In this document: in pieces, positions 1 through 64,000 of the stretch | Layout: each line of letters opens with the position of its first letter | Numbering within the stretch: the stretch's first letter is position 1 | DNA from: Chloroflexota bacterium | Lineage (GTDB): Bacteria > Chloroflexota > Dormibacteria > Aeolococcales > Aeolococcaceae | Length of the DNA stretch: 64,000 bases | Assembly: GCA_005880985.1 (NCBI GenBank) | Contig: VBIQ01000007.1 | Coordinates: 248,001-312,000 of the forward strand | Reading direction: 5' to 3' | Translations under genes and position numbers: made by a program | The notes under the pieces: model-generated | Seen by the model: the letters and a program-made list of their open reading frames with translations, nothing else | What the model was told of the DNA's origin: nothing | The model's database searches: none

Positions 1-524
1 ATCTTCTCCCGCTCGCGCCAGGCGTAGAGGAATGGGGTGGTCGCGCCGAGGTCGAGGGCGTGGGTGCCGAACCAGATCAGGTGGCTGCCGATCCGCGCCA
101 GCTCGGCCATGATCACCCGGATGTACTGTCCGCGCAGCGGCACCTCGATCCCCAGCAGCTTCTCCACCGCCAGCGAGAAGCCGAGGTTGTTGATCGGCGG
201 TGCCAGGTAGTCCATGCGGTCGGTGAAGGGGATGCACTGCTGATAGGTGTGCGACTCGAAGGAGCGCTCGAACCCGGTGTGGAGGAAACCGATGTCGGGG
301 CGCATCTCGCGGACGACCTCGCCGTCGAGATTCACCACCAGCCGCAGCACCCCGTGGGTAGAGGGGTGCATCGGCCCCATGTTGAGCTCCATGGTGTCGT
401 CATCGATCTGGGTGAGCTCGATCGCCTCCAGATGGCTCGGGACACCGAGAGTCTCGCGAGCGCGCGCGTACTCGTCGGGCTCACCGGTCGGCGGCGGGGT
501 GGCGGGTGGCAGCGCCGCCGTCAT
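1..524 (-). CDS. nuoD: NADH-quinone oxidoreductase subunit D, 5' part only
   Basis: The reading frame enters from the left edge and starts at 524, so only the N-terminal 174 residues are present. NuoD is the 49-kDa peripheral-arm subunit of complex I and helps form the quinone pocket. The translation shows the family block [18 protein letters not shown] followed by [19 protein letters not shown] and the YLAPPINN segment. The ATG overlaps the TGA of nuoC in an ATGA, which fixes the start and shows translational coupling. A Pro-rich stretch of about 15 residues precedes the conserved core. The rest of the operon presumably continues left of the window. Confidence 0.96.
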
Positions 525-1105
525 CGGGTGCTCCCCGGCATCCCCGGCGGACGTTCCTGCGCGGGCAGCGCCCACTCGAGGTTGTGGGTGAAGGCGACCG
601 GCTCGCCGAAGGACACGTAGTCCTTGCGCAGCGGATGCCCGACCCAGTCGTCGGGAAGCAGGAGGCGGCGCAGCTCGTGGTGTCCCTCGAAGATGATCCC
701 GAGGAGGTCGTAGGTCTCCCGCTCCAGCCAGTCCATGCCGGCGAACACGCCCTCCAGGGTGGGCACCGTGGGGTTCTCCTCGGGAGCCTGCACCACCAGG
801 CGGCAGATGTCGTTGTGCTCCAGCGAACGGAGCTGGTACACGACGTCGAAACGGGGCTCCTCCGGCTCGCGGTCGGGCCAGTCGACGGCGGTGACGAACA
901 CCGCCATCTCGTAGCGCCCCTCGGGGTCGTCACGGAGCAGGGTGCAGGCGTCGACCAGGCGCTCGGCACGGAGGTAGACGGTCTCCTCGCCGAATGCTTC
1001 GTCGCGGCGGAGCACGGCGTCGGGCATCTTGGCGGCGAGCAGCTGCGCTGCCCGAGCCCCGGCCACCGGCCGCGCCGCCGCGTTCGGGGTGGTGCCGGTG
1101 CTCAA
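521..1105 (-). CDS. nuoC: NADH-quinone oxidoreductase subunit C
   Basis: A 194-residue protein equivalent to the 30-kDa subunit of the complex I peripheral arm. The diagnostic C-terminal block [15 protein letters not shown], then [19 protein letters not shown], is intact. The frame opens with a TTG at 1105, six bases after the nuoB stop; an in-frame ATG at residue 28 is a possible alternative, so the exact start is uncertain. Its stop overlaps the nuoD start. It sits third in the order nuoA-B-C-D usual for bacterial complex I operons. NuoC and NuoD are separate here, not fused as in enterobacteria. Confidence 0.95.
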
Positions 1106-1111
1106 GGCTGC

Positions 1112-1687
1112 CTACCCGCGCAGTGACGCCGGCTCGGCGACGATCTTCTGCTGCAGCTTCAGCACCGCGTCCAGCACCGCCTCGGGACGCGGCGGGCAGC
1201 CGGGGATGTACACGTCGACCGGCACCACCTTGTCGACCCCCTGCACGATCGCGTAGTTGTTGAACATCCCACCACAGGAGGCGCAGGCGCCCATGCTGAT
1301 CACCCACTTGGGCTCGGGCATCTGGTCGTAGATCTGTCGCAACACCGGCGCCATCTTCTGGGAGACACGGCCGGCGACGATCATCAGGTCGGCCTGCCGC
1401 GGCGAGGCCCGGAACACCTCGGCGCCGAAGCGCGCCATGTCGAAGCGGCTGGCGCCGGTGCCCATCATCTCGATGGCGCAGCAGGCGAGCCCGAAGTTGG
1501 CCGGCCAGATGGAGCTGGCGCGGCCCCACGAGATCACCTTGCCGAGGGTGGTGGTGATCACCCCGCTGCGGATGGCGGTACGCTCGCGCGCTCCGGTCCG
1601 GGGAAGCGGGATCGCTCCTGCGTCGCCCTGGGCGCGCAGCAGCGTGGAGCCGTTCAGAACTCCCACCGCAACGCACCCTTGGCCCAC
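1112..1687 (-). CDS. nuoB: NADH-quinone oxidoreductase subunit B
   Basis: This subunit carries the N2 [4Fe-4S] cluster that hands electrons to quinone. Cluster ligands are visible as the adjacent cysteines in [12 protein letters not shown], the cysteine in [10 protein letters not shown] and the one in [10 protein letters not shown]. The longest frame starts with GTG at 1687, inside the 3' end of nuoA (34-nt overlap). A second in-frame GTG at 1666 would shorten the overlap. Neither has a convincing Shine-Dalgarno sequence, so the start is uncertain and translation is probably coupled to nuoA. The conserved core begins around residue 40 (GVITTTLGK). Confidence 0.95.
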
Positions 1688-2013
1688 ACATAGATGAGCG
1701 CGATGAACAGGGTGGCGATGAAGATGCCCATCTCCACCAGCCCGAAGATCTTGAGATCACGGACGATGGTAGCCCAGGGGAAGAGGAAGATCGATTCGAC
1801 GTCGAAGATGATGAAGAGCATCGCCGTCACATAGAAGCTGACCGAGAAGCGACGCCGCGCCGACTCCAGCGGCACGATGCCGGACTCGTAGGGGAGCTCT
1901 TTCTCCGGCGTCGGCTTGCGCGGTCCCACCGCGGCGCTGAGCGCCTGGACCCCGACCCCGAAGGCCACGCAGATCCCCAGGAAGACGAGAATCGGAGCGT
2001 AGTCCGAGAGCAT
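1654..2013 (-). CDS. nuoA: NADH-quinone oxidoreductase subunit A
   Basis: A 119-residue membrane-arm subunit with three predicted transmembrane helices (about residues 5-25, 60-80 and 88-110). The conserved loop [21 protein letters not shown] and the helix [20 protein letters not shown] are typical NuoA signatures; the acidic FDVE segment lies in the quinone/proton coupling region. It is the first gene of the nuo operon. A TACGAT box lies nine bases upstream of the ATG and there is no Shine-Dalgarno sequence, so the mRNA leader is probably only a few bases long. Confidence 0.96.
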
Positions 2014-2022
2014 GTGCGGGTC

Positions 2023-2028
2023 ATCGTA
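2023..2028 (-). promoter_or_regulatory. -10 box of the nuo operon promoter
   Basis: TACGAT on the minus strand, nine bases before the nuoA ATG. No clear -35 hexamer is visible. With normal promoter geometry, transcription would begin within about three bases of the start codon. Confidence 0.5.
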
Positions 2029-2078
2029 GCAAAGGCCTCTCGCGGCAGGACCCGGTTCGGAGTTGCGACGATTGCGGC

Positions 2079-2861
2079 ATGCGATCAGCTCTGTCGCCCT
2101 CGGTTCCCGCGCTGGTCACCGGTGCCTCGAGCGGGATCGGCGAGGCGATGGCGCGCGCGCTCGCCGGTCGCGGCCACCACGTGGTCGCGGTGGCGCGCCG
2201 GCGCGACCGGCTCCAGGCTCTCGCCGCGGAGATGGCGCCCTCCGGCGGCCTGATCGAGCCGATGGTCGCCGACCTCGGCACCGAGGCGGGGATGTCGGCG
2301 GTGGCCGAGCGGCTGCAGGACGGCCGGGCCTGGGTGCTGGTCAACAACGCCGGGTTCGGCAGCCGCGGTCGCTTCACCGAGCTCGACGCGACGCGCGAGG
2401 TCGACGAGGTCCTGCTCAACGTGGTGGCGCTGCACCGGCTGACCGCGGCCGCGCTGCCCGGCTGCGTCGCCCACGGCACCGGCGGCGTCCTCAACGTCGC
2501 CAGCACCGCCGCCTTCCAGCCGGTGCCCTACATGGCCACCTACGGCGCCACCAAGGCCTTCGTCCTCCACTTCACCGAGGCGCTGGCGGTCGAGCTCGCC
2601 GGCAGTGGGGTGCGGGTCACCGTGCTCTGTCCCGGTGCCACCCGCACCGAGTTCGGGGAGGTCGCCGGCAACGTCCGCCAGATCGAGATGGCGATGCCCA
2701 TGGGTCCCGTCAGGGTGGCCGCCAGCGCCCTGCGCGCCTTCGACCGCAACCAGACCATCTGCATCCCCGGCGCCGCCAACGCCGTCGGCGCCTACAGCGT
2801 GCGCCTCGTGCCTCGCTCGGTGGTCCGCCGGGTGGTCGCCCCCCTCTTCAAACCGCGCTGA
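2079..2861 (+). CDS. SDR-family NAD(P)-dependent oxidoreductase
   Basis: A classical short-chain dehydrogenase/reductase of 260 residues. The nucleotide-binding motif TGASSGIG lies at residues 14-21, the NNAG motif at 89-92, and the catalytic Ser142, Tyr155 and Lys159 (YGATK) are all present. ARRRDRL after the second beta strand carries basic residues, which favours NADP(H). The substrate cannot be told from sequence; close relatives are mostly annotated as ketone or alcohol reductases. It is transcribed divergently from nuoA, with 65 bases between the start codons. Confidence 0.9.
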   Translation: MRSALSPSVPALVTGASSGIGEAMARALAGRGHHVVAVARRRDRLQALAAEMAPSGGLIEPMVADLGTEAGMSAVAERLQDGRAWVLVNNAGFGSRGRFTELDATREVDEVLLNVVALHRLTAAALPGCVAHGTGGVLNVASTAAFQPVPYMATYGATKAFVLHFTEALAVELAGSGVRVTVLCPGATRTEFGEVAGNVRQIEMAMPMGPVRVAASALRAFDRNQTICIPGAANAVGAYSVRLVPRSVVRRVVAPLFKPR

Positions 2862-2862
2862 C

Positions 2863-2882
2863 CGCGGCGCGGCTCCGCCGCG
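2863..2882. terminator. hairpin between convergent genes
   Basis: A 7-bp GC-only stem (CGCGGCG/CGCCGCG) with a 6-base loop lies between the stop of the SDR gene and the stop of the citrate synthase gene. It could serve both directions. It lacks a T-tract, so it is not a textbook intrinsic terminator. Confidence 0.4.
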
Positions 2883-2897
2883 ATCCGCGCCCCGCCC

Positions 2898-4451
2898 TCA
2901 GGCGTACGCGTACCCCTCCGGCAGTGGCCGCAGCGCGGGGGGACCGACGTAGAGCGCCGACGGGCGGATCAGCCGGTTGCTGGCGGCCTGCTCGGCGATG
3001 GCCGCCGTCCAGCCCACCGTCCGGCTGCAGGCGAAGGTCGGGGTGAACATGTCGCGGGGCACTCCCACGGTGTTCATCACCACCCCGGCGTAGAACTCGA
3101 CGTTGGTGTACAGCCGCCGCCCGGGCTTGAGCTCGTTGAGCACCCGCAACGCCGTGGCCTCGACGAACTGGGCGAACTCCGCCTGCTCGCCGCCGATCTC
3201 GGCGGCCACCTCACGCAGCAGCGTCGAGCGCGGGTCGTCGGTCTTGTAGACGCGGTGGCCGAAGCCCATCAGCCGGTGGCCGGCGCCGATCTCGTCGCGC
3301 AGGTACTCCTCGGCGTGGTCGGGGGTGCCGATGGCGTCGAGCATCGCCAGAGCGCGTGAGGGCGCGCCGCCGTGGAGCGGACCCGCGAGAGCGCCGATGG
3401 CGCCGGTCAGCGCCGAGCCGATGTCGGATCCGGTCGAGGTGATCACCCGGGCGGTGAAAGTCGAGGAGTTGAAGCCATGGTCCATGGTCAGGACCAGGTA
3501 CTTCTCGAGAGCTCGGGCCGCCGTCTCGGCCGGCCGAGTTCCGGTCAGCATCTGCAGATACGCGGCGGCGTAGCCGAGGTCGGGGTCGGGATCCACCGCG
3601 GGCAGACCCTGCTGGTAGCGATGCAGCCGCATCAGCAGCACCGGGGTCAGCGACGCCAGTCGCAGGGCCTCCGCGCGCACCTGCACGGCGGAGATGTCGA
3701 GGGTCGGCTCGACCTGGAGGGCCGCGCCAGTCAGCGACACCGCGGTGCGAAGCGCGCCCAGGGGGCTGTATCCGGGCAGGGTGGCGAGGCTGTGGAGCAG
3801 CGGATCGACGCCGCCGGGGAGGCTGCGAGCCGCCACCGTCCGCCCGCGGAAGTCCCGCAGCTGCGCGGAGTCGGGCAGCTCACCCTCGACCAGCAGGTGC
3901 CACACCTGTTCGAAGCTGCACCGCCGGGCGAGCTCGCAGGCGTCGTAGCCGCGGTAGTGAAAGAAGCCCTCCTCGCCGCGCACGTCGCCCACGGCCGTCT
4001 CCGCCACCGCGACCCCCTCCAGTCCGCGGGGCGCGAGTGCGGGCGCCGAGCCGGCCGGTTTGACCTCCTCGATGTGGGCGACCCGCACCACGTGCCGGAT
4101 CGAGAGGATCCCGGCGACGTGACCGTTCTCCAGCACCGGCAGGTGGCGGAACTGCCGGGTGCGAAAGATCTCCAACGCCTGCGCCACCGAGTCGTCGGCG
4201 GCGACGGTGACCGGGTGGGCGGTCATCACCTCCGACACCCTGGTGCTGGCAGGGTCGACGCCCTGCCCCAGCGACCGGAGGATGTCGCGCTCGCTGACGA
4301 TGCCGCGAACCCCGCCGTCGCTGTCGAGGACGGCGGCCGCCCCCACCTTGTGTTCGTCGAGCGCGTGGGCGGCCTCGGACAGGGTGAGATCGGCGCCCAC
4401 CGTGACCGGGGGCTTGTGCATCACGTCGCGGACCCGGAGCGCTTCGGTCAC
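2898..4451 (-). CDS. citrate synthase with N-terminal CBS-domain pair
   Basis: Condenses acetyl-CoA with oxaloacetate (or an acyl-CoA homologue) at the entry to the TCA cycle. Residues about 8-62 and 72-126 are two CBS domains (VRDVMHKPP, VSEVMTAHP) fused to a roughly 380-residue citrate synthase. Family motifs are DHGFNSSTF, GPLHGGAP (His360) and MGFGHRVYKTDDPR (His399). The third catalytic position, Asp in most citrate synthases, is Glu452 here (NVEFYAG). CBS pairs usually sense adenine nucleotides, so allosteric energy control is a reasonable inference. It starts with GTG at 4451, six bases after a TAAGCT box, consistent with a leaderless transcript. A methylcitrate synthase role cannot be excluded. 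Confidence 0.93.
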   Translation of the reverse strand: MTEALRVRDVMHKPPVTVGADLTLSEAAHALDEHKVGAAAVLDSDGGVRGIVSERDILRSLGQGVDPASTRVSEVMTAHPVTVAADDSVAQALEIFRTRQFRHLPVLENGHVAGILSIRHVVRVAHIEEVKPAGSAPALAPRGLEGVAVAETAVGDVRGEEGFFHYRGYDACELARRCSFEQVWHLLVEGELPDSAQLRDFRGRTVAARSLPGGVDPLLHSLATLPGYSPLGALRTAVSLTGAALQVEPTLDISAVQVRAEALRLASLTPVLLMRLHRYQQGLPAVDPDPDLGYAAAYLQMLTGTRPAETAARALEKYLVLTMDHGFNSSTFTARVITSTGSDIGSALTGAIGALAGPLHGGAPSRALAMLDAIGTPDHAEEYLRDEIGAGHRLMGFGHRVYKTDDPRSTLLREVAAEIGGEQAEFAQFVEATALRVLNELKPGRRLYTNVEFYAGVVMNTVGVPRDMFTPTFACSRTVGWTAAIAEQAASNRLIRPSALYVGPPALRPLPEGYAYA

Positions 4452-4457
4452 GACGAG

Positions 4458-4463
4458 AGCTTA
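4458..4463 (-). promoter_or_regulatory. -10 box of the citrate synthase gene
   Basis: TAAGCT on the minus strand ends six bases before the GTG start. No Shine-Dalgarno sequence lies between them, so the transcript is predicted to be leaderless. Confidence 0.5.
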
Positions 4464-4634
4464 GTCCGGTTCCGCCGGCCCGAGCGCAGCAGATCGGGAT
4501 GCCAGACGAGGTGAGCCGAAGGCGGCGACGAGCAGCGCAGGGAGCGCACCTGAATGGTGCGTGACCGAAGCAGCCACAAGCCAACGCACGGATCGCCCGG
4601 CTGGCGCCCGAGATGCGGGCGAGCGCGGCAGAGG

Positions 4635-5675
4635 CTAGGGGACCGAGTATCCGACTCCTCGCGGTACCAGGATGATCCACACCAGGCCCGGGGCGATCGG
4701 CGCGGGCGCGCCACCGGGAAGGGTGAACTGCGGCGGACCCGACGAACCCTGGGTGTAGCTCACGTCGTACCCGAGACCGCCGGTGAGGATCTGCGCGTTG
4801 CCGGTGCCGGCAAGGGTATGACGGGTGCCGATGGCGCCGGTGACGTCGTGCACCTCCGGTGCGGGAGAGACGTCGACCTGCATCACGATCACCGTGGGCG
4901 CGACCACGGGTTGGTTGCTGTTGGCGTCGATCAGCGGACCGGAGACATCGCTGCGGGTGTACCCGTTCAGCTCCGGGTGCCAGGTGTACGACGGCTGCTC
5001 GTAGGCCGAGATGGGCACGGTGAAGCTGCCGATGGGGTGGCCGCCGGGGACGGTGGCGGGGTCGACCCGCGGCCAGAGCTGGTACCCGACGGGCGGCAGC
5101 GCGAGTCGGTCGAGGAGGTGGCCGATGTGGGGCCCGTCGGTGTACAGGTTGTGGGGCGCGGCGCGAAAGCCGACGCGGAAGCTGTCGCCCGCGGCGGCGG
5201 TCTCGCCGAGGTGAGGGACGTTGGCCCCGTTGAGCTGGCCCTCGACGTACTGGCCGGCTCCCGAGTAGAGGAGCGCCGCACCGTAGATCTGGACGAGCTG
5301 CACGGTGGCGATGCGCGCGCTCCGCACCGGTCCGACCGATCCCGGCGGCACGTGGTAGAAGAACGCGCTCATCCGGGTGATGCCACCCTCGGTGACGTAC
5401 TCGTAGATCAGGTCGGCCGTGGGGAGCCCCGACTGGGGCCGCGACATCGGTGAGTTCTCGATCTGGACGATCAGGGGAACCGGGGATTGGGGTGGTGGCG
5501 GCGGTGGTGGTGGCGTCGGAGCCGGCGTCGGCGCCGGCGTGGGGGTGGCGACCGGGGTGGGCTTCGGGGTCTTGCGGACCGCTACCTGGGACGCCGATCC
5601 GCACCCGACCGCGGCGAGAGCGCCGACGGCGAGGGCGGCGACGAGGCGGGTCGGTCGGCGCTGGGGGATGGGCAA
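4635..5675 (-). CDS. DUF3048-domain lipoprotein (YerB-like)
   Basis: A 346-residue exported protein. The N-terminus has basic residues, a hydrophobic stretch and an AVGC lipobox (Cys25), so it is probably lipid-anchored outside the membrane. A Pro/Thr-rich linker (about residues 36-66, ending in a run of prolines) spaces it from the surface. The remainder matches DUF3048 proteins: VPLIVQIENSPMSRPQSGL at the start, the GPVRSARIATVQL segment, then a C-terminal domain. Its biochemical role is unknown. The start is supported by a CAGGAG sequence upstream. It is followed by the citrate synthase gene after 183 bases. Confidence 0.85.
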   Translation of the reverse strand: MPIPQRRPTRLVAALAVGALAAVGCGSASQVAVRKTPKPTPVATPTPAPTPAPTPPPPPPPPQSPVPLIVQIENSPMSRPQSGLPTADLIYEYVTEGGITRMSAFFYHVPPGSVGPVRSARIATVQLVQIYGAALLYSGAGQYVEGQLNGANVPHLGETAAAGDSFRVGFRAAPHNLYTDGPHIGHLLDRLALPPVGYQLWPRVDPATVPGGHPIGSFTVPISAYEQPSYTWHPELNGYTRSDVSGPLIDANSNQPVVAPTVIVMQVDVSPAPEVHDVTGAIGTRHTLAGTGNAQILTGGLGYDVSYTQGSSGPPQFTLPGGAPAPIAPGLVWIILVPRGVGYSVP

Positions 5676-5762
5676 CCTGGGCTCCTGGATGGCGGCGTGG
5701 CAGGACGGAGAGAGGGTCTGCCGGGCGTCGGGATCATGCCACGACCGGCCCGGTTGTGCCCG

Positions 5763-6920
5763 TCAGGCCACCGCCCGCGTGCGGCGTCTCCCCGGAGCCG
5801 GCGAGGTCCTCCCTCGGCCTCGTCCCGGCCGCGGCTCTGCCCCGCGCTCCCACGCCTGCATCGCCGTTCGCGCCGCCTCGCGCCCGCTGCGCATGAAGCC
5901 GGGCCAGTCCTTGTGGTCGAGGAACTGCTGGTAGAAGCCCGCCCCTCGCACCGCCTCGTAGGGCACCGGGTTGGTCATCAGCACCTCGGTGGACGCTCGC
6001 AGCCGGGCCAGGTTCTCGCGGGCCAGCTCGATTTGCTGGGCGGTGCGGATCTGGCTGGCGATGTGGAGGATGCTGGCCGCGCGTGTCTTCCATCCGGTCG
6101 CATCCTCGCCCGCGAAATCGGGCGGATAGAACCCGTTGACGGCGAGGACGACGTCCGGACGCTCCTCCAGTTCCAGCAGCGGCCGCACCGGGAAGATGTC
6201 GACGATGCCGCCGTCGCACCAGTAGTTGCCGTCCAGCGGCACCGGATCGATGAAGAGCGGGATGGCGATCGCGGTGCGCACCGCCCTGGCCACCGGAAGG
6301 TCGGGGTGGGTGCTGGGCCCGAGGTACTCGATGCGGTTGGCCTCGATGTTCCACACCGGCGCGTAGCAGGGGATGGAGAGATCGCCGAGGCACATGTCAC
6401 CGAGCAGGCGGCGGTAGGTCGACTCGAGTCGCTCACCGCGGATGATCCCGGCGAAGCCGCGCGCGCCGGTGGTCAGGGTGGCCAGGCCCGACCAGTTGAT
6501 GTCGACGAAGTCGGCGGAGCTCATCGAGAGGGTGAATTCGGCCACCTCCTCGGCCGGGATGCCGGCCGCCAGCGGAAAGCCGAAGAGGGCCGATCCCGAG
6601 CACACCGAGATCACCGACGGGGTGGTGCCCGCCTCCTCGAAGGCGCGGAGACAACCGACCACCGAGGCCAGGGCGCCACTTCCCCCGGTCGCGACCAGGC
6701 CCACTCGGCGCTCGCGCAGACGCGGCAGCCGCAGGGCTCGCGGCGGCGGGAATGGCCGGGTCTCGACCGAGGTGTCCTCGAAGGGAAGGGTCACCAGGGC
6801 GCGCCGGATGGTGTTGACGAAGCCGACGTCCTCGTAGACCTGGGTCCCCAGCTCGCGGGCCAGGGTCACGGCGTTGAAGTACTGCCGCAGCCGGAAGACG
6901 TCGAGAACGGTCCCGAGCAT
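5763..6920 (-). CDS. patatin-like phospholipase domain protein
   Basis: A 385-residue protein with a patatin fold. The glycine-rich oxyanion segment (VGLVATGGSGALASVVG, about residues 73-89), the nucleophile region and the DGG motif (YWCDGGIVDIFPV) occur in the normal order. The nucleophile elbow is unusual: the family GxSxG reads VCSGS around Ser108, so both glycines are replaced. This may alter or abolish lipase activity. The ATG at 6920 is preferred over a longer frame because a CATAAT box lies six bases upstream and the longer N-terminus is low-complexity. It is divergent from the alpha/beta hydrolase gene. Confidence 0.8.
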   Translation of the reverse strand: MLGTVLDVFRLRQYFNAVTLARELGTQVYEDVGFVNTIRRALVTLPFEDTSVETRPFPPPRALRLPRLRERRVGLVATGGSGALASVVGCLRAFEEAGTTPSVISVCSGSALFGFPLAAGIPAEEVAEFTLSMSSADFVDINWSGLATLTTGARGFAGIIRGERLESTYRRLLGDMCLGDLSIPCYAPVWNIEANRIEYLGPSTHPDLPVARAVRTAIAIPLFIDPVPLDGNYWCDGGIVDIFPVRPLLELEERPDVVLAVNGFYPPDFAGEDATGWKTRAASILHIASQIRTAQQIELARENLARLRASTEVLMTNPVPYEAVRGAGFYQQFLDHKDWPGFMRSGREAARTAMQAWERGAEPRPGRGRGRTSPAPGRRRTRAVA

Positions 6921-6926
6921 GGCCGG

Positions 6927-6932
6927 ATTATG
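6927..6932 (-). promoter_or_regulatory. -10 box of the patatin-like gene
   Basis: CATAAT on the minus strand, six bases before the ATG at 6920; predicted leaderless promoter. Confidence 0.5.
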
Positions 6933-7050
6933 GTTGGCGCCGCCCCCAGGCCGCCCTGCGCCATCGGGAGAACCGATCATCGCCACCACCGCCGTGGCCG
7001 CGCCCGGGCGCCGGCCCCCCAGCCGCCCGGCCCGCCGTCGGGCCGCCCCG

Positions 7051-7932
7051 ATGTCGGTCAGGGGCACCGGTGTCGCCCTCCGCGACCGGGCCGCCGAGAT
7101 CGGCGGCACCAGCCTGCACTGGGTCGAGGCGGGGAGAGGCCCGACGCTGCTGCTGCTGCACGGCCTCGGTGACACCGCCGACACCTGGCGCCGCGTCCTC
7201 CCCGAGCTGGCCCGCCACCACCGCGTGGTCGCGGTCGACCTCCCCGGCTGCGGAACATCGGGTCCGGTCACCGGTCACCCGGTGCTTCCCTGGCTCCTCG
7301 ACGTCCTCTCCGAGCTGCTCGACGGCGTCGCTCCCGGACGCAAGGTGTCGGTGATCGGCAACTCCGTGGGCGGATCCCTGGCCCTGCGCCTGGCGCTCCA
7401 TCATCCGCGGCGCACCGAGCGGGTCGTCCTGGTGGACCCCGCCGGCGCCGGACGCGACGTCCCGGTCTGGTGGAAGGCGGTGAAGTTCCAGCGTGCGGTG
7501 CGCCTGGTGCTCGGCCCGTTCCTCGCGCTGCTGCCGGAGTCGGTGCTCGAGGAGATCGTCGCCCAGTGCTACATGCGCATGGCCTTCCACCGACCCGATC
7601 GAGTTGATGCCGCTGCCGCCCACAACTACGCGCGCTACCTGCGCACCCACGGCGACATCGACGACTTCCTCGAGCGCGCCGACGAGGTGGTCCACGGATT
7701 GATGAGCGGGCTCGGCCGCGATCCCGGCAGCCTGCGCGTCCCGGTCCTGATCGTGTGGGGAGCCGACGACCGGTTGGCGCCCGTGCGCGACGCCCACGTC
7801 CTGCTGCAACGACTCCCGCGGGCGGAGCTGCGCGTCATCGAGAACTGCGGCCACATGCCCCAGATGGAGCGACCGCGAGAGTTCCTCCAGGCGGTGGAGC
7901 CCTACCTGCTGCAGGCGCGCAGGCGAGGATGA
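7051..7932 (+). CDS. alpha/beta-fold hydrolase
   Basis: A 293-residue serine hydrolase of the alpha/beta superfamily. It has the oxyanion-hole HGLGDT (about residues 37-42), the nucleophile elbow GNSVGG (Ser105), the acid in VWGADDRLAP and the catalytic His in NCGHMPQMERP. The substrate is unknown; the small cap region and motifs resemble lipases and esterases of the BphD/MhpC type. An in-frame ATG at 6919 would add 44 low-complexity residues overlapping the divergent gene, so 7051 is preferred with moderate certainty. Its TGA overlaps the next ATG. Confidence 0.88.
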   Translation: MSVRGTGVALRDRAAEIGGTSLHWVEAGRGPTLLLLHGLGDTADTWRRVLPELARHHRVVAVDLPGCGTSGPVTGHPVLPWLLDVLSELLDGVAPGRKVSVIGNSVGGSLALRLALHHPRRTERVVLVDPAGAGRDVPVWWKAVKFQRAVRLVLGPFLALLPESVLEEIVAQCYMRMAFHRPDRVDAAAAHNYARYLRTHGDIDDFLERADEVVHGLMSGLGRDPGSLRVPVLIVWGADDRLAPVRDAHVLLQRLPRAELRVIENCGHMPQMERPREFLQAVEPYLLQARRRG

Positions 7933-8195
7933 ACCCCTGGTTCGAGCGGTTCACCGCCGCCCTGGAAGCAGATCCCGCTCCGCTCCTGGACCGCGAGGAG
8001 GCGCGGCTCCTGCTCGACCTCGCCGGCGCCGCGGCGCGGGGAGCGGGAGCCCGCCAGTTCGCTCCGCTGGCGACCTATCTGGCCGGGCGGGTCGCCGCCG
8101 ATGCCGCCTACGCCGACCGGCTCCAGGTGATCCGGGCCGCCATCGAGGCGGCCGCTGCCGCCGGCCCCGCCGAGGAGCCGCTGGGCATCGACTGA
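7929..8195 (+). CDS. DUF6457-type small protein
   Basis: An 88-residue helical protein beginning MNPWFERFTAALEADP and rich in Ala and Leu. The pattern (N-terminal W, a DLAGAAARG helix, then APLATYLAGR) resembles DUF6457 proteins, which in actinobacteria often accompany molybdenum-cofactor genes. No such genes are near here. Translation is coupled to the hydrolase through an ATGA overlap. Its function is unknown. Confidence 0.75.
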   Translation: MNPWFERFTAALEADPAPLLDREEARLLLDLAGAAARGAGARQFAPLATYLAGRVAADAAYADRLQVIRAAIEAAAAAGPAEEPLGID

Positions 8196-8202
8196 CCTCA
8201 CC

Positions 8203-8235
8203 AGCCGGCCGCCTCGAGCGCCGCGCCGGCCGGCT
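8203..8235. terminator. inverted repeat between convergent genes
   Basis: A perfect 9-bp inverted repeat (AGCCGGCCG/CGGCCGGCT) with a 15-base loop lies between the DUF6457 gene stop and the treZ stop. It is a likely bidirectional termination or mRNA-end structure, without a T-tract. Confidence 0.4.
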
Positions 8236-8246
8236 CCGAGAGCGGC

Positions 8247-9983
8247 TCAGAGCGTCTCCCAGATCGACACCGACTCCGGGGGGAGTTCGACGCCGGCGCC
8301 CGCCAGATCGGGTGCTGCCTCGGAGCAGAGCAGCAGCCGGCGCCGGGCGGTCGCGGGCAGCGGCGCGCGGACCCGGCGCGCGCCGAGATTGCAGGCGACG
8401 GTGATCCGCCCCCGATCCATCTGCAGGCACCGATGCTCCTCGTCGACTCGGATCCGGACCCGGTCGAGGCGTCCGTCGCAGAGCTCGGGCCGGCTCCGCC
8501 GCAGCCGGAGCAGCTCCCGGTACCACCGCAGCAGCGAGGCGTGCGGCTCGCGCGCCGGCTCCGACCAGTCCAGGCGCGAGCGGACGAAGGTGGCCTCATC
8601 CTGGGGATCCGGCACCGCCTCGGCGGGCGAGCCGAAGGCGGCGAGCTCGCGGCGGCGGCCGTCGGTCACCGCCCGTCCCAGCTCGGGGTCGGTGTGGTCG
8701 CTGAAGTAGGGGAAGGGCGTCAGGGCCCCCCACTCCTCCCCGGCGAAGAGCAGCGGCACGAAGGGCGCGCTGAGCACCAGGGCGGCGCCGGCGCGCAGCA
8801 GTCCCGGGCCGAGCAGCGCCGCGATGCGTTCCCCCGCGGCACGGTTGCCCACCAGGTCGTGGTTCTGCAGGAAGCCGAGGAAGCGGCTGCCGGGAATCCC
8901 GCTGGGACGGCGGCCGTGCCGTCGGCGGCGGAACCGCGAGTAGCGGCCGTCATTGACGAAAACCTGACGGAGCGCGGTGGCGACGTCGTCGAGGCGGCCG
9001 AAGTCGGCGTAGTACCCGTGGCGCTCGCCGGTCAGCGCCGCGTGCACGGCGTGATGGAGGTCGTCGCTCCACTGGGCGTCGAGGCCGTATCCACCCGCCT
9101 GGCGGTCACCAACCAGGCGGGGGTCGTTGAGGTCGCTCTCGGCGATCACCCACAGGGTCCGGCCCAGCTGCGCCTGCAGGGTGCCGACCGCCTCGGCGAT
9201 CTCCTCGAGGATGTGGGTCGCCGAGGTGTCGACGATGGCCTGGACGGCGTCGAGACGCAGCCCGTCGACGTGGTAGTCGCGCAGCCACATCAGCGCGTTG
9301 TCGACCACGAAGCGCCGCACCTCGTCGCTGTCCGCACCGTCGAGGTTGATCGCCGCGCCCCAAGGGGTGCGATAGCGGTCGCTGAAGTAGGGGGCGAAGT
9401 CGGCGAGGTAGTTGCCGTCGGGACCGAGGTGGTTGTAGACGGCATCGATCACCACCGCCAGCCCGTGGGCGTGGCAGGCGTCGACCAGCCGCTTCAGCCC
9501 CTCGGGGCCGCCGTAGCCGTGGTACGCCGCGTAGAGGTCGACGCCGTCGTACCCCCAGCCACGCCGTCCGGGAAACTCGGCCACCGGCATCAGCTCCACC
9601 GCCGTCACCCCCAGGTCGACGAGGTGGTCGAGGTGCTCGACGACGCCGTCGAAGGTGCCAGTGGCGCTGAAGGTGCCGACGTGGAGCTCGTAGATCACCG
9701 CCGCCCCCAGCGGCGCCCCGTGCCATCCCGCATCGCTCCATGGGAAGGCACGGTGGTCCACCACCCGCGAGCGCCCGTGCACGCCCTCCGGCTGCCAGGG
9801 TGAGCGCGGGTCGGGGCGGGCCGGACCGCCGTCGAGGTGGAAGGCGTAGTCGTCCCCGGTCGCCGCCTGCTGGTCGGCGACCGTGAACCAGCCGTCCGGG
9901 TGCGACTCCATCGCCAGGCGCCGGCCGGCCACCTCGACCTCCACCGCTCGCGCCCGGGGCGCCCAGACGGCGAACTCGTTCAT
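8247..9983 (-). CDS. treZ: malto-oligosyltrehalose trehalohydrolase
   Basis: Releases trehalose from maltooligosyl-trehalose, the second step of the TreY-TreZ route. The 578-residue GH13 enzyme has an N-terminal beta-sandwich (FAVWAPRARAVEV), then the barrel with VVIDAVYNHLGPDGNYL, the nucleophile motif DGLRLDAVQAI, the acid/base Glu in WVIAESDLND and the FLQNHDLVGNR motif. A longer frame exists upstream, but the ATG at 9983 overlaps the treY stop in an ATGA and begins exactly at the conserved fold. Motifs and the treY neighbour separate it from glycogen branching enzyme. Confidence 0.95.
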   Translation of the reverse strand: MNEFAVWAPRARAVEVEVAGRRLAMESHPDGWFTVADQQAATGDDYAFHLDGGPARPDPRSPWQPEGVHGRSRVVDHRAFPWSDAGWHGAPLGAAVIYELHVGTFSATGTFDGVVEHLDHLVDLGVTAVELMPVAEFPGRRGWGYDGVDLYAAYHGYGGPEGLKRLVDACHAHGLAVVIDAVYNHLGPDGNYLADFAPYFSDRYRTPWGAAINLDGADSDEVRRFVVDNALMWLRDYHVDGLRLDAVQAIVDTSATHILEEIAEAVGTLQAQLGRTLWVIAESDLNDPRLVGDRQAGGYGLDAQWSDDLHHAVHAALTGERHGYYADFGRLDDVATALRQVFVNDGRYSRFRRRRHGRRPSGIPGSRFLGFLQNHDLVGNRAAGERIAALLGPGLLRAGAALVLSAPFVPLLFAGEEWGALTPFPYFSDHTDPELGRAVTDGRRRELAAFGSPAEAVPDPQDEATFVRSRLDWSEPAREPHASLLRWYRELLRLRRSRPELCDGRLDRVRIRVDEEHRCLQMDRGRITVACNLGARRVRAPLPATARRRLLLCSEAAPDLAGAGVELPPESVSIWETL

Positions 9984-12490
9984 GACATCCTCGACAGCAA
10001 CGCGACGGGAAACCGGGCCAGCAGGCGAGCCATCGGCAGCCTGCCACCGTCGACGCTCTCGCCGGTCAGCTGGTTGTGCCACCGCCCCGCCGGCAGCCGG
10101 ACGGTGGTGTCACCCCAGCCGTCGCCGAGCCGGCTGACCAGGCGGGGCACCACCGTCACCGCCCCGGGACCGCGTCCGCGGGCGAAGGCGACGCCGTGCT
10201 CGCTGCGCTCGCCGTCGATGGGCAACGGCAGATAGTCGCCACCCTCGCCGAAGTCCGCCGGCCGCCGCGCCCGGAGCTCCAGGGCGCGCCGGATCAGGTA
10301 CAGCTTGGGCAGACCGCTGTCGGCGTCGGCGTTGATCGCCTCCGCGGAGACCGATCCGGCCCTGGCCAGCAGGCGGCGGCGCAGCCCGAAGTCGACCGGG
10401 CGGCGGTTGTCGGGATCGACCAGGCTCAGATCCCAGAGCTCGCATCCCTGGTAGATGTCGGGAACGCCCGGCGAGGTCAGCTTGAGCAGCGTCTGCGCCA
10501 GCGAGTTGCTCCTCCCCCACTCCACCAGCGGCCCGACGAAGCCGGCGATGTCGGCACCGAGTTCCTGGTCGGCGAGGACCGCCTCGGTGAAACGGCGAAC
10601 CGCGGCGTCGTACCTCGCGTCGGCATTCAGCCAGGAGGTGCGCAGCTTGGCCTCGCGAGTCGCCTTCTCCATGTACGCAACCGCGCGAGCGGCATCCAGC
10701 GGGTGGGCGCCGACCAGGGTCTGGAAGAGGACGTACGCGGTGAGCCGGTCGGGCATGCCCTCGGTGCGGTGGCGTTCGCACCGCCGGCTCCACCGGCGCA
10801 CCGCCTCCGCCCAGGCATCGGGAATCTCGGAGAGCAGCGCGAGCCGGGCCCGCACGTCCTCGCCGCGCTTGCTGTCGTGGGTCGAGGTCGCCACCAATCC
10901 GAACGCGCCGTGCGCCTGCGCCCGCTGGTTGGCGGCGTGGAACGCCTCCACCGAGACCCCGAAGCAGCCGGGGTCGGCGCCGACCTCGTTGAGCGCGAGC
11001 AGCCGCGGGTAGCGGTAGAAGGCGGTGTCCTCGAGCCCCTTGGCCGACACCGCCACCGCCGTCTGGGCGAACCGCAGCATGAGCTCCGCCGCCGCCGGCC
11101 CGGCGACCAGGCCCAGCACCACGTCTGCGAGCAGATCGAGCAGCGCCGCGGGCAGGTCGGCTCGGACGCGCCGTGCCTCGCCGACCGCGCTGCGGATCAC
11201 CGCGACATCGGCGTCGCTCGCCGGCTCGCCGGGAACGCCGTAGGTCCGGTAGACGGTGAGCCCGGCACCGAGCTCGATGAGCGCCTCGCGCATCGCCCCG
11301 CGGGGATGGTCGCCGTGCTCGGGGTCGGCGGCGCAGACGCGGGCGAGCAGCCGGGTCAGTCGCTCGGTCTCGGCCGCCAGCATGGTGCGCATCACCTCCC
11401 GCCGGGCGTCGCGCGCGATCTGCGCGTACGGCCGCCGCTCCCCGGTGAGGTCGGCGAGCAGCGCGGTCAGCGGCGCCTCGCCGCGAGGATCGACGAACAG
11501 GCCGGTCACCCGGGCGGCGAAGTCATACCCGGTGGTGCCCTCCACCGGCCATCCGGGCGGAAGCGCCTCTGACGCGGCGAGGATCTTCTCGACCACGACC
11601 CAGCGGTCGCCACCGACCGCGTCGCGCAGGCGGCCCAGGTAGCCAGCGGGACGGCACAGGCCGTCGACGTGGTCGACCCGCACGCCGTCGAGCCTGCCCT
11701 CCCCCACCAGCCGCAGCACGCGCTCGTGCATCGCGTCGAAGACCGCCTCGTCCTCCACCCGCATGCCGACCAGCGAGGAGATGTCGAGAAAGCGCCGGTA
11801 GTTGAGCTGCTCGCTCGCCAGCCGCCAGTGCGCCAAGCGGTAGTGCTGGTGGTCGAGCAGGACGAGGAGCGCGGCGTGATCGGCCTCGACCTCGGCGAGG
11901 CGGTGGCCGGTGTCGCCGCCACCCCACCCCAGCTCCGCCAGTGATCCCGCCGACAGGGGCAGGCGCATGTCGGCATACCGGAGCAGCGGCCGCCCGCCGT
12001 CGAGACCGAGGCCCACCTCGCCCCGGGCGATGACGCGACCGATCTGGTCGCCGAGGATCGGCATCAGCACCCGATCGCACAGCGACGGCTCGTCAGCATC
12101 CCAGTCGATGTCGAAGAACGGCGCGTGGCGGCTGCCGCGGCCCCGCTCGAGCACGTCCCACCACCAGGGGTTGGCGGGGACGGCGGCGGTGTGGTTGGGG
12201 ACGATGTCGACCAGAAGTCCGAGGCCGGCCCCCGAGAGGGTGTCGACGAGGGAGGCGAAGCCCGCCTCGCCGCCCAGCTCCTCGCTGATGCGGGTGGGGT
12301 CGACGCCGTCGTAGCCGTGGCTGCTGCCGGCGGCCGCCTGGGTGATCGGCGAGGTGTAGACGTGGCTGACGCCCAGCTCGGCGAGGTAGCCGGCGACGTC
12401 CGCGGCGGCGGCGAAGTCGAAACGGCGGTTGAGCTGAAGCCGGTAGGTCGCCCGCCGCTCGGTCACCCTGCGCTCCCAGTCCGCCGGCAC
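9980..12490 (-). CDS. treY: maltooligosyl trehalose synthase
   Basis: Converts the reducing-end alpha-1,4 bond of maltodextrins into an alpha-1,1 bond. At 836 residues it has the size of the family. Motifs include ATYRLQLNRRFDFAAA at the start, YTSPITQAAAGSSHGYD, VDIVPNHTA, the nucleophile region GVRVDHVDGL, the Glu in VVVEKILAASEALPPGW and ATSTHDSKRGEDVRARL. The frame starts with GTG at 12490; a second GTG at 12466 (VTERRATYRL) is equally plausible. A TAGTCT box lies ten bases before the first. No debranching enzyme (treX/glgX) lies in this window. Confidence 0.95.
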   Translation of the reverse strand: MPADWERRVTERRATYRLQLNRRFDFAAAADVAGYLAELGVSHVYTSPITQAAAGSSHGYDGVDPTRISEELGGEAGFASLVDTLSGAGLGLLVDIVPNHTAAVPANPWWWDVLERGRGSRHAPFFDIDWDADEPSLCDRVLMPILGDQIGRVIARGEVGLGLDGGRPLLRYADMRLPLSAGSLAELGWGGGDTGHRLAEVEADHAALLVLLDHQHYRLAHWRLASEQLNYRRFLDISSLVGMRVEDEAVFDAMHERVLRLVGEGRLDGVRVDHVDGLCRPAGYLGRLRDAVGGDRWVVVEKILAASEALPPGWPVEGTTGYDFAARVTGLFVDPRGEAPLTALLADLTGERRPYAQIARDARREVMRTMLAAETERLTRLLARVCAADPEHGDHPRGAMREALIELGAGLTVYRTYGVPGEPASDADVAVIRSAVGEARRVRADLPAALLDLLADVVLGLVAGPAAAELMLRFAQTAVAVSAKGLEDTAFYRYPRLLALNEVGADPGCFGVSVEAFHAANQRAQAHGAFGLVATSTHDSKRGEDVRARLALLSEIPDAWAEAVRRWSRRCERHRTEGMPDRLTAYVLFQTLVGAHPLDAARAVAYMEKATREAKLRTSWLNADARYDAAVRRFTEAVLADQELGADIAGFVGPLVEWGRSNSLAQTLLKLTSPGVPDIYQGCELWDLSLVDPDNRRPVDFGLRRRLLARAGSVSAEAINADADSGLPKLYLIRRALELRARRPADFGEGGDYLPLPIDGERSEHGVAFARGRGPGAVTVVPRLVSRLGDGWGDTTVRLPAGRWHNQLTGESVDGGRLPMARLLARFPVALLSRMS

Positions 12491-12534
12491 CCCGGCACAG
12501 AGACTAGCGGCGGCGAGGCGGCAGGCTCAGCGGC

Positions 12535-12711
12535 TCAGCTCTCCACCCGCAGGCGCTTGCCGGCGGGCCGCCCGAGGTCGCGCTCGTAGGCCCGCTTGAG
12601 GATCCCGAGGATCGCCTCGCGCCGCGCCACCATCCGCTCGATCGCCGGCCCGTGTGCCGGCTCGCCGGGCTCCTCCGTCCCCCCCGGATCCTGCCTGGGT
12701 GTGTCGGCCAT
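12535..12711 (-). CDS. small conserved-looking protein upstream of treY
   Basis: A 58-residue protein starting MADTPRQDPGGTEEPG. The acidic, Pro/Gly-rich N-terminal half is followed by a basic helix (MVARREAILGILKRAYERD). I do not recognise a family. The start is supported by a strong GGAGGAG ribosome site six bases upstream. It ends 44 bases before treY and reads the same way, so it may be co-transcribed with treY-treZ. A palindromic motif shared with another gene of this window lies 60 bases upstream. Confidence 0.6.
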   Translation of the reverse strand: MADTPRQDPGGTEEPGEPAHGPAIERMVARREAILGILKRAYERDLGRPAGKRLRVES

Positions 12712-12771
12712 GGTCTCCTCCGGCCGCGCCTGCTCGGGGAGGGGCTGGGGGTCCTGCGCGGCGAGAAAAGA

Positions 12772-12789
12772 CGATAGCAAAGCTATCAC
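12772..12789 (-). promoter_or_regulatory. palindromic motif, copy 1 (GTGATAGCTTTGCTATCG)
   Basis: It contains a perfect 6+3+6 palindrome, GATAGC-AAA-GCTATC, in an otherwise GC-rich gap 60 bases upstream of the 58-residue gene. A near-identical copy lies at 29388-29405 upstream of a zinc-ribbon gene. Likely an operator or specialised promoter element; the binding factor is unknown. Confidence 0.5.
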
Positions 12790-12859
12790 CAAAGAGAAAG
12801 CCGGCGCATTCAGCTTGCTGCCGGCCCGGGCTCTCTCCCGGGCGGGCGACGGGCCCGCC

Positions 12860-13120
12860 TCAGTCGTCCGGCGCGGCCAGGATCCGCTGTCCGGCGCGGC
12901 CCACCACCGTCAGCCGCATGGCGCGCTCGACCTGGAGGGGAAGCACCAGCTCCTCGCCGCAGCTGAGGCAGCGGCCACGCAGCTCGTCGCCGACCTCGGC
13001 GAGGGCTCGGCGGCGGCCGGCGCAGCGGGGGCAGGAGGCGAGCCTCAGATATCCCGGACCGGCGAGCGGGGCCGGCCCGGAGACCGGCGGGGACGGCAGC
13101 ACACCTGGAGCGGTGGACAT
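12860..13120 (-). CDS. zinc-ribbon small protein
   Basis: An 86-residue protein with a Pro-rich N-terminus and a central zinc ribbon formed by CPRC and CLSC, about 24 residues apart. A C-terminal basic strand follows (VERAMRLTVVGRAGQR). I recognise no named family; two-CxxC ribbons of this type bind nucleic acid or protein partners. The ATG at 13120 is preferred to an upstream in-frame start because the extra residues are low-complexity. It is followed at a distance by the 58-residue gene and treYZ on the same strand. Confidence 0.65.
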   Translation of the reverse strand: MSTAPGVLPSPPVSGPAPLAGPGYLRLASCPRCAGRRRALAEVGDELRGRCLSCGEELVLPLQVERAMRLTVVGRAGQRILAAPDD

Positions 13121-13235
13121 CGAAGACCCCCTCGTACCGGCTGACGGGGGATGGATTGTCCCACCGCTGTGCGACACGCACAAGACAGCACAACCGCTCC
13201 GTCACAGTGCGTCACAAAGCGTCAGACCCGCGAGG

Positions 13236-14309
13236 TCAACCGGCCAGCTGGGCGACCCGTGTGACCTCGGCGGCGCGCCGCTCCCGATCCAGCTCCTCGG
13301 CGAGGCGCTCGTCGTCGGCGCTCATCACCTCGGTGTCCAGCTGCGAGAACTCCATCACCCCCATGTCCTGGAAGGCGGCCTGGATGCGCGGACCCCAGAT
13401 GCCGATGTCCTTCAGGGTGGGCACGATGCGCGAGAAGAGCATCCGCCGGAACTCGACCATGGTGACCGAGGCGTTGACCCACTCGAGCGCTTCGCTGCCG
13501 ATACCGAGGTTGTCCCACACCTCGTCGGCGAGGAAGCGGTCGCGCATCAGGTAACACGCCTGGACGGCGAACTGCTCGCGCTCCTCGCGTTCACGCTCGC
13601 CGATCTCGCGGTAGTACTCGCGCAAGGCGATGCGACCGAAGGCGACATGGCGCGCCTCGTCCTGCATGACATAGGCGTTGATCGCCCGCGCCAGGGGATC
13701 GCCGGTGAAGTCGCGCTGCAGCCCGAAGGCGGCCAGCGCCAGCCCCTCGATGAGCACCTGCATGCCGAGGTAGGTGATGTCCCAACGGCTGTCGCGGATG
13801 ACGTCGTCGAGCAGCGCCTTCAGGTTCTCGTTGATCGGATACGCCAGCGACATCTTCTCGTGCAGGAAGCGCGAGTAGGTCTCGACGTGACGCGCCTCGT
13901 CGATCACCTGGGTGGCGGCGTAGAACTTGCTGTCCAGGTCGGGCACCGTCTGGACGATCTTGGAGGCGCAGATCAGCGCGCCCTGCTCGCCGTGCATGAA
14001 CTGGGAGTAGGTCCAGGCCGCCATGTGCCGGCGCAGGTCGGCCCGGGCGCGCTCATCGAGCCGCACCCACATCGGCGAGCCGTAGATGCCGATGTACTCG
14101 TCGGGGGAGCCGAGGGGGTTGTCGGGATCAGGATCGTGCGACCAGTCGATGCGCGTGGTCGCGTTCCACTGCTTCTCCTTGCCCTTCTCGTAGAGGCCGA
14201 GCATGCGCTCACGCCCCTCGTCGTACTCCCAGTTGAAGACGGTGGTGGCCGAACCGTCGACGCTCCATTGGGTCAGGTCGACGGGAAGGGCGTAGCGCCG
14301 AGTGCTCAT
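13236..14309 (-). CDS. ferritin-like diiron protein (possible oxygenase)
   Basis: A 357-residue, mostly helical protein with two DEARH motifs (DEARHVETY and DEARHVAFG) plus upstream glutamates (MHGEQGAL, VLIEGLAL). This is the ExnE-DExxH pattern of carboxylate-bridged diiron centres in ribonucleotide-reductase-like and AurF-like N-oxygenases. Enzymatic rather than iron-storage function is likely, but the substrate is unknown. A GGGAGG ribosome site five bases before the ATG at 14309 fixes the start, one codon inside the longest frame. There is no signal peptide. Confidence 0.75.
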   Translation of the reverse strand: MSTRRYALPVDLTQWSVDGSATTVFNWEYDEGRERMLGLYEKGKEKQWNATTRIDWSHDPDPDNPLGSPDEYIGIYGSPMWVRLDERARADLRRHMAAWTYSQFMHGEQGALICASKIVQTVPDLDSKFYAATQVIDEARHVETYSRFLHEKMSLAYPINENLKALLDDVIRDSRWDITYLGMQVLIEGLALAAFGLQRDFTGDPLARAINAYVMQDEARHVAFGRIALREYYREIGEREREEREQFAVQACYLMRDRFLADEVWDNLGIGSEALEWVNASVTMVEFRRMLFSRIVPTLKDIGIWGPRIQAAFQDMGVMEFSQLDTEVMSADDERLAEELDRERRAAEVTRVAQLAG

Positions 14310-14358
14310 CACATCCTCCCAAGCGCCGCCATCTTAGCCCGGATCCCCACGGGAGAGC

Positions 14359-15279
14359 TCAGGCCTCGGCGCGCAGCGCCGCGAGCGACGGATCGCGCCC
14401 CGGGCTGCGCACCCTGGCGAGCAGCACCGCCGCCACCAGCACCATCGCCCCGCCGGCGATCCGCGACGGCGCCAGCGACTCGCCGAGGAGCAGCGCCGCC
14501 AGCAGGGCCGTGGTCGCCGGCTCGAGGGTGCTGACGATCGCCGCCCTGGCCGGTCCGATCCGCGACAGGCCGGCGAGAAAGCTGGTGGCGGCGATCAGCG
14601 TGGGAACCACGGCGATGCCGACGATCACCCCCCAGGCCGACGGCTGGACGCGGTGCAGCCCGCCGCCCGCAGCGGCCACCACCAGGAAGCAGGCGCCGGC
14701 AACGCTCGAGACCACCGCCATCGCCGGCAGGGCGCCGATGCCGCGCAGCACCGCGCTGCCGAGCAGGATGTAGGCGGAGTACACGGCGGCGGAGAGCAGG
14801 CCGAGCAGGACGCCCTGGAGAACCAGCCCGGACGACCGCCCCGGCCCGGCGACGAGGATGACGCCGGCCGACGCCAGCAGCAGTGCCATGGCCCGGCCCC
14901 TGGTGACCCGCTCGCCGAAGAGGACGCGGGCGAGCACGGTGACGACTCCCGGATAGACGTAGAGAAGGATGCTGGTGATCGCCGCCGGAACGAAGCGCAG
15001 GCTGGAGAAGAAGGCGCTTGCCTGGCCGACGTAGAGCAGGCCCATCAGCCCCATGCCGGCCGCACCGCGCCTGCCGTACCAGACGCGCTCGCGACGGACG
15101 GCGACCATCGCCCAGAGCAGCACCGCAGCGATGCCGAAGCGCAGTCCCAGCAGGGTGGGGATGTCGAGGCCGCGCCCCGGCGCCCACTTGCCGAAGATGC
15201 CCAGGGTGCCGAAGCTCACCGCCGAGACGGCGACCAGCGCCAGGCCTGCCGATTCCCCTCGCCCGGGGCGCCCGCTCAC
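14359..15279 (-). CDS. EamA/DMT-family transporter
   Basis: A 306-residue integral membrane protein with ten predicted helices in two EamA halves. The first half ends near FGERVTRGRAMALLLASAGVIL and the second near LGESLAPSRIAGGAMVLVAAVLL. These paired GE segments followed by a glycine-rich helix are typical of drug/metabolite exporters. Substrate unknown. GTG start at 15279. It follows the DUF72 gene on the same strand by 33 bases, so the two are probably co-transcribed. Confidence 0.88.
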   Translation of the reverse strand: MSGRPGRGESAGLALVAVSAVSFGTLGIFGKWAPGRGLDIPTLLGLRFGIAAVLLWAMVAVRRERVWYGRRGAAGMGLMGLLYVGQASAFFSSLRFVPAAITSILLYVYPGVVTVLARVLFGERVTRGRAMALLLASAGVILVAGPGRSSGLVLQGVLLGLLSAAVYSAYILLGSAVLRGIGALPAMAVVSSVAGACFLVVAAAGGGLHRVQPSAWGVIVGIAVVPTLIAATSFLAGLSRIGPARAAIVSTLEPATTALLAALLLGESLAPSRIAGGAMVLVAAVLLARVRSPGRDPSLAALRAEA

Positions 15280-15312
15280 CGGCGGCGGTGACGTCTCATC
15301 GTCGGCAGCCTG

Positions 15313-16095
15313 CTAGCCGTCGCCGACCGGCGTCTGCGACTCATCAGGCACTCGTGTCGGTCGCAGGCCGACCTCGCGCGAGGCGGCGGCGAAACGGACC
15401 GCATCGCGCAGCGCACACCCGGCACCGTCGTTGTTGAAGTAAACGTACCGGTCGGCACTGCTCGGCCATGCCGCGGCCAGTCGCTCCGCCCATTGCTGCA
15501 GCGTCGAGCGCCGGTAGCACGGATCCGGCGAGCCGGTGCCCTGGTGGAAGCGGAGATAGGTCCAGTCCGCGGTGCGCCAGACGGGAGACATCGCATGGGC
15601 CTGACGGTCGGCCAGGCACAGGGCGGCGCCGTGCTCGACCAGCACCTCGTGCACCGCGTCGCTGTACCAGGAGGCGTCACGGAACTCCACCGCCACCCGG
15701 ATCGGACGGGGAAACCGCGACAGGGTGTCGGCGAGGCGCGCGGGCTCGGCCCGCATCGTCGGGGGCAGCTGGAGGAGCAGCGGCCCGCACTTGCCGCCGA
15801 GCGGCCTGGCGCGCTCGAGGAACAGGGCGGCCGGCTCCGCCGGCTCGCGCAGACGCCGCACGTGACTCAGGTAGCGGCTGAGCTTGGGGGCGAAGACGAA
15901 GTCCGCGGGAGTGCGCCGCGCCCACGCCTCGAAGGTCGCCTTCTCGGGCAGCCGGTAGAAGGTGTTGTTGATCTCGACGGTGCGGAAGTGTTGGGCGTAC
16001 ACCTCGAGCCAGCGATTGGCGGGCAGGTCGTCCGGATAGAACAGGCCGCGCCAGTGACGGTACTGCCAACCTGAGGTGCCGACGAAGAGGGTCAC
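15313..16095 (-). CDS. DUF72 family protein
   Basis: A 260-residue TIM-barrel-like protein of the YecE/DUF72 family. It has the N-terminal VGTSGWQYRHWRGLFYP, the VEINNTFYRLP segment, LLLQLPPTM, VAVEFRDASWY, and DRYVYFNNDGAGCALRDA near the C-terminus. The biochemical role of the family is not established. A much longer open frame extends upstream antisense to the neighbouring gene, but the conserved fold begins at the GTG at 16095. That start is six bases from the neighbouring ATG at 16102, so the divergent promoters overlap. Confidence 0.88.
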   Translation of the reverse strand: MTLFVGTSGWQYRHWRGLFYPDDLPANRWLEVYAQHFRTVEINNTFYRLPEKATFEAWARRTPADFVFAPKLSRYLSHVRRLREPAEPAALFLERARPLGGKCGPLLLQLPPTMRAEPARLADTLSRFPRPIRVAVEFRDASWYSDAVHEVLVEHGAALCLADRQAHAMSPVWRTADWTYLRFHQGTGSPDPCYRRSTLQQWAERLAAAWPSSADRYVYFNNDGAGCALRDAVRFAAASREVGLRPTRVPDESQTPVGDG

Positions 16096-16097
16096 GC

Positions 16098-16103
16098 GAT
16101 AAT
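16098..16103 (+). promoter_or_regulatory. -10 box at the DUF72 / DUF6909-like divergent junction
   Basis: GATAAT on the plus strand ends seven bases before the GTG at 16111. The reverse complement also resembles a -10 for the opposite gene. This AT-rich hexamer lies in a junction with almost no non-coding sequence. Confidence 0.45.
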
Positions 16104-16110
16104 GCAACTC

Positions 16111-17853
16111 GTGAGCGCCCCCTTCGCGAAGCCGCGGCGAGGTCCGCTGGGGCCGGCGGTGCCGGGGGCGGTGGCCGGCGAGGCTCCCGCGGAGGCGGTC
16201 GAGCTCTACCACCGGACCTACACCAGCCTCCTGCGCAGCAGCGGCGAGATGCGGTTGCGAGTGTTGGAGTCGTCGCATCGCGCCATGCGGTCGAGCCTGC
16301 ACCCGCTCGCCGATTGGGCCGAGCTCGACCTCGGCGCCCTGCTCTACGCCCTGCGGCGCCTCCCCGAAGCGGTGACCTCGGCGCGGCTGATCGTCATGGG
16401 GCAGTCGGCGGAGGTCTTCCTGCGCCACGGCTTCGGGCCTCTCGACAGCACCGCCGAGCTGGCCGCCCCGGGACGCCGCCGCCGCTGGTACCGCGCCCGG
16501 TCGGGGGCACTCGCGGTGCTGATCGCCAGTCCATCGGACGTCGACGACCTGGTGCCGACGCTGGTGGCGCTGCAGATGGAGTGGAACAAGCTGCACCGGC
16601 GGCTGCGCACCACCGGCGGCCTGACCGGGATCGCTCCCGACCCGGCCGCCTGCGCCGCCGTCCTCGGCGGCGAGCTCGACGACTGGCAGCACCTGGCCGA
16701 GCTCTGGAAGGACGACTTCGGCGACTGGCTGCGCGGCGTCGCCGCCGAGGAGATGTCGCTGCGCATCCGCATGCTCGGCGGCACCGCCGTGGGCTACGCG
16801 CGCGAGACCCGGCACTGGTGGACCGCGGTCACCGCGGCGATGGCCGCCGAGGGACTGGGGGAGCGGCCCGTCTACTTCGTCAGCAGCAACACTCACAGCC
16901 TGGTCAACCTGGTCACCGGCGTCGCCGCCCGGCACGAGCAGGAGCTGGTCGACTTCATCGCCACCCAGGGGCCCGACGACATGCGCCACGAGCTCGAGCA
17001 GCTTCGCGCCGGCCGCGCTCACAGCGAGTGGGCGAACTTCCTCTACTACGCGGCGCGGCTCTTCTACGCCGCGCTGCCGCCCGGCTCCCCCCATCGCGAC
17101 CAGCGACGGCAGCAGGAGCGGGAGGCGGGCGTGCTCCACATCGGCAGCACCACCGCCCTCGACGTCGCCGCCCAGCTGATCGTTCTCGACCGCCTCGACC
17201 GCGCCCGCTTCGACGATCGCCTGCAGGACGTCGATGCGGGCTCGCTGGAGGCGTCGCGGGCGGTGGTGGTGAACATCGACTACCCGCTGGGCTGGGCGGC
17301 GTACAACATCCTCCGCGAGGTCGCCGAGGCCACCGCCGAGCTGCGCGGTGTCTACGTGCTCGGCAAGGCGGCAACGCTCAACGCCGACATCGGGGACGTG
17401 ATGATCAGCAGCATGGTCCACGACGAGCACACCGGGACCACCTACTGGCTGGACAACGCCTTCAGCGTCGGCGACATCAGCCCCTACCTGCGCTTCGGCA
17501 GCGGCCTCGACAACCAGCGTGCGGTCAGCGTCAAGGGCACCTTCCTGCAGAACCGCGGCTACCTCGACTACTACTACCGCGAGGCCTACACGGTGGTGGA
17601 GATGGAGGCGGGACCGTACTGCAACGCCGTCTACGAGATCTCCGAGGCGGACCGCTATCCCACCGGCACCTCGGTCAACTTCTCCAAGCTCCCGCTCGAC
17701 TTCGGCGTCATCCACTATGCCTCGGACACGCCGTACACCCAGGCACGCACCCTCGGCGCCCGCGGTCTCTCGTACTTCGGGATGGACTCCACCTACGCCT
17801 CCTCGGTCGCGATCCTGCGCCGCATCCTGCGACTCGAGAACGCCCTGCCCTGA
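16111..17853 (+). CDS. large conserved protein with phosphorylase-like C-terminal domain (DUF6909-like)
   Basis: About 580 residues. The N-terminal part is helical; residues about 15-75 contain the conserved-looking ELYHRTYTSLLRSSGEMRLR. In the C-terminal third, VYVLGKAATLNADIGDVMIS and, later, YTVVEMEAGPYCNAVYE recall the glycine-rich strand and the MExE motif of nucleoside phosphorylases and AMP nucleosidase. That suggests a PNP-like fold acting on a nucleoside or nucleotide, which is inference. The overall family resembles proteins annotated DUF6909. The first ATG is at 16102, but a GATAAT box seven bases before the GTG at 16111 favours a leaderless GTG start. Confidence 0.7.
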   Translation: MSAPFAKPRRGPLGPAVPGAVAGEAPAEAVELYHRTYTSLLRSSGEMRLRVLESSHRAMRSSLHPLADWAELDLGALLYALRRLPEAVTSARLIVMGQSAEVFLRHGFGPLDSTAELAAPGRRRRWYRARSGALAVLIASPSDVDDLVPTLVALQMEWNKLHRRLRTTGGLTGIAPDPAACAAVLGGELDDWQHLAELWKDDFGDWLRGVAAEEMSLRIRMLGGTAVGYARETRHWWTAVTAAMAAEGLGERPVYFVSSNTHSLVNLVTGVAARHEQELVDFIATQGPDDMRHELEQLRAGRAHSEWANFLYYAARLFYAALPPGSPHRDQRRQQEREAGVLHIGSTTALDVAAQLIVLDRLDRARFDDRLQDVDAGSLEASRAVVVNIDYPLGWAAYNILREVAEATAELRGVYVLGKAATLNADIGDVMISSMVHDEHTGTTYWLDNAFSVGDISPYLRFGSGLDNQRAVSVKGTFLQNRGYLDYYYREAYTVVEMEAGPYCNAVYEISEADRYPTGTSVNFSKLPLDFGVIHYASDTPYTQARTLGARGLSYFGMDSTYASSVAILRRILRLENALP

Positions 17854-17899
17854 CGGGGCACCGGCCAGTCGACGAGACCGCACCGCGCGCGGCAACCGG

Positions 17900-18562
17900 C
17901 TACGCGATCCGGAGCGCGATCATCACCCCGTCGCGCACCGGGGCGATCATCGAGGCGAAGCGGGCGTCCTCGGCGACCAGCCGGTTGTGCTCGCGGATGG
18001 CCTCGGTGTATCCGGGTCGCCGCTCGTCGGGCTCGCCGGTGGCGGCGCGCCCGCTCCAGAGCGCGTTGTCGCAGAGGTAGAGCCCACCGCGCCGGATCCG
18101 CTCGCGGCCGGCGCGCCAGCAGTCGGGATAGCCGTCCTTGTCGACGTCGCAGTAGACGACGTCGAAGAGCCCCTCCTCCATCGCCAGGCCGGCGAGGGCG
18201 TCGCCGACGCGGTAGCGGACCCGTTCACCGAGGCCGGCGCGCCCCAGGTACCCGGTGCCGTCGAGGGCGTTGTCGGCATTGCCGTCGGTGCAGATCACCT
18301 CACCGCCCTCCCCCACCGCCCGGGCGAACCAGTAGGCGGAGTAGCCGTACCCGGACCCCAGCTCGATCACCCGCCGGGCGCCGATCGACCGCGCCTGCAA
18401 CTCCAGCAACCGTCCGACGGCGCGGCCGACGATGGGAAAACTGTGCTCGCGAGCGCGTGCCTCCATCTCCTCGAGGACGCTGTCGGAGTGTTGCAGCGCG
18501 GCCAGCTCGAGCAGGTAGCTATCGACCGCTGGGTCCATGTAGGGCATGGCGCGGGCAAGCAT
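17900..18562 (-). CDS. class I SAM-dependent O-methyltransferase
   Basis: A 220-residue methyltransferase of the CCoAMT/SafC type. Motif I is VIELGSGYGYSAYWFARA, followed by VICTDGN and the conserved YCDVDKDGYPDCW segment with acidic metal-binding residues, then GGLYLCDNALWSG. Family members methylate catechol-like hydroxyls with divalent metal. The acceptor is unknown. The longest frame starts at 18562; an in-frame ATG at 18547 (MPYMDPAVDSYL) is as likely. It converges with the gene at 16111. Confidence 0.88.
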   Translation of the reverse strand: MLARAMPYMDPAVDSYLLELAALQHSDSVLEEMEARAREHSFPIVGRAVGRLLELQARSIGARRVIELGSGYGYSAYWFARAVGEGGEVICTDGNADNALDGTGYLGRAGLGERVRYRVGDALAGLAMEEGLFDVVYCDVDKDGYPDCWRAGRERIRRGGLYLCDNALWSGRAATGEPDERRPGYTEAIREHNRLVAEDARFASMIAPVRDGVMIALRIA

Positions 18563-18608
18563 GCCTCACGCCGCGGCGGCGCCGCGCAGGTGACCTCTCA
18601 GGCCGATA

Positions 18609-19439
18609 TCAGGAGGACGGTGCCGCCGGAGCGGAGCTGCCGTACGCGATCGCGAACCCGTCCGATGCGCTGGCGTCGGACTCGGGCGAGTCCGGTGAAG
18701 ACGGCGTCGATACCGATCCGTGCCGCTGGATCATCACCCCGCCGTCCGCCTTCACCAGGGCCGGCGACGCTCCGTTGGCAGTGCCGTGATCGAACACCGT
18801 GCTCCCGTAGCGCGCCAGCGTGGCGAGACGGCCACCGACCGTCGGCGCCTCCACGATCCACTCGGCGGAGGTGCCCGGACCAGCATAGGCGAGGCCCGTG
18901 GTCGTGAACGAGTTCCCATTTGACGAGTCCGTCAGGGTGATGCTCCACCCCGACACGCCCTTGCTGATCGACGCGGCCATCGTGTCGCCATGGCTGACGG
19001 TGATGCAGTTCGTGGTCACCGACACCGAGCAGGCTGGGATGAAGGTGACTGAGGCAGGGAGGATCTCCCACCACGCCGCGTAGTGCGCGGCGCCGCCGTA
19101 GTAGTCCTGTTCGGTGCCGGTCTGGATCAGGGAGGTATTGCCGAATCCGTCTATGCCGACCCACGCCGACGAGTACGTCGCGCCCGATGTCGCGCTGACC
19201 GTGGGCACCGTCCACCCCCCGGTGACGCTGCTGTACGTCGTCCCGGTCACCGCGTAGCCGGACCAATTGCTCGAGGCCCACCCCAGACCGCTCCCCCCGC
19301 CGCCGGTGCCGTGGCCGCCCTTCTCGGTCACCCGTGGATGGTGGCTGACGGCATTTGACGGGTGGGAGGCCGCCTGCGCGCTCACCCCGAAGGTGCCGGC
19401 CGTGACGAGCAGCACAACCATTGCCAGCAGGCCGCGCAT
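18609..19439 (-). CDS. secreted G1-family (eqolisin-like) glutamic endopeptidase
   Basis: A 276-residue exported protein with a signal peptide (cleavage near AQA, residue 23) and a Gly/His-rich spacer. The rest is a beta-sandwich matching peptidase family G1: SSNWSGYAVTG, SAWVGIDGFGN, the catalytic Gln in SLIQTGTEQ (Gln106) and the catalytic Glu in SAEWIVEAP (Glu193). G1 peptidases work at acid pH and were first known from fungi. Two cysteines (ACSVSVTTNC) may form a disulphide. The Ser/Pro-rich C-terminus looks disordered. A GAGAGGGAGGG ribosome site supports the start. Confidence 0.85.
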   Translation of the reverse strand: MRGLLAMVVLLVTAGTFGVSAQAASHPSNAVSHHPRVTEKGGHGTGGGGSGLGWASSNWSGYAVTGTTYSSVTGGWTVPTVSATSGATYSSAWVGIDGFGNTSLIQTGTEQDYYGGAAHYAAWWEILPASVTFIPACSVSVTTNCITVSHGDTMAASISKGVSGWSITLTDSSNGNSFTTTGLAYAGPGTSAEWIVEAPTVGGRLATLARYGSTVFDHGTANGASPALVKADGGVMIQRHGSVSTPSSPDSPESDASASDGFAIAYGSSAPAAPSS

Positions 19440-19547
19440 CGGGCGCCCTCCCTCTCACGTCCCCCGTTTGAACGCGTCTATCCTATCACCGGCCCGCTAG
19501 CAACTCGAGCTTGCCGACGGGACCCGCCCCCTGCGAGCATCGAAGCG

Positions 19548-20399
19548 ATGGAAGGCGCGCCGGGCGGACGCCGGATGGAGGCCAACGGGCTGTCGTTCCA
19601 TGTCGAGGACCACGGCGAGGGCTCGCCGGTGTTGCTCCTCCACGGCTGGCCCGACTCCTCGTACCTCTGGCGTCACCAGATTCCCGCCCTGGCGGCTGCC
19701 GGACATCGCGTCATCGCTCCCGACCTGCGCGGCTTCGGCCGCTCCGACCGGCCCAGCGAGGCGACCGCCTACGCGATGACCACCCTGGTCGCCGACGTCG
19801 CCGGCATCCTCGACGCCGCCGGCGTCGAGCGCGCCACGGTGGTGGGCCACGACTGGGGCGCCAGCCTCGCCTGGGTGGTCGCCGGCTTTCTCCCCGAGCG
19901 GGTCGAGCGGCTGGTGGTGCTGTCGGTCGGGCATCCGACCGCCTTCGCGCGCGTCGGGATGCGGCAGTGGCAGCGCTCCTGGTACATGCTCTGGTTCCAG
20001 TTCGAGGGAGTCGCCGAGGCGGCGCTGCCGCGCAACGACTGGCAGCTCTTTCGCGACTTCGTCGGCAGCGGCGGCGGCGACGTCGACCGGTACATCGCCG
20101 ACCTGTCGCGTCCTGGGGCGCTGACGGCGAGCCTCAACTGGTACCGCGCCAACATCTCGCCCGCGATGTTCGGCGGTGAGCCGCCACGGCTGCCGCCGGC
20201 GCGCTGCCCCACCATGGGCATCTGGAGCAGCGGCGACTTCGCCCTCACCGAGGAGCAGATGCAGCTCTCGGCGGAGCACGTCGACGCCTCCTGGCGATTG
20301 GAACGCATCGACGGATGCGGGCACTGGATCCCGGTGCAGGCGCCGGACGTCCTCAACCGCCTCCTCCTGGACTTCATCCCCACCCCGGCGGGCGTGTAG
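19548..20399 (+). CDS. epoxide hydrolase-like alpha/beta hydrolase
   Basis: A 283-residue alpha/beta hydrolase with an aspartate nucleophile. It shows HGWPDSSYLWRHQ (HGxP motif of epoxide hydrolases), DLRGFGRSDRP, the nucleophile elbow GHDWGAS and the catalytic His in GCGHWIPVQAP. Epoxide hydrolases and haloalkane or fluoroacetate dehalogenases share this layout; HGxP plus the Asp nucleophile favours epoxide hydrolase. The ATG at 19548 is chosen because upstream in-frame sequence is low-complexity; ATG 19575 is an alternative. The last 26 bases overlap the convergent PAP2 gene. Confidence 0.85.
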   Translation: MEGAPGGRRMEANGLSFHVEDHGEGSPVLLLHGWPDSSYLWRHQIPALAAAGHRVIAPDLRGFGRSDRPSEATAYAMTTLVADVAGILDAAGVERATVVGHDWGASLAWVVAGFLPERVERLVVLSVGHPTAFARVGMRQWQRSWYMLWFQFEGVAEAALPRNDWQLFRDFVGSGGGDVDRYIADLSRPGALTASLNWYRANISPAMFGGEPPRLPPARCPTMGIWSSGDFALTEEQMQLSAEHVDASWRLERIDGCGHWIPVQAPDVLNRLLLDFIPTPAGV

Positions 20400-21276
20400 C
20401 GGCGCGGCGAGTCCACAGCTCCGCCCCGGCGATGCCGGCACCGGCCAGCACCAGACCGGCGAGGACGTCGACGACATAGTGCTCTCCCAGGTAGACGACG
20501 GCGACGCAGATGCACAGGGGGTAGAGCGCGATCCAGGCGGCCCGCCAGCCGAAGGCGCGGACGGTCCACCAGGCGACGATCACCGGGTAGGCGACGTGCA
20601 GCGACGGCATGGCGGCGTTGGGCAGCGGATCGGCACCGCCGTAGACGCCTGACAGCGGCCCGCCGTGGGCGACCACCTCGGACGCGATGCGCCGCACCGG
20701 GGGCAGCACCCCGAGCTGCGCCGCCCGCCACGGCGGCGCCTCGGGAAAGGCGAGATAGACCACCAGGCCCACCACGGCATTGCCGATCTGGGTGAGCACG
20801 AAGGGCCGGAAGAAGCGGCGGCGCAGGCGCCACAGCACCGCGCCGCAGACCAGCGGCGCCGGGCTGTGGAACAGATAGACGACCGAGAGCACGACGTCCC
20901 ATGGCTGCAGGCCCGACCGGCCCCAGGCCTGCTGTAGGCGGTTCACCGGTGAGCCGCCGAAGAGCCGGCTCTCGAAGGCGACGACGTCGGCGGCGTGGGG
21001 CGTGCCAAGCACCGCCTGCAGTCCGCGCAGGTCGTCGAGGGCGACGATGGCCGCCAGCCATGCGGTCCACGCCCACGCCGCCGCCGGGTGGCGTCCCACC
21101 GCGGTCCACAGCACCAGTCCGGCGAGGATGCAGTACTCCGCGGTCAGCGGCACCCGATGGATGGCGATCAGTGGCACGCTCGCCGCGACCGCGCCCGCCA
21201 TGGCCGCGAACCAGCGGGGGTGGGCGCGCCACGCCCGCGGCGCCGGTGGCTGCGCAGGCACCGTGGCGGGCGTCAT
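20374..21276 (-). CDS. PAP2-superfamily membrane phosphatase/transferase
   Basis: A 300-residue protein with about six transmembrane helices. The PAP2 signature is split in the usual way: a proline-rich loop (AFPEAPPWRAAQ), then AAMPSLHVAYP (SxxH) and GEHYVVDVLAG (HxxxD). The layout resembles the inositol-phosphorylceramide-synthase-like subgroup more than small soluble PAP2 phosphatases. The likely reaction is phosphate-ester hydrolysis or head-group transfer on a lipid at the membrane. It starts divergently from the PLP dehydratase and overlaps the 3' end of the hydrolase gene. Confidence 0.87.
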   Translation of the reverse strand: MTPATVPAQPPAPRAWRAHPRWFAAMAGAVAASVPLIAIHRVPLTAEYCILAGLVLWTAVGRHPAAAWAWTAWLAAIVALDDLRGLQAVLGTPHAADVVAFESRLFGGSPVNRLQQAWGRSGLQPWDVVLSVVYLFHSPAPLVCGAVLWRLRRRFFRPFVLTQIGNAVVGLVVYLAFPEAPPWRAAQLGVLPPVRRIASEVVAHGGPLSGVYGGADPLPNAAMPSLHVAYPVIVAWWTVRAFGWRAAWIALYPLCICVAVVYLGEHYVVDVLAGLVLAGAGIAGAELWTRRAATRPPGWG

Positions 21277-21320
21277 GCCGGCGCATTCTCGCAGCGCCGC
21301 CGCCGCTGCACTGGGCCATC

Positions 21321-22264
21321 ATGGGGCGCGGGATGACCACCGCCGCCCGCCTGCCCGTCGAGGCCGCCGACGTCGCCGCTGCCGCGGTGCTGCTCGCCGG
21401 CAGGGTGCGGCGCACCCCGCTGCTGCCACTCGACGGCACCGAGCTGCTGGTCAAGTGCGAATGCCTTCAGGAGACGGGCTCGTTCAAGCTGCGCGGCGCC
21501 ACCAACGCGGTGACGGTGCTGCGCCCACCAGGGGTGGTCACCGCCTCCTCCGGCAACCACGGGCGCGCGCTCGCCGCCGCGGCGCGCCGCGCCGGCATCC
21601 CCGCCACGGTGGTGATGACCGCCGACTCCACCCCGTTCAAACGGGCCGCGGTGGAGCGGGCGGGAGCGACGGTGGTCGACTGCCCACCGGAACCGAGGCG
21701 CGCGCCCGTGCCGCCGCGGCGATCGCGCGACAGGGCGGCCTCGCCCTGATCCCCGCCTACGACCACCCGCTGGTGATCGCCGGACAGGGCACCGTCGGGC
21801 TCGAGATCCTCGCGGATGCGCCGGAGGTCGAGGTGGTGGTGGTGCCGCTCGGCGGCGGGGGCCTGCTCTCCGGCATCGCCACCGCACTGACGGGGAGCGC
21901 CCGCAGACCCAAGATCATCGGGGTGGAGCCGCGGGCGGGCGACGACTTCGTCCGCTCACGCGCCGCCGGCCACCGGGTGACGGTGCCCCTGCCCCGGACC
22001 ATCTGCGACGGGGCCCGGGTGCAGACGCCGGGGCAGCTGACCTTCGACATCGTCCAGGCCCGCGTCGACGAGCTGCTCAGCGTCGATGACGGCGCCGTGG
22101 TCGATGCCATGCGGGTTCTGGCCAAAGGCGGCATCTATGTCGAGCCCACCGGCGCCCTCGCCGTCGCCGGTGCGCTTCAGCTACGCCTGCGCGGCGGCAC
22201 CGTCTGCGTGGTCAGCGGTCGCAACATCGACCCCACGGAGTACGCCCGGCTGCTCGGCGCCTGA
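21321..22264 (+). pseudogene. threonine/serine dehydratase-like PLP enzyme, frameshifted
   Basis: A fold-type II PLP enzyme (ammonia-lyase of the threonine dehydratase/serine racemase group) split between two frames. Frame one covers LLVKCECLQETGSFKLRGA (PLP lysine), SSGNHGRALAAAARRAG and GATVVDCP. It then runs into nonsense and stops at 21749. The second frame resumes exactly there with TGTEARARAAAAIARQGG, then PAYDHPLVIAGQGT, VPLGGGGLLSGIA and the C-terminal VVSGRNIDPTEYARLL. One missing base in the CCC run near 21683-21686 explains it. Either a real mutation or an assembly error is possible; all other family motifs are intact. A second ATG lies at 21333. Confidence 0.85.
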
Positions 22265-22338
22265 CCTCGACGGGTGGGCCGCCGAGGCGGCGGAGCGTCG
22301 CGATGACGCCCCGCCGCCGGCTTCACTGCCTGGTGATG

Positions 22339-23265
22339 TCAGCTGCCGTGTCCGCCCATGCGACGGCGGATGGCCAGCGCCCCCAGGCCGCCGCCGATCA
22401 ACGCCAGCCCGAGGCCGAGCGGCAGAGCCACCCCGGTCCGTGGGGTGGTCACCGCCGCGCCCGTCCCGGTGTTGGGAGTGGTGGCGCTGGCGGCCGAGAC
22501 GGCACCGGTACCGCCGCTGCTGGTGGTCGACCGGCTGGTCGCGGTGGCCTGCTGACCGCTCGACTGCCCGCTGGACGTGCTGATGCCGCTCACCGCGCCC
22601 GCCGGCGACGCGCTCGACGTCGAGGACTGCGACGCGTGGGAGCTGGTGGCCGCCGAGGTCGTCGACGACGTGGCCGCGACCTGGCAGTTCACCCAGAACG
22701 TCTTGTGCTTCTGCGGATCCTGCGAGAACTGAAGCTTGAAGTGGAACCCCTGCTGCGGCTGTGGCATGTCACCGTTGGCCCTGGCATTCGCGATCAGGGT
22801 CTTGACGGGGATGGCCCAAGGCTGCGCAGGCGTCATGCCCCCGGGACCCGCGACGCTGAAACCGTCGTTGGTCAGGATGTCCTGGGTGCCGCCATTCTTG
22901 CCCAGCGAGTACTTCCACATGGCACTTCCCGGGCTCTTTGCCGTCCCCGGCCACGCCTGGTTGCCGGCCCCCGAACCGCTCGGCGGCCAGCCATCGATGG
23001 TGAAGCTGCCCGACGGATCGGCGAGGTCGCTCCCCCACAGAATGATGTCGGCACAGGCGAGATGGGGATCCATCTCGTGACCGGGACCGGGCGGCTGCCC
23101 GGCGTTGTCGAGCCAGACGTCGCCGGCGTTGTTGTTCCCCCCGGACGCCGCCTGGGCGGGCGACCCGGCCACCACACCACCCAGGGCCACCAGGCCCACC
23201 CCTGCGGCGATCGCGGAGACACCGATCTCCCGCAACCGCTGTGCAAATCCCTCGGATGCGCTCAC
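22339..23265 (-). CDS. secreted protein with C-terminal membrane anchor and Ser/Thr-rich stalk
   Basis: A 308-residue exported protein. Residues 1-40 form a signal peptide ending AQA. A globular domain of about 165 residues follows (DVWLDNAGQPPGPGHEMDP to FHFKLQFSQDPQKHKTFWVNCQV), then a stalk of about 75 residues nearly all Ser, Thr, Ala and Gly. The C-terminus has a hydrophobic helix and RRRM tail. TPNTG and TPRTG just before the helix resemble the LPxTG-type sorting signal, so sortase anchoring is possible. The globular domain is not recognised. A well-formed promoter lies upstream. Confidence 0.75.
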   Translation of the reverse strand: MSASEGFAQRLREIGVSAIAAGVGLVALGGVVAGSPAQAASGGNNNAGDVWLDNAGQPPGPGHEMDPHLACADIILWGSDLADPSGSFTIDGWPPSGSGAGNQAWPGTAKSPGSAMWKYSLGKNGGTQDILTNDGFSVAGPGGMTPAQPWAIPVKTLIANARANGDMPQPQQGFHFKLQFSQDPQKHKTFWVNCQVAATSSTTSAATSSHASQSSTSSASPAGAVSGISTSSGQSSGQQATATSRSTTSSGGTGAVSAASATTPNTGTGAAVTTPRTGVALPLGLGLALIGGGLGALAIRRRMGGHGS

Positions 23266-23319
23266 TCAACCTTCCTCCGCCTTGTGGCCCCACCCACCTC
23301 GGCTGGCTGCACCGCTTGT

Positions 23320-23333
23320 GGTGATTGATCACC
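23320..23333. promoter_or_regulatory. operator-like palindrome
   Basis: GGTGAT-TG-ATCACC, a perfect inverted repeat with a 2-base centre, sits in the 5' untranslated region of the stalked secreted protein, about 25 bases past its predicted transcription start. Possible repressor site. Confidence 0.4.
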
Positions 23334-23356
23334 TTGGTGCAGTTAACTCAGTATCT

Positions 23357-23384
23357 ATTATAACGAGACTGTCGCCTGTGTCTT
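23357..23384 (-). promoter_or_regulatory. sigma70-type promoter of the stalked secreted protein
   Basis: On the minus strand a -35 of AAGACA (23384-23379) and a perfect -10 of TATAAT (23362-23357) are separated by 16 bases. The surrounding 25 bases are the most AT-rich stretch of the window. The leader to the start at 23265 is about 85 bases, unlike the leaderless genes around it. Confidence 0.7.
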
Positions 23385-23489
23385 ACGCGCCAGTGTGCCC
23401 ATCCGGCCACCGGGCAACCGCGGCGCATGCCGGGCGCGCGTCGGTGTGACGATCCCGTGCCCGCCTTTCCGGGGTGGGACGGCAGACCG

Positions 23490-23495
23490 TACCAT
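23490..23495 (+). promoter_or_regulatory. -10 box of the 47-residue gene
   Basis: TACCAT, seven bases before the GTG at 23503; predicted leaderless promoter. Confidence 0.4.
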
Positions 23496-23502
23496 CGCGC
23501 CC

Positions 23503-23646
23503 GTGCGCTCCCGCGACCCCCGTCCCCGCCCCTCCGTCATCGACCGCGCCGGACAGAAGCGCTGGGCGCTCACCCAACTGCTGCGGATGAAGCTGCGGCG
23601 CCTGTTGGGACGCGGCGCCACCGACCTGCCATCGCAGGGACGCTGA
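23503..23646 (+). CDS. small basic protein, 47 residues
   Basis: Starts GTG and reads MRSRDPRPRPSVIDRAG, then AGQKRWALTQLLRMKLRRLL. It has a strongly basic amphipathic helix. I recognise no family. It is supported by a TACCAT box seven bases upstream of the GTG (predicted leaderless) and by an intergenic position between divergent and convergent neighbours with no competing frame. Could still be spurious. Confidence 0.45.
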   Translation: MRSRDPRPRPSVIDRAGQKRWALTQLLRMKLRRLLGRGATDLPSQGR

Positions 23647-23683
23647 CAGCTCGGTCGGCTGCCGCCTGGATCCGGATCCCGGC

Positions 23684-26600
23684 TCAGGCGGGGACGCGGG
23701 CACGGCGCTCGGCGTACCAGACCAGGCCGCGCGGCGTCGCCTCGAAGCCGGAGGCGCGCAGCACCGGCTCGAGGGCCGAGCCGTGGGCCGCCGAACCGTC
23801 GACGCTCTGCACCTCCAACCGGTCATCGCGCCCGGCCAGGGCCGCGAGCGCGGCGAGGTGCTCCTCCCCCACCTCGCCGAAGGTTAGCAGGGCGCGGCGG
23901 CCCCGCAGAGCGACCAGGCGCAGCTCGCCACCGTCGAGGACGAGATGGACACCGGGGACGCGGGCGAGACGGGCGCCGGAGGAGGGCCAGGGGAGGCTGA
24001 CGCCGAAGGGGTTGGCGGGATCGGCGGCGCCGAGAGCGACGACCGCGGCCGGCGCCTCGCGGGTGGCGCGCAAGCGGTCGACCGCCCCGGGCAGGGCGAA
24101 CTGGGACCCGCCCAGCCCGTCGATGAAATACCCGCGACGGATGCGGCCCGCCTCCTCCATCGCCCGCAGCACCGGGTAGAGGCCGGCGAAGCCGCCCGGC
24201 ACCGCCTCCGCGGCGACCGCCTCGCGAGCGAGCACTCCGTGGCGAAGCAGCAGCGTTCGGGCCTGCGCCTCCAGCCGCTCGGTCGGCGACGGGGTCCGGC
24301 GCAGCAGGTCGCCGACCAGCCACCAGCGGCCGGCACTGCGGGGTGATCCCAGCCGCAGCAGCACCCCACGGGGGCTCCGACGGGGCCGGGGGCCGAGCAG
24401 CCGGAGCGGCGCCACGCTGTCGTTGGTCACCTCGCCGCCCCACACCATGTCCCAGAGGGCGTCGAGCACCTCTTCCTCGTCCCCGCCGCCGCCGGCGGCC
24501 CAGAGATCGGCGAAGAAGCACGCGCCGCGGGCCGCCAGGTGCTCGCGGAGGCGACGATGCAGGTCGCCCTCCCGCGCCTCCGGGGGCGGCAGCAGCGGTG
24601 CCGCGTCGCGGCGCAGGTAGAGGGCGACGCGTCCGTCAGCGGCGCCGAGCGACCCGCGACCGGCCCACACCACCTCCCCGGTCGAGACCAGCTGGTCGAG
24701 CAGGTGAGGACCGTAGCCGGCCACCCGCGGCGCCAGCACCTCGCGTTCGAGCAGCGACGCCGGGACGGCGCAGCCCTGCAGCTGGGCCACCACCTCGCGC
24801 AGCCGGTCGGGTCCGCGCGCGGTCGAGCCGATTCCGTGCCACTGCGGCAGGAAGCCGACCAGGGTGTCCACCGGCACCGCTTCCACCTGCCGCCGCAGCG
24901 CCGCCAGAGATCGGCGGCGGAGGGTACGGAGAACCTCGGGGTGACACCACTCGCGGGCGCCGCCACCACGGGGATGGAAGGCGCCGCTGAGCAGCGAGGA
25001 GGCGGCGGCGAGCCCGGCCAGCCGCGCCTCGACCGCGGCCGCGGTCAGCCCCCAGCGGCGGGCCGGCTCGGCGGCGGTGAAGGGGACGTGGGTGCGGCCC
25101 CAGCGCAGCAGCAGCGAGTCGAGGGGGTCGACCACCGCCGCGAGATATGCCTGCGGCAGTCCCGGCGGCAGCGCCACGCCGAGGGCGTCGCGGTAGCGTC
25201 CCGCGTCCTCGGCGGCGATCCAGCGCAACTCTCCGGCAATGCGCACCGACGCCGTCCGGCGCTCCTGGCCGAGCTGTTCCAGCCATTGCTGGCCGATACC
25301 ACGGGCCTGCGCCTCCTCTGCCGAGAGGTCGCCGAGGCGGCGCAGGACGTCACCGGCGGCGTCGACGTCGGTGGGGCGCCGCCGAGCGGTCAGCTGCTGC
25401 AACTCCAGCTCCAGCTCGCTCACCACCGCCGGGTCGAGCAGCTCGCGAAGCTCCTCGTCGCCCAGCAGCTCGGCGAGGAGCTCGCGATCGAGGGTGAGCG
25501 CCTGGGCGCGACGCTCCGCCAGGGGGGCGTCGCCCTCGTACATGTACTGGGCGATGTAGTCGAAGAGCAGCGAGGAGGCGAACGGCGAGGCGCGCTCGAG
25601 GTCGGCGACCACGACGCGGGTCGCGCGCGCCCGCAAGGAGCGCATCAGCGCCACCAGCGACTCCATGTCGAAGACGTCGGAGAGGCACTCGCGGTAGGTC
25701 TCCAACAGGATGGGGAAGCCGGGATGGCGCGAGGCGACCTGAAGCAGGTCGTGAGCCCGCTGCCGTTGCAGCCACAGCGGGGTGCGCGATCCCGGGCGCC
25801 GGCGCGGCAGCAGCAGGGCGCGGGCGGCGTTCTCCCGGAACCGCGCGGCGAAGAGGGCGGACCCCGAGAGCTGCTCGGTGACCAGGTCGGCCACCTCGTC
25901 CGGGTCGAGCAGCAGCTCCTCCACATCCGGAGGACGATCCGCCTCGGGCAGACGCAGAGCGAAGCCCTCGTCACCATGGATCGACTGCACCTCCAGGCCG
26001 GTGCGCTGGCGCAGCCGCGCCTCCACCGCCAGCGCCCAGGGGGCGTGCACCCGAGCCCCGTAACAGCTGAGCACGCAGACGCGCCAGTCGCCGAGCTGGT
26101 CGCGGAAGCGCTCGACGACAACGCTCTGGTCGTCGGGCAGCGCGCCGGTGATCGCCACCTCCTCATCGAGGTAGGCGAGCAGGTTGCGGGCGGCGCGGCC
26201 GTCGAAGCGGGAGCGCTCGCGCAGCCGGGCGATGCCCGCGTCGCCGGTGCCGCGCAGCTCGCGTGCCAGCCGGCCCACCGACAGCCCGATCTCGACCGGC
26301 CGTCCCAGGGCGTCGCCGTGCCAGAAGGCGATCCGTCCCGGCTCGCCCGGGGCCGGCGTCACCAGCACCTGTGAGGCGGTGATCTCAGCGATCCGCCAGG
26401 TGCTGGCGCCGAGCACGAAGGTCTCGCCCGGACGGCACTCGTAGACCATCTCCTCGTCGAGCTCGCCGACCCGGCGCCCGTCGTCGAGCAGGTTGACGGT
26501 GTAGAGCCCGCGGTCGGGGATGGTGCCGCCGCTGGTCACCGCCAGACGCTGGGCGCCGGCGCGCCCCCGCACCGTCCCGGCGACCCGGTCCCACACCACC

Positions 26601-28048
26601 CGCGGGCGGAGCTCGGCGAAGTCGTCGGAGGGATAGCGGCCGGCGAGCATGTCGAGCACCGACTCGAAGGCGGCGTCACCGAGAGCACGAAAGGGATGGG
26701 CCCGCCGCATCAGGGCGACCATCTCGTCGACGCGCCATTCCTCCATCGCCACCATGGCGACGATGTGCTGGGCGAGAACGTCGAGCGGGTTGCGCAGGGT
26801 GCGGATCGCCTCGATGTCGCCGCCGAGCATCCGCTCCACCACCGCCGCGCACTCCAGCAGGTCGCCGCGATACTTGGGCAGCACCACGCCGGTGCTCGGC
26901 TCGCCCAGGGAGTGGCCGGCGCGGCCGATCCGCTGGATGCCGCGCGAGACGCTGGTGGGCGACTCCACCTGGATGACCAGGTCGACCGCCCCCATGTCGA
27001 TGCCCAGCTCGAGGCTGGAGGTGGCGACGATCGCGGGCAGCTGTCCCGCCTTGAGGCGCTCCTCGATCACCACCCGCTGCTCGCGCGCGATCGAGCCATG
27101 GTGGGCCAGAACCAGCTCCTCGCCGGCGAGCTCGTTGAGGCGCGATGCCAGCCTCTCCGCCAGGCGGCGCGAGTTGACGAAGACGATGGTCGAGCGATGG
27201 GCCCGGATCAGCTCGAGGATGCGGGGGTGCAGCGCCGGCCAGATGCTGCGCTGCGGTCCCTCCTGCCCCGGTGCAGCCGCCGGCTCGACGCCGCGTTCCA
27301 GGTCGGCCATGTCCTCCACCGGCACCTCGACGGTGATCTCCAGCGACTTGCGCAGCCCCGCGTCGACGACCTCCACCTCGCGGCCGTGGCCGCCGAGAAA
27401 ACGGGCGATCTCGTCCAGCGGGCGCTGCGTCGCCGACAGTCCGATGCGCTGCGGCTCGTCGGCGGTGAGCGCCGCGAGTCGCTCGAGGCTCACCGCAAGG
27501 TGCGCACCGCGCTTGCTTCCGGCGACCGCGTGGATCTCGTCGACGACCACCCAGCGCACGCTGCGCAGCACCCGCCTCGCGGCGCTGGTGAGCAGCAGGA
27601 AGAGCGACTCCGGGGTGGTGATCAGGATGTCGGGCGGATGGCGCTCGATGTCGCGACGGCCGGCGGCGGGAGTGTCACCGGTGCGCACCGCAACCGCCAG
27701 GGCGCTGACCTGGGCGCCGCGCCGCTCGGCCTCGAGCGCGATGCCGCGCAGCGGGGCGCGCAGGTTGCGTTCGACGTCGACGGTCAGCGCTTTCAGCGGC
27801 GAGATGTAGAGGACGCGGCAGCGCTCGTCCGCCGGCGGTGGCGGTGCCGCCATCAGCCGGTCGACGCACCACAGGAAGGCCGCCAGCGTCTTGCCACTGC
27901 CGGTGGGAGCGCTCATCAGGGTGTGACTGCCCGCGGCCACCGCCGGCCAGCCGCGCTCCTGCACCTCGCTGGGCGATCCCAGGGTGGCGCTGAACCACGC
28001 GCGCGAGGCCGGGGAGAGGAGCTCGAGGACCGGGGCCGTGGAGGCCAT
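23684..28048 (-). CDS. lhr: Lhr-family large ATP-dependent helicase
   Basis: A 1454-residue superfamily 2 helicase, the size of actinobacterial Lhr. Motif I is SAPTGSGKT (about residues 46-54), motif II VVVDEIHA, motif III SATQRPL, motif V TSSLELGIDMG and motif VI QRIGRAGHSLGEP. The Lhr core (RecA1, RecA2, winged helix and Lhr-specific domain) occupies roughly the first 850 residues. The remaining 600 form the long C-terminal extension with winged-helix tandems. Lhr unwinds 3'-tailed DNA or RNA:DNA hybrids and belongs to a damage-response group. The start is fixed by a TAGACT box six bases upstream of the ATG. Confidence 0.95.
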   Translation of the reverse strand: MASTAPVLELLSPASRAWFSATLGSPSEVQERGWPAVAAGSHTLMSAPTGSGKTLAAFLWCVDRLMAAPPPPADERCRVLYISPLKALTVDVERNLRAPLRGIALEAERRGAQVSALAVAVRTGDTPAAGRRDIERHPPDILITTPESLFLLLTSAARRVLRSVRWVVVDEIHAVAGSKRGAHLAVSLERLAALTADEPQRIGLSATQRPLDEIARFLGGHGREVEVVDAGLRKSLEITVEVPVEDMADLERGVEPAAAPGQEGPQRSIWPALHPRILELIRAHRSTIVFVNSRRLAERLASRLNELAGEELVLAHHGSIAREQRVVIEERLKAGQLPAIVATSSLELGIDMGAVDLVIQVESPTSVSRGIQRIGRAGHSLGEPSTGVVLPKYRGDLLECAAVVERMLGGDIEAIRTLRNPLDVLAQHIVAMVAMEEWRVDEMVALMRRAHPFRALGDAAFESVLDMLAGRYPSDDFAELRPRVVWDRVAGTVRGRAGAQRLAVTSGGTIPDRGLYTVNLLDDGRRVGELDEEMVYECRPGETFVLGASTWRIAEITASQVLVTPAPGEPGRIAFWHGDALGRPVEIGLSVGRLARELRGTGDAGIARLRERSRFDGRAARNLLAYLDEEVAITGALPDDQSVVVERFRDQLGDWRVCVLSCYGARVHAPWALAVEARLRQRTGLEVQSIHGDEGFALRLPEADRPPDVEELLLDPDEVADLVTEQLSGSALFAARFRENAARALLLPRRRPGSRTPLWLQRQRAHDLLQVASRHPGFPILLETYRECLSDVFDMESLVALMRSLRARATRVVVADLERASPFASSLLFDYIAQYMYEGDAPLAERRAQALTLDRELLAELLGDEELRELLDPAVVSELELELQQLTARRRPTDVDAAGDVLRRLGDLSAEEAQARGIGQQWLEQLGQERRTASVRIAGELRWIAAEDAGRYRDALGVALPPGLPQAYLAAVVDPLDSLLLRWGRTHVPFTAAEPARRWGLTAAAVEARLAGLAAASSLLSGAFHPRGGGAREWCHPEVLRTLRRRSLAALRRQVEAVPVDTLVGFLPQWHGIGSTARGPDRLREVVAQLQGCAVPASLLEREVLAPRVAGYGPHLLDQLVSTGEVVWAGRGSLGAADGRVALYLRRDAAPLLPPPEAREGDLHRRLREHLAARGACFFADLWAAGGGGDEEEVLDALWDMVWGGEVTNDSVAPLRLLGPRPRRSPRGVLLRLGSPRSAGRWWLVGDLLRRTPSPTERLEAQARTLLLRHGVLAREAVAAEAVPGGFAGLYPVLRAMEEAGRIRRGYFIDGLGGSQFALPGAVDRLRATREAPAAVVALGAADPANPFGVSLPWPSSGARLARVPGVHLVLDGGELRLVALRGRRALLTFGEVGEEHLAALAALAGRDDRLEVQSVDGSAAHGSALEPVLRASGFEATPRGLVWYAERRARVPA

Positions 28049-28054
28049 GAAGGA

Positions 28055-28060
28055 AGTCTA
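28055..28060 (-). promoter_or_regulatory. -10 box of lhr
   Basis: TAGACT on the minus strand, six bases before the lhr ATG; no ribosome site between, predicted leaderless. Confidence 0.5.
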
Positions 28061-28077
28061 GGTGGCGGCGGAGTCGG

Positions 28078-28806
28078 TCACCCGCGGACGTGCCCGGCGA
28101 CCAGCCCGAGCATGTCCTGATCGCCGCCGAGATGCGCCGCGTCGTTGAGGGTCAGCAGGATGCGCCGATCGGCGCGCAGCAGCACCGCGCTGATGCCGGT
28201 GTGCCAGGGCACGAACCACATGTCGTCGACAACCCCGAGCCAGCTGCCGACGACGGCGTTGATCAGCCCTCCGTGCGAGATGCACGCGACCACGCCACCG
28301 GGATGGCGGGCGACGGCGCGGTCGATCGCCGCCTGACCACGTGCCCGCACCGCCTCGATGCTCTCGACTCCATCCATGGTCAGCCAGCGACCGGTCCTGG
28401 GGATCACCCGCACGCCGGCCAGCGCCGAGGCCGCGTAGTCGCCCGGGTCGGGCTCCATCGCCCGTGCCGGACTGTGGGTGTAGCGCCGCTCCCGCGCCTC
28501 GGGGGTGAGCCGGTACTCCTCCAGCCCGGGCTCGACCTCGGGCTGGAGCCGGCAGCGGCGCGCGACGATCTCGGCGGTCTGCCGCGCCCGTCGCAGCGGG
28601 CTGGACACCACCGCGGTCGGCGGCAGCGCCGCCAGCCGCTCGGCGAGCAGCGACGCCTGAACCACCCCCCGCTCCGACAGGTCTGCGTCGGCGATCCGCA
28701 TCGTCGCCTGCTCGGCATGACGGATCAGCAGCAGCATCAGGTCGGGCGGCGCCGCCGCCGCCGCCAGCTGGGAGCCGTCGGTGCCAGGCGACGGCTCGGG
28801 GCGCAT
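28078..28806 (-). CDS. histidine phosphatase family protein
   Basis: A 242-residue phosphatase of the phosphoglycerate-mutase-like superfamily. The catalytic motif is LLIRHAEQ, followed by the arginine pair in SSPLRRARQTAEIVARR, a conserved Glu and the second catalytic His in ACISHGGLINAVVG. The substrate is unknown; broad-specificity phosphatases and phosphosugar enzymes share these motifs. The ATG at 28806 is preferred, with a TACACT box nine bases upstream; a longer frame upstream is antisense-like sequence. It lies 29 bases upstream of lhr on the same strand, but lhr has its own -10-like box. Confidence 0.88.
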   Translation of the reverse strand: MRPEPSPGTDGSQLAAAAAPPDLMLLLIRHAEQATMRIADADLSERGVVQASLLAERLAALPPTAVVSSPLRRARQTAEIVARRCRLQPEVEPGLEEYRLTPEARERRYTHSPARAMEPDPGDYAASALAGVRVIPRTGRWLTMDGVESIEAVRARGQAAIDRAVARHPGGVVACISHGGLINAVVGSWLGVVDDMWFVPWHTGISAVLLRADRRILLTLNDAAHLGGDQDMLGLVAGHVRG

Positions 28807-28815
28807 GGGTGCAGG

Positions 28816-28821
28816 AGTGTA
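28816..28821 (-). promoter_or_regulatory. -10 box of the histidine phosphatase gene
   Basis: TACACT on the minus strand, nine bases before the ATG at 28806; implies a leader of only a few bases. Confidence 0.4.
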
Positions 28822-28864
28822 GGTCAGCCCGGGACGAGGACCAGGAGGTCGGACCGGGCGCCGG

Positions 28865-29338
28865 TCAGAAGGAGTCGGACGCGTCCAGTTGCTGCAGCGA
28901 CGCCTCCAGGCGGGCACGCGCCTGGGCGCGCAGCGAGGCGTCCCGCACCACGGTGTCGAAGGTGCGCCGCGCCCGGTAGGCGGACAGCGCTCCCCGCTCG
29001 GCGACGTCGGCGGCGAGCTGGCCGCGGCTGGTCTCGCGCCGCTGCAGCCGGCTGGCCAGGGTGCGCCCGCCGCCCACGCGGCTGGCCGCCGGCAGCGAAC
29101 GCCTGCCCACCAGCTGCAGCGCGGCACACGACACGCAGCCGGCGGGTTCCGTCTCCACCCCCGTCGCCTCGATGCCGGTCGTGCCGGTGTACTCCCAGCC
29201 ACAGCGGGTGCAGGCCCGGGCGGTGCGGCCGCAGGCGCGGCACGAGACGGGGCTCACCTCGCCGTCCGGCACCGGCTGGCCCAGCCAGACACGGGACGCC
29301 TGGCAGCTCGGACACGGGCTGGGATCGACCATATTCAT
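28865..29338 (-). CDS. multi-zinc-ribbon protein
   Basis: A 157-residue protein with four paired-cysteine motifs in the first 70 residues (CPSC, CRAC, CTRC and CVSC), enough for two zinc ribbons. The C-terminal half is helical and charged (SRLQRRETSRGQLAADVAE, then an Ala/Arg-rich helix ending LQQLDASDSF). No named family recognised. The start is probably ATG 29338 (MNMVDPSPCPSC) or ATG 29332. It carries the second copy of the GTGATAGCTT palindromic motif about 50 bases upstream. It reads towards the histidine phosphatase gene. Confidence 0.65.
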   Translation of the reverse strand: MNMVDPSPCPSCQASRVWLGQPVPDGEVSPVSCRACGRTARACTRCGWEYTGTTGIEATGVETEPAGCVSCAALQLVGRRSLPAASRVGGGRTLASRLQRRETSRGQLAADVAERGALSAYRARRTFDTVVRDASLRAQARARLEASLQQLDASDSF

Positions 29339-29387
29339 GAAACGCCTCGAACCCGCGGAACCTTGCACCGCGGCGACGATCATTTCG

Positions 29388-29405
29388 CGACAGCGAAGCT
29401 ATCAC
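29388..29405 (-). promoter_or_regulatory. palindromic motif, copy 2 (GTGATAGCTTCGCTGTCG)
   Basis: Matches copy 1 (12772-12789) at 16 of 18 positions and lies at a similar distance (50 rather than 60 bases) from a start codon. One arm of the GATAGC/GCTATC palindrome carries a single mismatch. Confidence 0.5.
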
Positions 29406-29409
29406 ATCT

Positions 29410-30261
29410 TCACGGGGGCGTGCGACCGGCAACCCGGGAGGCGGCCTGGCGGCCCACGGCGGTCAGCCGGAGCCGGCGAGGGGCCACCCGCCGGGCTGCC
29501 GCCAGCGACCGCCAGGCGGCGCGGGCGACGAGGTCCTCGCGGCGCGACCAGTCGATTCCGTAGCCACGGCGGAGAGAGGTGGGGAGCAGGCTGATGGTGG
29601 TCAGGCGGAGGACGTGGTCGAGCGGCGCCAGCAGCGGGGACGGAAGCGGCGGGTGGAGCACGGCGTGGGCGATCTCCATCGACGCCGCCGACGGCCGGAG
29701 CGCACCGCTCGCCAGGGTGGCGTCGATGTAGGCGTGGAGATGAGCGGCCCCGCGGAACTGGGCGCTCTCGGGAAGGTCCATCAGGGCCGCCGCGGCGTTC
29801 CACTCGACGACGAACCGATCGCCATCGGCAGCGGCGATCCGCCCGCCCAGACGGAGCTCGGTCTCCAGCATCGACTCCACCAGGGTCGCGTGCACCCAGC
29901 GAGCGAGCACTGGATCGCCGGCGGCGTAGCCGTCGGCGACCACCTGCCGGTGGCGCGCCGTCACCGCGGCGCAGGCGGCGCGGGCCTCGGCGGTGGTGCC
30001 CATCGAGATCGCCGCCGCCCACTCGAGGGTGCGCAGCAGCCGGCCGTACGGGTCGTGGGCGAAGTCGCTGTGCTCGACCACCGCCGCGGCGATCAGCGGA
30101 TGGGCCACCTGCATCAGCAGCGCCCGGCCGCCGCCGAGCAGGAGCAGCGGTTCTCCCGCCAGACGCCAGGTCACCGAGCCGGGTCCGAAGAGGCCGGGGT
30201 CGGGGCTGGGATCGTGCAGCGGCGAGGTCGCGGGAAGGCCGGGGAGCGGCCCCACCAGCAT
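29410..30261 (-). CDS. MpaB/rubber-oxygenase-type oxygenase (DUF2236)
   Basis: A 283-residue helical protein of the ER-bound oxygenase MpaB/latex-clearing-protein family. The family hallmark is visible: a GGGRALLMQVAHPLIAAAV helix followed by HSDFAHDPYGRLLRT, with the histidines expected to bind haem or metal. Later conserved stretches include WVHATLVESML and RRGYGIDWS. Known members oxidise hydrophobic substrates such as polyisoprene or terpenoid side chains; the substrate here is unknown. It lies 35 bases downstream of sodN on the same strand and could be co-transcribed. Confidence 0.82.
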   Translation of the reverse strand: MLVGPLPGLPATSPLHDPSPDPGLFGPGSVTWRLAGEPLLLLGGGRALLMQVAHPLIAAAVVEHSDFAHDPYGRLLRTLEWAAAISMGTTAEARAACAAVTARHRQVVADGYAAGDPVLARWVHATLVESMLETELRLGGRIAAADGDRFVVEWNAAAALMDLPESAQFRGAAHLHAYIDATLASGALRPSAASMEIAHAVLHPPLPSPLLAPLDHVLRLTTISLLPTSLRRGYGIDWSRREDLVARAAWRSLAAARRVAPRRLRLTAVGRQAASRVAGRTPP

Positions 30262-30296
30262 CCCCGCGAGGCGTCTCAGCGACGCCGGCGGGGCGG

Positions 30297-30713
30297 CTAC
30301 GCCTTGGTCGCGCGGAACGCCTTGTCCACCTCGGCAACGGCGTCGAGAAGCTTCTGCCCGTCGGCCGGGTCATTGCTCTTCTTGGCCGCGCCGGCAGCCT
30401 TGGTCGCGGTCCAGAAGATCTCGTGCAGGTTGGGGACCTTCTGCTGGTGCTCGGGCTTGAAGTAATCGGTCCAGAGGACCCACAGGTGATGCTTGACCAG
30501 GTCGGCGCGCTCCTCCTTGATGAAGACCGCGCGTTCGCGGAAGGTCGGGTCGTCGCTGCCCTGGTACTTCTCCTGGCACGCCTTCACCGACTCGGCCTCG
30601 ATGCGCGCCTGCGCCGGGTCGTAGACGCCGCAGGGAAGGTCGCAGTGGGCGCGCACGACGGTCGGCGCCGAGATCCGATCGGCGAGGGCGAGCACGCAAC
30701 TGAGCATCCGCAT
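30297..30713 (-). CDS. sodN: nickel superoxide dismutase
   Basis: A 138-residue precursor of Ni-SOD, which dismutates superoxide in the cytoplasm. The nickel hook starts at residue 23: HCDLPCGVYDPAQARIEAES, with His23, Cys24 and Cys28 as ligands after removal of a 22-residue propeptide (MRMLSCVLAL...). The four-helix body follows (RADLVKHHLWVLWTDYFKPEH). The start has a strong GGAGGAGG ribosome site. The maturation protease gene sodX is divergently adjacent. Ni-SOD is common in actinobacteria, cyanobacteria and related soil lineages. Confidence 0.97.
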   Translation of the reverse strand: MRMLSCVLALADRISAPTVVRAHCDLPCGVYDPAQARIEAESVKACQEKYQGSDDPTFRERAVFIKEERADLVKHHLWVLWTDYFKPEHQQKVPNLHEIFWTATKAAGAAKKSNDPADGQKLLDAVAEVDKAFRATKA

Positions 30714-30764
30714 CGGCGCAATCCTCCTCCTGACCTGACTGCAATGCGATCAATGCTAGTCACC

Positions 30765-30770
30765 TACCGT
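30765..30770 (+). promoter_or_regulatory. -10 box of sodX
   Basis: TACCGT, six bases before the sodX ATG at 30777; predicted leaderless. It lies within the 63-base gap shared with sodN. Confidence 0.4.
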
Positions 30771-30776
30771 GCAGCC

Positions 30777-31241
30777 ATGCCCCGGATCGGCCGCGTCCTG
30801 ACCGCCGCCGGCCTCGCTGCCGGCGCCGCGGCGGCGTGGCGGTGGCTGGGTCCCGACCGCGTGGCGGTCGACGGCGAGAGCATGAGCCCCGCGCTGCGCC
30901 CCGGTGACCGTCTGCTGCTCCTCCGCGGGCGGGTGCAGCGCGGCGACGTGGTCGCCTTCAGCCATCCCCGCCTGCCCGGGATCACAGCGGTCAAGCGCGT
31001 TGCCGGCCTCCCCGGCGACCGCGTCGAGAGCGGTGGCTGCTCACCGCTCGAGGCCGGCGACGGCTACCTCCTTCTCGGCGACAACCCGGCGGCCAGCACC
31101 GACAGCCGGCACTTCGGGGCGGTGCCGGCCGCCGCGCTGCGCGGCCGCGCCGTCTACCGCTACGCGCCACCCGCCCGCCGCGGCCGGCTTGGCGCCGACG
31201 GCGGGCTCAGTGCCCGGAGGCCGCGACGATGGGGGCGTTGA
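30777..31241 (+). CDS. sodX: Ni-SOD maturation protease (S26 signal-peptidase-like)
   Basis: A 154-residue membrane-anchored serine protease of the S26 family. One N-terminal hydrophobic helix is followed by [14 protein letters not shown] with nucleophile Ser35, then [12 protein letters not shown] with the general-base Lys73, and [18 protein letters not shown]. Placed head-to-head with sodN, it is the enzyme that removes the SodN propeptide to expose His23. This is a classic genomic pairing. A second ATG at 30753 would add eight residues. The 3' end overlaps the CAP-protein gene by 35 bases on the other strand. Confidence 0.93.
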
Positions 31242-32622
31242 GCCGCTGACCGCCGGTCGAGCCCTCGAAGGGGGCGTCGCCGAAGCTGAAGGTTCCGCCG
31301 TCGGAGGCGACCAGCCAGTAGCCGCTGCCAGCGGTGCGAGGGGCGATCCGGGTGATCGGCTGGTTGAGGCGCATGGCGCCGGTCGAGCCGAGGAAGGGGG
31401 CTCCGCCGAAGCTGAACACCCCGCCGTCGGCGGCGACCAGCCAGTAGCCGCTGCCGTCGGGGGCCGCGGCGGTGCCGACGATGGGGGCGTTGAGGCGCGC
31501 GGCGCCGGTGGAGCCCTGGAACGCGGCGGTGCCGTAGGTGAAGACGCCGCCGTCGGAGGCGACCAGCCAGTAGCCGCCGCCGTCCGGGGTGGCGGCGATG
31601 CCGACGATGGGAGCGTTGAGGTGCACGGCACCGGTCGAGCCGTGGAACGCCGCGTCGCCGAAGGCGAACACGCCGCCGTCGGCGGCGACCAGCCAGTAGC
31701 CGCCGCCGTCGGGGGTGGCGGCGATGCCGACGATGGGGGCGTTGAGGTGGTTGGCGCCGGTCGAGCCGTGGAACGCCGCGTTGCCGTAGGTGAACACGCC
31801 GCCGTCGGAGGCGACCAGCCAGTAGCCGCCACCGTCACCGGTGCGCGAGATGCCCACCACCGGTGCCTGCAGGCGGACGTTGCCGGCGCTTCCCAGGAAG
31901 GGCGCGTTGCCGAAGGCGAAGACTCCGCCGTCGCGGCCGGCCAGCCAGTAGCCGGCGGTGGGGGGCGCCGACGGGCTTGGCGCCGGTCCGCCGCTGCTTG
32001 CCGCATCGGGCGGCAGCTGGGCGAACTCCTCGGCGGTCACGATAACGTTGGACACCTGGCTCCCACCGCCCGACCAGCTGGCCGCGGTGGCGGATCCGAT
32101 GGCGACGTGGGTGTAGCTGGGATTGAGGATGTTGGCCCGGTGATCGGGGCTGTTCATGAACATCCGATGGAGCGTCGCCGCCGCCGCCGCCGGATCGCTC
32201 TCTCCGCTCAGCCAGCCGATGTTCTCGCCCGCCGACCGGAAGGGCACGCCGGCCGACTGCATGACGTTGAACACGTTCTGCCCGCCGCAACCGGGGATGA
32301 CATGCGAGAAGTAGTTGCGCTGCACCATGTCGACGGCCCGCCCGCTGATCGGGAAGCCGCAACCACCGTAGCCGCCGCTCTCGGCGATCGATCCGAGAGT
32401 GTCGTTCCACTGCAGCGGCGCCAGCCCGTTGGCGGCCCGGTCCTGGTTCAGCAACGCCACCAGGTCGGAGTCGAAGGTCGCATCGGCGCTGGCTGAGCGG
32501 CCGGGGTGCACCAGACCGGCTGCGGCGGCGAGCATCACCGCGCTCAGCACGCCGGCTGCGGTGCGACGGAGTCGACGGCGCGGGCGGACGGCGGATGGGA
32601 GGGTCGGACCGACGACGCGCAT
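31207..32622 (-). CDS. secreted CAP-domain protein with six 42-residue repeats
   Basis: A 471-residue exported protein. A basic N-terminus and hydrophobic helix (to about residue 47) form the signal peptide. Residues about 50-185 are a CAP/SCP domain ([63 protein letters not shown]). After a Ser/Pro linker come six tandem repeats beginning [11 protein letters not shown] and ending with [15 protein letters not shown] or a variant. They probably build a beta-propeller-like surface. Bacterial CAP proteins bind lipids or cell-wall material. A predicted c-di-GMP riboswitch lies upstream. Ribosome site GAGGAA. Confidence 0.9.
31210..31950 (-). repeat. six tandem 126-bp coding repeats
   Basis: Each unit encodes 42 residues with the frame Y-W-L-V-x-x-D-G-G-x-F. 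Units 2 and 3 are nearly identical at the DNA level, while units 1, 5 and 6 have diverged; the last is truncated to 37 residues. The pattern suggests recent internal duplication in the middle of the array. Confidence 0.9.
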
Positions 32623-32658
32623 GAGCTTCCTCGCGTCGGCCCACCGTTGCTGACTCCT

Positions 32659-32732
32659 TCGGTAGCCCGGCCGTCTCCGGCGGAGACCCGTGACTTTGCG
32701 CCCCCTCCTCGCGGAGGGTTAGCCGTTGTCGG
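32659..32732 (-). ncRNA. predicted cyclic-di-GMP-I (GEMM-I) riboswitch
   Basis: Read on the minus strand, the 5' leader of the CAP gene contains GACAACGGCTAACCC, a short hairpin CCCTCC-GCGA-GGAGGG with a GNRA tetraloop, then GGCGCAAAGTCACGGGTC, a TCTCC/GGAGA hairpin, and GACGGCCGGGCTACCGAA. These match the order and core of the GEMM-I aptamer: the P1b arm closed by a GNRA loop, the GCAAAG-CACGGGUC junction and GCCGGGUUACCGA. It ends 37 bases before the start codon. No terminator hairpin is obvious downstream, so translational control is possible. Confidence 0.8.
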
Positions 32733-32934
32733 GAGCCGACGCACTGAGCCTACCGGTGACGCCGGACCCCGGCACCACCCGCACCAAGGCGCTCGACGCG
32801 CGCGACGGCGGTGCGATTAATCGCCACCGCCCCGTGACCGCTCCCACCGCGAACGCGTGACTCGCGGCACGCGTCCTTGCCACCCCCGCTGCCCGGATCT
32901 CCACGGCCGCCGATGGAGATGCGACGATGAGGAG

Positions 32935-33096
32935 GTGCCCGATCCCGCCGGCCGGCTGCGGTCGCGCATGGCCGGCTTTCTCACCAACCTCGAGGCCGGA
33001 CCGCCGTGGCCCGGCAAGGCGATCCCGCTGGTCCGCAACCGGGCTCGCGCGCTGTTCGGCGGCTGCTGCGGCAATCACGGCCAGCCCGGCTGTTGA
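32935..33096 (+). CDS. small protein with C-terminal CCGNHGQPGC motif
   Basis: A 53-residue protein starting GTG, with a GAGGAG ribosome site immediately upstream. A basic N-terminal helix (MPDPAGRLRSRMAGFLTN) precedes RNRARALFGG and the terminal CCGNHGQPGC. I have seen similar short proteins ending in CCGNxGxPGC in actinobacteria-like genomes, but their function is unknown to me. Three closely spaced cysteines could bind metal or be redox active. The 182 bases upstream, back to the riboswitch region, hold no other feature I can support. Confidence 0.6.
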   Translation: MPDPAGRLRSRMAGFLTNLEAGPPWPGKAIPLVRNRARALFGGCCGNHGQPGC

Positions 33097-33170
33097 CAGG
33101 GCCCTGACAAGGGCGCCGGTCGGGCGTCCCCACCCCGCCGGAGGCGCCGCTAGCCCCGGCCCCACCACGC

Positions 33171-34778
33171 TCAGGCGGTCGGCGGTTCGGCTCCCCTGGG
33201 CTCTGCCCGGCCGCGCCGCCCGCCACCGCCGCGCCGCCGCGGCGCCGCCGCCCGCGCGGCGGTGCGCCGGCTCGTCTTGCTGTCGCCGCGACGCCCGCGC
33301 GACCGCGCCGAGGCGCCGGCGCCGTTGGCCGGCGGCTTGGCGACGGCCACCGGCTCGGCGGCGCGCACCTCCTCGGCGCTCTGGCTTCGCGCCAGCCTGA
33401 CCAGCTCGTCGATCGCGGTCGCGATCCCCCGGGCGACGACGTCGATGTCGTGCATCTCGTCGTAGTCCCCGATCAGACCGAAGCCGATGCGGCCGTTGTA
33501 GGACATGATCGCCACCGCCAGCCGCTTGTCCTCGGCGAGGAAGGCGATGGGGAAGACCTCACGCAGCTCGCGCCCCAGCATGTAGACGGGAAACTGCGGT
33601 CCCGGCACGTTGGTGACCAGCACGTTGTAGAAGCGGGTGGAGAACGCCAGCCTGCTCGCCTGCGCCAGCAGCGTCGGCGGTGCGAAGTCCTGCATGTCGG
33701 TGATCACCCGCGCGCCGAGCGCCTGCTTCGACTCCTTGACCCCGTCCATCGCCGCCCGCACCACCCGTAACCGCTCGATCGGGTCCTCGACGTACACCGG
33801 CAGGGGCGCCAGCATGATCACGATCTTGTTGCCCATGGCGGTGCGCTCGTCGAGGCCACGCACCGACATCGGGACGCAGGCGCGCAGGTGGAGGCCCTCG
33901 GTGCGCACTCCCCGCTTGTGCAGCCAGCGTGCGATTCCGCCGCTCACCACGCTCACCACCACGTCGTTGATGGTGCCGCCGAAGGTGTTCTTGATCAGCC
34001 GGAACTCGGCGAGGTCACCGCGCACGGCGACGAACCGTCGATGCGGCCCGATCGGACCGTTGAGCGGGGTGCGGGTCGGCGGGTTGAGCGCCGCCCAGGT
34101 GATCTCGGCCAGCGCCTGGGCTGACTCGGCGGCCTTGCCCGCCACCGTCAGAGGCCGGCCGGCGGCACTCACCGCGGTCTCGGCCAGCTCGACGGCGGTG
34201 CGAGCCGCGTCGCGCACCCCCGCCGCCAGCAGCCCGGCGGTTCCCGGCTCGGGCTCGGCCTGCCAGGGCGCGTCGGGCTCGACCCGCGGCGCCGGCTCGG
34301 GAGCGAGGTCGAAGAGCAGGGTCATCAGCTCCGCCCCGGACACGCCGTCGACCAGGGCGTGGTGGGTCTTGGAGATGACCGCGAAGCGGTTGCCCTCCAG
34401 TCCCTCGACGATCCACAGCTCCCAGAGCGGCTTGCCGCGGTCCAGCCGCTGGGAGGCGATCCGCGCCGCCAGCCGCAACAGCTGCTCCTCGGCGCCGGGT
34501 GAGGGCAGTGCCGTCTGCCGGACGTGGTATTCGAGGGTGAAGTTGGGATCGTCGATCCACAGCGGCCGGCCTGCTTCGAAGGGCGGGAAGGCGAGCTTCT
34601 GGCGGTAGCGGGGGACCATGGGGAGGCGGCCGCCGATGTGTCCGAGGACCTCCTCGAGCGGCGGTGGCGGCCCGTCGAAGATGGCGATGCCGCCGATGTG
34701 CATGTGAGAGCCGTGCCGTTCCTGGTGGAGGAAGGTGGCGTCGACCACGCTGAGCCGGTCCAGGTGTCGCTGCCCCAT
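33171..34778 (-). CDS. wax ester synthase / diacylglycerol acyltransferase (WS/DGAT)
   Basis: Transfers an acyl group from acyl-CoA to a fatty alcohol or diacylglycerol to make storage lipid. The 535-residue protein carries the catalytic HHALVDG motif (residues 139-145) and the conserved VVDATFLHQERHGSHMHIGG start. Later conserved blocks are PLNGPIGPHRRFV, NDVVVSVVSGGIARWL and TNVPGPQFPVYMLGRELREVFP. The Arg/Ala-rich tail of about 50 residues is unusual and may bind membranes or be disordered. The ATG at 34778 with a GGAGGAGG site is preferred to a longer frame. Confidence 0.93.
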   Translation of the reverse strand: MGQRHLDRLSVVDATFLHQERHGSHMHIGGIAIFDGPPPPLEEVLGHIGGRLPMVPRYRQKLAFPPFEAGRPLWIDDPNFTLEYHVRQTALPSPGAEEQLLRLAARIASQRLDRGKPLWELWIVEGLEGNRFAVISKTHHALVDGVSGAELMTLLFDLAPEPAPRVEPDAPWQAEPEPGTAGLLAAGVRDAARTAVELAETAVSAAGRPLTVAGKAAESAQALAEITWAALNPPTRTPLNGPIGPHRRFVAVRGDLAEFRLIKNTFGGTINDVVVSVVSGGIARWLHKRGVRTEGLHLRACVPMSVRGLDERTAMGNKIVIMLAPLPVYVEDPIERLRVVRAAMDGVKESKQALGARVITDMQDFAPPTLLAQASRLAFSTRFYNVLVTNVPGPQFPVYMLGRELREVFPIAFLAEDKRLAVAIMSYNGRIGFGLIGDYDEMHDIDVVARGIATAIDELVRLARSQSAEEVRAAEPVAVAKPPANGAGASARSRGRRGDSKTSRRTAARAAAPRRRGGGGRRGRAEPRGAEPPTA

Positions 34779-34834
34779 CGTCCTGCCTCCTCCTTCCGCG
34801 GAGAGGAGATCGTAGGCGAACCCGTCAGTCAGTG

Positions 34835-34867
34835 GTGATCGACATATTCGCCGTGATCGACATATTC
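34835..34867 (+). repeat. tandem 18-bp-spaced repeat forming a promoter
   Basis: GTGATCGACATATTC occurs twice (34835-34849 and 34853-34867), exactly 18 bases apart. The first copy supplies a -35-like TCGACA (34839-34844) and the second overlaps the -10 TATTCT (34863-34868, 18-base spacer), seven bases before the ATG at 34876. Both copies may also be binding sites for one factor. Confidence 0.55.
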
Positions 34868-34875
34868 TTCGCGGC

Positions 34876-35268
34876 ATGGCGCAGACCGTTGAACGACAGG
34901 AGCTCCGGGTCCTCGAGGCGCAGTGGACCTTCCTCGACAACTTCTGCCAGCGCCAGGCGGAACGGCTGCGCCACGGGCAGGACACCGACGAGGACGACGA
35001 CCAGGTCCCCTACGAGCTCCACGCCTCCATCGCCCAGCGGGAGCTGCAGGCGCTGCGCGGAACGCTCGACGCTCTCCGGCGTGAGCGCGACCAGCTGGCG
35101 GCCGAGGTCGAGTGGCTTCGATCGGCCCTGATGCTGCGCGGAGGCGAGCCCACCGCAACCGTCATCGGCCGGGCGACCTTCGGCGTCCCGGCGGGCGGAT
35201 GGTGGCGCCGGCAGAGCGGCCGGCTGCGCTGGCGGGGCTGGCTGCGCTGGCTTCGCCCCCGGCGCTGA
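34876..35268 (+). CDS. hypothetical coiled-coil protein
   Basis: A 130-residue protein with heptad-like helices (about residues 1-35 and 45-90: RELQALRGTLDALRRERDQL) and an acidic patch (DTDEDDDQ). The C-terminus is very rich in Trp and Arg (WRGWLRWLRPRR), perhaps membrane- or nucleic-acid-binding. Family not recognised. The start is supported by a TATTCT box seven bases upstream. It is divergent from the WS/DGAT gene. Confidence 0.6.
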   Translation: MAQTVERQELRVLEAQWTFLDNFCQRQAERLRHGQDTDEDDDQVPYELHASIAQRELQALRGTLDALRRERDQLAAEVEWLRSALMLRGGEPTATVIGRATFGVPAGGWWRRQSGRLRWRGWLRWLRPRR

Positions 35269-35347
35269 TCCGAGAGGGTGGCGCGCGGCGTCAGGTCGGG
35301 GTAAGGTTGCTCCGCCGCTCGCCCCCACGAGCGTGTGGAGGAAGGAG

Positions 35348-35665
35348 ATGGTCGACCGGCCGAATGGCCGTCCCTCGTCCCGCGAGGCGCTGCGTCTCGA
35401 CGGCATGACCTGGCGACACCTCGAGCGGATCACCGGAGACGCCTGCCACGACTGCGGCCGGTGCGACCGCGGCGCCGACGGGCACTACCGTCATCAGTGC
35501 AGCCTGAGCCCGGGGTGGTTCGCCGGCACGGTGGTGGTCTGCGCCACCTGCTTCGCCGGGCGCATCCGCGACGCGCTCTCCGACGGAGAGCTCACCGGCA
35601 TCGCCGTGCGCGCCGCCACCGGGGACCCCGAGGCGCTTCGCCGGGTCCGCGACACGGAGTCGTAG
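35348..35665 (+). CDS. hypothetical cysteine/histidine-rich protein
   Basis: A 105-residue protein beginning MVDRPNGRPSSREALR. It contains CHDCGRC, then HYRHQC and CATC, a likely zinc-binding set in about 50 residues. The C-terminal part is helical (GRIRDALSDGELTGIAVRAA). Family not recognised. A GGAGG ribosome site six bases upstream supports the ATG at 35348. It precedes the cyclase gene by 85 bases on the same strand. Confidence 0.6.
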   Translation: MVDRPNGRPSSREALRLDGMTWRHLERITGDACHDCGRCDRGADGHYRHQCSLSPGWFAGTVVVCATCFAGRIRDALSDGELTGIAVRAATGDPEALRRVRDTES

Positions 35666-35738
35666 GCACGGTTCCCCCCGGCTGAGCCGGCATTCGCGGC
35701 CGCGACGGCACCGGCGCCGCCTCCGGGCCTGGCTCCGG

Positions 35739-35744
35739 GACAAT
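35739..35744 (+). promoter_or_regulatory. -10 box of the cyclase gene
   Basis: GACAAT, six bases before the ATG at 35751; predicted leaderless promoter. The first base deviates from the TANNNT pattern. Confidence 0.35.
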
Positions 35745-35750
35745 GGCGAG

Positions 35751-38700
35751 ATGTCGGTGTGCGCCACCTGCGGGGTCGACAACCCGCCCGGGTTCCGCTT
35801 CTGCGGCGGCTGCGGTGAGCCGATGGCCGCGGGGGCGTGCGCCTCGTGCGGCGCCACCAACCCCCCCGAGCACCGCTTCTGCGGGCGCTGCGGCGCCGAG
35901 CTGACCAGCGCCGACCGGCCGAGCGGCGAGCTCGGGGAGCGCAAGCTGGTCACCGTACTTTTTGCCGACGTTGTCGGTTTCACGACCCTCGCGGAGAGGG
36001 GCGATCCCGAGGAGGTGGCCCGCGCCGTCGACGCCGCCTTCCGGCGCATGGGCGAGGTCGTGGTCGACCACGGCGGCACCGTCGACAAGTACATGGGCGA
36101 CTCGCTGATGGCCCTGTTCGGGGTGCCCCAGGCCCACGACGACGACGCGGAGCGGTCGCTGGCCGCCGCCCTGGCAATGCGCGACGTCTCCGGGGAGCTC
36201 GACTTCTCCATCGGCGTCAACAGCGGCGAGGTGATGGTGACCTCGGTGGGGCGCGACGCCGACGTCACCGTGATCGGCGACGCGGTCAACGTGGCGGCCC
36301 GCCTCGAGAAGGCCGCCGCATCAGGGGAGATCCTGGTCGGCCCGCTCACCGCCGAGCTCGCCGGCCGCGGCATCGTGCTGCGACAGCGCGAACCGCTGGT
36401 GCTCAAGGGCCGGCGCGAGCCGGTGTCCGTCTGGGAGGCGGTCTCGCTGCGCTCCCGCGAGCCGGGGCCAAACCCCTCCAGGCTTCCGCTGCTCGGTCGC
36501 GACGACGAGCTCGACTTCCTGCGCGGCTGCTGGCGGCGGGTGGTGCGCTCCCGGCGTGCCGAGGTGGTGCGGCTGGTCGGTGACGCCGGGGTGGGCAAGA
36601 CGCGGCTGCTCGACGAGCTGGTCGCGACGGCCGCCCCGGAGGCCCACGTCGCCCGCTCGGCCTACCCCGCCTATGGCGCCCCCAGCGGCCCCCGGGTGGC
36701 GGGCGACATCGCTCGCCAGCTCGGCAGCGTCGGCGACCCCGACGCCGACGCGCGCATCGCGACCCTGACCGGCGCGGCCCCGGCCACCCCCGACTCGGCG
36801 CCGGCCAATCTCCGGCAGGAGACGGTTTGGGCGCTGCGCCGCCTGCTCCGCGCCCGCGCCGACGGGCGGCCGGTGTTGCTCACCATCGACGACACCCACC
36901 GCGCCGGCGACGCGGCCCTCGACCTCTTCGCCGAGGTGATGGCGCGGGTGGTGGAGGCGCCGGTGCTGCTGGTTCTGGCGGGCCGCCCGCAGCCGTCACA
37001 ATGGCTGGCCCAGCCGGCGGTCGCCTCGACCCTGGTGGTGCCGCCGCTGGAGGCGGAGGACGCCCGCGCCCTGCTCGACGCGCTGCTGCCGGAGCGCCGC
37101 CTCGACGCCGCCGCCGCGGAGGTGCTGGTGCGCCGAGCCGGCGGCAACCCGCTGCACCTGCGCGAGCTGGCGCGCCTGCTCGACGCCCAGGGCTACGGCG
37201 CCGGCGGGACGCCGGCGCTCCCGGCCACCCTGCAGAGCGTGCTCGCCGCCCGCCTCGACGCGCTCCCGCCCGCCGAGAAGGCAGCCCTGCTCCACCTCGC
37301 CCTCTTCGACGAAGGCGCCGGCGACGGCGAGCTCGCCGCGGTCGGCCTGACCCGCGCGGAGGAGCCCCTCCGCCGGCTGGTGAGCGCCGGGCTGGCGCAC
37401 CAGCATGAGGACGGACGGCATGCGGTGGTCGACCCCCTGCTGCGCGAGGTCGCCTACGAGGCCATCCCCCGCGAGCTGCGCGGGCAGCGTCACCGCCTCG
37501 CCGCCGGCGCGCTCGACGATCCCGCCGAGGCAGCTCGTCACCTCGACCAGGCGACCCGCTTCCTGCCCGACGACGCCGGCTTGCGAGCCGAGGCGGGGGA
37601 AGCGCTGGCGGCCGCGGCGGCGGCGATGCTCAACACCCACCGCCATGCCGAGGGCATCCGGCTGCTGGAGCGCGCCATCGAGCTCGGCGCGACCGGCAAC
37701 GACATCCGGCTGCGACTCGCCCAGGCGCTACTGGCGATCTCGCGCGGACACGATGCCGAGCGCGCCCTCGACGAGATGCGGATCCCCGAGGACGATCCCC
37801 GCCTGGCAGCGGAGGTTCTGCTCGTCCGCGCCAACGCCGTGTCGATGTATTCGCCCAACGATTCGCTCGCGCTCTTCGACCAGGCGCTCCACCATTGGAC
37901 GGCCATCGGCGACCGCGACAAGCAGGCCTGGGCGCTGACCAACAGCGGCCTGCCGCACTTTCTCGCCGGAGATGGTGCCGGCGCTGTCACCAACCTCGAG
38001 GCGGCGATGGCGATCTTCGAGGAGATCGGCAGCCGCAACGGGCTCACCGCGGCGCGCTCGATGTTCGGCGTGTTCAAGCCCGAGGATCCCCGCGTCGGCG
38101 CTTGGTTCGACGAATCGCTCGGCTTCGCCGAGCAGATCGGGGACCGGAGCCGGCAGCGCGTCGCGCTGGAGGCACTGGTGTGGCACCACTCGATGCGGAG
38201 CCGTTGGGGTGGTCCCGCCGACACCAGCACGGCGCTGGCTCACGCCGAACGTCTCGCCCAACTCGGCGCCGAGGCGGGGGACAGCCACGCCGAGATGACG
38301 GGGCTGGCCCTGGCCACATATCTGTGCCGCATGGGAGGCGACATCGCCGGGGCCTGCGGTCTGGCCGAACGGCTCCGCACGCTTCCCGGCGACGACCCGG
38401 GTTCGGTGGCGACGGTGGCCCGGGCGGCGCTGTTCAGCGTCGACGTCCTTGCCGGCAACGTCCAGCCGCAGCGCCCGGCGATCTCCACGCTCGACCCGCT
38501 GACCGGCTTCGCCCTGGTGATCGTCGCCGAGTCGCTGGCCCTGCTGGGCCTGCTCGGCGAAGCTCGGGCCTGCCTCCCCGCCCCGAGCAGGCAGGACGCG
38601 CTCCCGCTGGAGGCGATGGTCGTCAGTCCCGCCGGCGGTCTGGTGGCGGTGCTGCGCGGCCAGACCGCCGAAGCCGAAGCGTGGCTCGAGATCGTCGCCC

Positions 38701-38966
38701 GCACCGCCGACGCCATCGACGCCGGGCCGGCAGGCGTCGCCGCCCGGGCGATGCTGGCCGAGATCGCGCTGGACGCGGGCGACGCTGCCGCGGCGCGGCG
38801 CCGGCTCGACGAGGTTGGCGAGCGCCGGCCCGGCGGGCTGGCGGCACTGCTTCTGCTGCGCGCCCGCGCGCGCTTGGGCGAGGTGTCGAGCGAGGCGGTC
38901 AACGCTGCCGCCGACGCCCTCGCCGCGCCCGCCCTGCAGGTGGTGACCGCGCCGGTGCGCAGCTGA
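35751..38966 (+). CDS. zinc-ribbon / class III cyclase / AAA ATPase / TPR regulator
   Basis: A 1071-residue signalling protein. Residues 1-50 hold two zinc ribbons (CATCG...CGGCG and CASCG...CGRCG). Residues about 63-230 form a class III adenylate/guanylate cyclase domain with metal-binding Asp73 (FADVVGFT) and Asp117 (KYMGDSLMALFG), plus VIGDAVNVAARLE. Next is a STAND-type AAA ATPase with Walker A GDAGVGKT (about residue 278) and LLTIDDTHRAGD as Walker B. The rest is TPR-like helical repeats. The cyclase Lys/Asp base-selecting residues are not obvious to me, so cAMP versus cGMP is open. A large single-chain switch of this kind probably couples ligand sensing to cyclic nucleotide output. Confidence 0.9.
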   Translation: MSVCATCGVDNPPGFRFCGGCGEPMAAGACASCGATNPPEHRFCGRCGAELTSADRPSGELGERKLVTVLFADVVGFTTLAERGDPEEVARAVDAAFRRMGEVVVDHGGTVDKYMGDSLMALFGVPQAHDDDAERSLAAALAMRDVSGELDFSIGVNSGEVMVTSVGRDADVTVIGDAVNVAARLEKAAASGEILVGPLTAELAGRGIVLRQREPLVLKGRREPVSVWEAVSLRSREPGPNPSRLPLLGRDDELDFLRGCWRRVVRSRRAEVVRLVGDAGVGKTRLLDELVATAAPEAHVARSAYPAYGAPSGPRVAGDIARQLGSVGDPDADARIATLTGAAPATPDSAPANLRQETVWALRRLLRARADGRPVLLTIDDTHRAGDAALDLFAEVMARVVEAPVLLVLAGRPQPSQWLAQPAVASTLVVPPLEAEDARALLDALLPERRLDAAAAEVLVRRAGGNPLHLRELARLLDAQGYGAGGTPALPATLQSVLAARLDALPPAEKAALLHLALFDEGAGDGELAAVGLTRAEEPLRRLVSAGLAHQHEDGRHAVVDPLLREVAYEAIPRELRGQRHRLAAGALDDPAEAARHLDQATRFLPDDAGLRAEAGEALAAAAAAMLNTHRHAEGIRLLERAIELGATGNDIRLRLAQALLAISRGHDAERALDEMRIPEDDPRLAAEVLLVRANAVSMYSPNDSLALFDQALHHWTAIGDRDKQAWALTNSGLPHFLAGDGAGAVTNLEAAMAIFEEIGSRNGLTAARSMFGVFKPEDPRVGAWFDESLGFAEQIGDRSRQRVALEALVWHHSMRSRWGGPADTSTALAHAERLAQLGAEAGDSHAEMTGLALATYLCRMGGDIAGACGLAERLRTLPGDDPGSVATVARAALFSVDVLAGNVQPQRPAISTLDPLTGFALVIVAESLALLGLLGEARACLPAPSRQDALPLEAMVVSPAGGLVAVLRGQTAEAEAWLEIVARTADAIDAGPAGVAARAMLAEIALDAGDAAAARRRLDEVGERRPGGLAALLLLRARARLGEVSSEAVNAAADALAAPALQVVTAPVRS

Positions 38967-38971
38967 CCGCG

Positions 38972-39847
38972 TCAGCAACCGGTCAGGGCGGTGAGCAGCC
39001 GCTGGACGGGGCCTTCGATGGCGTGGCGCAGGCCGAGCTGCTCGAGACGAGCGGTGTCGGGAGGGCGTCGCGGCGGAATCACAACGTTGAGGTCGGTTGC
39101 GACCGGAACCACGGTGCGCATCGCCTCGAGATAGTCGCGCGCCTGCTGCAGCGCCGTGCGCAGCCGGGGCGATTGCACGTCGACCGCCGCCATCACCCCG
39201 GCAAGCGACCCATGGGTGGCGATCAGCCGCGCCGCCGTCGTCTCGCCGACCCCGGGGACGCCGGGAAGCCCGTCGGAGGGATCGCCGCGCAGCATCGCGA
39301 AATCGGCGTAGCGCGCGGCGGGGATGCGGTAGCGCGCCTGCACCGCCGCCTCGTCGAAGGTGCCCAGGTCGCGCACCCCGCGCACGGTGAAGAGGACGCG
39401 GACCGCCGGGTCGCGCACCAGCTGGAGGAGGTCGCGGTCGCCGGTGACGATGTCCACCGGGGCCGACGCGGTGGCGCGCGCCGCCAGGGTGCCGATCACG
39501 TCGTCGGCCTCGTAGCCCGGCACGGCCACCACCGGTAGCCCGGCGGCGTCGAGCACCTCGAGGAGGATGTCGAACTGACCCTCGAGCTCGGGCGGATCGG
39601 GCCGCCGGGCCGCCTTGTATCCGGGATAGGCCTCGACCCGCCACTGCGGTCGCCAGTCGGCGTCGAAGGTGTGCACGGCACCGGCGGGACGGCGGTCGGT
39701 GAGCAGCCGCGACACCATGTCGAGGTACCCGCGGACGGCGTTGACCGGTTGACCGGACGGGCTGCGGATGCTCGCCGGCAGGGCGAAGAAGGCTCGGTAG
39801 GCGAGGCTCGGCGAGTCGAGCAGCAGCAGCGGACGCGGCGGGTTCAC
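38972..39847 (-). CDS. stand-alone 5'-3' exonuclease (Pol I N-terminal-like)
   Basis: A 291-residue protein matching the 5'-nuclease domain of DNA polymerase I without a polymerase. LLLLDSPSLAYRAFFALP opens the fold, acidic metal ligands lie in VPGYEADDVIGTLA and VTGDRDLLQLV, and the helix-hairpin-helix is GLPGVPGVGETTAARLI. The likely role is flap or RNA-primer removal. It starts with GTG at 39847, overlapping the TGA of the acyl-AMP ligase gene (GTGA), so it is coupled to unrelated metabolism genes. Confidence 0.9.
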   Translation of the reverse strand: MNPPRPLLLLDSPSLAYRAFFALPASIRSPSGQPVNAVRGYLDMVSRLLTDRRPAGAVHTFDADWRPQWRVEAYPGYKAARRPDPPELEGQFDILLEVLDAAGLPVVAVPGYEADDVIGTLAARATASAPVDIVTGDRDLLQLVRDPAVRVLFTVRGVRDLGTFDEAAVQARYRIPAARYADFAMLRGDPSDGLPGVPGVGETTAARLIATHGSLAGVMAAVDVQSPRLRTALQQARDYLEAMRTVVPVATDLNVVIPPRRPPDTARLEQLGLRHAIEGPVQRLLTALTGC

Positions 39848-41361
39848 CGCAGTCGCGACCGCTGCAGCTTGCCCATCCGGTTGCGGGGCAGCCGCTCGGT
39901 CACCACGAACGTCCGCGGTCGCTTGTAGGGCGCCAGCCGGTCGCGGCACCACTCGTCGAGCTCCCGGCTCGAGGGTGGCGAGGCTGGGTCGGCGGGGACG
40001 ATGTGGGCGATCACCTCCTCGCCCCACTCCGGCGACGGCCGTCCGGCAACGCCGGCCTCGGCGACCCCCGGATGCAGCTCCAGCACCTCCTCCACCTCGC
40101 GCGGATGCACGTTGTGGCCGCCGGTGATGATCAGCTCGCGCCGCCGGCCGCAGACCCGGAGGTACCCGTCGGGGTCGCGGCGGACGACGTCGCCGGTGTG
40201 CATCCAGCCCTGCGCGTCGACCACAGCGCGGCGATCCTCGGGCCGCCGCCAGTAGCCGGCGAAGACGGTGGGACCGCGAACCAGCAGCTCGCCCTGGCCG
40301 GCATCACCGTCGCCATCGGCATCGCCGATCAGCCGGGTCTCGATACCAGGAAGGGGCAGGCCGATGCTCCCCGGCCGGCGCTCACCGTCGTGTGGGTTGG
40401 AGACGGTGATCATCGTCTCGGTCATCCCGTAGCGCTCGAGCACCTCCTGACCGCACAGGGCGCGGACCGTCTCCCAGAGCGCCACCGACAAGGGCGCCGA
40501 CCCCGACACCATCAGTCGCAGCGACGCCGCGGCAGCCGCCCTCCGCGGTGACGCCCGCATCACCTCCGCCAGTCGCGCGTACATGGTGGGAACGCCGAAG
40601 AAGACGGTGGCATCCGCGCGTTCGCAGGCATCGAGAGCGGCAGCGGCGTCGAAGCGCGGCAGCACCAGCAGGCGCGCGCCCGCCAGCAGGCTGCCGTTGA
40701 CGCCGAGTCCCAATCCGTGGACGTGGAACCAGGGCAGCGCCAGCACCAGACCGTCGTTCTCGCCGAGGCGCCATGCCAGCCGCACCACCTCCGCGCCGGC
40801 GAGCAGGTTGGCGTGGGTGAGCATCGCGCCCCGGGGGGTTGCGGTCGTCCCCGACGTGAAGACGATGGCGGCCAGGTCGCTGCCGTCCGCCTGGTCCAGC
40901 ACGATGTCGGCGGCCGGCTCGGCGCTCAGCTCGGCCACCGCATCGGCCTCGAGGATCGGGGTTCGCGGACCTGCCGCGGCGACGTCGCCGGCGTGTTCGT
41001 CGCCGACCACGGCCAGCGAGGGTTCGACCTGGGCGAGGACATGGCCGAGCTCGCGCCGGGTCAGCGCCGGGTCGGCCGGCACCGCCACCGCCCCCAGGCG
41101 CAGCACCGCGACGTGCGCCAGCAGCAGCGGCCATCCGGGGGGCAGAGCCAGCAGCACCCGGTCGGCCCGGCCCACGCCTCGCCGGTTCAGCCCGGCGGCG
41201 AGAGCAGCCGAGCGCGCGTCGAGGTCTCCACGGGTGAGCCCGCGGCGTGCCTCCTCGCCGATCACCTCCAGCGCCACCGCGCCGGCGCGGTCCCGCCATC
41301 GCCGCCGCCACGCCCGGGGCAGCGAATGCTCGCGCAACAGGTCGACCGCCTCCGGCGTCAT
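39844..41361 (-). CDS. AMP-dependent acyl-CoA synthetase/ligase
   Basis: A 505-residue adenylate-forming enzyme that activates a carboxylic acid as acyl-AMP and then usually acyl-CoA. Motifs are the P-loop IVFTSGTTATPRGAMLTH, LPWFHVHGLGLG, ERYGMTET, the hinge TGDVVRRDPDGYLRVCGRR and the C-terminal catalytic lysine in RMGKLQRSRL. The substrate may be a fatty or aromatic acid. The ATG at 41361 has no good ribosome site; the CTGGAGGAG further up suggests that a start near 41390 cannot be excluded. It follows the ALDH gene on the same strand with a 35-base gap. Confidence 0.9.
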   Translation of the reverse strand: MTPEAVDLLREHSLPRAWRRRWRDRAGAVALEVIGEEARRGLTRGDLDARSAALAAGLNRRGVGRADRVLLALPPGWPLLLAHVAVLRLGAVAVPADPALTRRELGHVLAQVEPSLAVVGDEHAGDVAAAGPRTPILEADAVAELSAEPAADIVLDQADGSDLAAIVFTSGTTATPRGAMLTHANLLAGAEVVRLAWRLGENDGLVLALPWFHVHGLGLGVNGSLLAGARLLVLPRFDAAAALDACERADATVFFGVPTMYARLAEVMRASPRRAAAAASLRLMVSGSAPLSVALWETVRALCGQEVLERYGMTETMITVSNPHDGERRPGSIGLPLPGIETRLIGDADGDGDAGQGELLVRGPTVFAGYWRRPEDRRAVVDAQGWMHTGDVVRRDPDGYLRVCGRRRELIITGGHNVHPREVEEVLELHPGVAEAGVAGRPSPEWGEEVIAHIVPADPASPPSSRELDEWCRDRLAPYKRPRTFVVTERLPRNRMGKLQRSRLR

Positions 41362-41396
41362 GCCGGCCGGCAGGTGCCGCCGCCACTCCTCCAGGT

Positions 41397-42893
41397 TCAG
41401 CCCCTGCCGTGGACCAGCCGCGTCACCTTCTTCAGCAGGTCGACCATCCTGGCAGGACGCTCGAAGCTGAGCAGCTCGACCGGCAGGGCATAGCGCTGCC
41501 GGGTGATCGCCTTGGTCCGGCTGAACTCGCGCAGACCCTCGTCGCCGTGGATCCGGCCGAACCCGGAGTCGCCGACGCCGCCGAAGGGGAGACCGGGGAC
41601 CGCGGCGAAGGTGATCATCGCGTTGATGCTGGTCATCCCCGCCCGCAGGCGGCGGGCGATGTCGGTGGCGCGACGCTTGCCGAAGACCGCTGACGCCAGG
41701 CCGTAGCGGGTGTCGTTGGCGAGCCGCACCGCCTCGTCGGCATCGCGGACGCGCACCACCGGCAGCGCCGGTCCGAAGGTCTCGTCGCGCATGATCAGCG
41801 CATCGGCGGGAACGTCGACCAGCACCACCGGGTCGACGTAGGGCGGGTGCACCGCCTCGGGTCCGCCGACCAGGGCGCGGGCGCCGCGCGCGAAGGCATC
41901 GTCGAGGTGACTGCGAATGACGTCGATCTGCCCCGGCATGGTGATGGGGCCGATGTCCGCCTGGGCACCGTCGCCGCTGCGCACCCGACCCGCGAGCTCG
42001 ACAACGCGGGCGGTGAAGCGGTCGTAGACGGCGTCGGTGGCGTAGACGCGCTCCACCGCGATGCACGTCTGCCCGGCGTTCTGGATCGCGCCCCACACCG
42101 CCGCCTGCGCCGCCGCCTCGACGTCGGCGTCGTCGTCGACGATCATCGCGTCCTTGCCACCCAGCTCCAGCAGCACGGGGGTGAGGTTGTCGGCACACGC
42201 GGCCATCACTCTGCGGCCGGTGCGCGCCGACCCGGTGAAGGCGAGCTTGTCGACGCCGCTGCGGCAGAGCGCCTCACCGGTGGCGCCGAGACCGGTCACC
42301 ACCTGCACCAGGGGCTGCTCGGGGATCGCCTCGGCGAAGCGCTCGGCCAGCCAGACGCCCACCGCCGGGGTGTGCTCGCTCGGCTTGAAGACCACCGCGT
42401 TGCCGGCGGCCAGCGCGTACCCGATCGACCCCATCGGGGTATAGACGGGGTAGTTCCAGGGCCCGATGACGCCGATCACCCCGAGGGGATCGTAGACGAC
42501 CTGGGCGGCGTGATTGGCGGCCAGCATCCCGGGGCGGACCCGCCGCGGCGACAGCACCCGCCGCGCGTTGCGCGCCGCCCAGGCGACGTGGTGAAGGGCC
42601 AGCATCGTCTCCAGGAAGGCGTCCGCGTCCGGTTTGCCGTTCTCCCGGTGCACCAGCTCGCTGAGCTCGTCGATGCGCTGGGCCACCACCCGGCGGAACC
42701 CCGCCAGGCGCCGCCGCCGCTCGGCGAAGTCGAGAGCACTCCACCATCGCGCCGCCTCGCGGGCCCGGCCGACCGCGGCGGCCACCTCGTCCGGTCCGTC
42801 GATGGGGAAGGTCCCCACCACCGCACCGGAGGCGGGGTTGAGGGACTCGAATGTCGTGGCGGCGGGCTTGGCGCTGGGACTGGTGGCGATCAT
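41397..42893 (-). CDS. aldehyde dehydrogenase family protein
   Basis: A 498-residue NAD(P)-dependent dehydrogenase. It has GPWNYPVYTPMG (catalytic Asn), LELGGKDAMIV (Glu), NAGQTCIAVERVY (nucleophile Cys) and RDETFGPALPVVRV. The relatives with PWNYP are succinate-semialdehyde and fatty- or aromatic-aldehyde dehydrogenases. With a ligase directly downstream, an aldehyde-to-acid-to-acyl-CoA route is plausible. The ATG at 42893 is six bases after a TACGAT box; a longer frame exists but has no conserved residues. Confidence 0.93.
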   Translation of the reverse strand: MIATSPSAKPAATTFESLNPASGAVVGTFPIDGPDEVAAAVGRAREAARWWSALDFAERRRRLAGFRRVVAQRIDELSELVHRENGKPDADAFLETMLALHHVAWAARNARRVLSPRRVRPGMLAANHAAQVVYDPLGVIGVIGPWNYPVYTPMGSIGYALAAGNAVVFKPSEHTPAVGVWLAERFAEAIPEQPLVQVVTGLGATGEALCRSGVDKLAFTGSARTGRRVMAACADNLTPVLLELGGKDAMIVDDDADVEAAAQAAVWGAIQNAGQTCIAVERVYATDAVYDRFTARVVELAGRVRSGDGAQADIGPITMPGQIDVIRSHLDDAFARGARALVGGPEAVHPPYVDPVVLVDVPADALIMRDETFGPALPVVRVRDADEAVRLANDTRYGLASAVFGKRRATDIARRLRAGMTSINAMITFAAVPGLPFGGVGDSGFGRIHGDEGLREFSRTKAITRQRYALPVELLSFERPARMVDLLKKVTRLVHGRG

Positions 42894-42899
42894 CGGGTC

Positions 42900-42905
42900 A
42901 TCGTA
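42900..42905 (-). promoter_or_regulatory. -10 box of the aldehyde dehydrogenase operon
   Basis: TACGAT on the minus strand, six bases before the ATG at 42893, the same hexamer as upstream of nuoA; predicted leaderless. Confidence 0.5.
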
Positions 42906-42943
42906 CGCAGCAGCGCGAGCCGCTGCCGGTCCGCGCGGGGCAC

Positions 42944-42949
42944 TAGTCT
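42944..42949 (+). promoter_or_regulatory. -10 box of the gene at 42956
   Basis: TAGTCT, six bases before the ATG at 42956; predicted leaderless. It faces the aldehyde dehydrogenase promoter across 38 bases. Confidence 0.5.
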
Positions 42950-42955
42950 GGCCCC

Positions 42956-43354
42956 ATGTTTCGCGGCCAGCGCGGCCAGTCCGGCCAGGCGACGCCCCAC
43001 CGGACCGCCGCCGTGGGCCGGGGCTGCTCGCGGCTTGCTGGCGAGATCGACGTCGCCCTGGCCACCGTCGAAGCCGGCCGGCTGGCGGAGTTCGCGGTCG
43101 AGTCGGCGGCGACGCGGGCCCGCGTTCGCGCACTCGCGCAGATGGTCGGAGCGTGGCGGCGCCCCGACGACATGGCAACGCTGCGCGATGAGCTTCTCTA
43201 CGACCTCGACCAGTCGGACCGCGCCCTCCGCTACATCGTCGTTTGCCTGCGCAAGCAGCGCTTCGAGGAGGTGCATCGCGGCACCAGGCCGTTGCGCGCC
43301 GTCGAGCAGCGCCTGCTGAGTGTCGCCGAGCGATGCGCCGGAGTCACGGCGTGA
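42956..43354 (+). CDS. hypothetical helical protein upstream of thiD
   Basis: A 132-residue protein, helical from about residue 28 (AGEIDVALATVEAGRLAEF, then DELLYDLDQSDRALRYIV). The N-terminus is Gly/Arg-rich. No family recognised. Its TGA overlaps the GTG of thiD, so both are translated from one mRNA. A link to thiamine synthesis is only positional. Confidence 0.65.
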   Translation: MFRGQRGQSGQATPHRTAAVGRGCSRLAGEIDVALATVEAGRLAEFAVESAATRARVRALAQMVGAWRRPDDMATLRDELLYDLDQSDRALRYIVVCLRKQRFEEVHRGTRPLRAVEQRLLSVAERCAGVTA

Positions 43355-44160
43355 GCGCACCTGCGCTGGTCTGCTCGGTGGCGGGAAGCGACAGCAGCGC
43401 CGGCGCGGGGATCCAGGCGGATCTCCGGACCTTCGCCGTCTGCGGGGTCTACGGGACAACGGTGGTGACCGCGGTGACCGCCCAGGACACGGCCGGGGTG
43501 CGCGCCCTCGAAGCGGTCTCACCGGAGCTGGTGGCGGCCCAGATCGACGCCGTCGCGGGCGACCTCGGCCCGCTCGCCTGGAAGACAGGCATGCTGGCGA
43601 CCGCGCAGCTCGTCGAGGTCGTCGCCGAGCGGCTTCGCCACCACCGCGCCCGCAACCTGGTGGTCGACCCGGTGCTGGTCTCGAGCGCGGGGCAGCGGCT
43701 GCTCGACGAGGCCGGTGTCGAGCGGCTGCGCCGCGATCTGCTGCCGCTGGCGACGGTGATCACCCCCAACCTCGACGAGGCGGCCGCCCTGCTCGGCGCC
43801 GCCGGCGCGGACCGGCCGTCGGCGCGCGAGGCGGCGCGGCTGCTGACCGAGCTCGGACCCCGGATGGCGGTGGTCACCGGTGGTGACGGAGGCCGCGACA
43901 CCATGGTCGACACCGTCCACGACGCCGCCACCGATCGCACCGTCGAGCTGCGTCACCTCCGCCTGCCGGGTGAGCCGGTGCACGGCAGCGGCTGCGTCCA
44001 CAGCGCCGCCGTCGCCGCCCACCTCGGCCGCGGCCTGGAGCCGCTCGAGGCGGTCACCGCCGCCGCCGAGATCGTCCAGGACATGCTCGCCGGGGCCCAG
44101 GCCTTGGGGCGGGGACAGCGGCTGATCTGGCGACCGGCCTCGGGGATGGACCTCCTCTGA
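43351..44160 (+). CDS. thiD: hydroxymethylpyrimidine/phosphomethylpyrimidine kinase
   Basis: Phosphorylates HMP and HMP-phosphate in thiamine biosynthesis. The 269-residue ribokinase-like enzyme shows SVAGSDSSAGAGIQADLRTF, WKTGMLAT, VVDPVLVSSAGQRLL, ITPNLDEAAALLG and the anion-hole motif HGSGCVHSAAVAAHLGRG. It starts with GTG at 43351 in a GTGA overlap with the preceding gene. No other thiamine gene lies in the window. Confidence 0.95.
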   Translation: MSAPALVCSVAGSDSSAGAGIQADLRTFAVCGVYGTTVVTAVTAQDTAGVRALEAVSPELVAAQIDAVAGDLGPLAWKTGMLATAQLVEVVAERLRHHRARNLVVDPVLVSSAGQRLLDEAGVERLRRDLLPLATVITPNLDEAAALLGAAGADRPSAREAARLLTELGPRMAVVTGGDGGRDTMVDTVHDAATDRTVELRHLRLPGEPVHGSGCVHSAAVAAHLGRGLEPLEAVTAAAEIVQDMLAGAQALGRGQRLIWRPASGMDLL

Positions 44161-44197
44161 ACGATTGCCGGGCGGCACGCCGGGGAACACTTCGGGC

Positions 44198-44413
44198 ATG
44201 GAGACGGAGACCTCGGATGCGCTGCCCTTCGAGAGGGCCAAGCGTCTCGCCGCCGAGACCCACCGCCCCGTCTACATCGTGGACGGAGAGCTGACCCACA
44301 CCAAGCCGCGCAGGCCGGCGGCCACCGCCTGGCCGAACGGGACGATCACCGTGGGCAACCCGGACGCCGCCTCCCGCGACATCGATCGCCGCCTGGTCCC
44401 GCCGGCGGCCTGA
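44198..44413 (+). CDS. hypothetical small protein, 71 residues
   Basis: Begins METETSDALPFERAKRLAAE and contains PVYIVDGELTHT and GTITVGNPDAASRD. Balanced composition and a sensible start suggest a real gene 37 bases after thiD. No family recognised; no clear ribosome site. It ends at the base before the stop of the convergent aat gene. Confidence 0.5.
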   Translation: METETSDALPFERAKRLAAETHRPVYIVDGELTHTKPRRPAATAWPNGTITVGNPDAASRDIDRRLVPPAA

Positions 44414-45106
44414 TCACCCGCCGAAGCCGGGCGGCGGGGGCAACCGCAGGGCGCGCGCCAGCAGCCGCAGGTAGGCGCGCCTCGACACCTCGACCGCTCC
44501 CAGACTGGCCAGGTGCGGGGTGAGCCACTGCACGTCGAGCAGCCGCCCCGCCCGCGCCGCCGCCGCCGGGCCCCCCTCGCCGGCGCAGAGCAGCTCGACC
44601 AGAGCGACCAGGGCGACCTTGGAGGCGTCGCGGCGATCGTGGAACATCGACTCGCCGGCGAAGAGCCCGCCGGCGGCCACCCCGTAGAGGCCGCCGGCCA
44701 GCTGCCCGTCGGCGGTCCACGACTCCACCGAGTGAGCCCAGCCGAGCCGGTGCAGGCGTAGGTAGGCGGTACGGATCGCCGGGGTGATCCAGGCGCCGGG
44801 ACGATCGGGGGCGGCGCACCGGTCGACCACGGCGGTGAAGGATGTGTCGACCCGCACCTCGAACCGCCGGCAGGCGCGGCGGAGCGAGGCGCTGACCACC
44901 AGCTGGTCGAGGGGGATGATCGCCCGCGGGTCGGGCGACCACCAGGCCAGCACCGAGTCCTCGACCGGCATGGGAAAGATGCCGCGCCGGTACGCAGCCA
45001 GCAGGGTTCCCGGCTCGAGGTCGGCACCGACGCCCACCACCTCGCCGGTGCGAGCGCTCGCCGGCGGAAACGACCAGCCGGTCGGGGGTGGCTCGACCTG
45101 GGGCAC
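44414..45106 (-). CDS. aat: leucyl/phenylalanyl-tRNA--protein transferase
   Basis: Adds Leu or Phe from aminoacyl-tRNA to N-terminal Arg/Lys of proteins, marking them for ClpS-ClpAP type turnover (N-degron pathway). The 230-residue protein has the family signatures VGVGADLEPGTLLAAYRRGIFPM, WWSPDPRAIIPLD, GWAHSVESW and GGLYGVAAGGLFAGESMFH followed by DASKVAL. GTG start. It is divergent from the methyltransferase gene with 32 bases between starts. Confidence 0.95.
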   Translation of the reverse strand: MPQVEPPPTGWSFPPASARTGEVVGVGADLEPGTLLAAYRRGIFPMPVEDSVLAWWSPDPRAIIPLDQLVVSASLRRACRRFEVRVDTSFTAVVDRCAAPDRPGAWITPAIRTAYLRLHRLGWAHSVESWTADGQLAGGLYGVAAGGLFAGESMFHDRRDASKVALVALVELLCAGEGGPAAAARAGRLLDVQWLTPHLASLGAVEVSRRAYLRLLARALRLPPPPGFGG

Positions 45107-45125
45107 CGCGCCAGTGTGCCGCGCC

Positions 45126-45131
45126 TATGAT
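45126..45131 (+). promoter_or_regulatory. -10 box of the PrmC-like gene
   Basis: TATGAT, seven bases before the GTG at 45139; predicted leaderless. It also contains the alternative ATG at 45127. Confidence 0.5.
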
Positions 45132-45138
45132 CGCCCCA

Positions 45139-46053
45139 GTGGCAGCCCACCGCTCACCCGCCGCCCCACGCCGCCGCGGCGGGACCGCCCTGCTGGGTGA
45201 CCTGCTGGACGACGCCGAGCGGCGCATCCTCGCCTCTCGCCAAGCGGACCTCTGGAAACCATGGGTGGCGCGGGCCGACGCCGAGGAGATCGCCGAGCTG
45301 GTGCTCGGTCGCACGATCGGCGATGACGACCTCGACCAGCCCCTCAGCGCCGCGACACGCCGGCGACTGCAGGCGATGTTCCAGCGCCGCATCGACGGCG
45401 AGCCGCTCGCCATGATCCGCGGCTGGATCGACTTCCGCGGCCTGCGACTGACGGTGCGGGGGGACGTGTTCACCCCGCGACCCTCCAGTGAGCTGCTCGC
45501 CATCGAGGCCATCCGGCGGCTGCGCCGCCGCCGCCGCCCGGTCGCGGTCGACGTCGCCACCGGTGCCGGGCCGGTGGCGCTCGCGGTCGGCGACGCGGTG
45601 CCGGGCGCGCGGGTGATCGGCCTCGACATCGCCGCCCGCGCGGTGTCGCTGGCGCGGAGCAACGCCCGCCGCCTCGCGGTCGGCAACGTCGAGTTCCGGC
45701 GCAGCGACATGCTCGCCGGGCTTCCGAGGCCGCTGCGCCGACAGGTGGACGTGATCACCTTCCACCCGCCGTACGTCGCCGGCCACGAGCTGAAGACCCT
45801 GCCGGGGGAGATCGCCCGGTTCGAACCCGTCGAGTCCCTGACCGACCGCTCCTCCGACGGCCTCGGCCTGGTGCGCCACCTGGCGGACGAGGCGACGGCA
45901 TGGCTGCGCCCGGGCGGCTGGGTTCTGGTCGAAGTCGGCCCATACCTGGCACGCTCGGCGACGGCGGTGCTGCGCCGCGGCGGGATTCGTGACCTGCGCA
46001 GCCTTCGCGACGGGCTGGCCGTGACCCGGGTGCTGGCCGGGCAGGCACCGTGA
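45139..46053 (+). CDS. PrmC/HemK-like SAM methyltransferase with variant HPPY motif
   Basis: A 304-residue Rossmann methyltransferase. Residues about 80-105 contain RRIDGEPLAMIRGWIDFRG and VFTPRPSSELLA, as in release-factor glutamine methyltransferases. Motif I is VDVATGAGPVALAVG, followed by VIGLDIAARAVSLAR. The catalytic motif, NPPY in N5-glutamine and N6-adenine methyltransferases, reads HPPY (ITFHPPYVAG). The target is therefore uncertain. The GTG at 45139 is favoured by the TATGAT box; ATG 45127 is the alternative. Its TGA overlaps the next GTG. Confidence 0.82.
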   Translation: MAAHRSPAAPRRRGGTALLGDLLDDAERRILASRQADLWKPWVARADAEEIAELVLGRTIGDDDLDQPLSAATRRRLQAMFQRRIDGEPLAMIRGWIDFRGLRLTVRGDVFTPRPSSELLAIEAIRRLRRRRRPVAVDVATGAGPVALAVGDAVPGARVIGLDIAARAVSLARSNARRLAVGNVEFRRSDMLAGLPRPLRRQVDVITFHPPYVAGHELKTLPGEIARFEPVESLTDRSSDGLGLVRHLADEATAWLRPGGWVLVEVGPYLARSATAVLRRGGIRDLRSLRDGLAVTRVLAGQAP

Positions 46054-46757
46054 GCGGCTGCCGGGTGGTCGAGGTCACCGCCGAGCGCGGCCTCGACGAC
46101 CCGCCCGAGATCCCCTGGCACCTCACCGGACCGCCGGGCGCGGTGCGCCTCCAGCTGCGCTCGACGCTGCGTCGCGTCGCCGTCGGGGCGGGCCTGGCCC
46201 GCGACCAGTCGCTGCTCGCGTCGGTGCGCGCCATCACCGGACTCCCCGGCCCGGTGACCAGCCCGGCCGGGGGTACCTTCATCGTGGGCGGTCCCGGTTG
46301 GCTGGGGCTCTGCGCCATCGGCGTGCCCCCCGTGGACCGGCCGATGCCCCTCGACTGGATGATGGGCGAGCTGCGCGAGTGGTTCGCCGAACGGTTGGGA
46401 TCGCTCGGCCTGCCGATCAGCACCGGGCGCATCGACGGCGCCTGGTGTCCCGGCTTCAGCGACATCGCCGTCGGCGGGCGCAAGCTCGCGGGACTGGGGT
46501 TTCGGGTCACCCGCGACCGGGTGGTGATGCGCGGGGTGATGGCGGTGGAGCCGATCACCCCCGCGGACGTCGATCTGCTGACCGCGTGCCACCGGCTCAT
46601 CGGCGTCGCCGTGGACCCGGGCGCCGCCACCTCGCTGGTGGAGTGCACCGGCGACGCGTCGTGGACGGTGGCCCGCGCCATCGAACATCTCCGCGCGCCC
46701 GCGCCCGAGCCCGCTGTGGTATCCACTGCCGATGCCCAACCAGCCGCTGAGCCGTGA
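46050..46757 (+). CDS. lipoate/biotin-ligase-like (LplA-type) protein
   Basis: A 235-residue protein resembling the LplA/BPL cofactor-transferase fold. The middle shows PAGGTFIVGGPGW, and then GRIDGAWCPGFSDIAVGGRKLAGLGFRV, which parallels the lipoate ligase core with its catalytic lysine (GGRKLAG). The C-terminal accessory domain is short and Pro/Ala-rich. It may attach lipoate or another acyl group to a carrier protein. The start overlaps the methyltransferase stop (GTGA), and the end overlaps pepN by 26 bases. Confidence 0.7.
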   Translation: MSGCRVVEVTAERGLDDPPEIPWHLTGPPGAVRLQLRSTLRRVAVGAGLARDQSLLASVRAITGLPGPVTSPAGGTFIVGGPGWLGLCAIGVPPVDRPMPLDWMMGELREWFAERLGSLGLPISTGRIDGAWCPGFSDIAVGGRKLAGLGFRVTRDRVVMRGVMAVEPITPADVDLLTACHRLIGVAVDPGAATSLVECTGDASWTVARAIEHLRAPAPEPAVVSTADAQPAAEP

Positions 46758-49257
46758 CGAAGCCCGGGCGCGGGCGAGGCTGATCTCGGCCATCGCCTAC
46801 GAGGTTTCGCTGCGCCTCGACGGGCAGGGCGACACCTTCGAGAGCACCGCGGTGGTCGACTTCGCCTGCGCCCAGCCGGGAGCCACCACCTTCATCGACC
46901 TGGAAGCGTCGACGATGGTGCGCGCCGAGCTCAACGGATCGGCGATCGGTGCCGAGCACTTCAACGGCTCGCGAATCGAGCTCGCCGGCCTTGCTGCGCA
47001 GAACCGGTTGGTGGTGTCCGCGCGCTGCTCCTACGAGCACACCGGCGTCGGGCTGCACCGCTTCAACGACCCCGTCGACGGCGCCGTCTACCTGCACTCC
47101 CACCTCGAGCCGTTCGACGCGCACCGCATCTTCGCCTGCTTCGACCAGCCCGACCTCAAGGCGAGCATCGCCCTCCAGGTCGACGCCCCCGAGGAGTGGG
47201 AGGTCCTGGCCAACGGCGAGGAGGTGGGCCGCGACGGCCGGCGGCGGCGCTTCGCCACCACCGTGCCGATCTCCACCTACCTGTTCGCCACCGTCTGCGG
47301 ACCGTTCCACGCGGTGCGCGACCGCCATCGCGACATCGACCTCGGTGTCTTCTGCCGCCGCTCCCTGGCCGAGCACCTCGACGCCGACGAGATCCTGGAG
47401 ATCACCAAGCAGGGCTTCGACTTCTTCGAGGCGCTCTTCGACACCCCCTACGCCTTCGGCAAGTACGACCAGGTCTGGGTGCCGGAGTTCAACGCCGGAG
47501 CGATGGAGAACGCCGGCTGCATCACCTTCTCCGAGCACTACATCTTCCGCTCCAAGGTCACCGACGCGGCGCGGGAGTCACGCGCGGGAACCATCCTCCA
47601 CGAGATGGCGCACATGTGGTTCGGCGACCTGGTCACCATGCGCTGGTGGGACGACCTCTGGCTCAACGAGAGCTTCGCCACCTACATGGCCACCCTCAGC
47701 CAGGTTCAGGCCACCCGATTCGTCAACGCCTGGGTCACCTTCTGCAACGAGGAGAAGGTGTGGGCGCTGGTGCAGGACCAGCTTCCCTCCACCCATCCCA
47801 TCGTCGCCGACATGGTCGACACCGACGCAGTTCGGGTCAATTTCGACGGGATCACCTATGCCAAGGGCGCCTCGGTGCTGCGCCAGCTGGTCGCCTGGGT
47901 GGGCGACGACGCCTTCACCCGCGGACTCCGCGCCTACTTCCGCGACCACCGCTTCGGCAACGCGGAGCTGCGTGACTTCCTGGGCGCGCTCGAGGAGGCC
48001 TCCGACCGCGAGCTCGAGAGCTGGTCCAGGGAATGGCTGGAGACGGCGGGGGTCGCCACCCTGCGTCCCGTCTTCGACACCGCCGGCGGCCGCTACACCC
48101 GGTTCGCCATCGCCCAGGAGGCGGCGCCGGAGCACCCCAGCCTGCGGCGCCACCGCCTCGCCATCGGCCTCTACGGCGGTGACGACGGGCGGCTGCGGCG
48201 CCGCGCCCGGGTCGAGCTCGACGTCGTCGGGGCCCTCACCGAGGTCCCGGAGCTGGCGGGCGAACCGGTGGCCGACCTGCTGCTGGTCAACGACGACGAC
48301 CTCACCTTCGCCAAGATCCGGCTGGACCCCGGCTCGCTGCGGACAGCACTCACAGGCCTCTCCAGCGTCGACTCGCCTCTCGCTCGCATCCTCTGCTGGA
48401 CCGCCGCCTGGGACATGACCCGCGACGCCGAGCTGGCTACCCGGCGGTGGGTCGAGCTGGTCACCGCGCATGCCGCGAGCGAACCCGACGTCGGCGTTCT
48501 GCAGCGGCTGCTGGGCCAGGCGGAGCGCGCCACCGACCTGTACGGCGACCCGGGCAACCGCTCGACGGCGCGGCTGCTCCTCCATCGCCGGGCACGGCAC
48601 GAGCTCGAGGCCGCCGAGCCGGGAGGTGACCTGCAGCTGGTCTGGACGCGTCTCGCCGCCACCAGCGCGAGCACCGCCGAGGGCCTGGGCTTCATCCGCG
48701 CCCTGCTCGACGGGTCGGTCGTGGTGCCCGGTCTCGCCGTCGACACCGAGCTCCGCTGGCACCTGGTCGACGCCCTCGCCGCCGAGGGTGCGGCCGACGA
48801 GGCGCTGATCGCGGCCGAGCTGGAGCGCGACCCCACCGACATCGGTCGCCGCCGGGCCGCCACCGCGCGGGCGGCGCGCCCGCTGCCCGACGCCAAACGC
48901 GAGGCGTGGACACGCTTGTTCGAGGAGCGCGACATGCCGCTGGCGACGATGCGCGCCCTGGTCGCCGGCATCCAGCGCCCGCGTCAGGAGCAGGTGTTGA
49001 TGCCGTATGTCGACCGCTACGTCGAGGCGCTCGACGGCATCTGGCGCGACCGCAGTCCGGACGAGGCGCTCACCCTGACCAGCGGTCTCTATCCCAGCTA
49101 CATCGTCGACCAGAGCGTGGTCGCCGCCGCCGACCGCGCCCTGGCCGGCGACCTGCCGGCACCGGCGCGGCGCATCCTCAGCGAATCGCGCGACCAGACC
49201 CTGCGGGCGCTCCATGCCCGCAACGCCGACGCGCTGCTCGCCGAGACGGCACGCTAG
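46732..49257 (+). CDS. pepN: aminopeptidase N (M1 family)
   Basis: An 841-residue zinc aminopeptidase. The exopeptidase motif GAMENAG occurs near residue 257, and the zinc site HEMAHMWFGDLVTMRWWDD begins near residue 290 with the third ligand Glu in LWLNESFATYM. The C-terminal half is the helical ERAP1-like domain typical of actinobacterial PepN. Cytoplasmic, with no signal peptide. The ATG at 46732 gives the expected N-terminus (ARARLISAIAYEVSLRLD) and overlaps the preceding gene by 26 bases. Confidence 0.95.
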   Translation: MPNQPLSRDEARARARLISAIAYEVSLRLDGQGDTFESTAVVDFACAQPGATTFIDLEASTMVRAELNGSAIGAEHFNGSRIELAGLAAQNRLVVSARCSYEHTGVGLHRFNDPVDGAVYLHSHLEPFDAHRIFACFDQPDLKASIALQVDAPEEWEVLANGEEVGRDGRRRRFATTVPISTYLFATVCGPFHAVRDRHRDIDLGVFCRRSLAEHLDADEILEITKQGFDFFEALFDTPYAFGKYDQVWVPEFNAGAMENAGCITFSEHYIFRSKVTDAARESRAGTILHEMAHMWFGDLVTMRWWDDLWLNESFATYMATLSQVQATRFVNAWVTFCNEEKVWALVQDQLPSTHPIVADMVDTDAVRVNFDGITYAKGASVLRQLVAWVGDDAFTRGLRAYFRDHRFGNAELRDFLGALEEASDRELESWSREWLETAGVATLRPVFDTAGGRYTRFAIAQEAAPEHPSLRRHRLAIGLYGGDDGRLRRRARVELDVVGALTEVPELAGEPVADLLLVNDDDLTFAKIRLDPGSLRTALTGLSSVDSPLARILCWTAAWDMTRDAELATRRWVELVTAHAASEPDVGVLQRLLGQAERATDLYGDPGNRSTARLLLHRRARHELEAAEPGGDLQLVWTRLAATSASTAEGLGFIRALLDGSVVVPGLAVDTELRWHLVDALAAEGAADEALIAAELERDPTDIGRRRAATARAARPLPDAKREAWTRLFEERDMPLATMRALVAGIQRPRQEQVLMPYVDRYVEALDGIWRDRSPDEALTLTSGLYPSYIVDQSVVAAADRALAGDLPAPARRILSESRDQTLRALHARNADALLAETAR

Positions 49258-49261
49258 CCCG

Positions 49262-50557
49262 CTAGCCGCTCGCCTCCGGCTCCGGCTCCGGCTGGGCCGG
49301 AATCATCGTCAGCGGCAGCGCGGTGGCCACCGCGATGGTCAATGCGGCCACCACCAGGGCGACGTCCAGCGAACGAGCCACGATCGGTCCGCCGAGAGCG
49401 GCGCCGAGCGGGTAGCCGGCAAAGTTGAGGCTCATCGACACCGCGAAGGCGCGTCCCATCCAGGCGGGCGCGGTGCGGCGCTGTCGCAGGGAGAAGAGGC
49501 TGATGTCGTACGGCCCGTTGGCCACCCCCAGCAACACCATGCCGGTCCCCACCAGCACCATCGCCAGCACCACCGGGGCGAGCGAGGACGACAGCGCCAC
49601 CAGGCAGAGCGCGACCACCGTGCCGGCGGAGCCCGCGGCCATCAGCTGACGTTCGCGCCCTTCGGTATCGACCCGTCCCGCGAAGGCCCCGGCGACGATG
49701 CCGGCGATCCCCATCGCCGCCCAGAGGGCCCCGACCGCCCCCGGTCCCTGGTGCAGACGATGGAGCACCAGCACCGGCAGGGTGATGGTGAACACGCCGA
49801 AGCCGAGGTTGAAGACCGAGAGGGTGACCGCCAGGCCACGCAGGCTGCGATTGCGGCACACGTAGAGCAGGCCGCCGAGGGAGTCGCGCAGCAGCCCGGC
49901 GCGGGGCTTGCCCGGAGCCGGCTCCTTCATCCCGAGAAGCGCCGCCGCGCCGGCCAGGAACACCCCCCCGGTGGCGGCCACCGCGATGCTGCCACCGACG
50001 GCCGCAACCAGCGAGCCGCCAAGGGCCGGGCCGATGATGGTGGAGATGACGAAGCGCCCGCTGTCGACCGCGTTGGCGCGGTCCCAGAGGTGGCGCGGGA
50101 TGAGCAGCGGAAACAGCGACCGGGTTCCGGCGCGGCTCAGCGGGTTGCTCAGCGAGGAGATCGCGGCAATCCCCAGCAGCGAGGCCGGCGTCAACCGGTC
50201 GAGCAACGCCAGGGCTCCGATCAGCGTCATCGACGTCGCGGCCACGGCGTAGTCGGCGGCGATCAGGCGCAGCCGGCCGCTGCGGTCCAGCAGGGCTCCA
50301 GCCAGCGGGCTGATCACCAGACCGGGTCCGATGTTGAGGAGCAGGGTGAAGCCCGCGAGCTGCGGTGACGCAAAGCGTTCGAGCACGAAGAGCACCAGCA
50401 CCACCGCGGTCATCTGAGAGCCGATCTCTCCCAGGGTCGAAGCCGCCACCAGGCGGGCAAAGCCCTCGACCTCGAGCAGGGCGCGATAGGAGCGCACCTC
50501 CGTCTCGCTGACCGCCGCCGGCCGGACAGGATTCGGCGCGGGAACGGGGGGCGACAC
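49262..50557 (-). CDS. MFS transporter
   Basis: A 431-residue major facilitator with about 12 helices. The start of the fold is RALLEVEGFARLVAASTLGEIG, the loop 2-3 signature is LAGALLDRSGRLRLI, and GRVDTEGRERQLMAAG is its counterpart in the second half. This resembles the enterobactin-exporter/macrolide-efflux subgroup; substrate unknown. The tail is PEPEPEASG, encoded by a short CCGGAG repeat. The GTG at 50557 is chosen for its TACGCT box eight bases upstream; ATG 50614 is an alternative. It ends four bases past the pepN stop and diverges from a MerR gene that may regulate it. Confidence 0.85.
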   Translation of the reverse strand: MSPPVPAPNPVRPAAVSETEVRSYRALLEVEGFARLVAASTLGEIGSQMTAVVLVLFVLERFASPQLAGFTLLLNIGPGLVISPLAGALLDRSGRLRLIAADYAVAATSMTLIGALALLDRLTPASLLGIAAISSLSNPLSRAGTRSLFPLLIPRHLWDRANAVDSGRFVISTIIGPALGGSLVAAVGGSIAVAATGGVFLAGAAALLGMKEPAPGKPRAGLLRDSLGGLLYVCRNRSLRGLAVTLSVFNLGFGVFTITLPVLVLHRLHQGPGAVGALWAAMGIAGIVAGAFAGRVDTEGRERQLMAAGSAGTVVALCLVALSSSLAPVVLAMVLVGTGMVLLGVANGPYDISLFSLRQRRTAPAWMGRAFAVSMSLNFAGYPLGAALGGPIVARSLDVALVVAALTIAVATALPLTMIPAQPEPEPEASG

Positions 50558-50565
50558 GGCGGCCG

Positions 50566-50571
50566 AGCGTA
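50566..50571 (-). promoter_or_regulatory. -10 box of the MFS gene
   Basis: TACGCT on the minus strand, eight bases before the GTG at 50557, within the 81-base gap shared with the MerR gene. Confidence 0.4.
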
Positions 50572-50623
50572 GCTCGGCTAGCGCGGCAAGTGGGTCGTGG
50601 GCTCGGTGCGCCATGGTTCCATG

Positions 50624-50629
50624 TAGCAT
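50624..50629 (+). promoter_or_regulatory. -10 box of the MerR-family gene
   Basis: TAGCAT, nine bases before the ATG at 50639. It lies 53 bases from the opposing -10 of the MFS gene, so one MerR dimer could touch both promoters. Confidence 0.45.
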
Positions 50630-50638
50630 CTCTGGGCG

Positions 50639-51439
50639 ATGGCCGCGCTCGCCCCCGTCGGTGCCGCCGCCGGCGACCCCCAGTACACCATCGACCAGCT
50701 GGCGCAGGAGACCGGGGTCACCACCCGCAACATCCGCGCCCATCAGTCGCGCGGGCTGCTTCCCCCTCCCGCGGTGCGCGGGCGAACCGGTTTCTACGGA
50801 CCCGAGCACATCGCCAGGCTGCGCTTCATCCTGCGCATGCAGGCCGACGGCTTCAACCTCAACGCCATCCGCCGCATCCTCGACAGCGTCCCGGCGGGCT
50901 CGGTCGGCGAGATGCTCGACTTCGAGAGCGCCCTGCGCTCGGCGTGGGAGGAGGAGCAGCCGGAGATCTTCGAGCGCGACGAGCTGCTGCGCCTGCTCGG
51001 GCAGGGGCGCATGGACGCCGCGGTGGAGCGCCGCGCCCAGCGCCTCGGTCTGGTCACGCCGCTGCCCGACGGGCGGCTCGAGGTGCGCAGCCCGGCGCTG
51101 GTGCGCGCCGCCGCCGACCTGGTGTCGCTGGGCATCCCGCTGAGCACCTGCCTCGACGTGCAGGAGGGGTTGACCCGGCACGCGCAGGGGGTCGCCCGCA
51201 GCTTCAACGACCTCTTCCTCGCTGAGATCTGGCAACCGTTCGAGCGGGCCGGCCGGCCCGAGGCCGAGTGGCCGCGCATCCACCAGGCGCTGGAGCGGGT
51301 GCGGCCGCTGGCCACCGAGGCCCTGCTCGCCACCTTCCGCCTGGCGATGGGGCGCGAGGTGGACCGCGCCTTCGGGCGGATCCTCGAGCAGCAGGCGCGG
51401 AGCGCGCGCCGCGGCCCCCGGGGCCGCCCGCGTCGTTGA
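50639..51439 (+). CDS. MerR-family transcriptional regulator
   Basis: A 266-residue regulator. Residues about 14-85 are a MerR winged helix-turn-helix (YTIDQLAQETGVTTRNIRAHQSRGLL, then GFYGPEHIARLRFILRMQADGFNL). The roughly 175-residue C-terminal part is helical and lacks the cysteine sites of metal sensors, so it probably binds an organic ligand. The divergent MFS exporter is its most likely target. The downstream genes on the same strand are spaced or coupled closely enough to be partly co-transcribed. Confidence 0.88.
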   Translation: MAALAPVGAAAGDPQYTIDQLAQETGVTTRNIRAHQSRGLLPPPAVRGRTGFYGPEHIARLRFILRMQADGFNLNAIRRILDSVPAGSVGEMLDFESALRSAWEEEQPEIFERDELLRLLGQGRMDAAVERRAQRLGLVTPLPDGRLEVRSPALVRAAADLVSLGIPLSTCLDVQEGLTRHAQGVARSFNDLFLAEIWQPFERAGRPEAEWPRIHQALERVRPLATEALLATFRLAMGREVDRAFGRILEQQARSARRGPRGRPRR

Positions 51440-51452
51440 CGTCGTCGCCGAA

Positions 51453-51755
51453 ATGTCCTTCCCCGCCGACAGCGAGTACCACCGGGGCGCCATCCCGCCG
51501 GTGCCGCAGCGTACCGTCACCTTCGTGCCGGCGAGCAAGTGGCTGATGCGGGAGGCCCACGGAGGTGCCGCGTGGCCCGCCATCGTCGCCTACTCGGGGC
51601 TGGTCGCCGTGGCCCTGCTGTGGGTGGGGATGCTGACCCTCGCCTACGCCGCGGTGAGCCGGCGCTTCACCGCCCCACCGGGTCGACCCGCCGGACCGGC
51701 CGAACCGCCGGGCGAGCGGGTGCTGGTGGGACGGCCGCAGTACGTCACCCGATGA
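51453..51755 (+). CDS. small single-pass membrane protein
   Basis: A 100-residue protein with one hydrophobic helix (about residues 43-66: AIVAYSGLVAVALLWVGMLTLAYA) and a Pro-rich C-terminal tail (TAPPGRPAGPAEPPGE). No family recognised. Its TGA overlaps the ATG of the following SDR gene. Confidence 0.65.
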   Translation: MSFPADSEYHRGAIPPVPQRTVTFVPASKWLMREAHGGAAWPAIVAYSGLVAVALLWVGMLTLAYAAVSRRFTAPPGRPAGPAEPPGERVLVGRPQYVTR

Positions 51756-52624
51756 CCCGTCTGGCCGGGCAGCGGGTCGTCATCACCGGCATGGCCGGGG
51801 GCATCGGCGGTGCCGCCGCCAATGCCCTCCGCGCCCGGGGCGCAAACGTGACCGGCATCGATCTGCGTGCTGCCGATGGGGTCTTCGCCGCCGACGTGCG
51901 CGACCGTCAGCAGCTCGACGCCGCCATGGACGCGGCGGCGACGCATCTGGGTGGCATCGACATCCTGATCACCTGCGCCGGCATCGGCCGCGCCCAGGAC
52001 AGCGGCGACTTCCCCACCGAGGGGTCGCGTCTGGTGCTCGAGATCAACCTGCTCGGCACCTGGAACTCGGTGGCGGCGGCTCTCCCCCACCTGCTGCGCG
52101 CGCGCGGCCACGTCGTCACCATCGCCTCGGCGCTGGCCGCGGTCAGCGCCCCCTGGGCGGCGGCCTACGCCGCGAGCAAGCGAGGCGTCGCCGCCTACAG
52201 CGACGCGCTCCGCATCGAGTACGCGGGACGGCTGACGGTGACCACCGTCTATCCCGGCTACATCCGCACCGCCATCCACGACGTGGTCAACCGCCAGGGG
52301 GCGACGATGGAGGGCACGGTCCGGCCGGACACCCTGGAGCAGGCGGCGGGGGCGATCGTGCGCGCCTGCGCGCGCCGCCCCCGGGGCGTCGCCACCAGCT
52401 CGCGCACCGCGGTCGGGGTCTGGTTCGGCCGCCATCTGCCCGCGCTCGCCGACGCGGTGATCCGCCGCGGCATGATGCGTGCCCGCGCCACCCGCCCCCT
52501 GCCCAGCTTCGTGCGCGTCGACGAGCCGCGCATCATCACCCCTCAGCCGGAACCCGATGGCGACCACCCGATGGCGTCGCCGGTCGCAACCCCATCGCCC
52601 ACCGTGGAGGAGACCAAGGCATGA
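51752..52624 (+). CDS. SDR-family oxidoreductase
   Basis: A 290-residue short-chain dehydrogenase. GMAGGIGGAAANAL is the nucleotide-binding site, TCAGIGRAQ replaces NNAG, the catalytic Ser lies in TIASALAAVSA and YAASK is the YxxxK motif. GIDLRAAD after strand 2 suggests NAD(H). A C-terminal extension of about 40 residues rich in Pro and Ala is unusual. Overlapping ATGA junctions tie it to the small membrane protein before and the SCP2 protein after, so a lipid or sterol-like substrate is plausible. Confidence 0.9.
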   Translation: MTRLAGQRVVITGMAGGIGGAAANALRARGANVTGIDLRAADGVFAADVRDRQQLDAAMDAAATHLGGIDILITCAGIGRAQDSGDFPTEGSRLVLEINLLGTWNSVAAALPHLLRARGHVVTIASALAAVSAPWAAAYAASKRGVAAYSDALRIEYAGRLTVTTVYPGYIRTAIHDVVNRQGATMEGTVRPDTLEQAAGAIVRACARRPRGVATSSRTAVGVWFGRHLPALADAVIRRGMMRARATRPLPSFVRVDEPRIITPQPEPDGDHPMASPVATPSPTVEETKA

Positions 52625-53049
52625 CCGACCAGAACATCAGCAGTCCCGCCGCCGACCTGCGGGCCACCATCGCCGGGAAGAGCGACGCCGAGATCACCGC
52701 CTTCGTGGAGCAGGCCGGCGTCGAGACCGTGCTCAATGAGATCTTCACCCAGATGAGCGCGCGCTTCCTCCCCGACAAGGCCCAGGGCAAGAACGCGGTG
52801 GTGCAGTACGACATCACCGCGGGCGACGGGATGCACAGTCACCAGGTGATCGTCGCCGACGGCACCTGCACCACCGCCGCCGGCAGCGAGCGTCCCGCCA
52901 CCGTCACCCTGTCGCTCAGCCTGCCCAACTTCCTGCGGCTGATCGCCGGTGAGCTGAACGGCATGCAGGCGTTCATGTCGGGAGCGCTCAAGCTCAAGGG
53001 CGACATGATGCTGGCCCAGACCATGCAGACCTGGTTCGACCAGAGCTGA
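52621..53049 (+). CDS. SCP2 sterol-binding domain protein
   Basis: A 142-residue stand-alone SCP2 domain, a cavity protein that binds sterols, fatty acyl-CoA or other lipids. Typical features are the helix VETVLNEIFTQMSARF, VVQYDITAGDG and the C-terminal LRLIAGELNGMQAFMSGALKLKGDMMLA. It is coupled to the preceding SDR through an ATGA overlap and followed after 26 bases by an MBL hydrolase. Confidence 0.93.
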   Translation: MTDQNISSPAADLRATIAGKSDAEITAFVEQAGVETVLNEIFTQMSARFLPDKAQGKNAVVQYDITAGDGMHSHQVIVADGTCTTAAGSERPATVTLSLSLPNFLRLIAGELNGMQAFMSGALKLKGDMMLAQTMQTWFDQS

Positions 53050-53075
53050 CCAGTCCCGCGAGCTGACCGACCAGG

Positions 53076-54362
53076 GTGGGCTTCGCCGAGCGCTACCTCG
53101 ACCTCGCCGACCGGCTGTGGCGGGGCGAGGAGGACGTCGAGAACGCCGGCAACCACCCGTTCGGCACGTCCGCCGACGAGGTCGTCGAGGTGAGCGAGGG
53201 GATCGGCTTTGTCCCCTCGTTCGCCAACGTCAGCGCCGTCGCCACCGACGATGGGCTGGTCCTGGTCGACACCGGCGGCAACCTGCTCGCCGCCCAGGTG
53301 CACGCGGCGCTGCGGAGGTGGACTCGGCAACCGCTGCACACCGCCGTTTACTCGCACGGGCACATCGACCACGTCTTTGGAATGCCGCTCTTCGAGGCGG
53401 AGGCGCACCACCATGGGTGGCCGGCACCGCAGGTTGTTGCCCACGAAGCGGTGCCGGCGCGCTTCGACCGCTACATCCTCACCGCCGGCTACAACGCCGC
53501 CATCAACCAGCGTCAGTTCCAGGCCCCGGGACTGCGCTGGCCGGTCGACTACCGGTACCCCGACCTGACCTACCGCGACCTGCTGCGGCTCGAGATCGGG
53601 GGTGAGCAGGTCGAGCTCCACCACGCGCGCGGCGAGACCGACGACCACACCTGGACCTGGTTCCCGCAGCGGCGCCTGCTCTGTTGCGGCGACCTCTTCA
53701 TCTGGGCCTCGCCCAACGCCGGCAATCCCCAGAAGGTGCAACGCTATCCCGCCGAGTGGGCGGCCGCGCTGCGCGAGATGGCGGAGCTGGGAGCCACGCT
53801 GATGCTTCCCGGCCACGGCTATCCCGTGGTCGGGGCCGAGCGCGTGCGCCAGGCGCTCGAGGACACCGCGTTGCTGCTCGAGAGCCTCCACGACCAGACG
53901 GTGGCGATGATGAACGCGGGGTCGCGTCTCGACGAGATCGTCAACACCGTGCGAGCACCCGCCGCCCTGCTCGAACGGCCCTACCTGCGGCCCGTCTATG
54001 ACGAGCCGGAGTTCGTGGTTCGCAACCTCTGGCGCCTCTACGGTGGTTGGTACGACGGCAACCCCGCCCATCTGAAGCCCGCCCCCGACGCCGCGCTGGC
54101 GGCGGAGATCGCCGACCTCGCCGGCGGCGCGGCTCGCCTGCGGCAACGAGCCGCCGAGCTGGCCGAGTCCGGTGAGCTCCGTCTGGCCCGCCACCTCGCC
54201 GAGATGGCGGCGCTGGCGGCGCCGGAGGACGCGAGCATCCGCACCACCCGCGCCGCGGTGTTCGAGCGTTCGGCCAGGGCCGAGCGGTCGCTGATGGCGC
54301 GCGGGATCTTCGGCTGGGCGGCCACCCCGTCACCGGGCCGGTCCGGGCCGGCGGGCGCTTGA
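53076..54362 (+). CDS. metallo-beta-lactamase-fold hydrolase, alkylsulfatase-like
   Basis: A 428-residue protein with the di-metal motif SHGHIDH (His94, His96, Asp98, His99), further ligands in HHARGETDDHTWTW and CCGDLFIW, and PGHGYPVV. The region after residue 300 (RPYLRPVYDEPEFVVRNLWRLYGGWYDGNPAHLKP) matches the dimerisation domain of alkyl sulfatases such as SdsA1, but the sterol-carrier-like third domain is missing. The stand-alone SCP2 gene just upstream may supply that function. GTG start. Confidence 0.87.
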   Translation: MGFAERYLDLADRLWRGEEDVENAGNHPFGTSADEVVEVSEGIGFVPSFANVSAVATDDGLVLVDTGGNLLAAQVHAALRRWTRQPLHTAVYSHGHIDHVFGMPLFEAEAHHHGWPAPQVVAHEAVPARFDRYILTAGYNAAINQRQFQAPGLRWPVDYRYPDLTYRDLLRLEIGGEQVELHHARGETDDHTWTWFPQRRLLCCGDLFIWASPNAGNPQKVQRYPAEWAAALREMAELGATLMLPGHGYPVVGAERVRQALEDTALLLESLHDQTVAMMNAGSRLDEIVNTVRAPAALLERPYLRPVYDEPEFVVRNLWRLYGGWYDGNPAHLKPAPDAALAAEIADLAGGAARLRQRAAELAESGELRLARHLAEMAALAAPEDASIRTTRAAVFERSARAERSLMARGIFGWAATPSPGRSGPAGA

Positions 54363-54457
54363 CCCGCTACCACCAGTGGATGCAGCATCGCCCGGTGTCA
54401 TGATCCCGGCACCCCACCGCCGGGAAATGCCACCGCAGTCGTTTCTGTCATAGAGAG

Positions 54458-56254
54458 ATGAGAGCCGCCGAGGGCGGCGGCCGACGGTTGAAGGGAAGAG
54501 CCGTGGCAGCAGGGAAGGGGACAGCCCTCCTCGGCGTCGTCGGCGGGCGAGCCTGGCGGCGGAGTGCGCCCGTGATCTCGGCAGCGGCCTGCCTGGTGGC
54601 GGTGGCGGCCACCCTTCCCTCGCTGCCGACGACCAATCCGCTCACCGCTCATCACGGGGGGTCCAGCGGCACCGCGTCCGGGGGTGCCAATGGCGCGACC
54701 GGGTCGAACGCGCCGGGCACATCGAACCCGGCAGCTCCGGGCGTCAATGGGACCGCACCCGGAGCTGCCGTCCCCGGGGCCGCCGCTGGGGCCGGGACGG
54801 CGCCGCGCGGCGCCGCCGGGGCCGGGCCGGCGGTCCAGAACGGCTGCAACACCTACCAGGGGGTGAGCTGCAACGCCATCCAGGTCGCCTTCCACTGGTA
54901 CGACCAGGGGCCGGAGTGTCCCGGCGACCAGAACCTGGGTCCCTTCCTCAAGACCCTGGGAGTGCACACCGACCCCGAGGCCTCAATCGGGGTGCTGGTC
55001 CAGTACTTCAACGCCCACTCTCACGACATCTTCTCCCAGCTTCCGTCCGGGCAGCCCGGCTTCTACGGCCGCCAGATCGCGCCCCACCTGTACAAGAGCG
55101 ACGGCGGACCCTTCTGCGGCAACGTAAACAAGCAGGCTGCGGTGCAGATGGCCACCGACGGCAACTTCGCCGCCATTGGCGGTTGTATCACCTGCGGCAG
55201 CGAGGGCTCGGGCGACGTCATCCAGTCAGTGCTGGCCCAGTATCACGTCAACTCCTACGAGCCCACCTGGAACACCAATGCGTATTACGCGAATAGGAAC
55301 ACCGCCCCGTACGCGTGGGGAGCGCTCACCAGCGGCGACACCATCGTCCAGCACCTGAGCAGCGTCATCTGCAATGCCTACGTCGGCCGCCCGGCCTCCG
55401 ACACCGGTGACGGTACTGTCACCGGCAAGTCCCGCGTTTTCTCGATCGCCAACATCGACGAACCCGAGGAGAACACCCTCGGCGACCGGCTGATCGGCAA
55501 CATCCGCGGCTGCGGCGCGACCATCGCCTCCGGTCCCGCCGGCCACGTTGAGTACGCCAAGGACACCTCGACGGCCTCCCAGCAGGCGGCGAACATCGAG
55601 TACCAGCAGCGGTCGGCCGGAGTGACCACCATCGTCTGCGTCTGCGACGCCATCGCCGCCCTGGTCGGCAACACCCAGGACGCGTCAACCCACTGGTACC
55701 CGGAATATCTGGTGTCCGACTTCGGGTTCCTCGACTCGCCGACGGCCGTCTACTCGCAGCCGCCGGCGGCGTCGAAGAACGTCGTCGCCGTCGCCGAGAC
55801 CAACGAATACGACGAGTCCACCCAGCCCTTCTGCGCGACCCCCTACGGAAAGATCTGGTGCGCGGTGAAGGGCAAAGCGCAGCCGCCGGAGGACTTCGCC
55901 CTCTGGTGGGTGGTGTTCCGAGTGTTCATCGGGCAAATCGCCGGCGCCGGCGCCAACCTCAGCCCACAGACGATCTACGACGCGTCAGTGAACGGCTGCG
56001 CTCCGTGTGCGCCGGCGGGAGACTCGCGGCCGTACGATCCACAGATCGGCTTCGGGCCGAAGTACCCCGATGGGCAGTACAGCGCCTGGAAGGACTACAC
56101 CCTGGTGCGCTGGGACCCCAACGCGACCAGCCCGTGGCTGCAGGACATCCAGGGGAGCGGCGCCCACGGCGCGTTCGTGCCCTACAACCCGGCGACCAAG
56201 AGCGCCAGCCTGGGCTGGTCGCGCTGGCGCAGCTGGGGAGTGCGAACCAAATGA
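54458..56254 (+). CDS. membrane-anchored periplasmic-binding protein of the Liv-type operon
   Basis: A 598-residue exported protein. After a twin-arginine-containing N-terminus (RAWRRSAPVISAAACLVAVA) and one hydrophobic helix comes a Gly/Ala/Pro/Thr-rich spacer of about 70 residues. A type-1 periplasmic-binding fold follows, with two lobes (GVLVQYFNAHSHDIF, AAIGGCITCGSEGSGDV, RVFSIANIDEPEEN, YPEYLVSDFGFLDS). It lacks a clear lipobox. Cysteines are unusually many for the family (GGCITCG, CGATI, CVCDAI), suggesting disulphides. Position before the permease marks it as the substrate receptor. GTG 54503 with AAGGGAAG upstream is an alternative start. Confidence 0.82.
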   Translation: MRAAEGGGRRLKGRAVAAGKGTALLGVVGGRAWRRSAPVISAAACLVAVAATLPSLPTTNPLTAHHGGSSGTASGGANGATGSNAPGTSNPAAPGVNGTAPGAAVPGAAAGAGTAPRGAAGAGPAVQNGCNTYQGVSCNAIQVAFHWYDQGPECPGDQNLGPFLKTLGVHTDPEASIGVLVQYFNAHSHDIFSQLPSGQPGFYGRQIAPHLYKSDGGPFCGNVNKQAAVQMATDGNFAAIGGCITCGSEGSGDVIQSVLAQYHVNSYEPTWNTNAYYANRNTAPYAWGALTSGDTIVQHLSSVICNAYVGRPASDTGDGTVTGKSRVFSIANIDEPEENTLGDRLIGNIRGCGATIASGPAGHVEYAKDTSTASQQAANIEYQQRSAGVTTIVCVCDAIAALVGNTQDASTHWYPEYLVSDFGFLDSPTAVYSQPPAASKNVVAVAETNEYDESTQPFCATPYGKIWCAVKGKAQPPEDFALWWVVFRVFIGQIAGAGANLSPQTIYDASVNGCAPCAPAGDSRPYDPQIGFGPKYPDGQYSAWKDYTLVRWDPNATSPWLQDIQGSGAHGAFVPYNPATKSASLGWSRWRSWGVRTK

Positions 56255-56287
56255 ACGCCACTCGAGGCGGCGAGGCGGGGTGAGCTG

Positions 56288-58453
56288 ATGGCCACCGCAG
56301 CGCTGGCGGCGGCGAGGATCCGGCTGCGACGCATCGGCCCTGGTACCAGCGGGCGCCTCCCCTTCGATCCCGGCTACCTGCTGGTCGCCGTCGGCATCGT
56401 GGGTTTCCTCCTCTACGAGGAGGTGATGATCACCCCTCGCCTGCCCCTGGAGATCATCGTCCTGGGCCTGGTCTTCGGCTCGCTCGACGCGCTGCCGGCC
56501 CTGGGACTGGTCCTCGTCTATCGGGCCAACCGTGTCATCAACTTCGCGCTTGGCGAGCTGGGAGGCATGGCCGCGGCGCTGGCCGCGGCGCTGATCTTCA
56601 TCAAGGGCTGGCCTCCCATCCCAGCGTTCCTCCTGGGCATCCTCGCCGCGGTCCTCGCCGGCGTGGTGGCCGAACTGGTGGTGGTGCGAGCCTTCTTCAA
56701 CGCGCCGCGGCTGGTGCTCACGGTGGCGACGATCGGCCTGGCCGAGGTCCTCTACGCCGTGCAGCTCTTCATCCCGGGCTGGTTCGGCAACCCGACCACC
56801 AGCCTCTTCACCCTCCCCGCGCCGATCTCCGCGCAATTCAATGTGGGCATCGCGACCTTCGACGGTGCCGCCATCACCGCGCTGGTCCTGGCCCCGGTGC
56901 TCGCCGGGCTACTGTTCTGCTTCCTGCGGTTCACCATGGTGGGATCAGCGATCCGGGCCGCGGCGGAGGACAGCTCGCGGGCCCGCGCCCTGGGCGTGCC
57001 GGTCAAGCGACTGTCGACCCTGGTCTGGGCGCTCACCGGCGGGGTGGCGGCGCTGGCCGCCATCCTCATCGGCCACGTCCAGGGATTCGCCTTTGGTGCG
57101 CCCGCCGGCCCGGGCTTGCTGCTGCGCGTCCTCGCCCCGGCGGCGATCGCCCGATTCGAGAATCTGGGCGTCACCTTCGTCGCCGCCCTCGCCATGGGGG
57201 TCATCGATCAGGGGATCTTCTTCAACACCGGCCGCGACTCCCGCGTCGAGCTGACGCTGTTCGCTGTCATCCTGCTCGCCCTACTCTTGCGCGGCTCGGC
57301 GCGGGGACGGCGGGCGCTCGCCGAGGGATCGACCTTCGCCATGATCCGCGAGGTCCGTCCCATCCCGCTGCACCTGCGCTCCCTCCCCGAGGTGAGGCTG
57401 CTGCGCTGGGGTCCGCCGCTGCTGTGCGCGGCCGCCCTGGTCGTCGTGCCCCAGCTGCTCCAGCCCTACCAGATCGTCGAGGCGCAGACCTTCCTGATCT
57501 ACGCAATGGTGGGCCTCTCTCTGGTCGTTCTGTCGGGCTACGCAGGACAGATCTCGCTTGGCCAGTGGGCATTCGCAGGGGTGGGGACGTTTGCCGCGGG
57601 GCGGTTCTTCAGCGCCATGCAGGGGCATGCCGTGGCCAACGACTTCTTCGTGGCGCTTGCCTTCGCAGGAGTGGTCGGCGCCATCGTCTGTATGGTCGTC
57701 GCCCTGCCGGCACTGCGCATCGGCGGCTACCTGCTCGCCGTCGTCACCCTCGGCTTCGCCGTGGCCGCCGATGCAGCGCTCTTCCAGTTCGACGTCGTGC
57801 AGCTACCTTCGTTCCTGCCACGGCCATCCCTGTTCGGCCGCTTCAACACCTTCGATGAGGCGACCTTCTACTACGTGGTCCTGGCCCTGTTCGCACTCGC
57901 CTTCGTGGCGGTGACCAACTTCCGGCGAAGTCGCCGTGGTCGCGAGCTGGTCGCCATGCGTGACAACGAGAGCGGTGGCGTCGCCTTCGGCCATTCACCG
58001 CTGCGGGCCAAGTTCGCCGCCTTTGCCTTGAGCGGCTTCATCGCCGCCGTCGCCGGCGGGCTGTACGCCTTCCAGGTGAACGCCCTCGGATCCGGCTCGG
58101 CGTCGTCGAAGGCATTCCTCCCGGTGGTCAGCATCTTCCTCTTCGCCATCGTCGTCTTCGGCGGCCTTGGCTCGCCCGTCGGGGCCACGATCGGCACCGC
58201 CTTCATCATCGGCGTCGAATCACTTGCCAACAGCCTCAACCTGCCCGGGCTCGACCTGCTGGCCGGCGGCATCGGCATCCTGCTGGTTCTCTATCTCGCT
58301 CCCGGAGGCCTGGGTCAGGTGGTCTACGACACCCGCGACGCCATCGTCCGCGCCATCGCCGCGCGGCGTCTCGGCCCGACCGCCGCTCCGCCGCCGACAC
58401 CGGGCCCCGACAGCAGCGTGCCGGTGGGAGCACCGGCCGGAGGCGGACGATGA
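56288..58453 (+). CDS. fused LivH-LivM-type branched-chain amino acid ABC permease
   Basis: A 721-residue membrane protein joining both permease halves. Residues about 25-345 match LivH (ALGLVLVYRANRVINFALGELG, AAEDSSRARALGVPVKRL as the coupling segment). Residues about 385-690 match LivM (LIYAMVGLSLVVLSGYAGQISLGQWAF, RDNESGGVAFG, VFGGLGSPVGATIGTAFI). About 16-18 helices in all. The Pro-rich tail (PPPTPGPDSS) is cytoplasmic. The transporter would need only one such chain per complex. Its TGA overlaps the next ATG. Confidence 0.93.
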   Translation: MATAALAAARIRLRRIGPGTSGRLPFDPGYLLVAVGIVGFLLYEEVMITPRLPLEIIVLGLVFGSLDALPALGLVLVYRANRVINFALGELGGMAAALAAALIFIKGWPPIPAFLLGILAAVLAGVVAELVVVRAFFNAPRLVLTVATIGLAEVLYAVQLFIPGWFGNPTTSLFTLPAPISAQFNVGIATFDGAAITALVLAPVLAGLLFCFLRFTMVGSAIRAAAEDSSRARALGVPVKRLSTLVWALTGGVAALAAILIGHVQGFAFGAPAGPGLLLRVLAPAAIARFENLGVTFVAALAMGVIDQGIFFNTGRDSRVELTLFAVILLALLLRGSARGRRALAEGSTFAMIREVRPIPLHLRSLPEVRLLRWGPPLLCAAALVVVPQLLQPYQIVEAQTFLIYAMVGLSLVVLSGYAGQISLGQWAFAGVGTFAAGRFFSAMQGHAVANDFFVALAFAGVVGAIVCMVVALPALRIGGYLLAVVTLGFAVAADAALFQFDVVQLPSFLPRPSLFGRFNTFDEATFYYVVLALFALAFVAVTNFRRSRRGRELVAMRDNESGGVAFGHSPLRAKFAAFALSGFIAAVAGGLYAFQVNALGSGSASSKAFLPVVSIFLFAIVVFGGLGSPVGATIGTAFIIGVESLANSLNLPGLDLLAGGIGILLVLYLAPGGLGQVVYDTRDAIVRAIAARRLGPTAAPPPTPGPDSSVPVGAPAGGGR

Positions 58454-60507
58454 CGGCGACGCCACTGCCGCTCACCGCACCGCGCCGCAGCCTGTCGCGG
58501 CGGCTCCTCGGCGAAGAGGGTCATCCCGTCCTTCCGGTGGTGTCGCTCTTCCTGATCGTCTTCCTCGCCTACGCCGACCTGTCGGCCTCGGGCGTGCTGG
58601 CTCCCGACATCCGCGACACCTTCCACCTCAACGACGGGCAGATTCTGCTGATCGGTGGCGGCGCCGGCTTCCTCGCCACCTGCGCCGCGCTCCCCCTCGG
58701 CTACGCCGGCGATCGCATCTCCCGCATCGACATCGTGGTCGTGCTGGCGCTGGTGCTCGGCCTGGCGACGGTCGGCAGTGCCCTCGCCCCGGCCATCGTC
58801 CTCTTCGTGATCGCCCGTCTGTTCACCGGTGTCGGCGAGGTCTCCAACCTGCCCATCCAGCAGTCGCTTCTCGCCGACTGGTATCCGCAGCGAATGCGGC
58901 CGCGCGCCTTCGCGATGCACCGGATCGGCCAGCCGGCCGGGCTCGTCCTCGGCGCCTTGATCGCCGGGGGCGTCGCTCAGGTCAGCAACTGGCGCGTCGC
59001 GTTCGTGGTGGTGGGCATGCCCTCCTTCGCCTTCGCCTACGTCGCCGGAATGCTGCGTGATCCGGCGCGTGGCGCCCACGAGGGTCTGGCACACGTCCGC
59101 GGCCAGCCGGTTCGCCTGTCGGCGGCGATGCGGCGACTCTGGCTCAACCGCACCCTGCGGAGGGTGTGGATCGCCTCCTTCATCATCGGCGGCGCCTATA
59201 TTCCGCTGCTCACGCTCTTCCCGCTCTTCTACAAGGACGTGTACGGGATGGGCGACTTCCAACGCGGCGTCGCCGCCACGCTGTCGGGAATCGCACTGCT
59301 CCTCGGCCTGCTCGCCGGCGGCGTCCTGGGGCAGCGGCTCAGCGGCCGCACCGTGCGCGGTCAGCTGTACTACGCCGGCGCCTCGATCACCACCGCCTCA
59401 CTGGCGGTGGTGGCAGCGGCGATAGCCCACACCGCGGCGATGTCGGTCACGGCCGCGGTGGTGTCGAGCTTCCTCGGCGGCATCTACTACGCGCCGTTCA
59501 CCCAGGTGCTGGCGCTGGTCAGCCCGCCCCGGATACGCTCCACCGGCCTGGCCGGTGCAGAGTTCGCCCTCGGCCTGGGAACTCTGGTGGGCACCGCGCT
59601 CATCGGCAGCATCGCCACCGCCCACGGCGACCGCACAGCGTTGGCCACCGCCGGAGCACTTCTGGCCTTCGGTGGCCTGATCATCGGCAGCGCCATGACC
59701 AGCGCCTTCGAGGACGCGGTGGCGGCAGCGCGCGAGCTTGCGGTGCAGACTCGCCGCCGCAGCCCGGAGGAGGGCGCGACGCCGGCGCTCGAGGTGGTGG
59801 GCATCGAGTTCGCCTATGAAGGTAACCAGGTGCTCTTCGGCGCCAGTCTCGAGGTCCAGCCGGGTGAGACGGTGGGGCTGCTGGGCACCAACGGCGCCGG
59901 CAAGTCGACGGTGCTCAAGGTGGTGGCCGGCATCCTGCAGCCGCACCGCGGCGGTGTCTTCCACGCCGGTGTCGACATCACCGGAATGCCTCCCGAGGAG
60001 GTGGCCCGTCGCGGCATCGTGCTGATGCCCGGCGGCCGCGCCGTCTTCGCCAACCTCTCCGTGCGCGAGAACCTGCGGCTGGCGACGTGGCTCTACCGGC
60101 GCGAGCGCGAAGCGTCGCACGCAGCGATCGACGAGGCCCTCGAGCTCTTCCCCAAGCTCCAGGCCCGCATTGACCAGCCCGCCGCCCTGCTGTCGGGCGG
60201 GGAGCGGCAGATGCTCGGGGTGGCGCAGGCGCTGGTCTGCCGGCCCCAGCTGCTGCTCCTCGACGAGCTGACCCTGGGGCTCTCCCCTCGCATCGTCGAG
60301 GAGCTGATCGGCGTCGTCGCCGACCTGCGCAAGCGCGGCCTGACCCTGGTGGTGGTCGAGCAGTCTGTCAACATCGCCGCGCTGCTCTGCGAACGTGCCT
60401 ATTTCATGGAGAAGGGACGGGTCCGCTTCAGCGGGGCACCGCAGGACCTGTTGCGCCGTCCCGACCTGGTGCGCTCCGTCTTCCTGGGCGCGGTGACCGC
60501 GACATGA
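58450..60507 (+). CDS. MFS transporter fused to LivF-like ABC ATPase
   Basis: A 685-residue fusion. Residues about 25-430 form a 12-helix major facilitator (LPLGYAGDRISRIDIVVVLA loop signature, RLFTGVGEVSNLPIQQSLLADWY, spinster-like). Residues about 445-680 are an ABC ATPase of the LivF type with Walker A LLGTNGAGKST (about 477-487), LSGGERQMLGVAQAL and LLLLDELTLGLSP. Here the Walker B Glu is followed by Leu rather than Pro. A secondary transporter tethered to the ATPase of a primary transporter is very unusual. ATGA overlaps on both sides show one translational unit. Confidence 0.92.
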   Translation: MTATPLPLTAPRRSLSRRLLGEEGHPVLPVVSLFLIVFLAYADLSASGVLAPDIRDTFHLNDGQILLIGGGAGFLATCAALPLGYAGDRISRIDIVVVLALVLGLATVGSALAPAIVLFVIARLFTGVGEVSNLPIQQSLLADWYPQRMRPRAFAMHRIGQPAGLVLGALIAGGVAQVSNWRVAFVVVGMPSFAFAYVAGMLRDPARGAHEGLAHVRGQPVRLSAAMRRLWLNRTLRRVWIASFIIGGAYIPLLTLFPLFYKDVYGMGDFQRGVAATLSGIALLLGLLAGGVLGQRLSGRTVRGQLYYAGASITTASLAVVAAAIAHTAAMSVTAAVVSSFLGGIYYAPFTQVLALVSPPRIRSTGLAGAEFALGLGTLVGTALIGSIATAHGDRTALATAGALLAFGGLIIGSAMTSAFEDAVAAARELAVQTRRRSPEEGATPALEVVGIEFAYEGNQVLFGASLEVQPGETVGLLGTNGAGKSTVLKVVAGILQPHRGGVFHAGVDITGMPPEEVARRGIVLMPGGRAVFANLSVRENLRLATWLYRREREASHAAIDEALELFPKLQARIDQPAALLSGGERQMLGVAQALVCRPQLLLLDELTLGLSPRIVEELIGVVADLRKRGLTLVVVEQSVNIAALLCERAYFMEKGRVRFSGAPQDLLRRPDLVRSVFLGAVTAT

Positions 60508-62216
60508 GCATCGATCTCACCGGCCAGGTGGTGCGCCTCGACGGCGCCGCGCCACTGCTCACCGTCGAGGGACTGGGGGTGACCTTCGGCGGCCTGGCCG
60601 CCGTGTCTGACGTCAGTTTCGAGGTGCCGTCTGGTCAGCTGGTCGGGGTGATCGGCGCCAACGGCGCCGGCAAGACCACCATGTTCGACGCCATCAGCGG
60701 CCTGGTCCCCCACCACGGACGCGTCACCGTGGCCGGTGTGCCCGTCGATGGTCTGCCGCCCCAGATGCGGGCCCGGGCCGGCCTGGGGCGCTCCTTCCAG
60801 GATGCCCGCCTGTTCCCCGGCCTGACGGTGCGCGAGACCGTCTCGCTGGCGTTGCAGCGGCACGCCGAGGACCCCGGCATGTGCGCCGAGCTGATGGCAT
60901 GGCCCGGCGCCGTGATGAGAGAGCGGCGTTTGCGCGAGCAGGCGCAGCAGGCGGTGCATCTCTTCGGCCTGGACGCCTGGGCCGACACCTTCATCAGCGA
61001 GCTCTCCACCGGGACGCGGCGCATCGTCGACCTCGCCTGCGTCTACGCGCAGCAGCCCCGGGTGATCCTGCTCGACGAGCCCTCCTCGGGCATCGCCCAG
61101 CGCGAAGTCGAGGCGCTCGGCGAGGTGATCCTGCGACTGCGCGAGCTGGCAGGAGCAACCCTGCTGCTGGTCGAGCACGACGTGCCCCTGGTTCGACGCA
61201 TCGCCAACCGGGTGCTGGTGATGGAATCGGGCCGCCTCATCGCCGACGGACCGCCGGCGACAGTGCTCGAGCTGCCGGCGGTCATTGCCAGCTACCTCGG
61301 CACCGACGAGCGTGCCCTGCAGCGCTCAGGCGTCTCCGCCGCGGCACTGGTCGAGGTGGCTGAGCTGCCGGCCGAGGAGCGCACCGATGAGACGCAGCCG
61401 GCGCTGGCGGGCCTCCCGGCGCGCGACCAGTTCCGCGTCCCTTTCCGCCAGGTCGGCGAGATGGCCATGGCGGCGGCCGCGGCCCTGGTCGTGGCCGCGG
61501 TCGCCTTCCAGTCGCCGGCGCTGGAGACCGCCGCCCAACACCTGGCACCGAATCGCGCGCCGGCGGTAGCCGGTTCCGCTCCTCCGGCCGGGCCACCCGC
61601 CGCGCCGCCGGCGATCCCACTTCCGAATGCGCCTGCGGTCACCACGCCGATCGTCTTCCCCACACCTGACACGGGAGTGGTCGTCGTTCCCCCGGACACC
61701 GGGAGCACGTCGACGCCAACTCCGAAGCCGACGCCCACGCCCACCCCCTGCCCGGCACAGCAGCTCCAGCCGCTGTGCGATGTCCTGCCGCTGCCCGCGC
61801 TTCCGGTGACTCCGCTGGCGGGCCTGCCGTTGCAGGCGTCGAGTCCCGGCTACAGCTGGGTCCACGCCGCCACCGGCGGACCCTGGGTGCAGCTCCCTGC
61901 CGGCTGGCCGGTGACCGCCTGGGGGGCGACCGAATCGGTGCCCGCCGCCGGCGACAGCGGCACCCTCATGGCCTGGGGGCTGACCCCGGCAAAGCTATGG
62001 AGCCAGATGTCGGTGAGCTGGTGGCGCTCCACCACCGCGCCGTCTCGCAGCACCGCGTCGGGACCGCTGCCGCTGACCCTGGAACAGACGGAGTGGCTGC
62101 AGTCGACCTGCGACGGGACCCACTGCTATCTCTTCGTTGCCATCTCGGCGCCACGTGGCGGCGGCGCCGGCCCCACCCAGCTCGCGGTGGCGGCGGCCAG
62201 CCTGCGCCCCAGCTGA
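60504..62216 (+). CDS. LivG-like ABC ATPase with C-terminal membrane helix and extracellular domain
   Basis: A 570-residue protein. Residues about 18-265 are a LivG-type ATPase (Walker A GANGAGKTT, Q-loop GLGRSFQDARLFPGLTV, signature LSTGTRRIVDLA, Walker B VILLDEPSSG, switch His in VEHDVPLV). After a 50-residue linker there is one hydrophobic helix (about 320-338, AMAAAAALVVAAVAF). A Pro/Thr-rich stalk (about 345-415, TPKPTPTPTP) and a Trp-rich C-terminal domain of about 140 residues follow, with a possible disulphide (STCDGTHCYLF). If the helix spans the membrane, the last domain is outside. I do not recognise that domain. Confidence 0.88.
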   Translation: MSIDLTGQVVRLDGAAPLLTVEGLGVTFGGLAAVSDVSFEVPSGQLVGVIGANGAGKTTMFDAISGLVPHHGRVTVAGVPVDGLPPQMRARAGLGRSFQDARLFPGLTVRETVSLALQRHAEDPGMCAELMAWPGAVMRERRLREQAQQAVHLFGLDAWADTFISELSTGTRRIVDLACVYAQQPRVILLDEPSSGIAQREVEALGEVILRLRELAGATLLLVEHDVPLVRRIANRVLVMESGRLIADGPPATVLELPAVIASYLGTDERALQRSGVSAAALVEVAELPAEERTDETQPALAGLPARDQFRVPFRQVGEMAMAAAAALVVAAVAFQSPALETAAQHLAPNRAPAVAGSAPPAGPPAAPPAIPLPNAPAVTTPIVFPTPDTGVVVVPPDTGSTSTPTPKPTPTPTPCPAQQLQPLCDVLPLPALPVTPLAGLPLQASSPGYSWVHAATGGPWVQLPAGWPVTAWGATESVPAAGDSGTLMAWGLTPAKLWSQMSVSWWRSTTAPSRSTASGPLPLTLEQTEWLQSTCDGTHCYLFVAISAPRGGGAGPTQLAVAAASLRPS

Positions 62217-62271
62217 GCGAACGCTCCGGCCGGCCCTGGCGGCCGCCCTGCGGAGCGCCCCGACCTGGCGG

Positions 62272-64000
62272 CTAGTGCGGGCCGGCGAACATCTCGCCCA
62301 GCCGCGCCGCCACCGCCAGGTCTCCCTCGATTTCCATGCCGCCCTCGAGGAAGACCTGGCCGGGGTCGGCCTCGCCGGCGGCGAGCCGGGCGAAACGGGC
62401 CACCGGCATGCGGATGGTCACCGCCGGTCTGCTGGCGACACCGGGACGCGCCTCGGCGTGGCGGTCGGCGATCCGCAGGGTCCACGGCGTCACCCCCCGC
62501 CGTCCGGTCAGCTGGTACTGCACCTCGCCGCTGAAGCCGTGAGCGTGGTCGGGCTGGAAGCTGCGCTCCATGCCGCGGAAGAGCACCGTCAGCCCCGGGC
62601 GCGAGCCGACGATGCGGTCGAGCTGATAGTCGCTGCGCCCGCGGACCAGCCTGACGAAGGCGGCCTCTCCGGCACGCCGGGCGCGCGCTGCCAGGGCCGA
62701 GGGAACGCTGCCGTTGCCCGGTGCCGGCGCGCGATACACCGACGCTGCCGGCGACGGCTCACCCGCCGGGGTGACCAGGTACTCGGCGGGCGCTGACCGA
62801 GCCGGGCGGCGCCGGGCGAGAGCGCGCTCGCAGGCGGCGGCGAGGCACTCGCGCTTGGCCGCCTCGCGCTGCTCGACCGCCGCCGCGATGTCGGGGAGCA
62901 CGGTGCGGCCGAAGAGCTCGATGCTCTCGCAGATGTGCTCGTGCCGGTTGCCACCGGCCTGGCCGACGAAGATCACCTGATCGATTCCCGCGGCCTGGTA
63001 GCGCTGCAGCAGATCGGCCACCTGCCTCGGTGTGCCGATGGCGCCGCGCAGTGAGCCGAGACCCTGCTGCAGCAGCCGCACCGCCAGCGGCCCCTGGTCG
63101 GCGCTGACGATCTCGCGTGCGAACCCGCGCTCGTTGCGGTCGCGGTTGAACTGCTCCCAGAGGTTGGTGATCCCCGGCCGGTGCTCGCCGAACACGTAGT
63201 AGTGGGCCAGCGAGTAGCCGAAGAAGTGGCCGCCGTCGATGCCGCGGTCGATGGCGGTGGCCTCGTCCTCGTGACACATGAACGGCAGCACCACCGCGAC
63301 GTTGGGATTGACGGCGAATCCCGCCGCCACGCACTCGTCGGAGGCGATGATGCGGTAGTAGTCGTCGACCCACTGCTTGGCCTGCTCGGGCTCGACGAAG
63401 GAGAAGGAGAGCGCGCCGATCCCCTTGCGCGCGGCCAGCAGGATGCTCTCCCGGCGGCTGCACGCCATCCACAGCGGCGGATGCGGTCGCTGCTTGGGCT
63501 TGGGCACCACGTTGCGGGGAGGGAGCGAGAGGAACTGTCCCTGGTGACCGGCGAAGGGTGTCTCCACCAGCATGCGGGTCACCACGTCGAGCGACTCCTC
63601 CCATTGGGGGTGCTTGAGCTCCCGGTCGACGCCGAAGCCGCCCAGCTCCATCTGCGAGCTGGACTCGCCGGTGCCGAACTCCACCCGGCCGCCGGAGATC
63701 AGGTCGAGGGTGGCGATACGCTCGGCGACGCGGGCCGGGTGGTTGAAACCGGGGGGCAGCTGGACGATGCCGTGGCCGAGGCGGATCCGCGACGTCCGCT
63801 GGCTGGCGGCGGCGAGGAAGACCTCCGGCGCCGACGAGTGCGAGTACTCCTCGAGGAAGTGGTGCTCGACCTCCCAGACGGTGTCGAAGCCGGTGCGGTC
63901 GGCGAGCTCGACCTGCTCGAGGGCGTTGCCGAGGAGCCGCTCCTCGGCGCCGTCGTCCCAGGGGCGTGGCAGCTGGTGCTCGTAGAAGAGGCCGACCCGC
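62272..64000 (-). CDS. LLM-class flavin oxidoreductase fused to SCP2-like domain, 5' end missing
   Basis: The frame is open to the right edge, so the true start lies outside the window. The N-terminal roughly 400 residues are a luciferase-like flavin (FMN or F420) monooxygenase/reductase: RVGLFYEHQLPRPW, WEVEHHFLEEYSHS, RIRLGHGIVQLPPGFNHPAR, GRVEFGTGESS, then ADLLQRYQAAGIDQVIFVGQ. The C-terminal about 130 residues (FVRLVRGRSDYQLDRIVG, then PAVTIRMPVARFARLAAGEADPGQVFLEG) look like an SCP2 lipid-binding domain. Substrate presumably hydrophobic. It converges with the Liv-type operon. Confidence 0.85.
   Translation of the reverse strand, partial: RVGLFYEHQLPRPWDDGAEERLLGNALEQVELADRTGFDTVWEVEHHFLEEYSHSSAPEVFLAAASQRTSRIRLGHGIVQLPPGFNHPARVAERIATLDLISGGRVEFGTGESSSQMELGGFGVDRELKHPQWEESLDVVTRMLVETPFAGHQGQFLSLPPRNVVPKPKQRPHPPLWMACSRRESILLAARKGIGALSFSFVEPEQAKQWVDDYYRIIASDECVAAGFAVNPNVAVVLPFMCHEDEATAIDRGIDGGHFFGYSLAHYYVFGEHRPGITNLWEQFNRDRNERGFAREIVSADQGPLAVRLLQQGLGSLRGAIGTPRQVADLLQRYQAAGIDQVIFVGQAGGNRHEHICESIELFGRTVLPDIAAAVEQREAAKRECLAAACERALARRRPARSAPAEYLVTPAGEPSPAASVYRAPAPGNGSVPSALAARARRAGEAAFVRLVRGRSDYQLDRIVGSRPGLTVLFRGMERSFQPDHAHGFSGEVQYQLTGRRGVTPWTLRIADRHAEARPGVASRPAVTIRMPVARFARLAAGEADPGQVFLEGGMEIEGDLAVAARLGEMFAGPH

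Follow-up and report, generated by a model that had tools for sequence, protein, structure and literature searches.

A CBS-fused, CitA-like citrate synthase with glutamate at the catalytic acid position in a Dormibacteria genome

The window analyzed here, a stretch of 64,000 nucleotides from a soil bacterium of Candidatus Dormiibacterota (genome of 3.3 Mb, 93% complete), encodes a 517-residue protein in which a pair of CBS domains precedes a citrate synthase domain. Comparison with its relatives indicates that this protein is probably a catalytically competent Si-type, CitA-like citrate synthase that uses a glutamate, Glu452, as its general base and carries a putatively regulatory CBS pair. 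The catalytic aspartate of citrate synthase is usually described as essential, and the branch of enzymes carrying glutamate in its place offers a natural experiment on general-base geometry, which rests on an apparent switch from Glu to Asp and on neighboring residues that co-vary with the acid. In addition, the CBS fusion allows energy-charge control of entry into the TCA cycle to be tested within a single chain, in both Acidimicrobiia and Dormibacteria.

Gene and domain organization

The open reading frame was confirmed at exactly the coordinates first proposed, with Glu452 in its NVEFYAG motif, and lies on the minus strand (Table 1). Two features support its start: an in-frame stop located four codons before the GTG codon, and a conserved −10-like box. 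Close relatives start at the same position behind a TAGACT or TACACT box, which is found 6–10 nt before the start codon in 10 of the 12 relatives examined, and this spacing suggests that the gene may be transcribed without a leader in Dormibacteria. Full-length relatives with 68–77% identity are present in many independent genomes, placing the feature far above chance, and the best named relatives of the protein come from Candidatus Dormiibacterota genomes. We found no conserved operon partners: the neighboring genes (nuoABC, SDR, DUF3048, and patatin) do not recur beside the relatives. In the window, nuoA-nuoB-nuoC (521–2013, minus strand) lies just downstream, beyond a convergent SDR gene (2079–2861, plus strand).

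The protein consists of two CBS domains (residues 1–125) joined through a flexible linker to a complete citrate synthase domain. The latter matches Citrate_synt (PF00285) over positions 1–357 of the 357-position profile, with an E-value of 1.3e-109 and a score of 367 bits against a cut-off of 27. The Pfam CBS profile matches in two stretches (E = 5.7e-31), the better of which covers CBS domain 1. Consistent with this layout, the structure model (mean pLDDT of 82) contains two ordered modules separated by a low-confidence stretch at residues 126–164. The best PDB match of the CBS part is Agrobacterium Atu1752 (3FHM, E = 4e-22), the closest solved CBS pair, but a stand-alone CBS protein. The N-terminal fusion described in the original prediction is thus borne out, both by Pfam and by full-length relatives in many genomes.

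Table 1. Positions of the gene and of the protein features within the window
Feature	Residues	Coordinates	Strand	Basis
CBS-citrate synthase ORF	517 aa	2898..4451	minus	GTG start at 4451, stop ending at 2898
TAAGCT, −10-like box, 6 nt before GTG		4458..4463	minus	comparison with relatives
CBS domain 1	7–61	4269..4433	minus	Pfam CBS
SERD, [S/T]xxD ribose-binding type motif of CBS1	53–56	4284..4295	minus	alignment
CBS domain 2	about 71–124	4080..4241	minus	second Pfam stretch and model secondary structure
SIRH of CBS2	117–120	4092..4103	minus	His at the position of Asp in Acidimicrobiia relatives (SMRD/SLRD/SIRD)
Linker, predicted flexible	126–142	4026..4076	minus	low-pLDDT segment 126–164
Citrate synthase domain	143–498	2958..4025	minus	complete Pfam profile
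His360, catalytic His of GPLHGG	360	3372..3374	minus	invariant in alignment
Pro364 of HGGAP, always alongside Glu452	364	3360..3362	minus	alignment
His399, catalytic His of GFGHRVY	399	3255..3257	minus	invariant in alignment
Glu452, catalytic-acid position of NVEFYAG (450–456)	452	3096..3098	minus	motif and alignment

Glutamate in the CitA-like branch

Across 161 citrate synthase sequences, 97 have Glu and 64 have Asp at the position of Glu452, and none has any other residue. Six further residues (H325, H360, H399, R408, R477, and R496) are invariant in all 161, including both catalytic histidines, whose retention had been predicted. Every relative retrieved with the window protein carries Glu at this position, with or without CBS domains; the residue is kept in CBS-less orthologues (68–78% identity) and in enzymes from Glycomyces and Catenulispora (55–58%). 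Glu is also carried by two citrate synthases of known structure, B. subtilis CitA (2C6X) and M. tuberculosis CitA (8GI7/6WGY). The strict Asp of the NVD position is absent from the window protein. Since all 161 rows have an acid there and the solved citrate synthases include Glu enzymes, a strict Asp does not appear to define the Si-citrate synthase family PF00285. Judging from these sequences, Glu452 is the ordinary signature of the whole CitA-like branch, already known from solved structures. The original prediction had treated it as special to the window protein, a view that is not supported, as Glu proved common in the citrate synthases of this lineage. The possibility that Glu452 is a damaging or species-specific mutation was rejected in view of its presence in all retrieved relatives and of the 161-row alignment.

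The closest solved relative is B. subtilis CitA (citrate synthase 1, 2C6X), which is the best PDB match of the window protein by sequence (E = 3e-93) and the best Foldseek match by structure (TM-score of 0.83 by target, 42% identity). It carries LYTNVEFYA and HGGAPS, and thereby shares NVEFY and HGGAPS with the window protein, but contains no CBS domains. M. tuberculosis CitA (6WGY, 8GI7, and others; PRK12350 group) likewise has Glu in TNVEFW together with HGGAP, and joins the same tree branch via a Glycomyces relative, itself on a long branch. This enzyme also lacks CBS domains and is only about 35% identical to the window protein in the fold alignment. Against NCBIfam PRK12350, the window protein scores 335.6 bits, barely above the cut-off of 332, and a close relative falls below it at 325.2. 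The CBS-citrate synthases of Acidimicrobiia share both the domain order and the Glu, with about 50–56% identity over the full length.

The residues surrounding position 452 vary with the identity of the acid. Pro364 accompanies Glu in 97 of 97 rows but Asp in only 5 of 64, the remaining 59 having another residue. Position 449 is Thr or Ala in all 97 Glu rows and Pro in 53 of the 64 Asp rows. At position 345, 94 of the 97 rows with Glu have Gly or Ala, and 53 of the 64 with Asp have Tyr. Thinning the set at 70% identity, which left 15 Glu and 22 Asp representatives, did not change the pattern, and the coupling could in part reflect shared ancestry. We infer a three-dimensional fit in which the longer Glu side chain is probably housed by these coupled changes: the loop following His360 reads HGGAP in place of HGGAN/S/T/A, residue 345 is mostly small where Asp enzymes mostly have a tyrosine, and Thr or Ala replaces Pro at 449.

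In a tree of 48 citrate synthase sequences, one branch (support 99/99) unites the Glu rows with four Asp rows that come from a different Dormibacteria family, one with tandem citrate synthase genes. These four rows are nested within the Glu branch next to a Glu sister (99/98); forcing all Glu rows into one clade gave a tree that was mildly rejected (p-AU = 0.034). Two D/E changes are needed by the tree. The simplest reading suggests one change to Glu followed by one back to Asp, the alternative being two independent gains of Glu; the Asp copies read as reverted have also lost Pro364. The window protein belongs to the CitA-like Glu branch by its NVE motif, by HGGAP, and by its position in the tree. 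In the tandem pairs of the other family, an Asp copy (HGGAT, NVDFW) stands next to a Glu copy (HGGAP, NVEFY), possibly forming a hetero-oligomer or dividing labor.

Catalytic function

To place the Glu enzyme in its genomic context, we surveyed 47 genomes, comprising the window genome and its relatives. As the only citrate synthase, 11 Dormibacteria genomes carry the Glu enzyme and 5 the Asp enzyme, where “only” denotes the sole Si-type citrate synthase detected; most of the Glu-only genomes are 71–92% complete, and a second gene may be missed in some. Such incompleteness weakens any individual case, but four genomes of one genus (g12) agree. Aconitase-family matches occur in all 47 genomes, above the cut-off in 39. 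Two Acidimicrobiia genomes (3.2 and 3.9 Mb) also have a single citrate synthase, which is the CBS-Glu form. Interchangeable citrate synthases would be expected to give such a reciprocal pattern of Glu-only and Asp-only genomes. Because it is the sole Si-type citrate synthase detected in these 11 Dormibacteria and two Acidimicrobiia genomes, the Glu enzyme most likely works as a citrate synthase. B. subtilis citA, for its part, was reportedly first cloned by complementation of an E. coli citrate synthase mutant.

By homology, we propose that Glu452 would take the methyl proton of acetyl-CoA in place of Asp, and that the enzyme would condense oxaloacetate with acetyl-CoA at the entry to the TCA cycle, alongside the ordinary Asp citrate synthase of the same genome. 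This second, canonical enzyme is encoded at C12:255373–256455 and carries NVDFYSG. Together with two MmgE/PrpD-family genes, which lie on a contig other than that of the window, its presence could leave the window copy with a side role.

In a rival reading, the protein is chiefly a 2-methylcitrate synthase acting on propionyl-CoA, with Glu452 shaping the choice of acyl-CoA, an effect that the original prediction had considered. The second citrate synthase and the PrpD-family genes would fit this reading, as would NCBIfam matches that include the mixed citrate/2-methylcitrate family TIGR01800, below its cut-off. We nevertheless consider it quite unlikely, as the known methylcitrate synthases in our sample, Salmonella PrpC (NLDWF) and M. 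tuberculosis PrpC (NLDFP), carry Asp and lie outside the Glu branch. The window protein falls outside their clade and under the equivalog cut-offs, the PrpD genes are not on its contig, and no citrate synthase other than the Glu enzyme was detected in several aconitase-bearing genomes; nothing was found in support of an altered acyl-CoA choice. It is very improbable that Glu instead disables catalysis, leaving a crippled paralogue whose CBS-citrate synthase body acts as a metabolite sensor or regulator. A CBS pair is indeed a sensor module, and a canonical citrate synthase is available in the same genome, but none of the other catalytic and oxaloacetate-binding residues varies, the two solved CitA enzymes carry Glu, and the 11 Dormibacteria and two Acidimicrobiia genomes with the Glu enzyme as their sole detected copy argue for an active protein.

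The CBS fusion and its possible role

Full-length CBS fusions occur in several genera of Dormibacteria. When 120 genomes were sampled from the class of an Acidimicrobiia genome, 22 carried the fusion and 7 more a CBS-less relative. The main Dormibacteria clade, which comprises 30 rows (SH-aLRT of 99), is placed among CBS-bearing Acidimicrobiia in a tree of the branch that has a very distant outgroup, and a transfer between Acidimicrobiia and Dormibacteria with the fusion already made appears likely. Within Dormibacteria, the CBS domains were lost at least twice (in genera g16/g19 and g12/g13), and no separate CBS gene indicative of gene fission was found beside the CBS-less orthologues within the loci examined. 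A literature search for CBS-fused citrate synthases returned nothing relevant among the papers covered, and a paper on citrate synthase assemblies makes no mention of CBS, Acidimicrobiia, or the catalytic aspartate (PMC11615384). The CBS-citrate synthase fusion is thus a real and conserved variant that is apparently unstudied.

CBS motifs of the [S/T]xxD type bind the ribose of adenine nucleotides. When the two domains of the window protein were compared with the pattern [S/T]xx[D/N], SERD of CBS1 fitted and SIRH of CBS2 did not, so that nucleotide-binding residues are lacking in no more than one site. Across two phyla, 59 of the 64 relatives that bear CBS domains read TERD or SERD in CBS1. 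CBS2 reads SIRH or STRH in the main Dormibacteria clade, whereas the Acidimicrobiia enzymes mostly have S[MIL]RD, and both the altered CBS2 and the loss or erosion of CBS domains in some close relatives weigh against the same-chain control by adenine nucleotides that had been predicted. Such control can still fairly be inferred from the conservation of the fusion and from the intact nucleotide-type motif of one domain, and it is plausible for the window enzyme. The CBS pair, on its flexible linker, would most likely bind an adenine nucleotide (AMP/ATP or NADH), at least via the canonical CBS1 site, and would tune activity or assembly.

The regulatory half of this proposal, and only that half, has a rival in which the enzyme is active but its CBS pair serves as a structural or oligomerization appendix with no physiological ligand. 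We regard this as somewhat unlikely. The repeated loss of the domains, with no stand-alone CBS gene found next to the copies that lack them, the flexible linker, the exchange of Asp for His in CBS2, and the erosion of the motifs in one genus (g15) would all fit an appendix, but not the retention of the CBS1 motif across two phyla or of [S/T]xRD in CBS2 of most Acidimicrobiia. Returning to a regulatory CBS pair, we tentatively consider a broader scheme possible, in which the covalently attached nucleotide sensor switches activity, taking the place that NADH allostery has in hexameric type II enzymes, and in which the Glu base, enabled by P364, a small residue at 345, and T/A449, would have reverted to Asp on one or more occasions.

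We also observed citrate synthase domains fused to an HTH_17/MerR-like DNA-binding domain, with the catalytic residues kept (L080:6700–7953, L091:2819–4003, and L028:285–1463, all on the minus strand). Genus g15 of Dormibacteria and several Acidimicrobiaceae carry such a gene divergently beside that of the CBS-citrate synthase, and the HTH-citrate synthase is a possible metabolite-sensing regulator. None was found in the window genome, both of whose citrate synthase genes are of another kind. Finally, a contig titled Bifidobacterium breve (CAMDCC010000005.1) encodes an Acidimicrobiia-like CBS-citrate synthase that groups with the Acidimicrobiia rows, and probably belongs to a mislabelled assembly.
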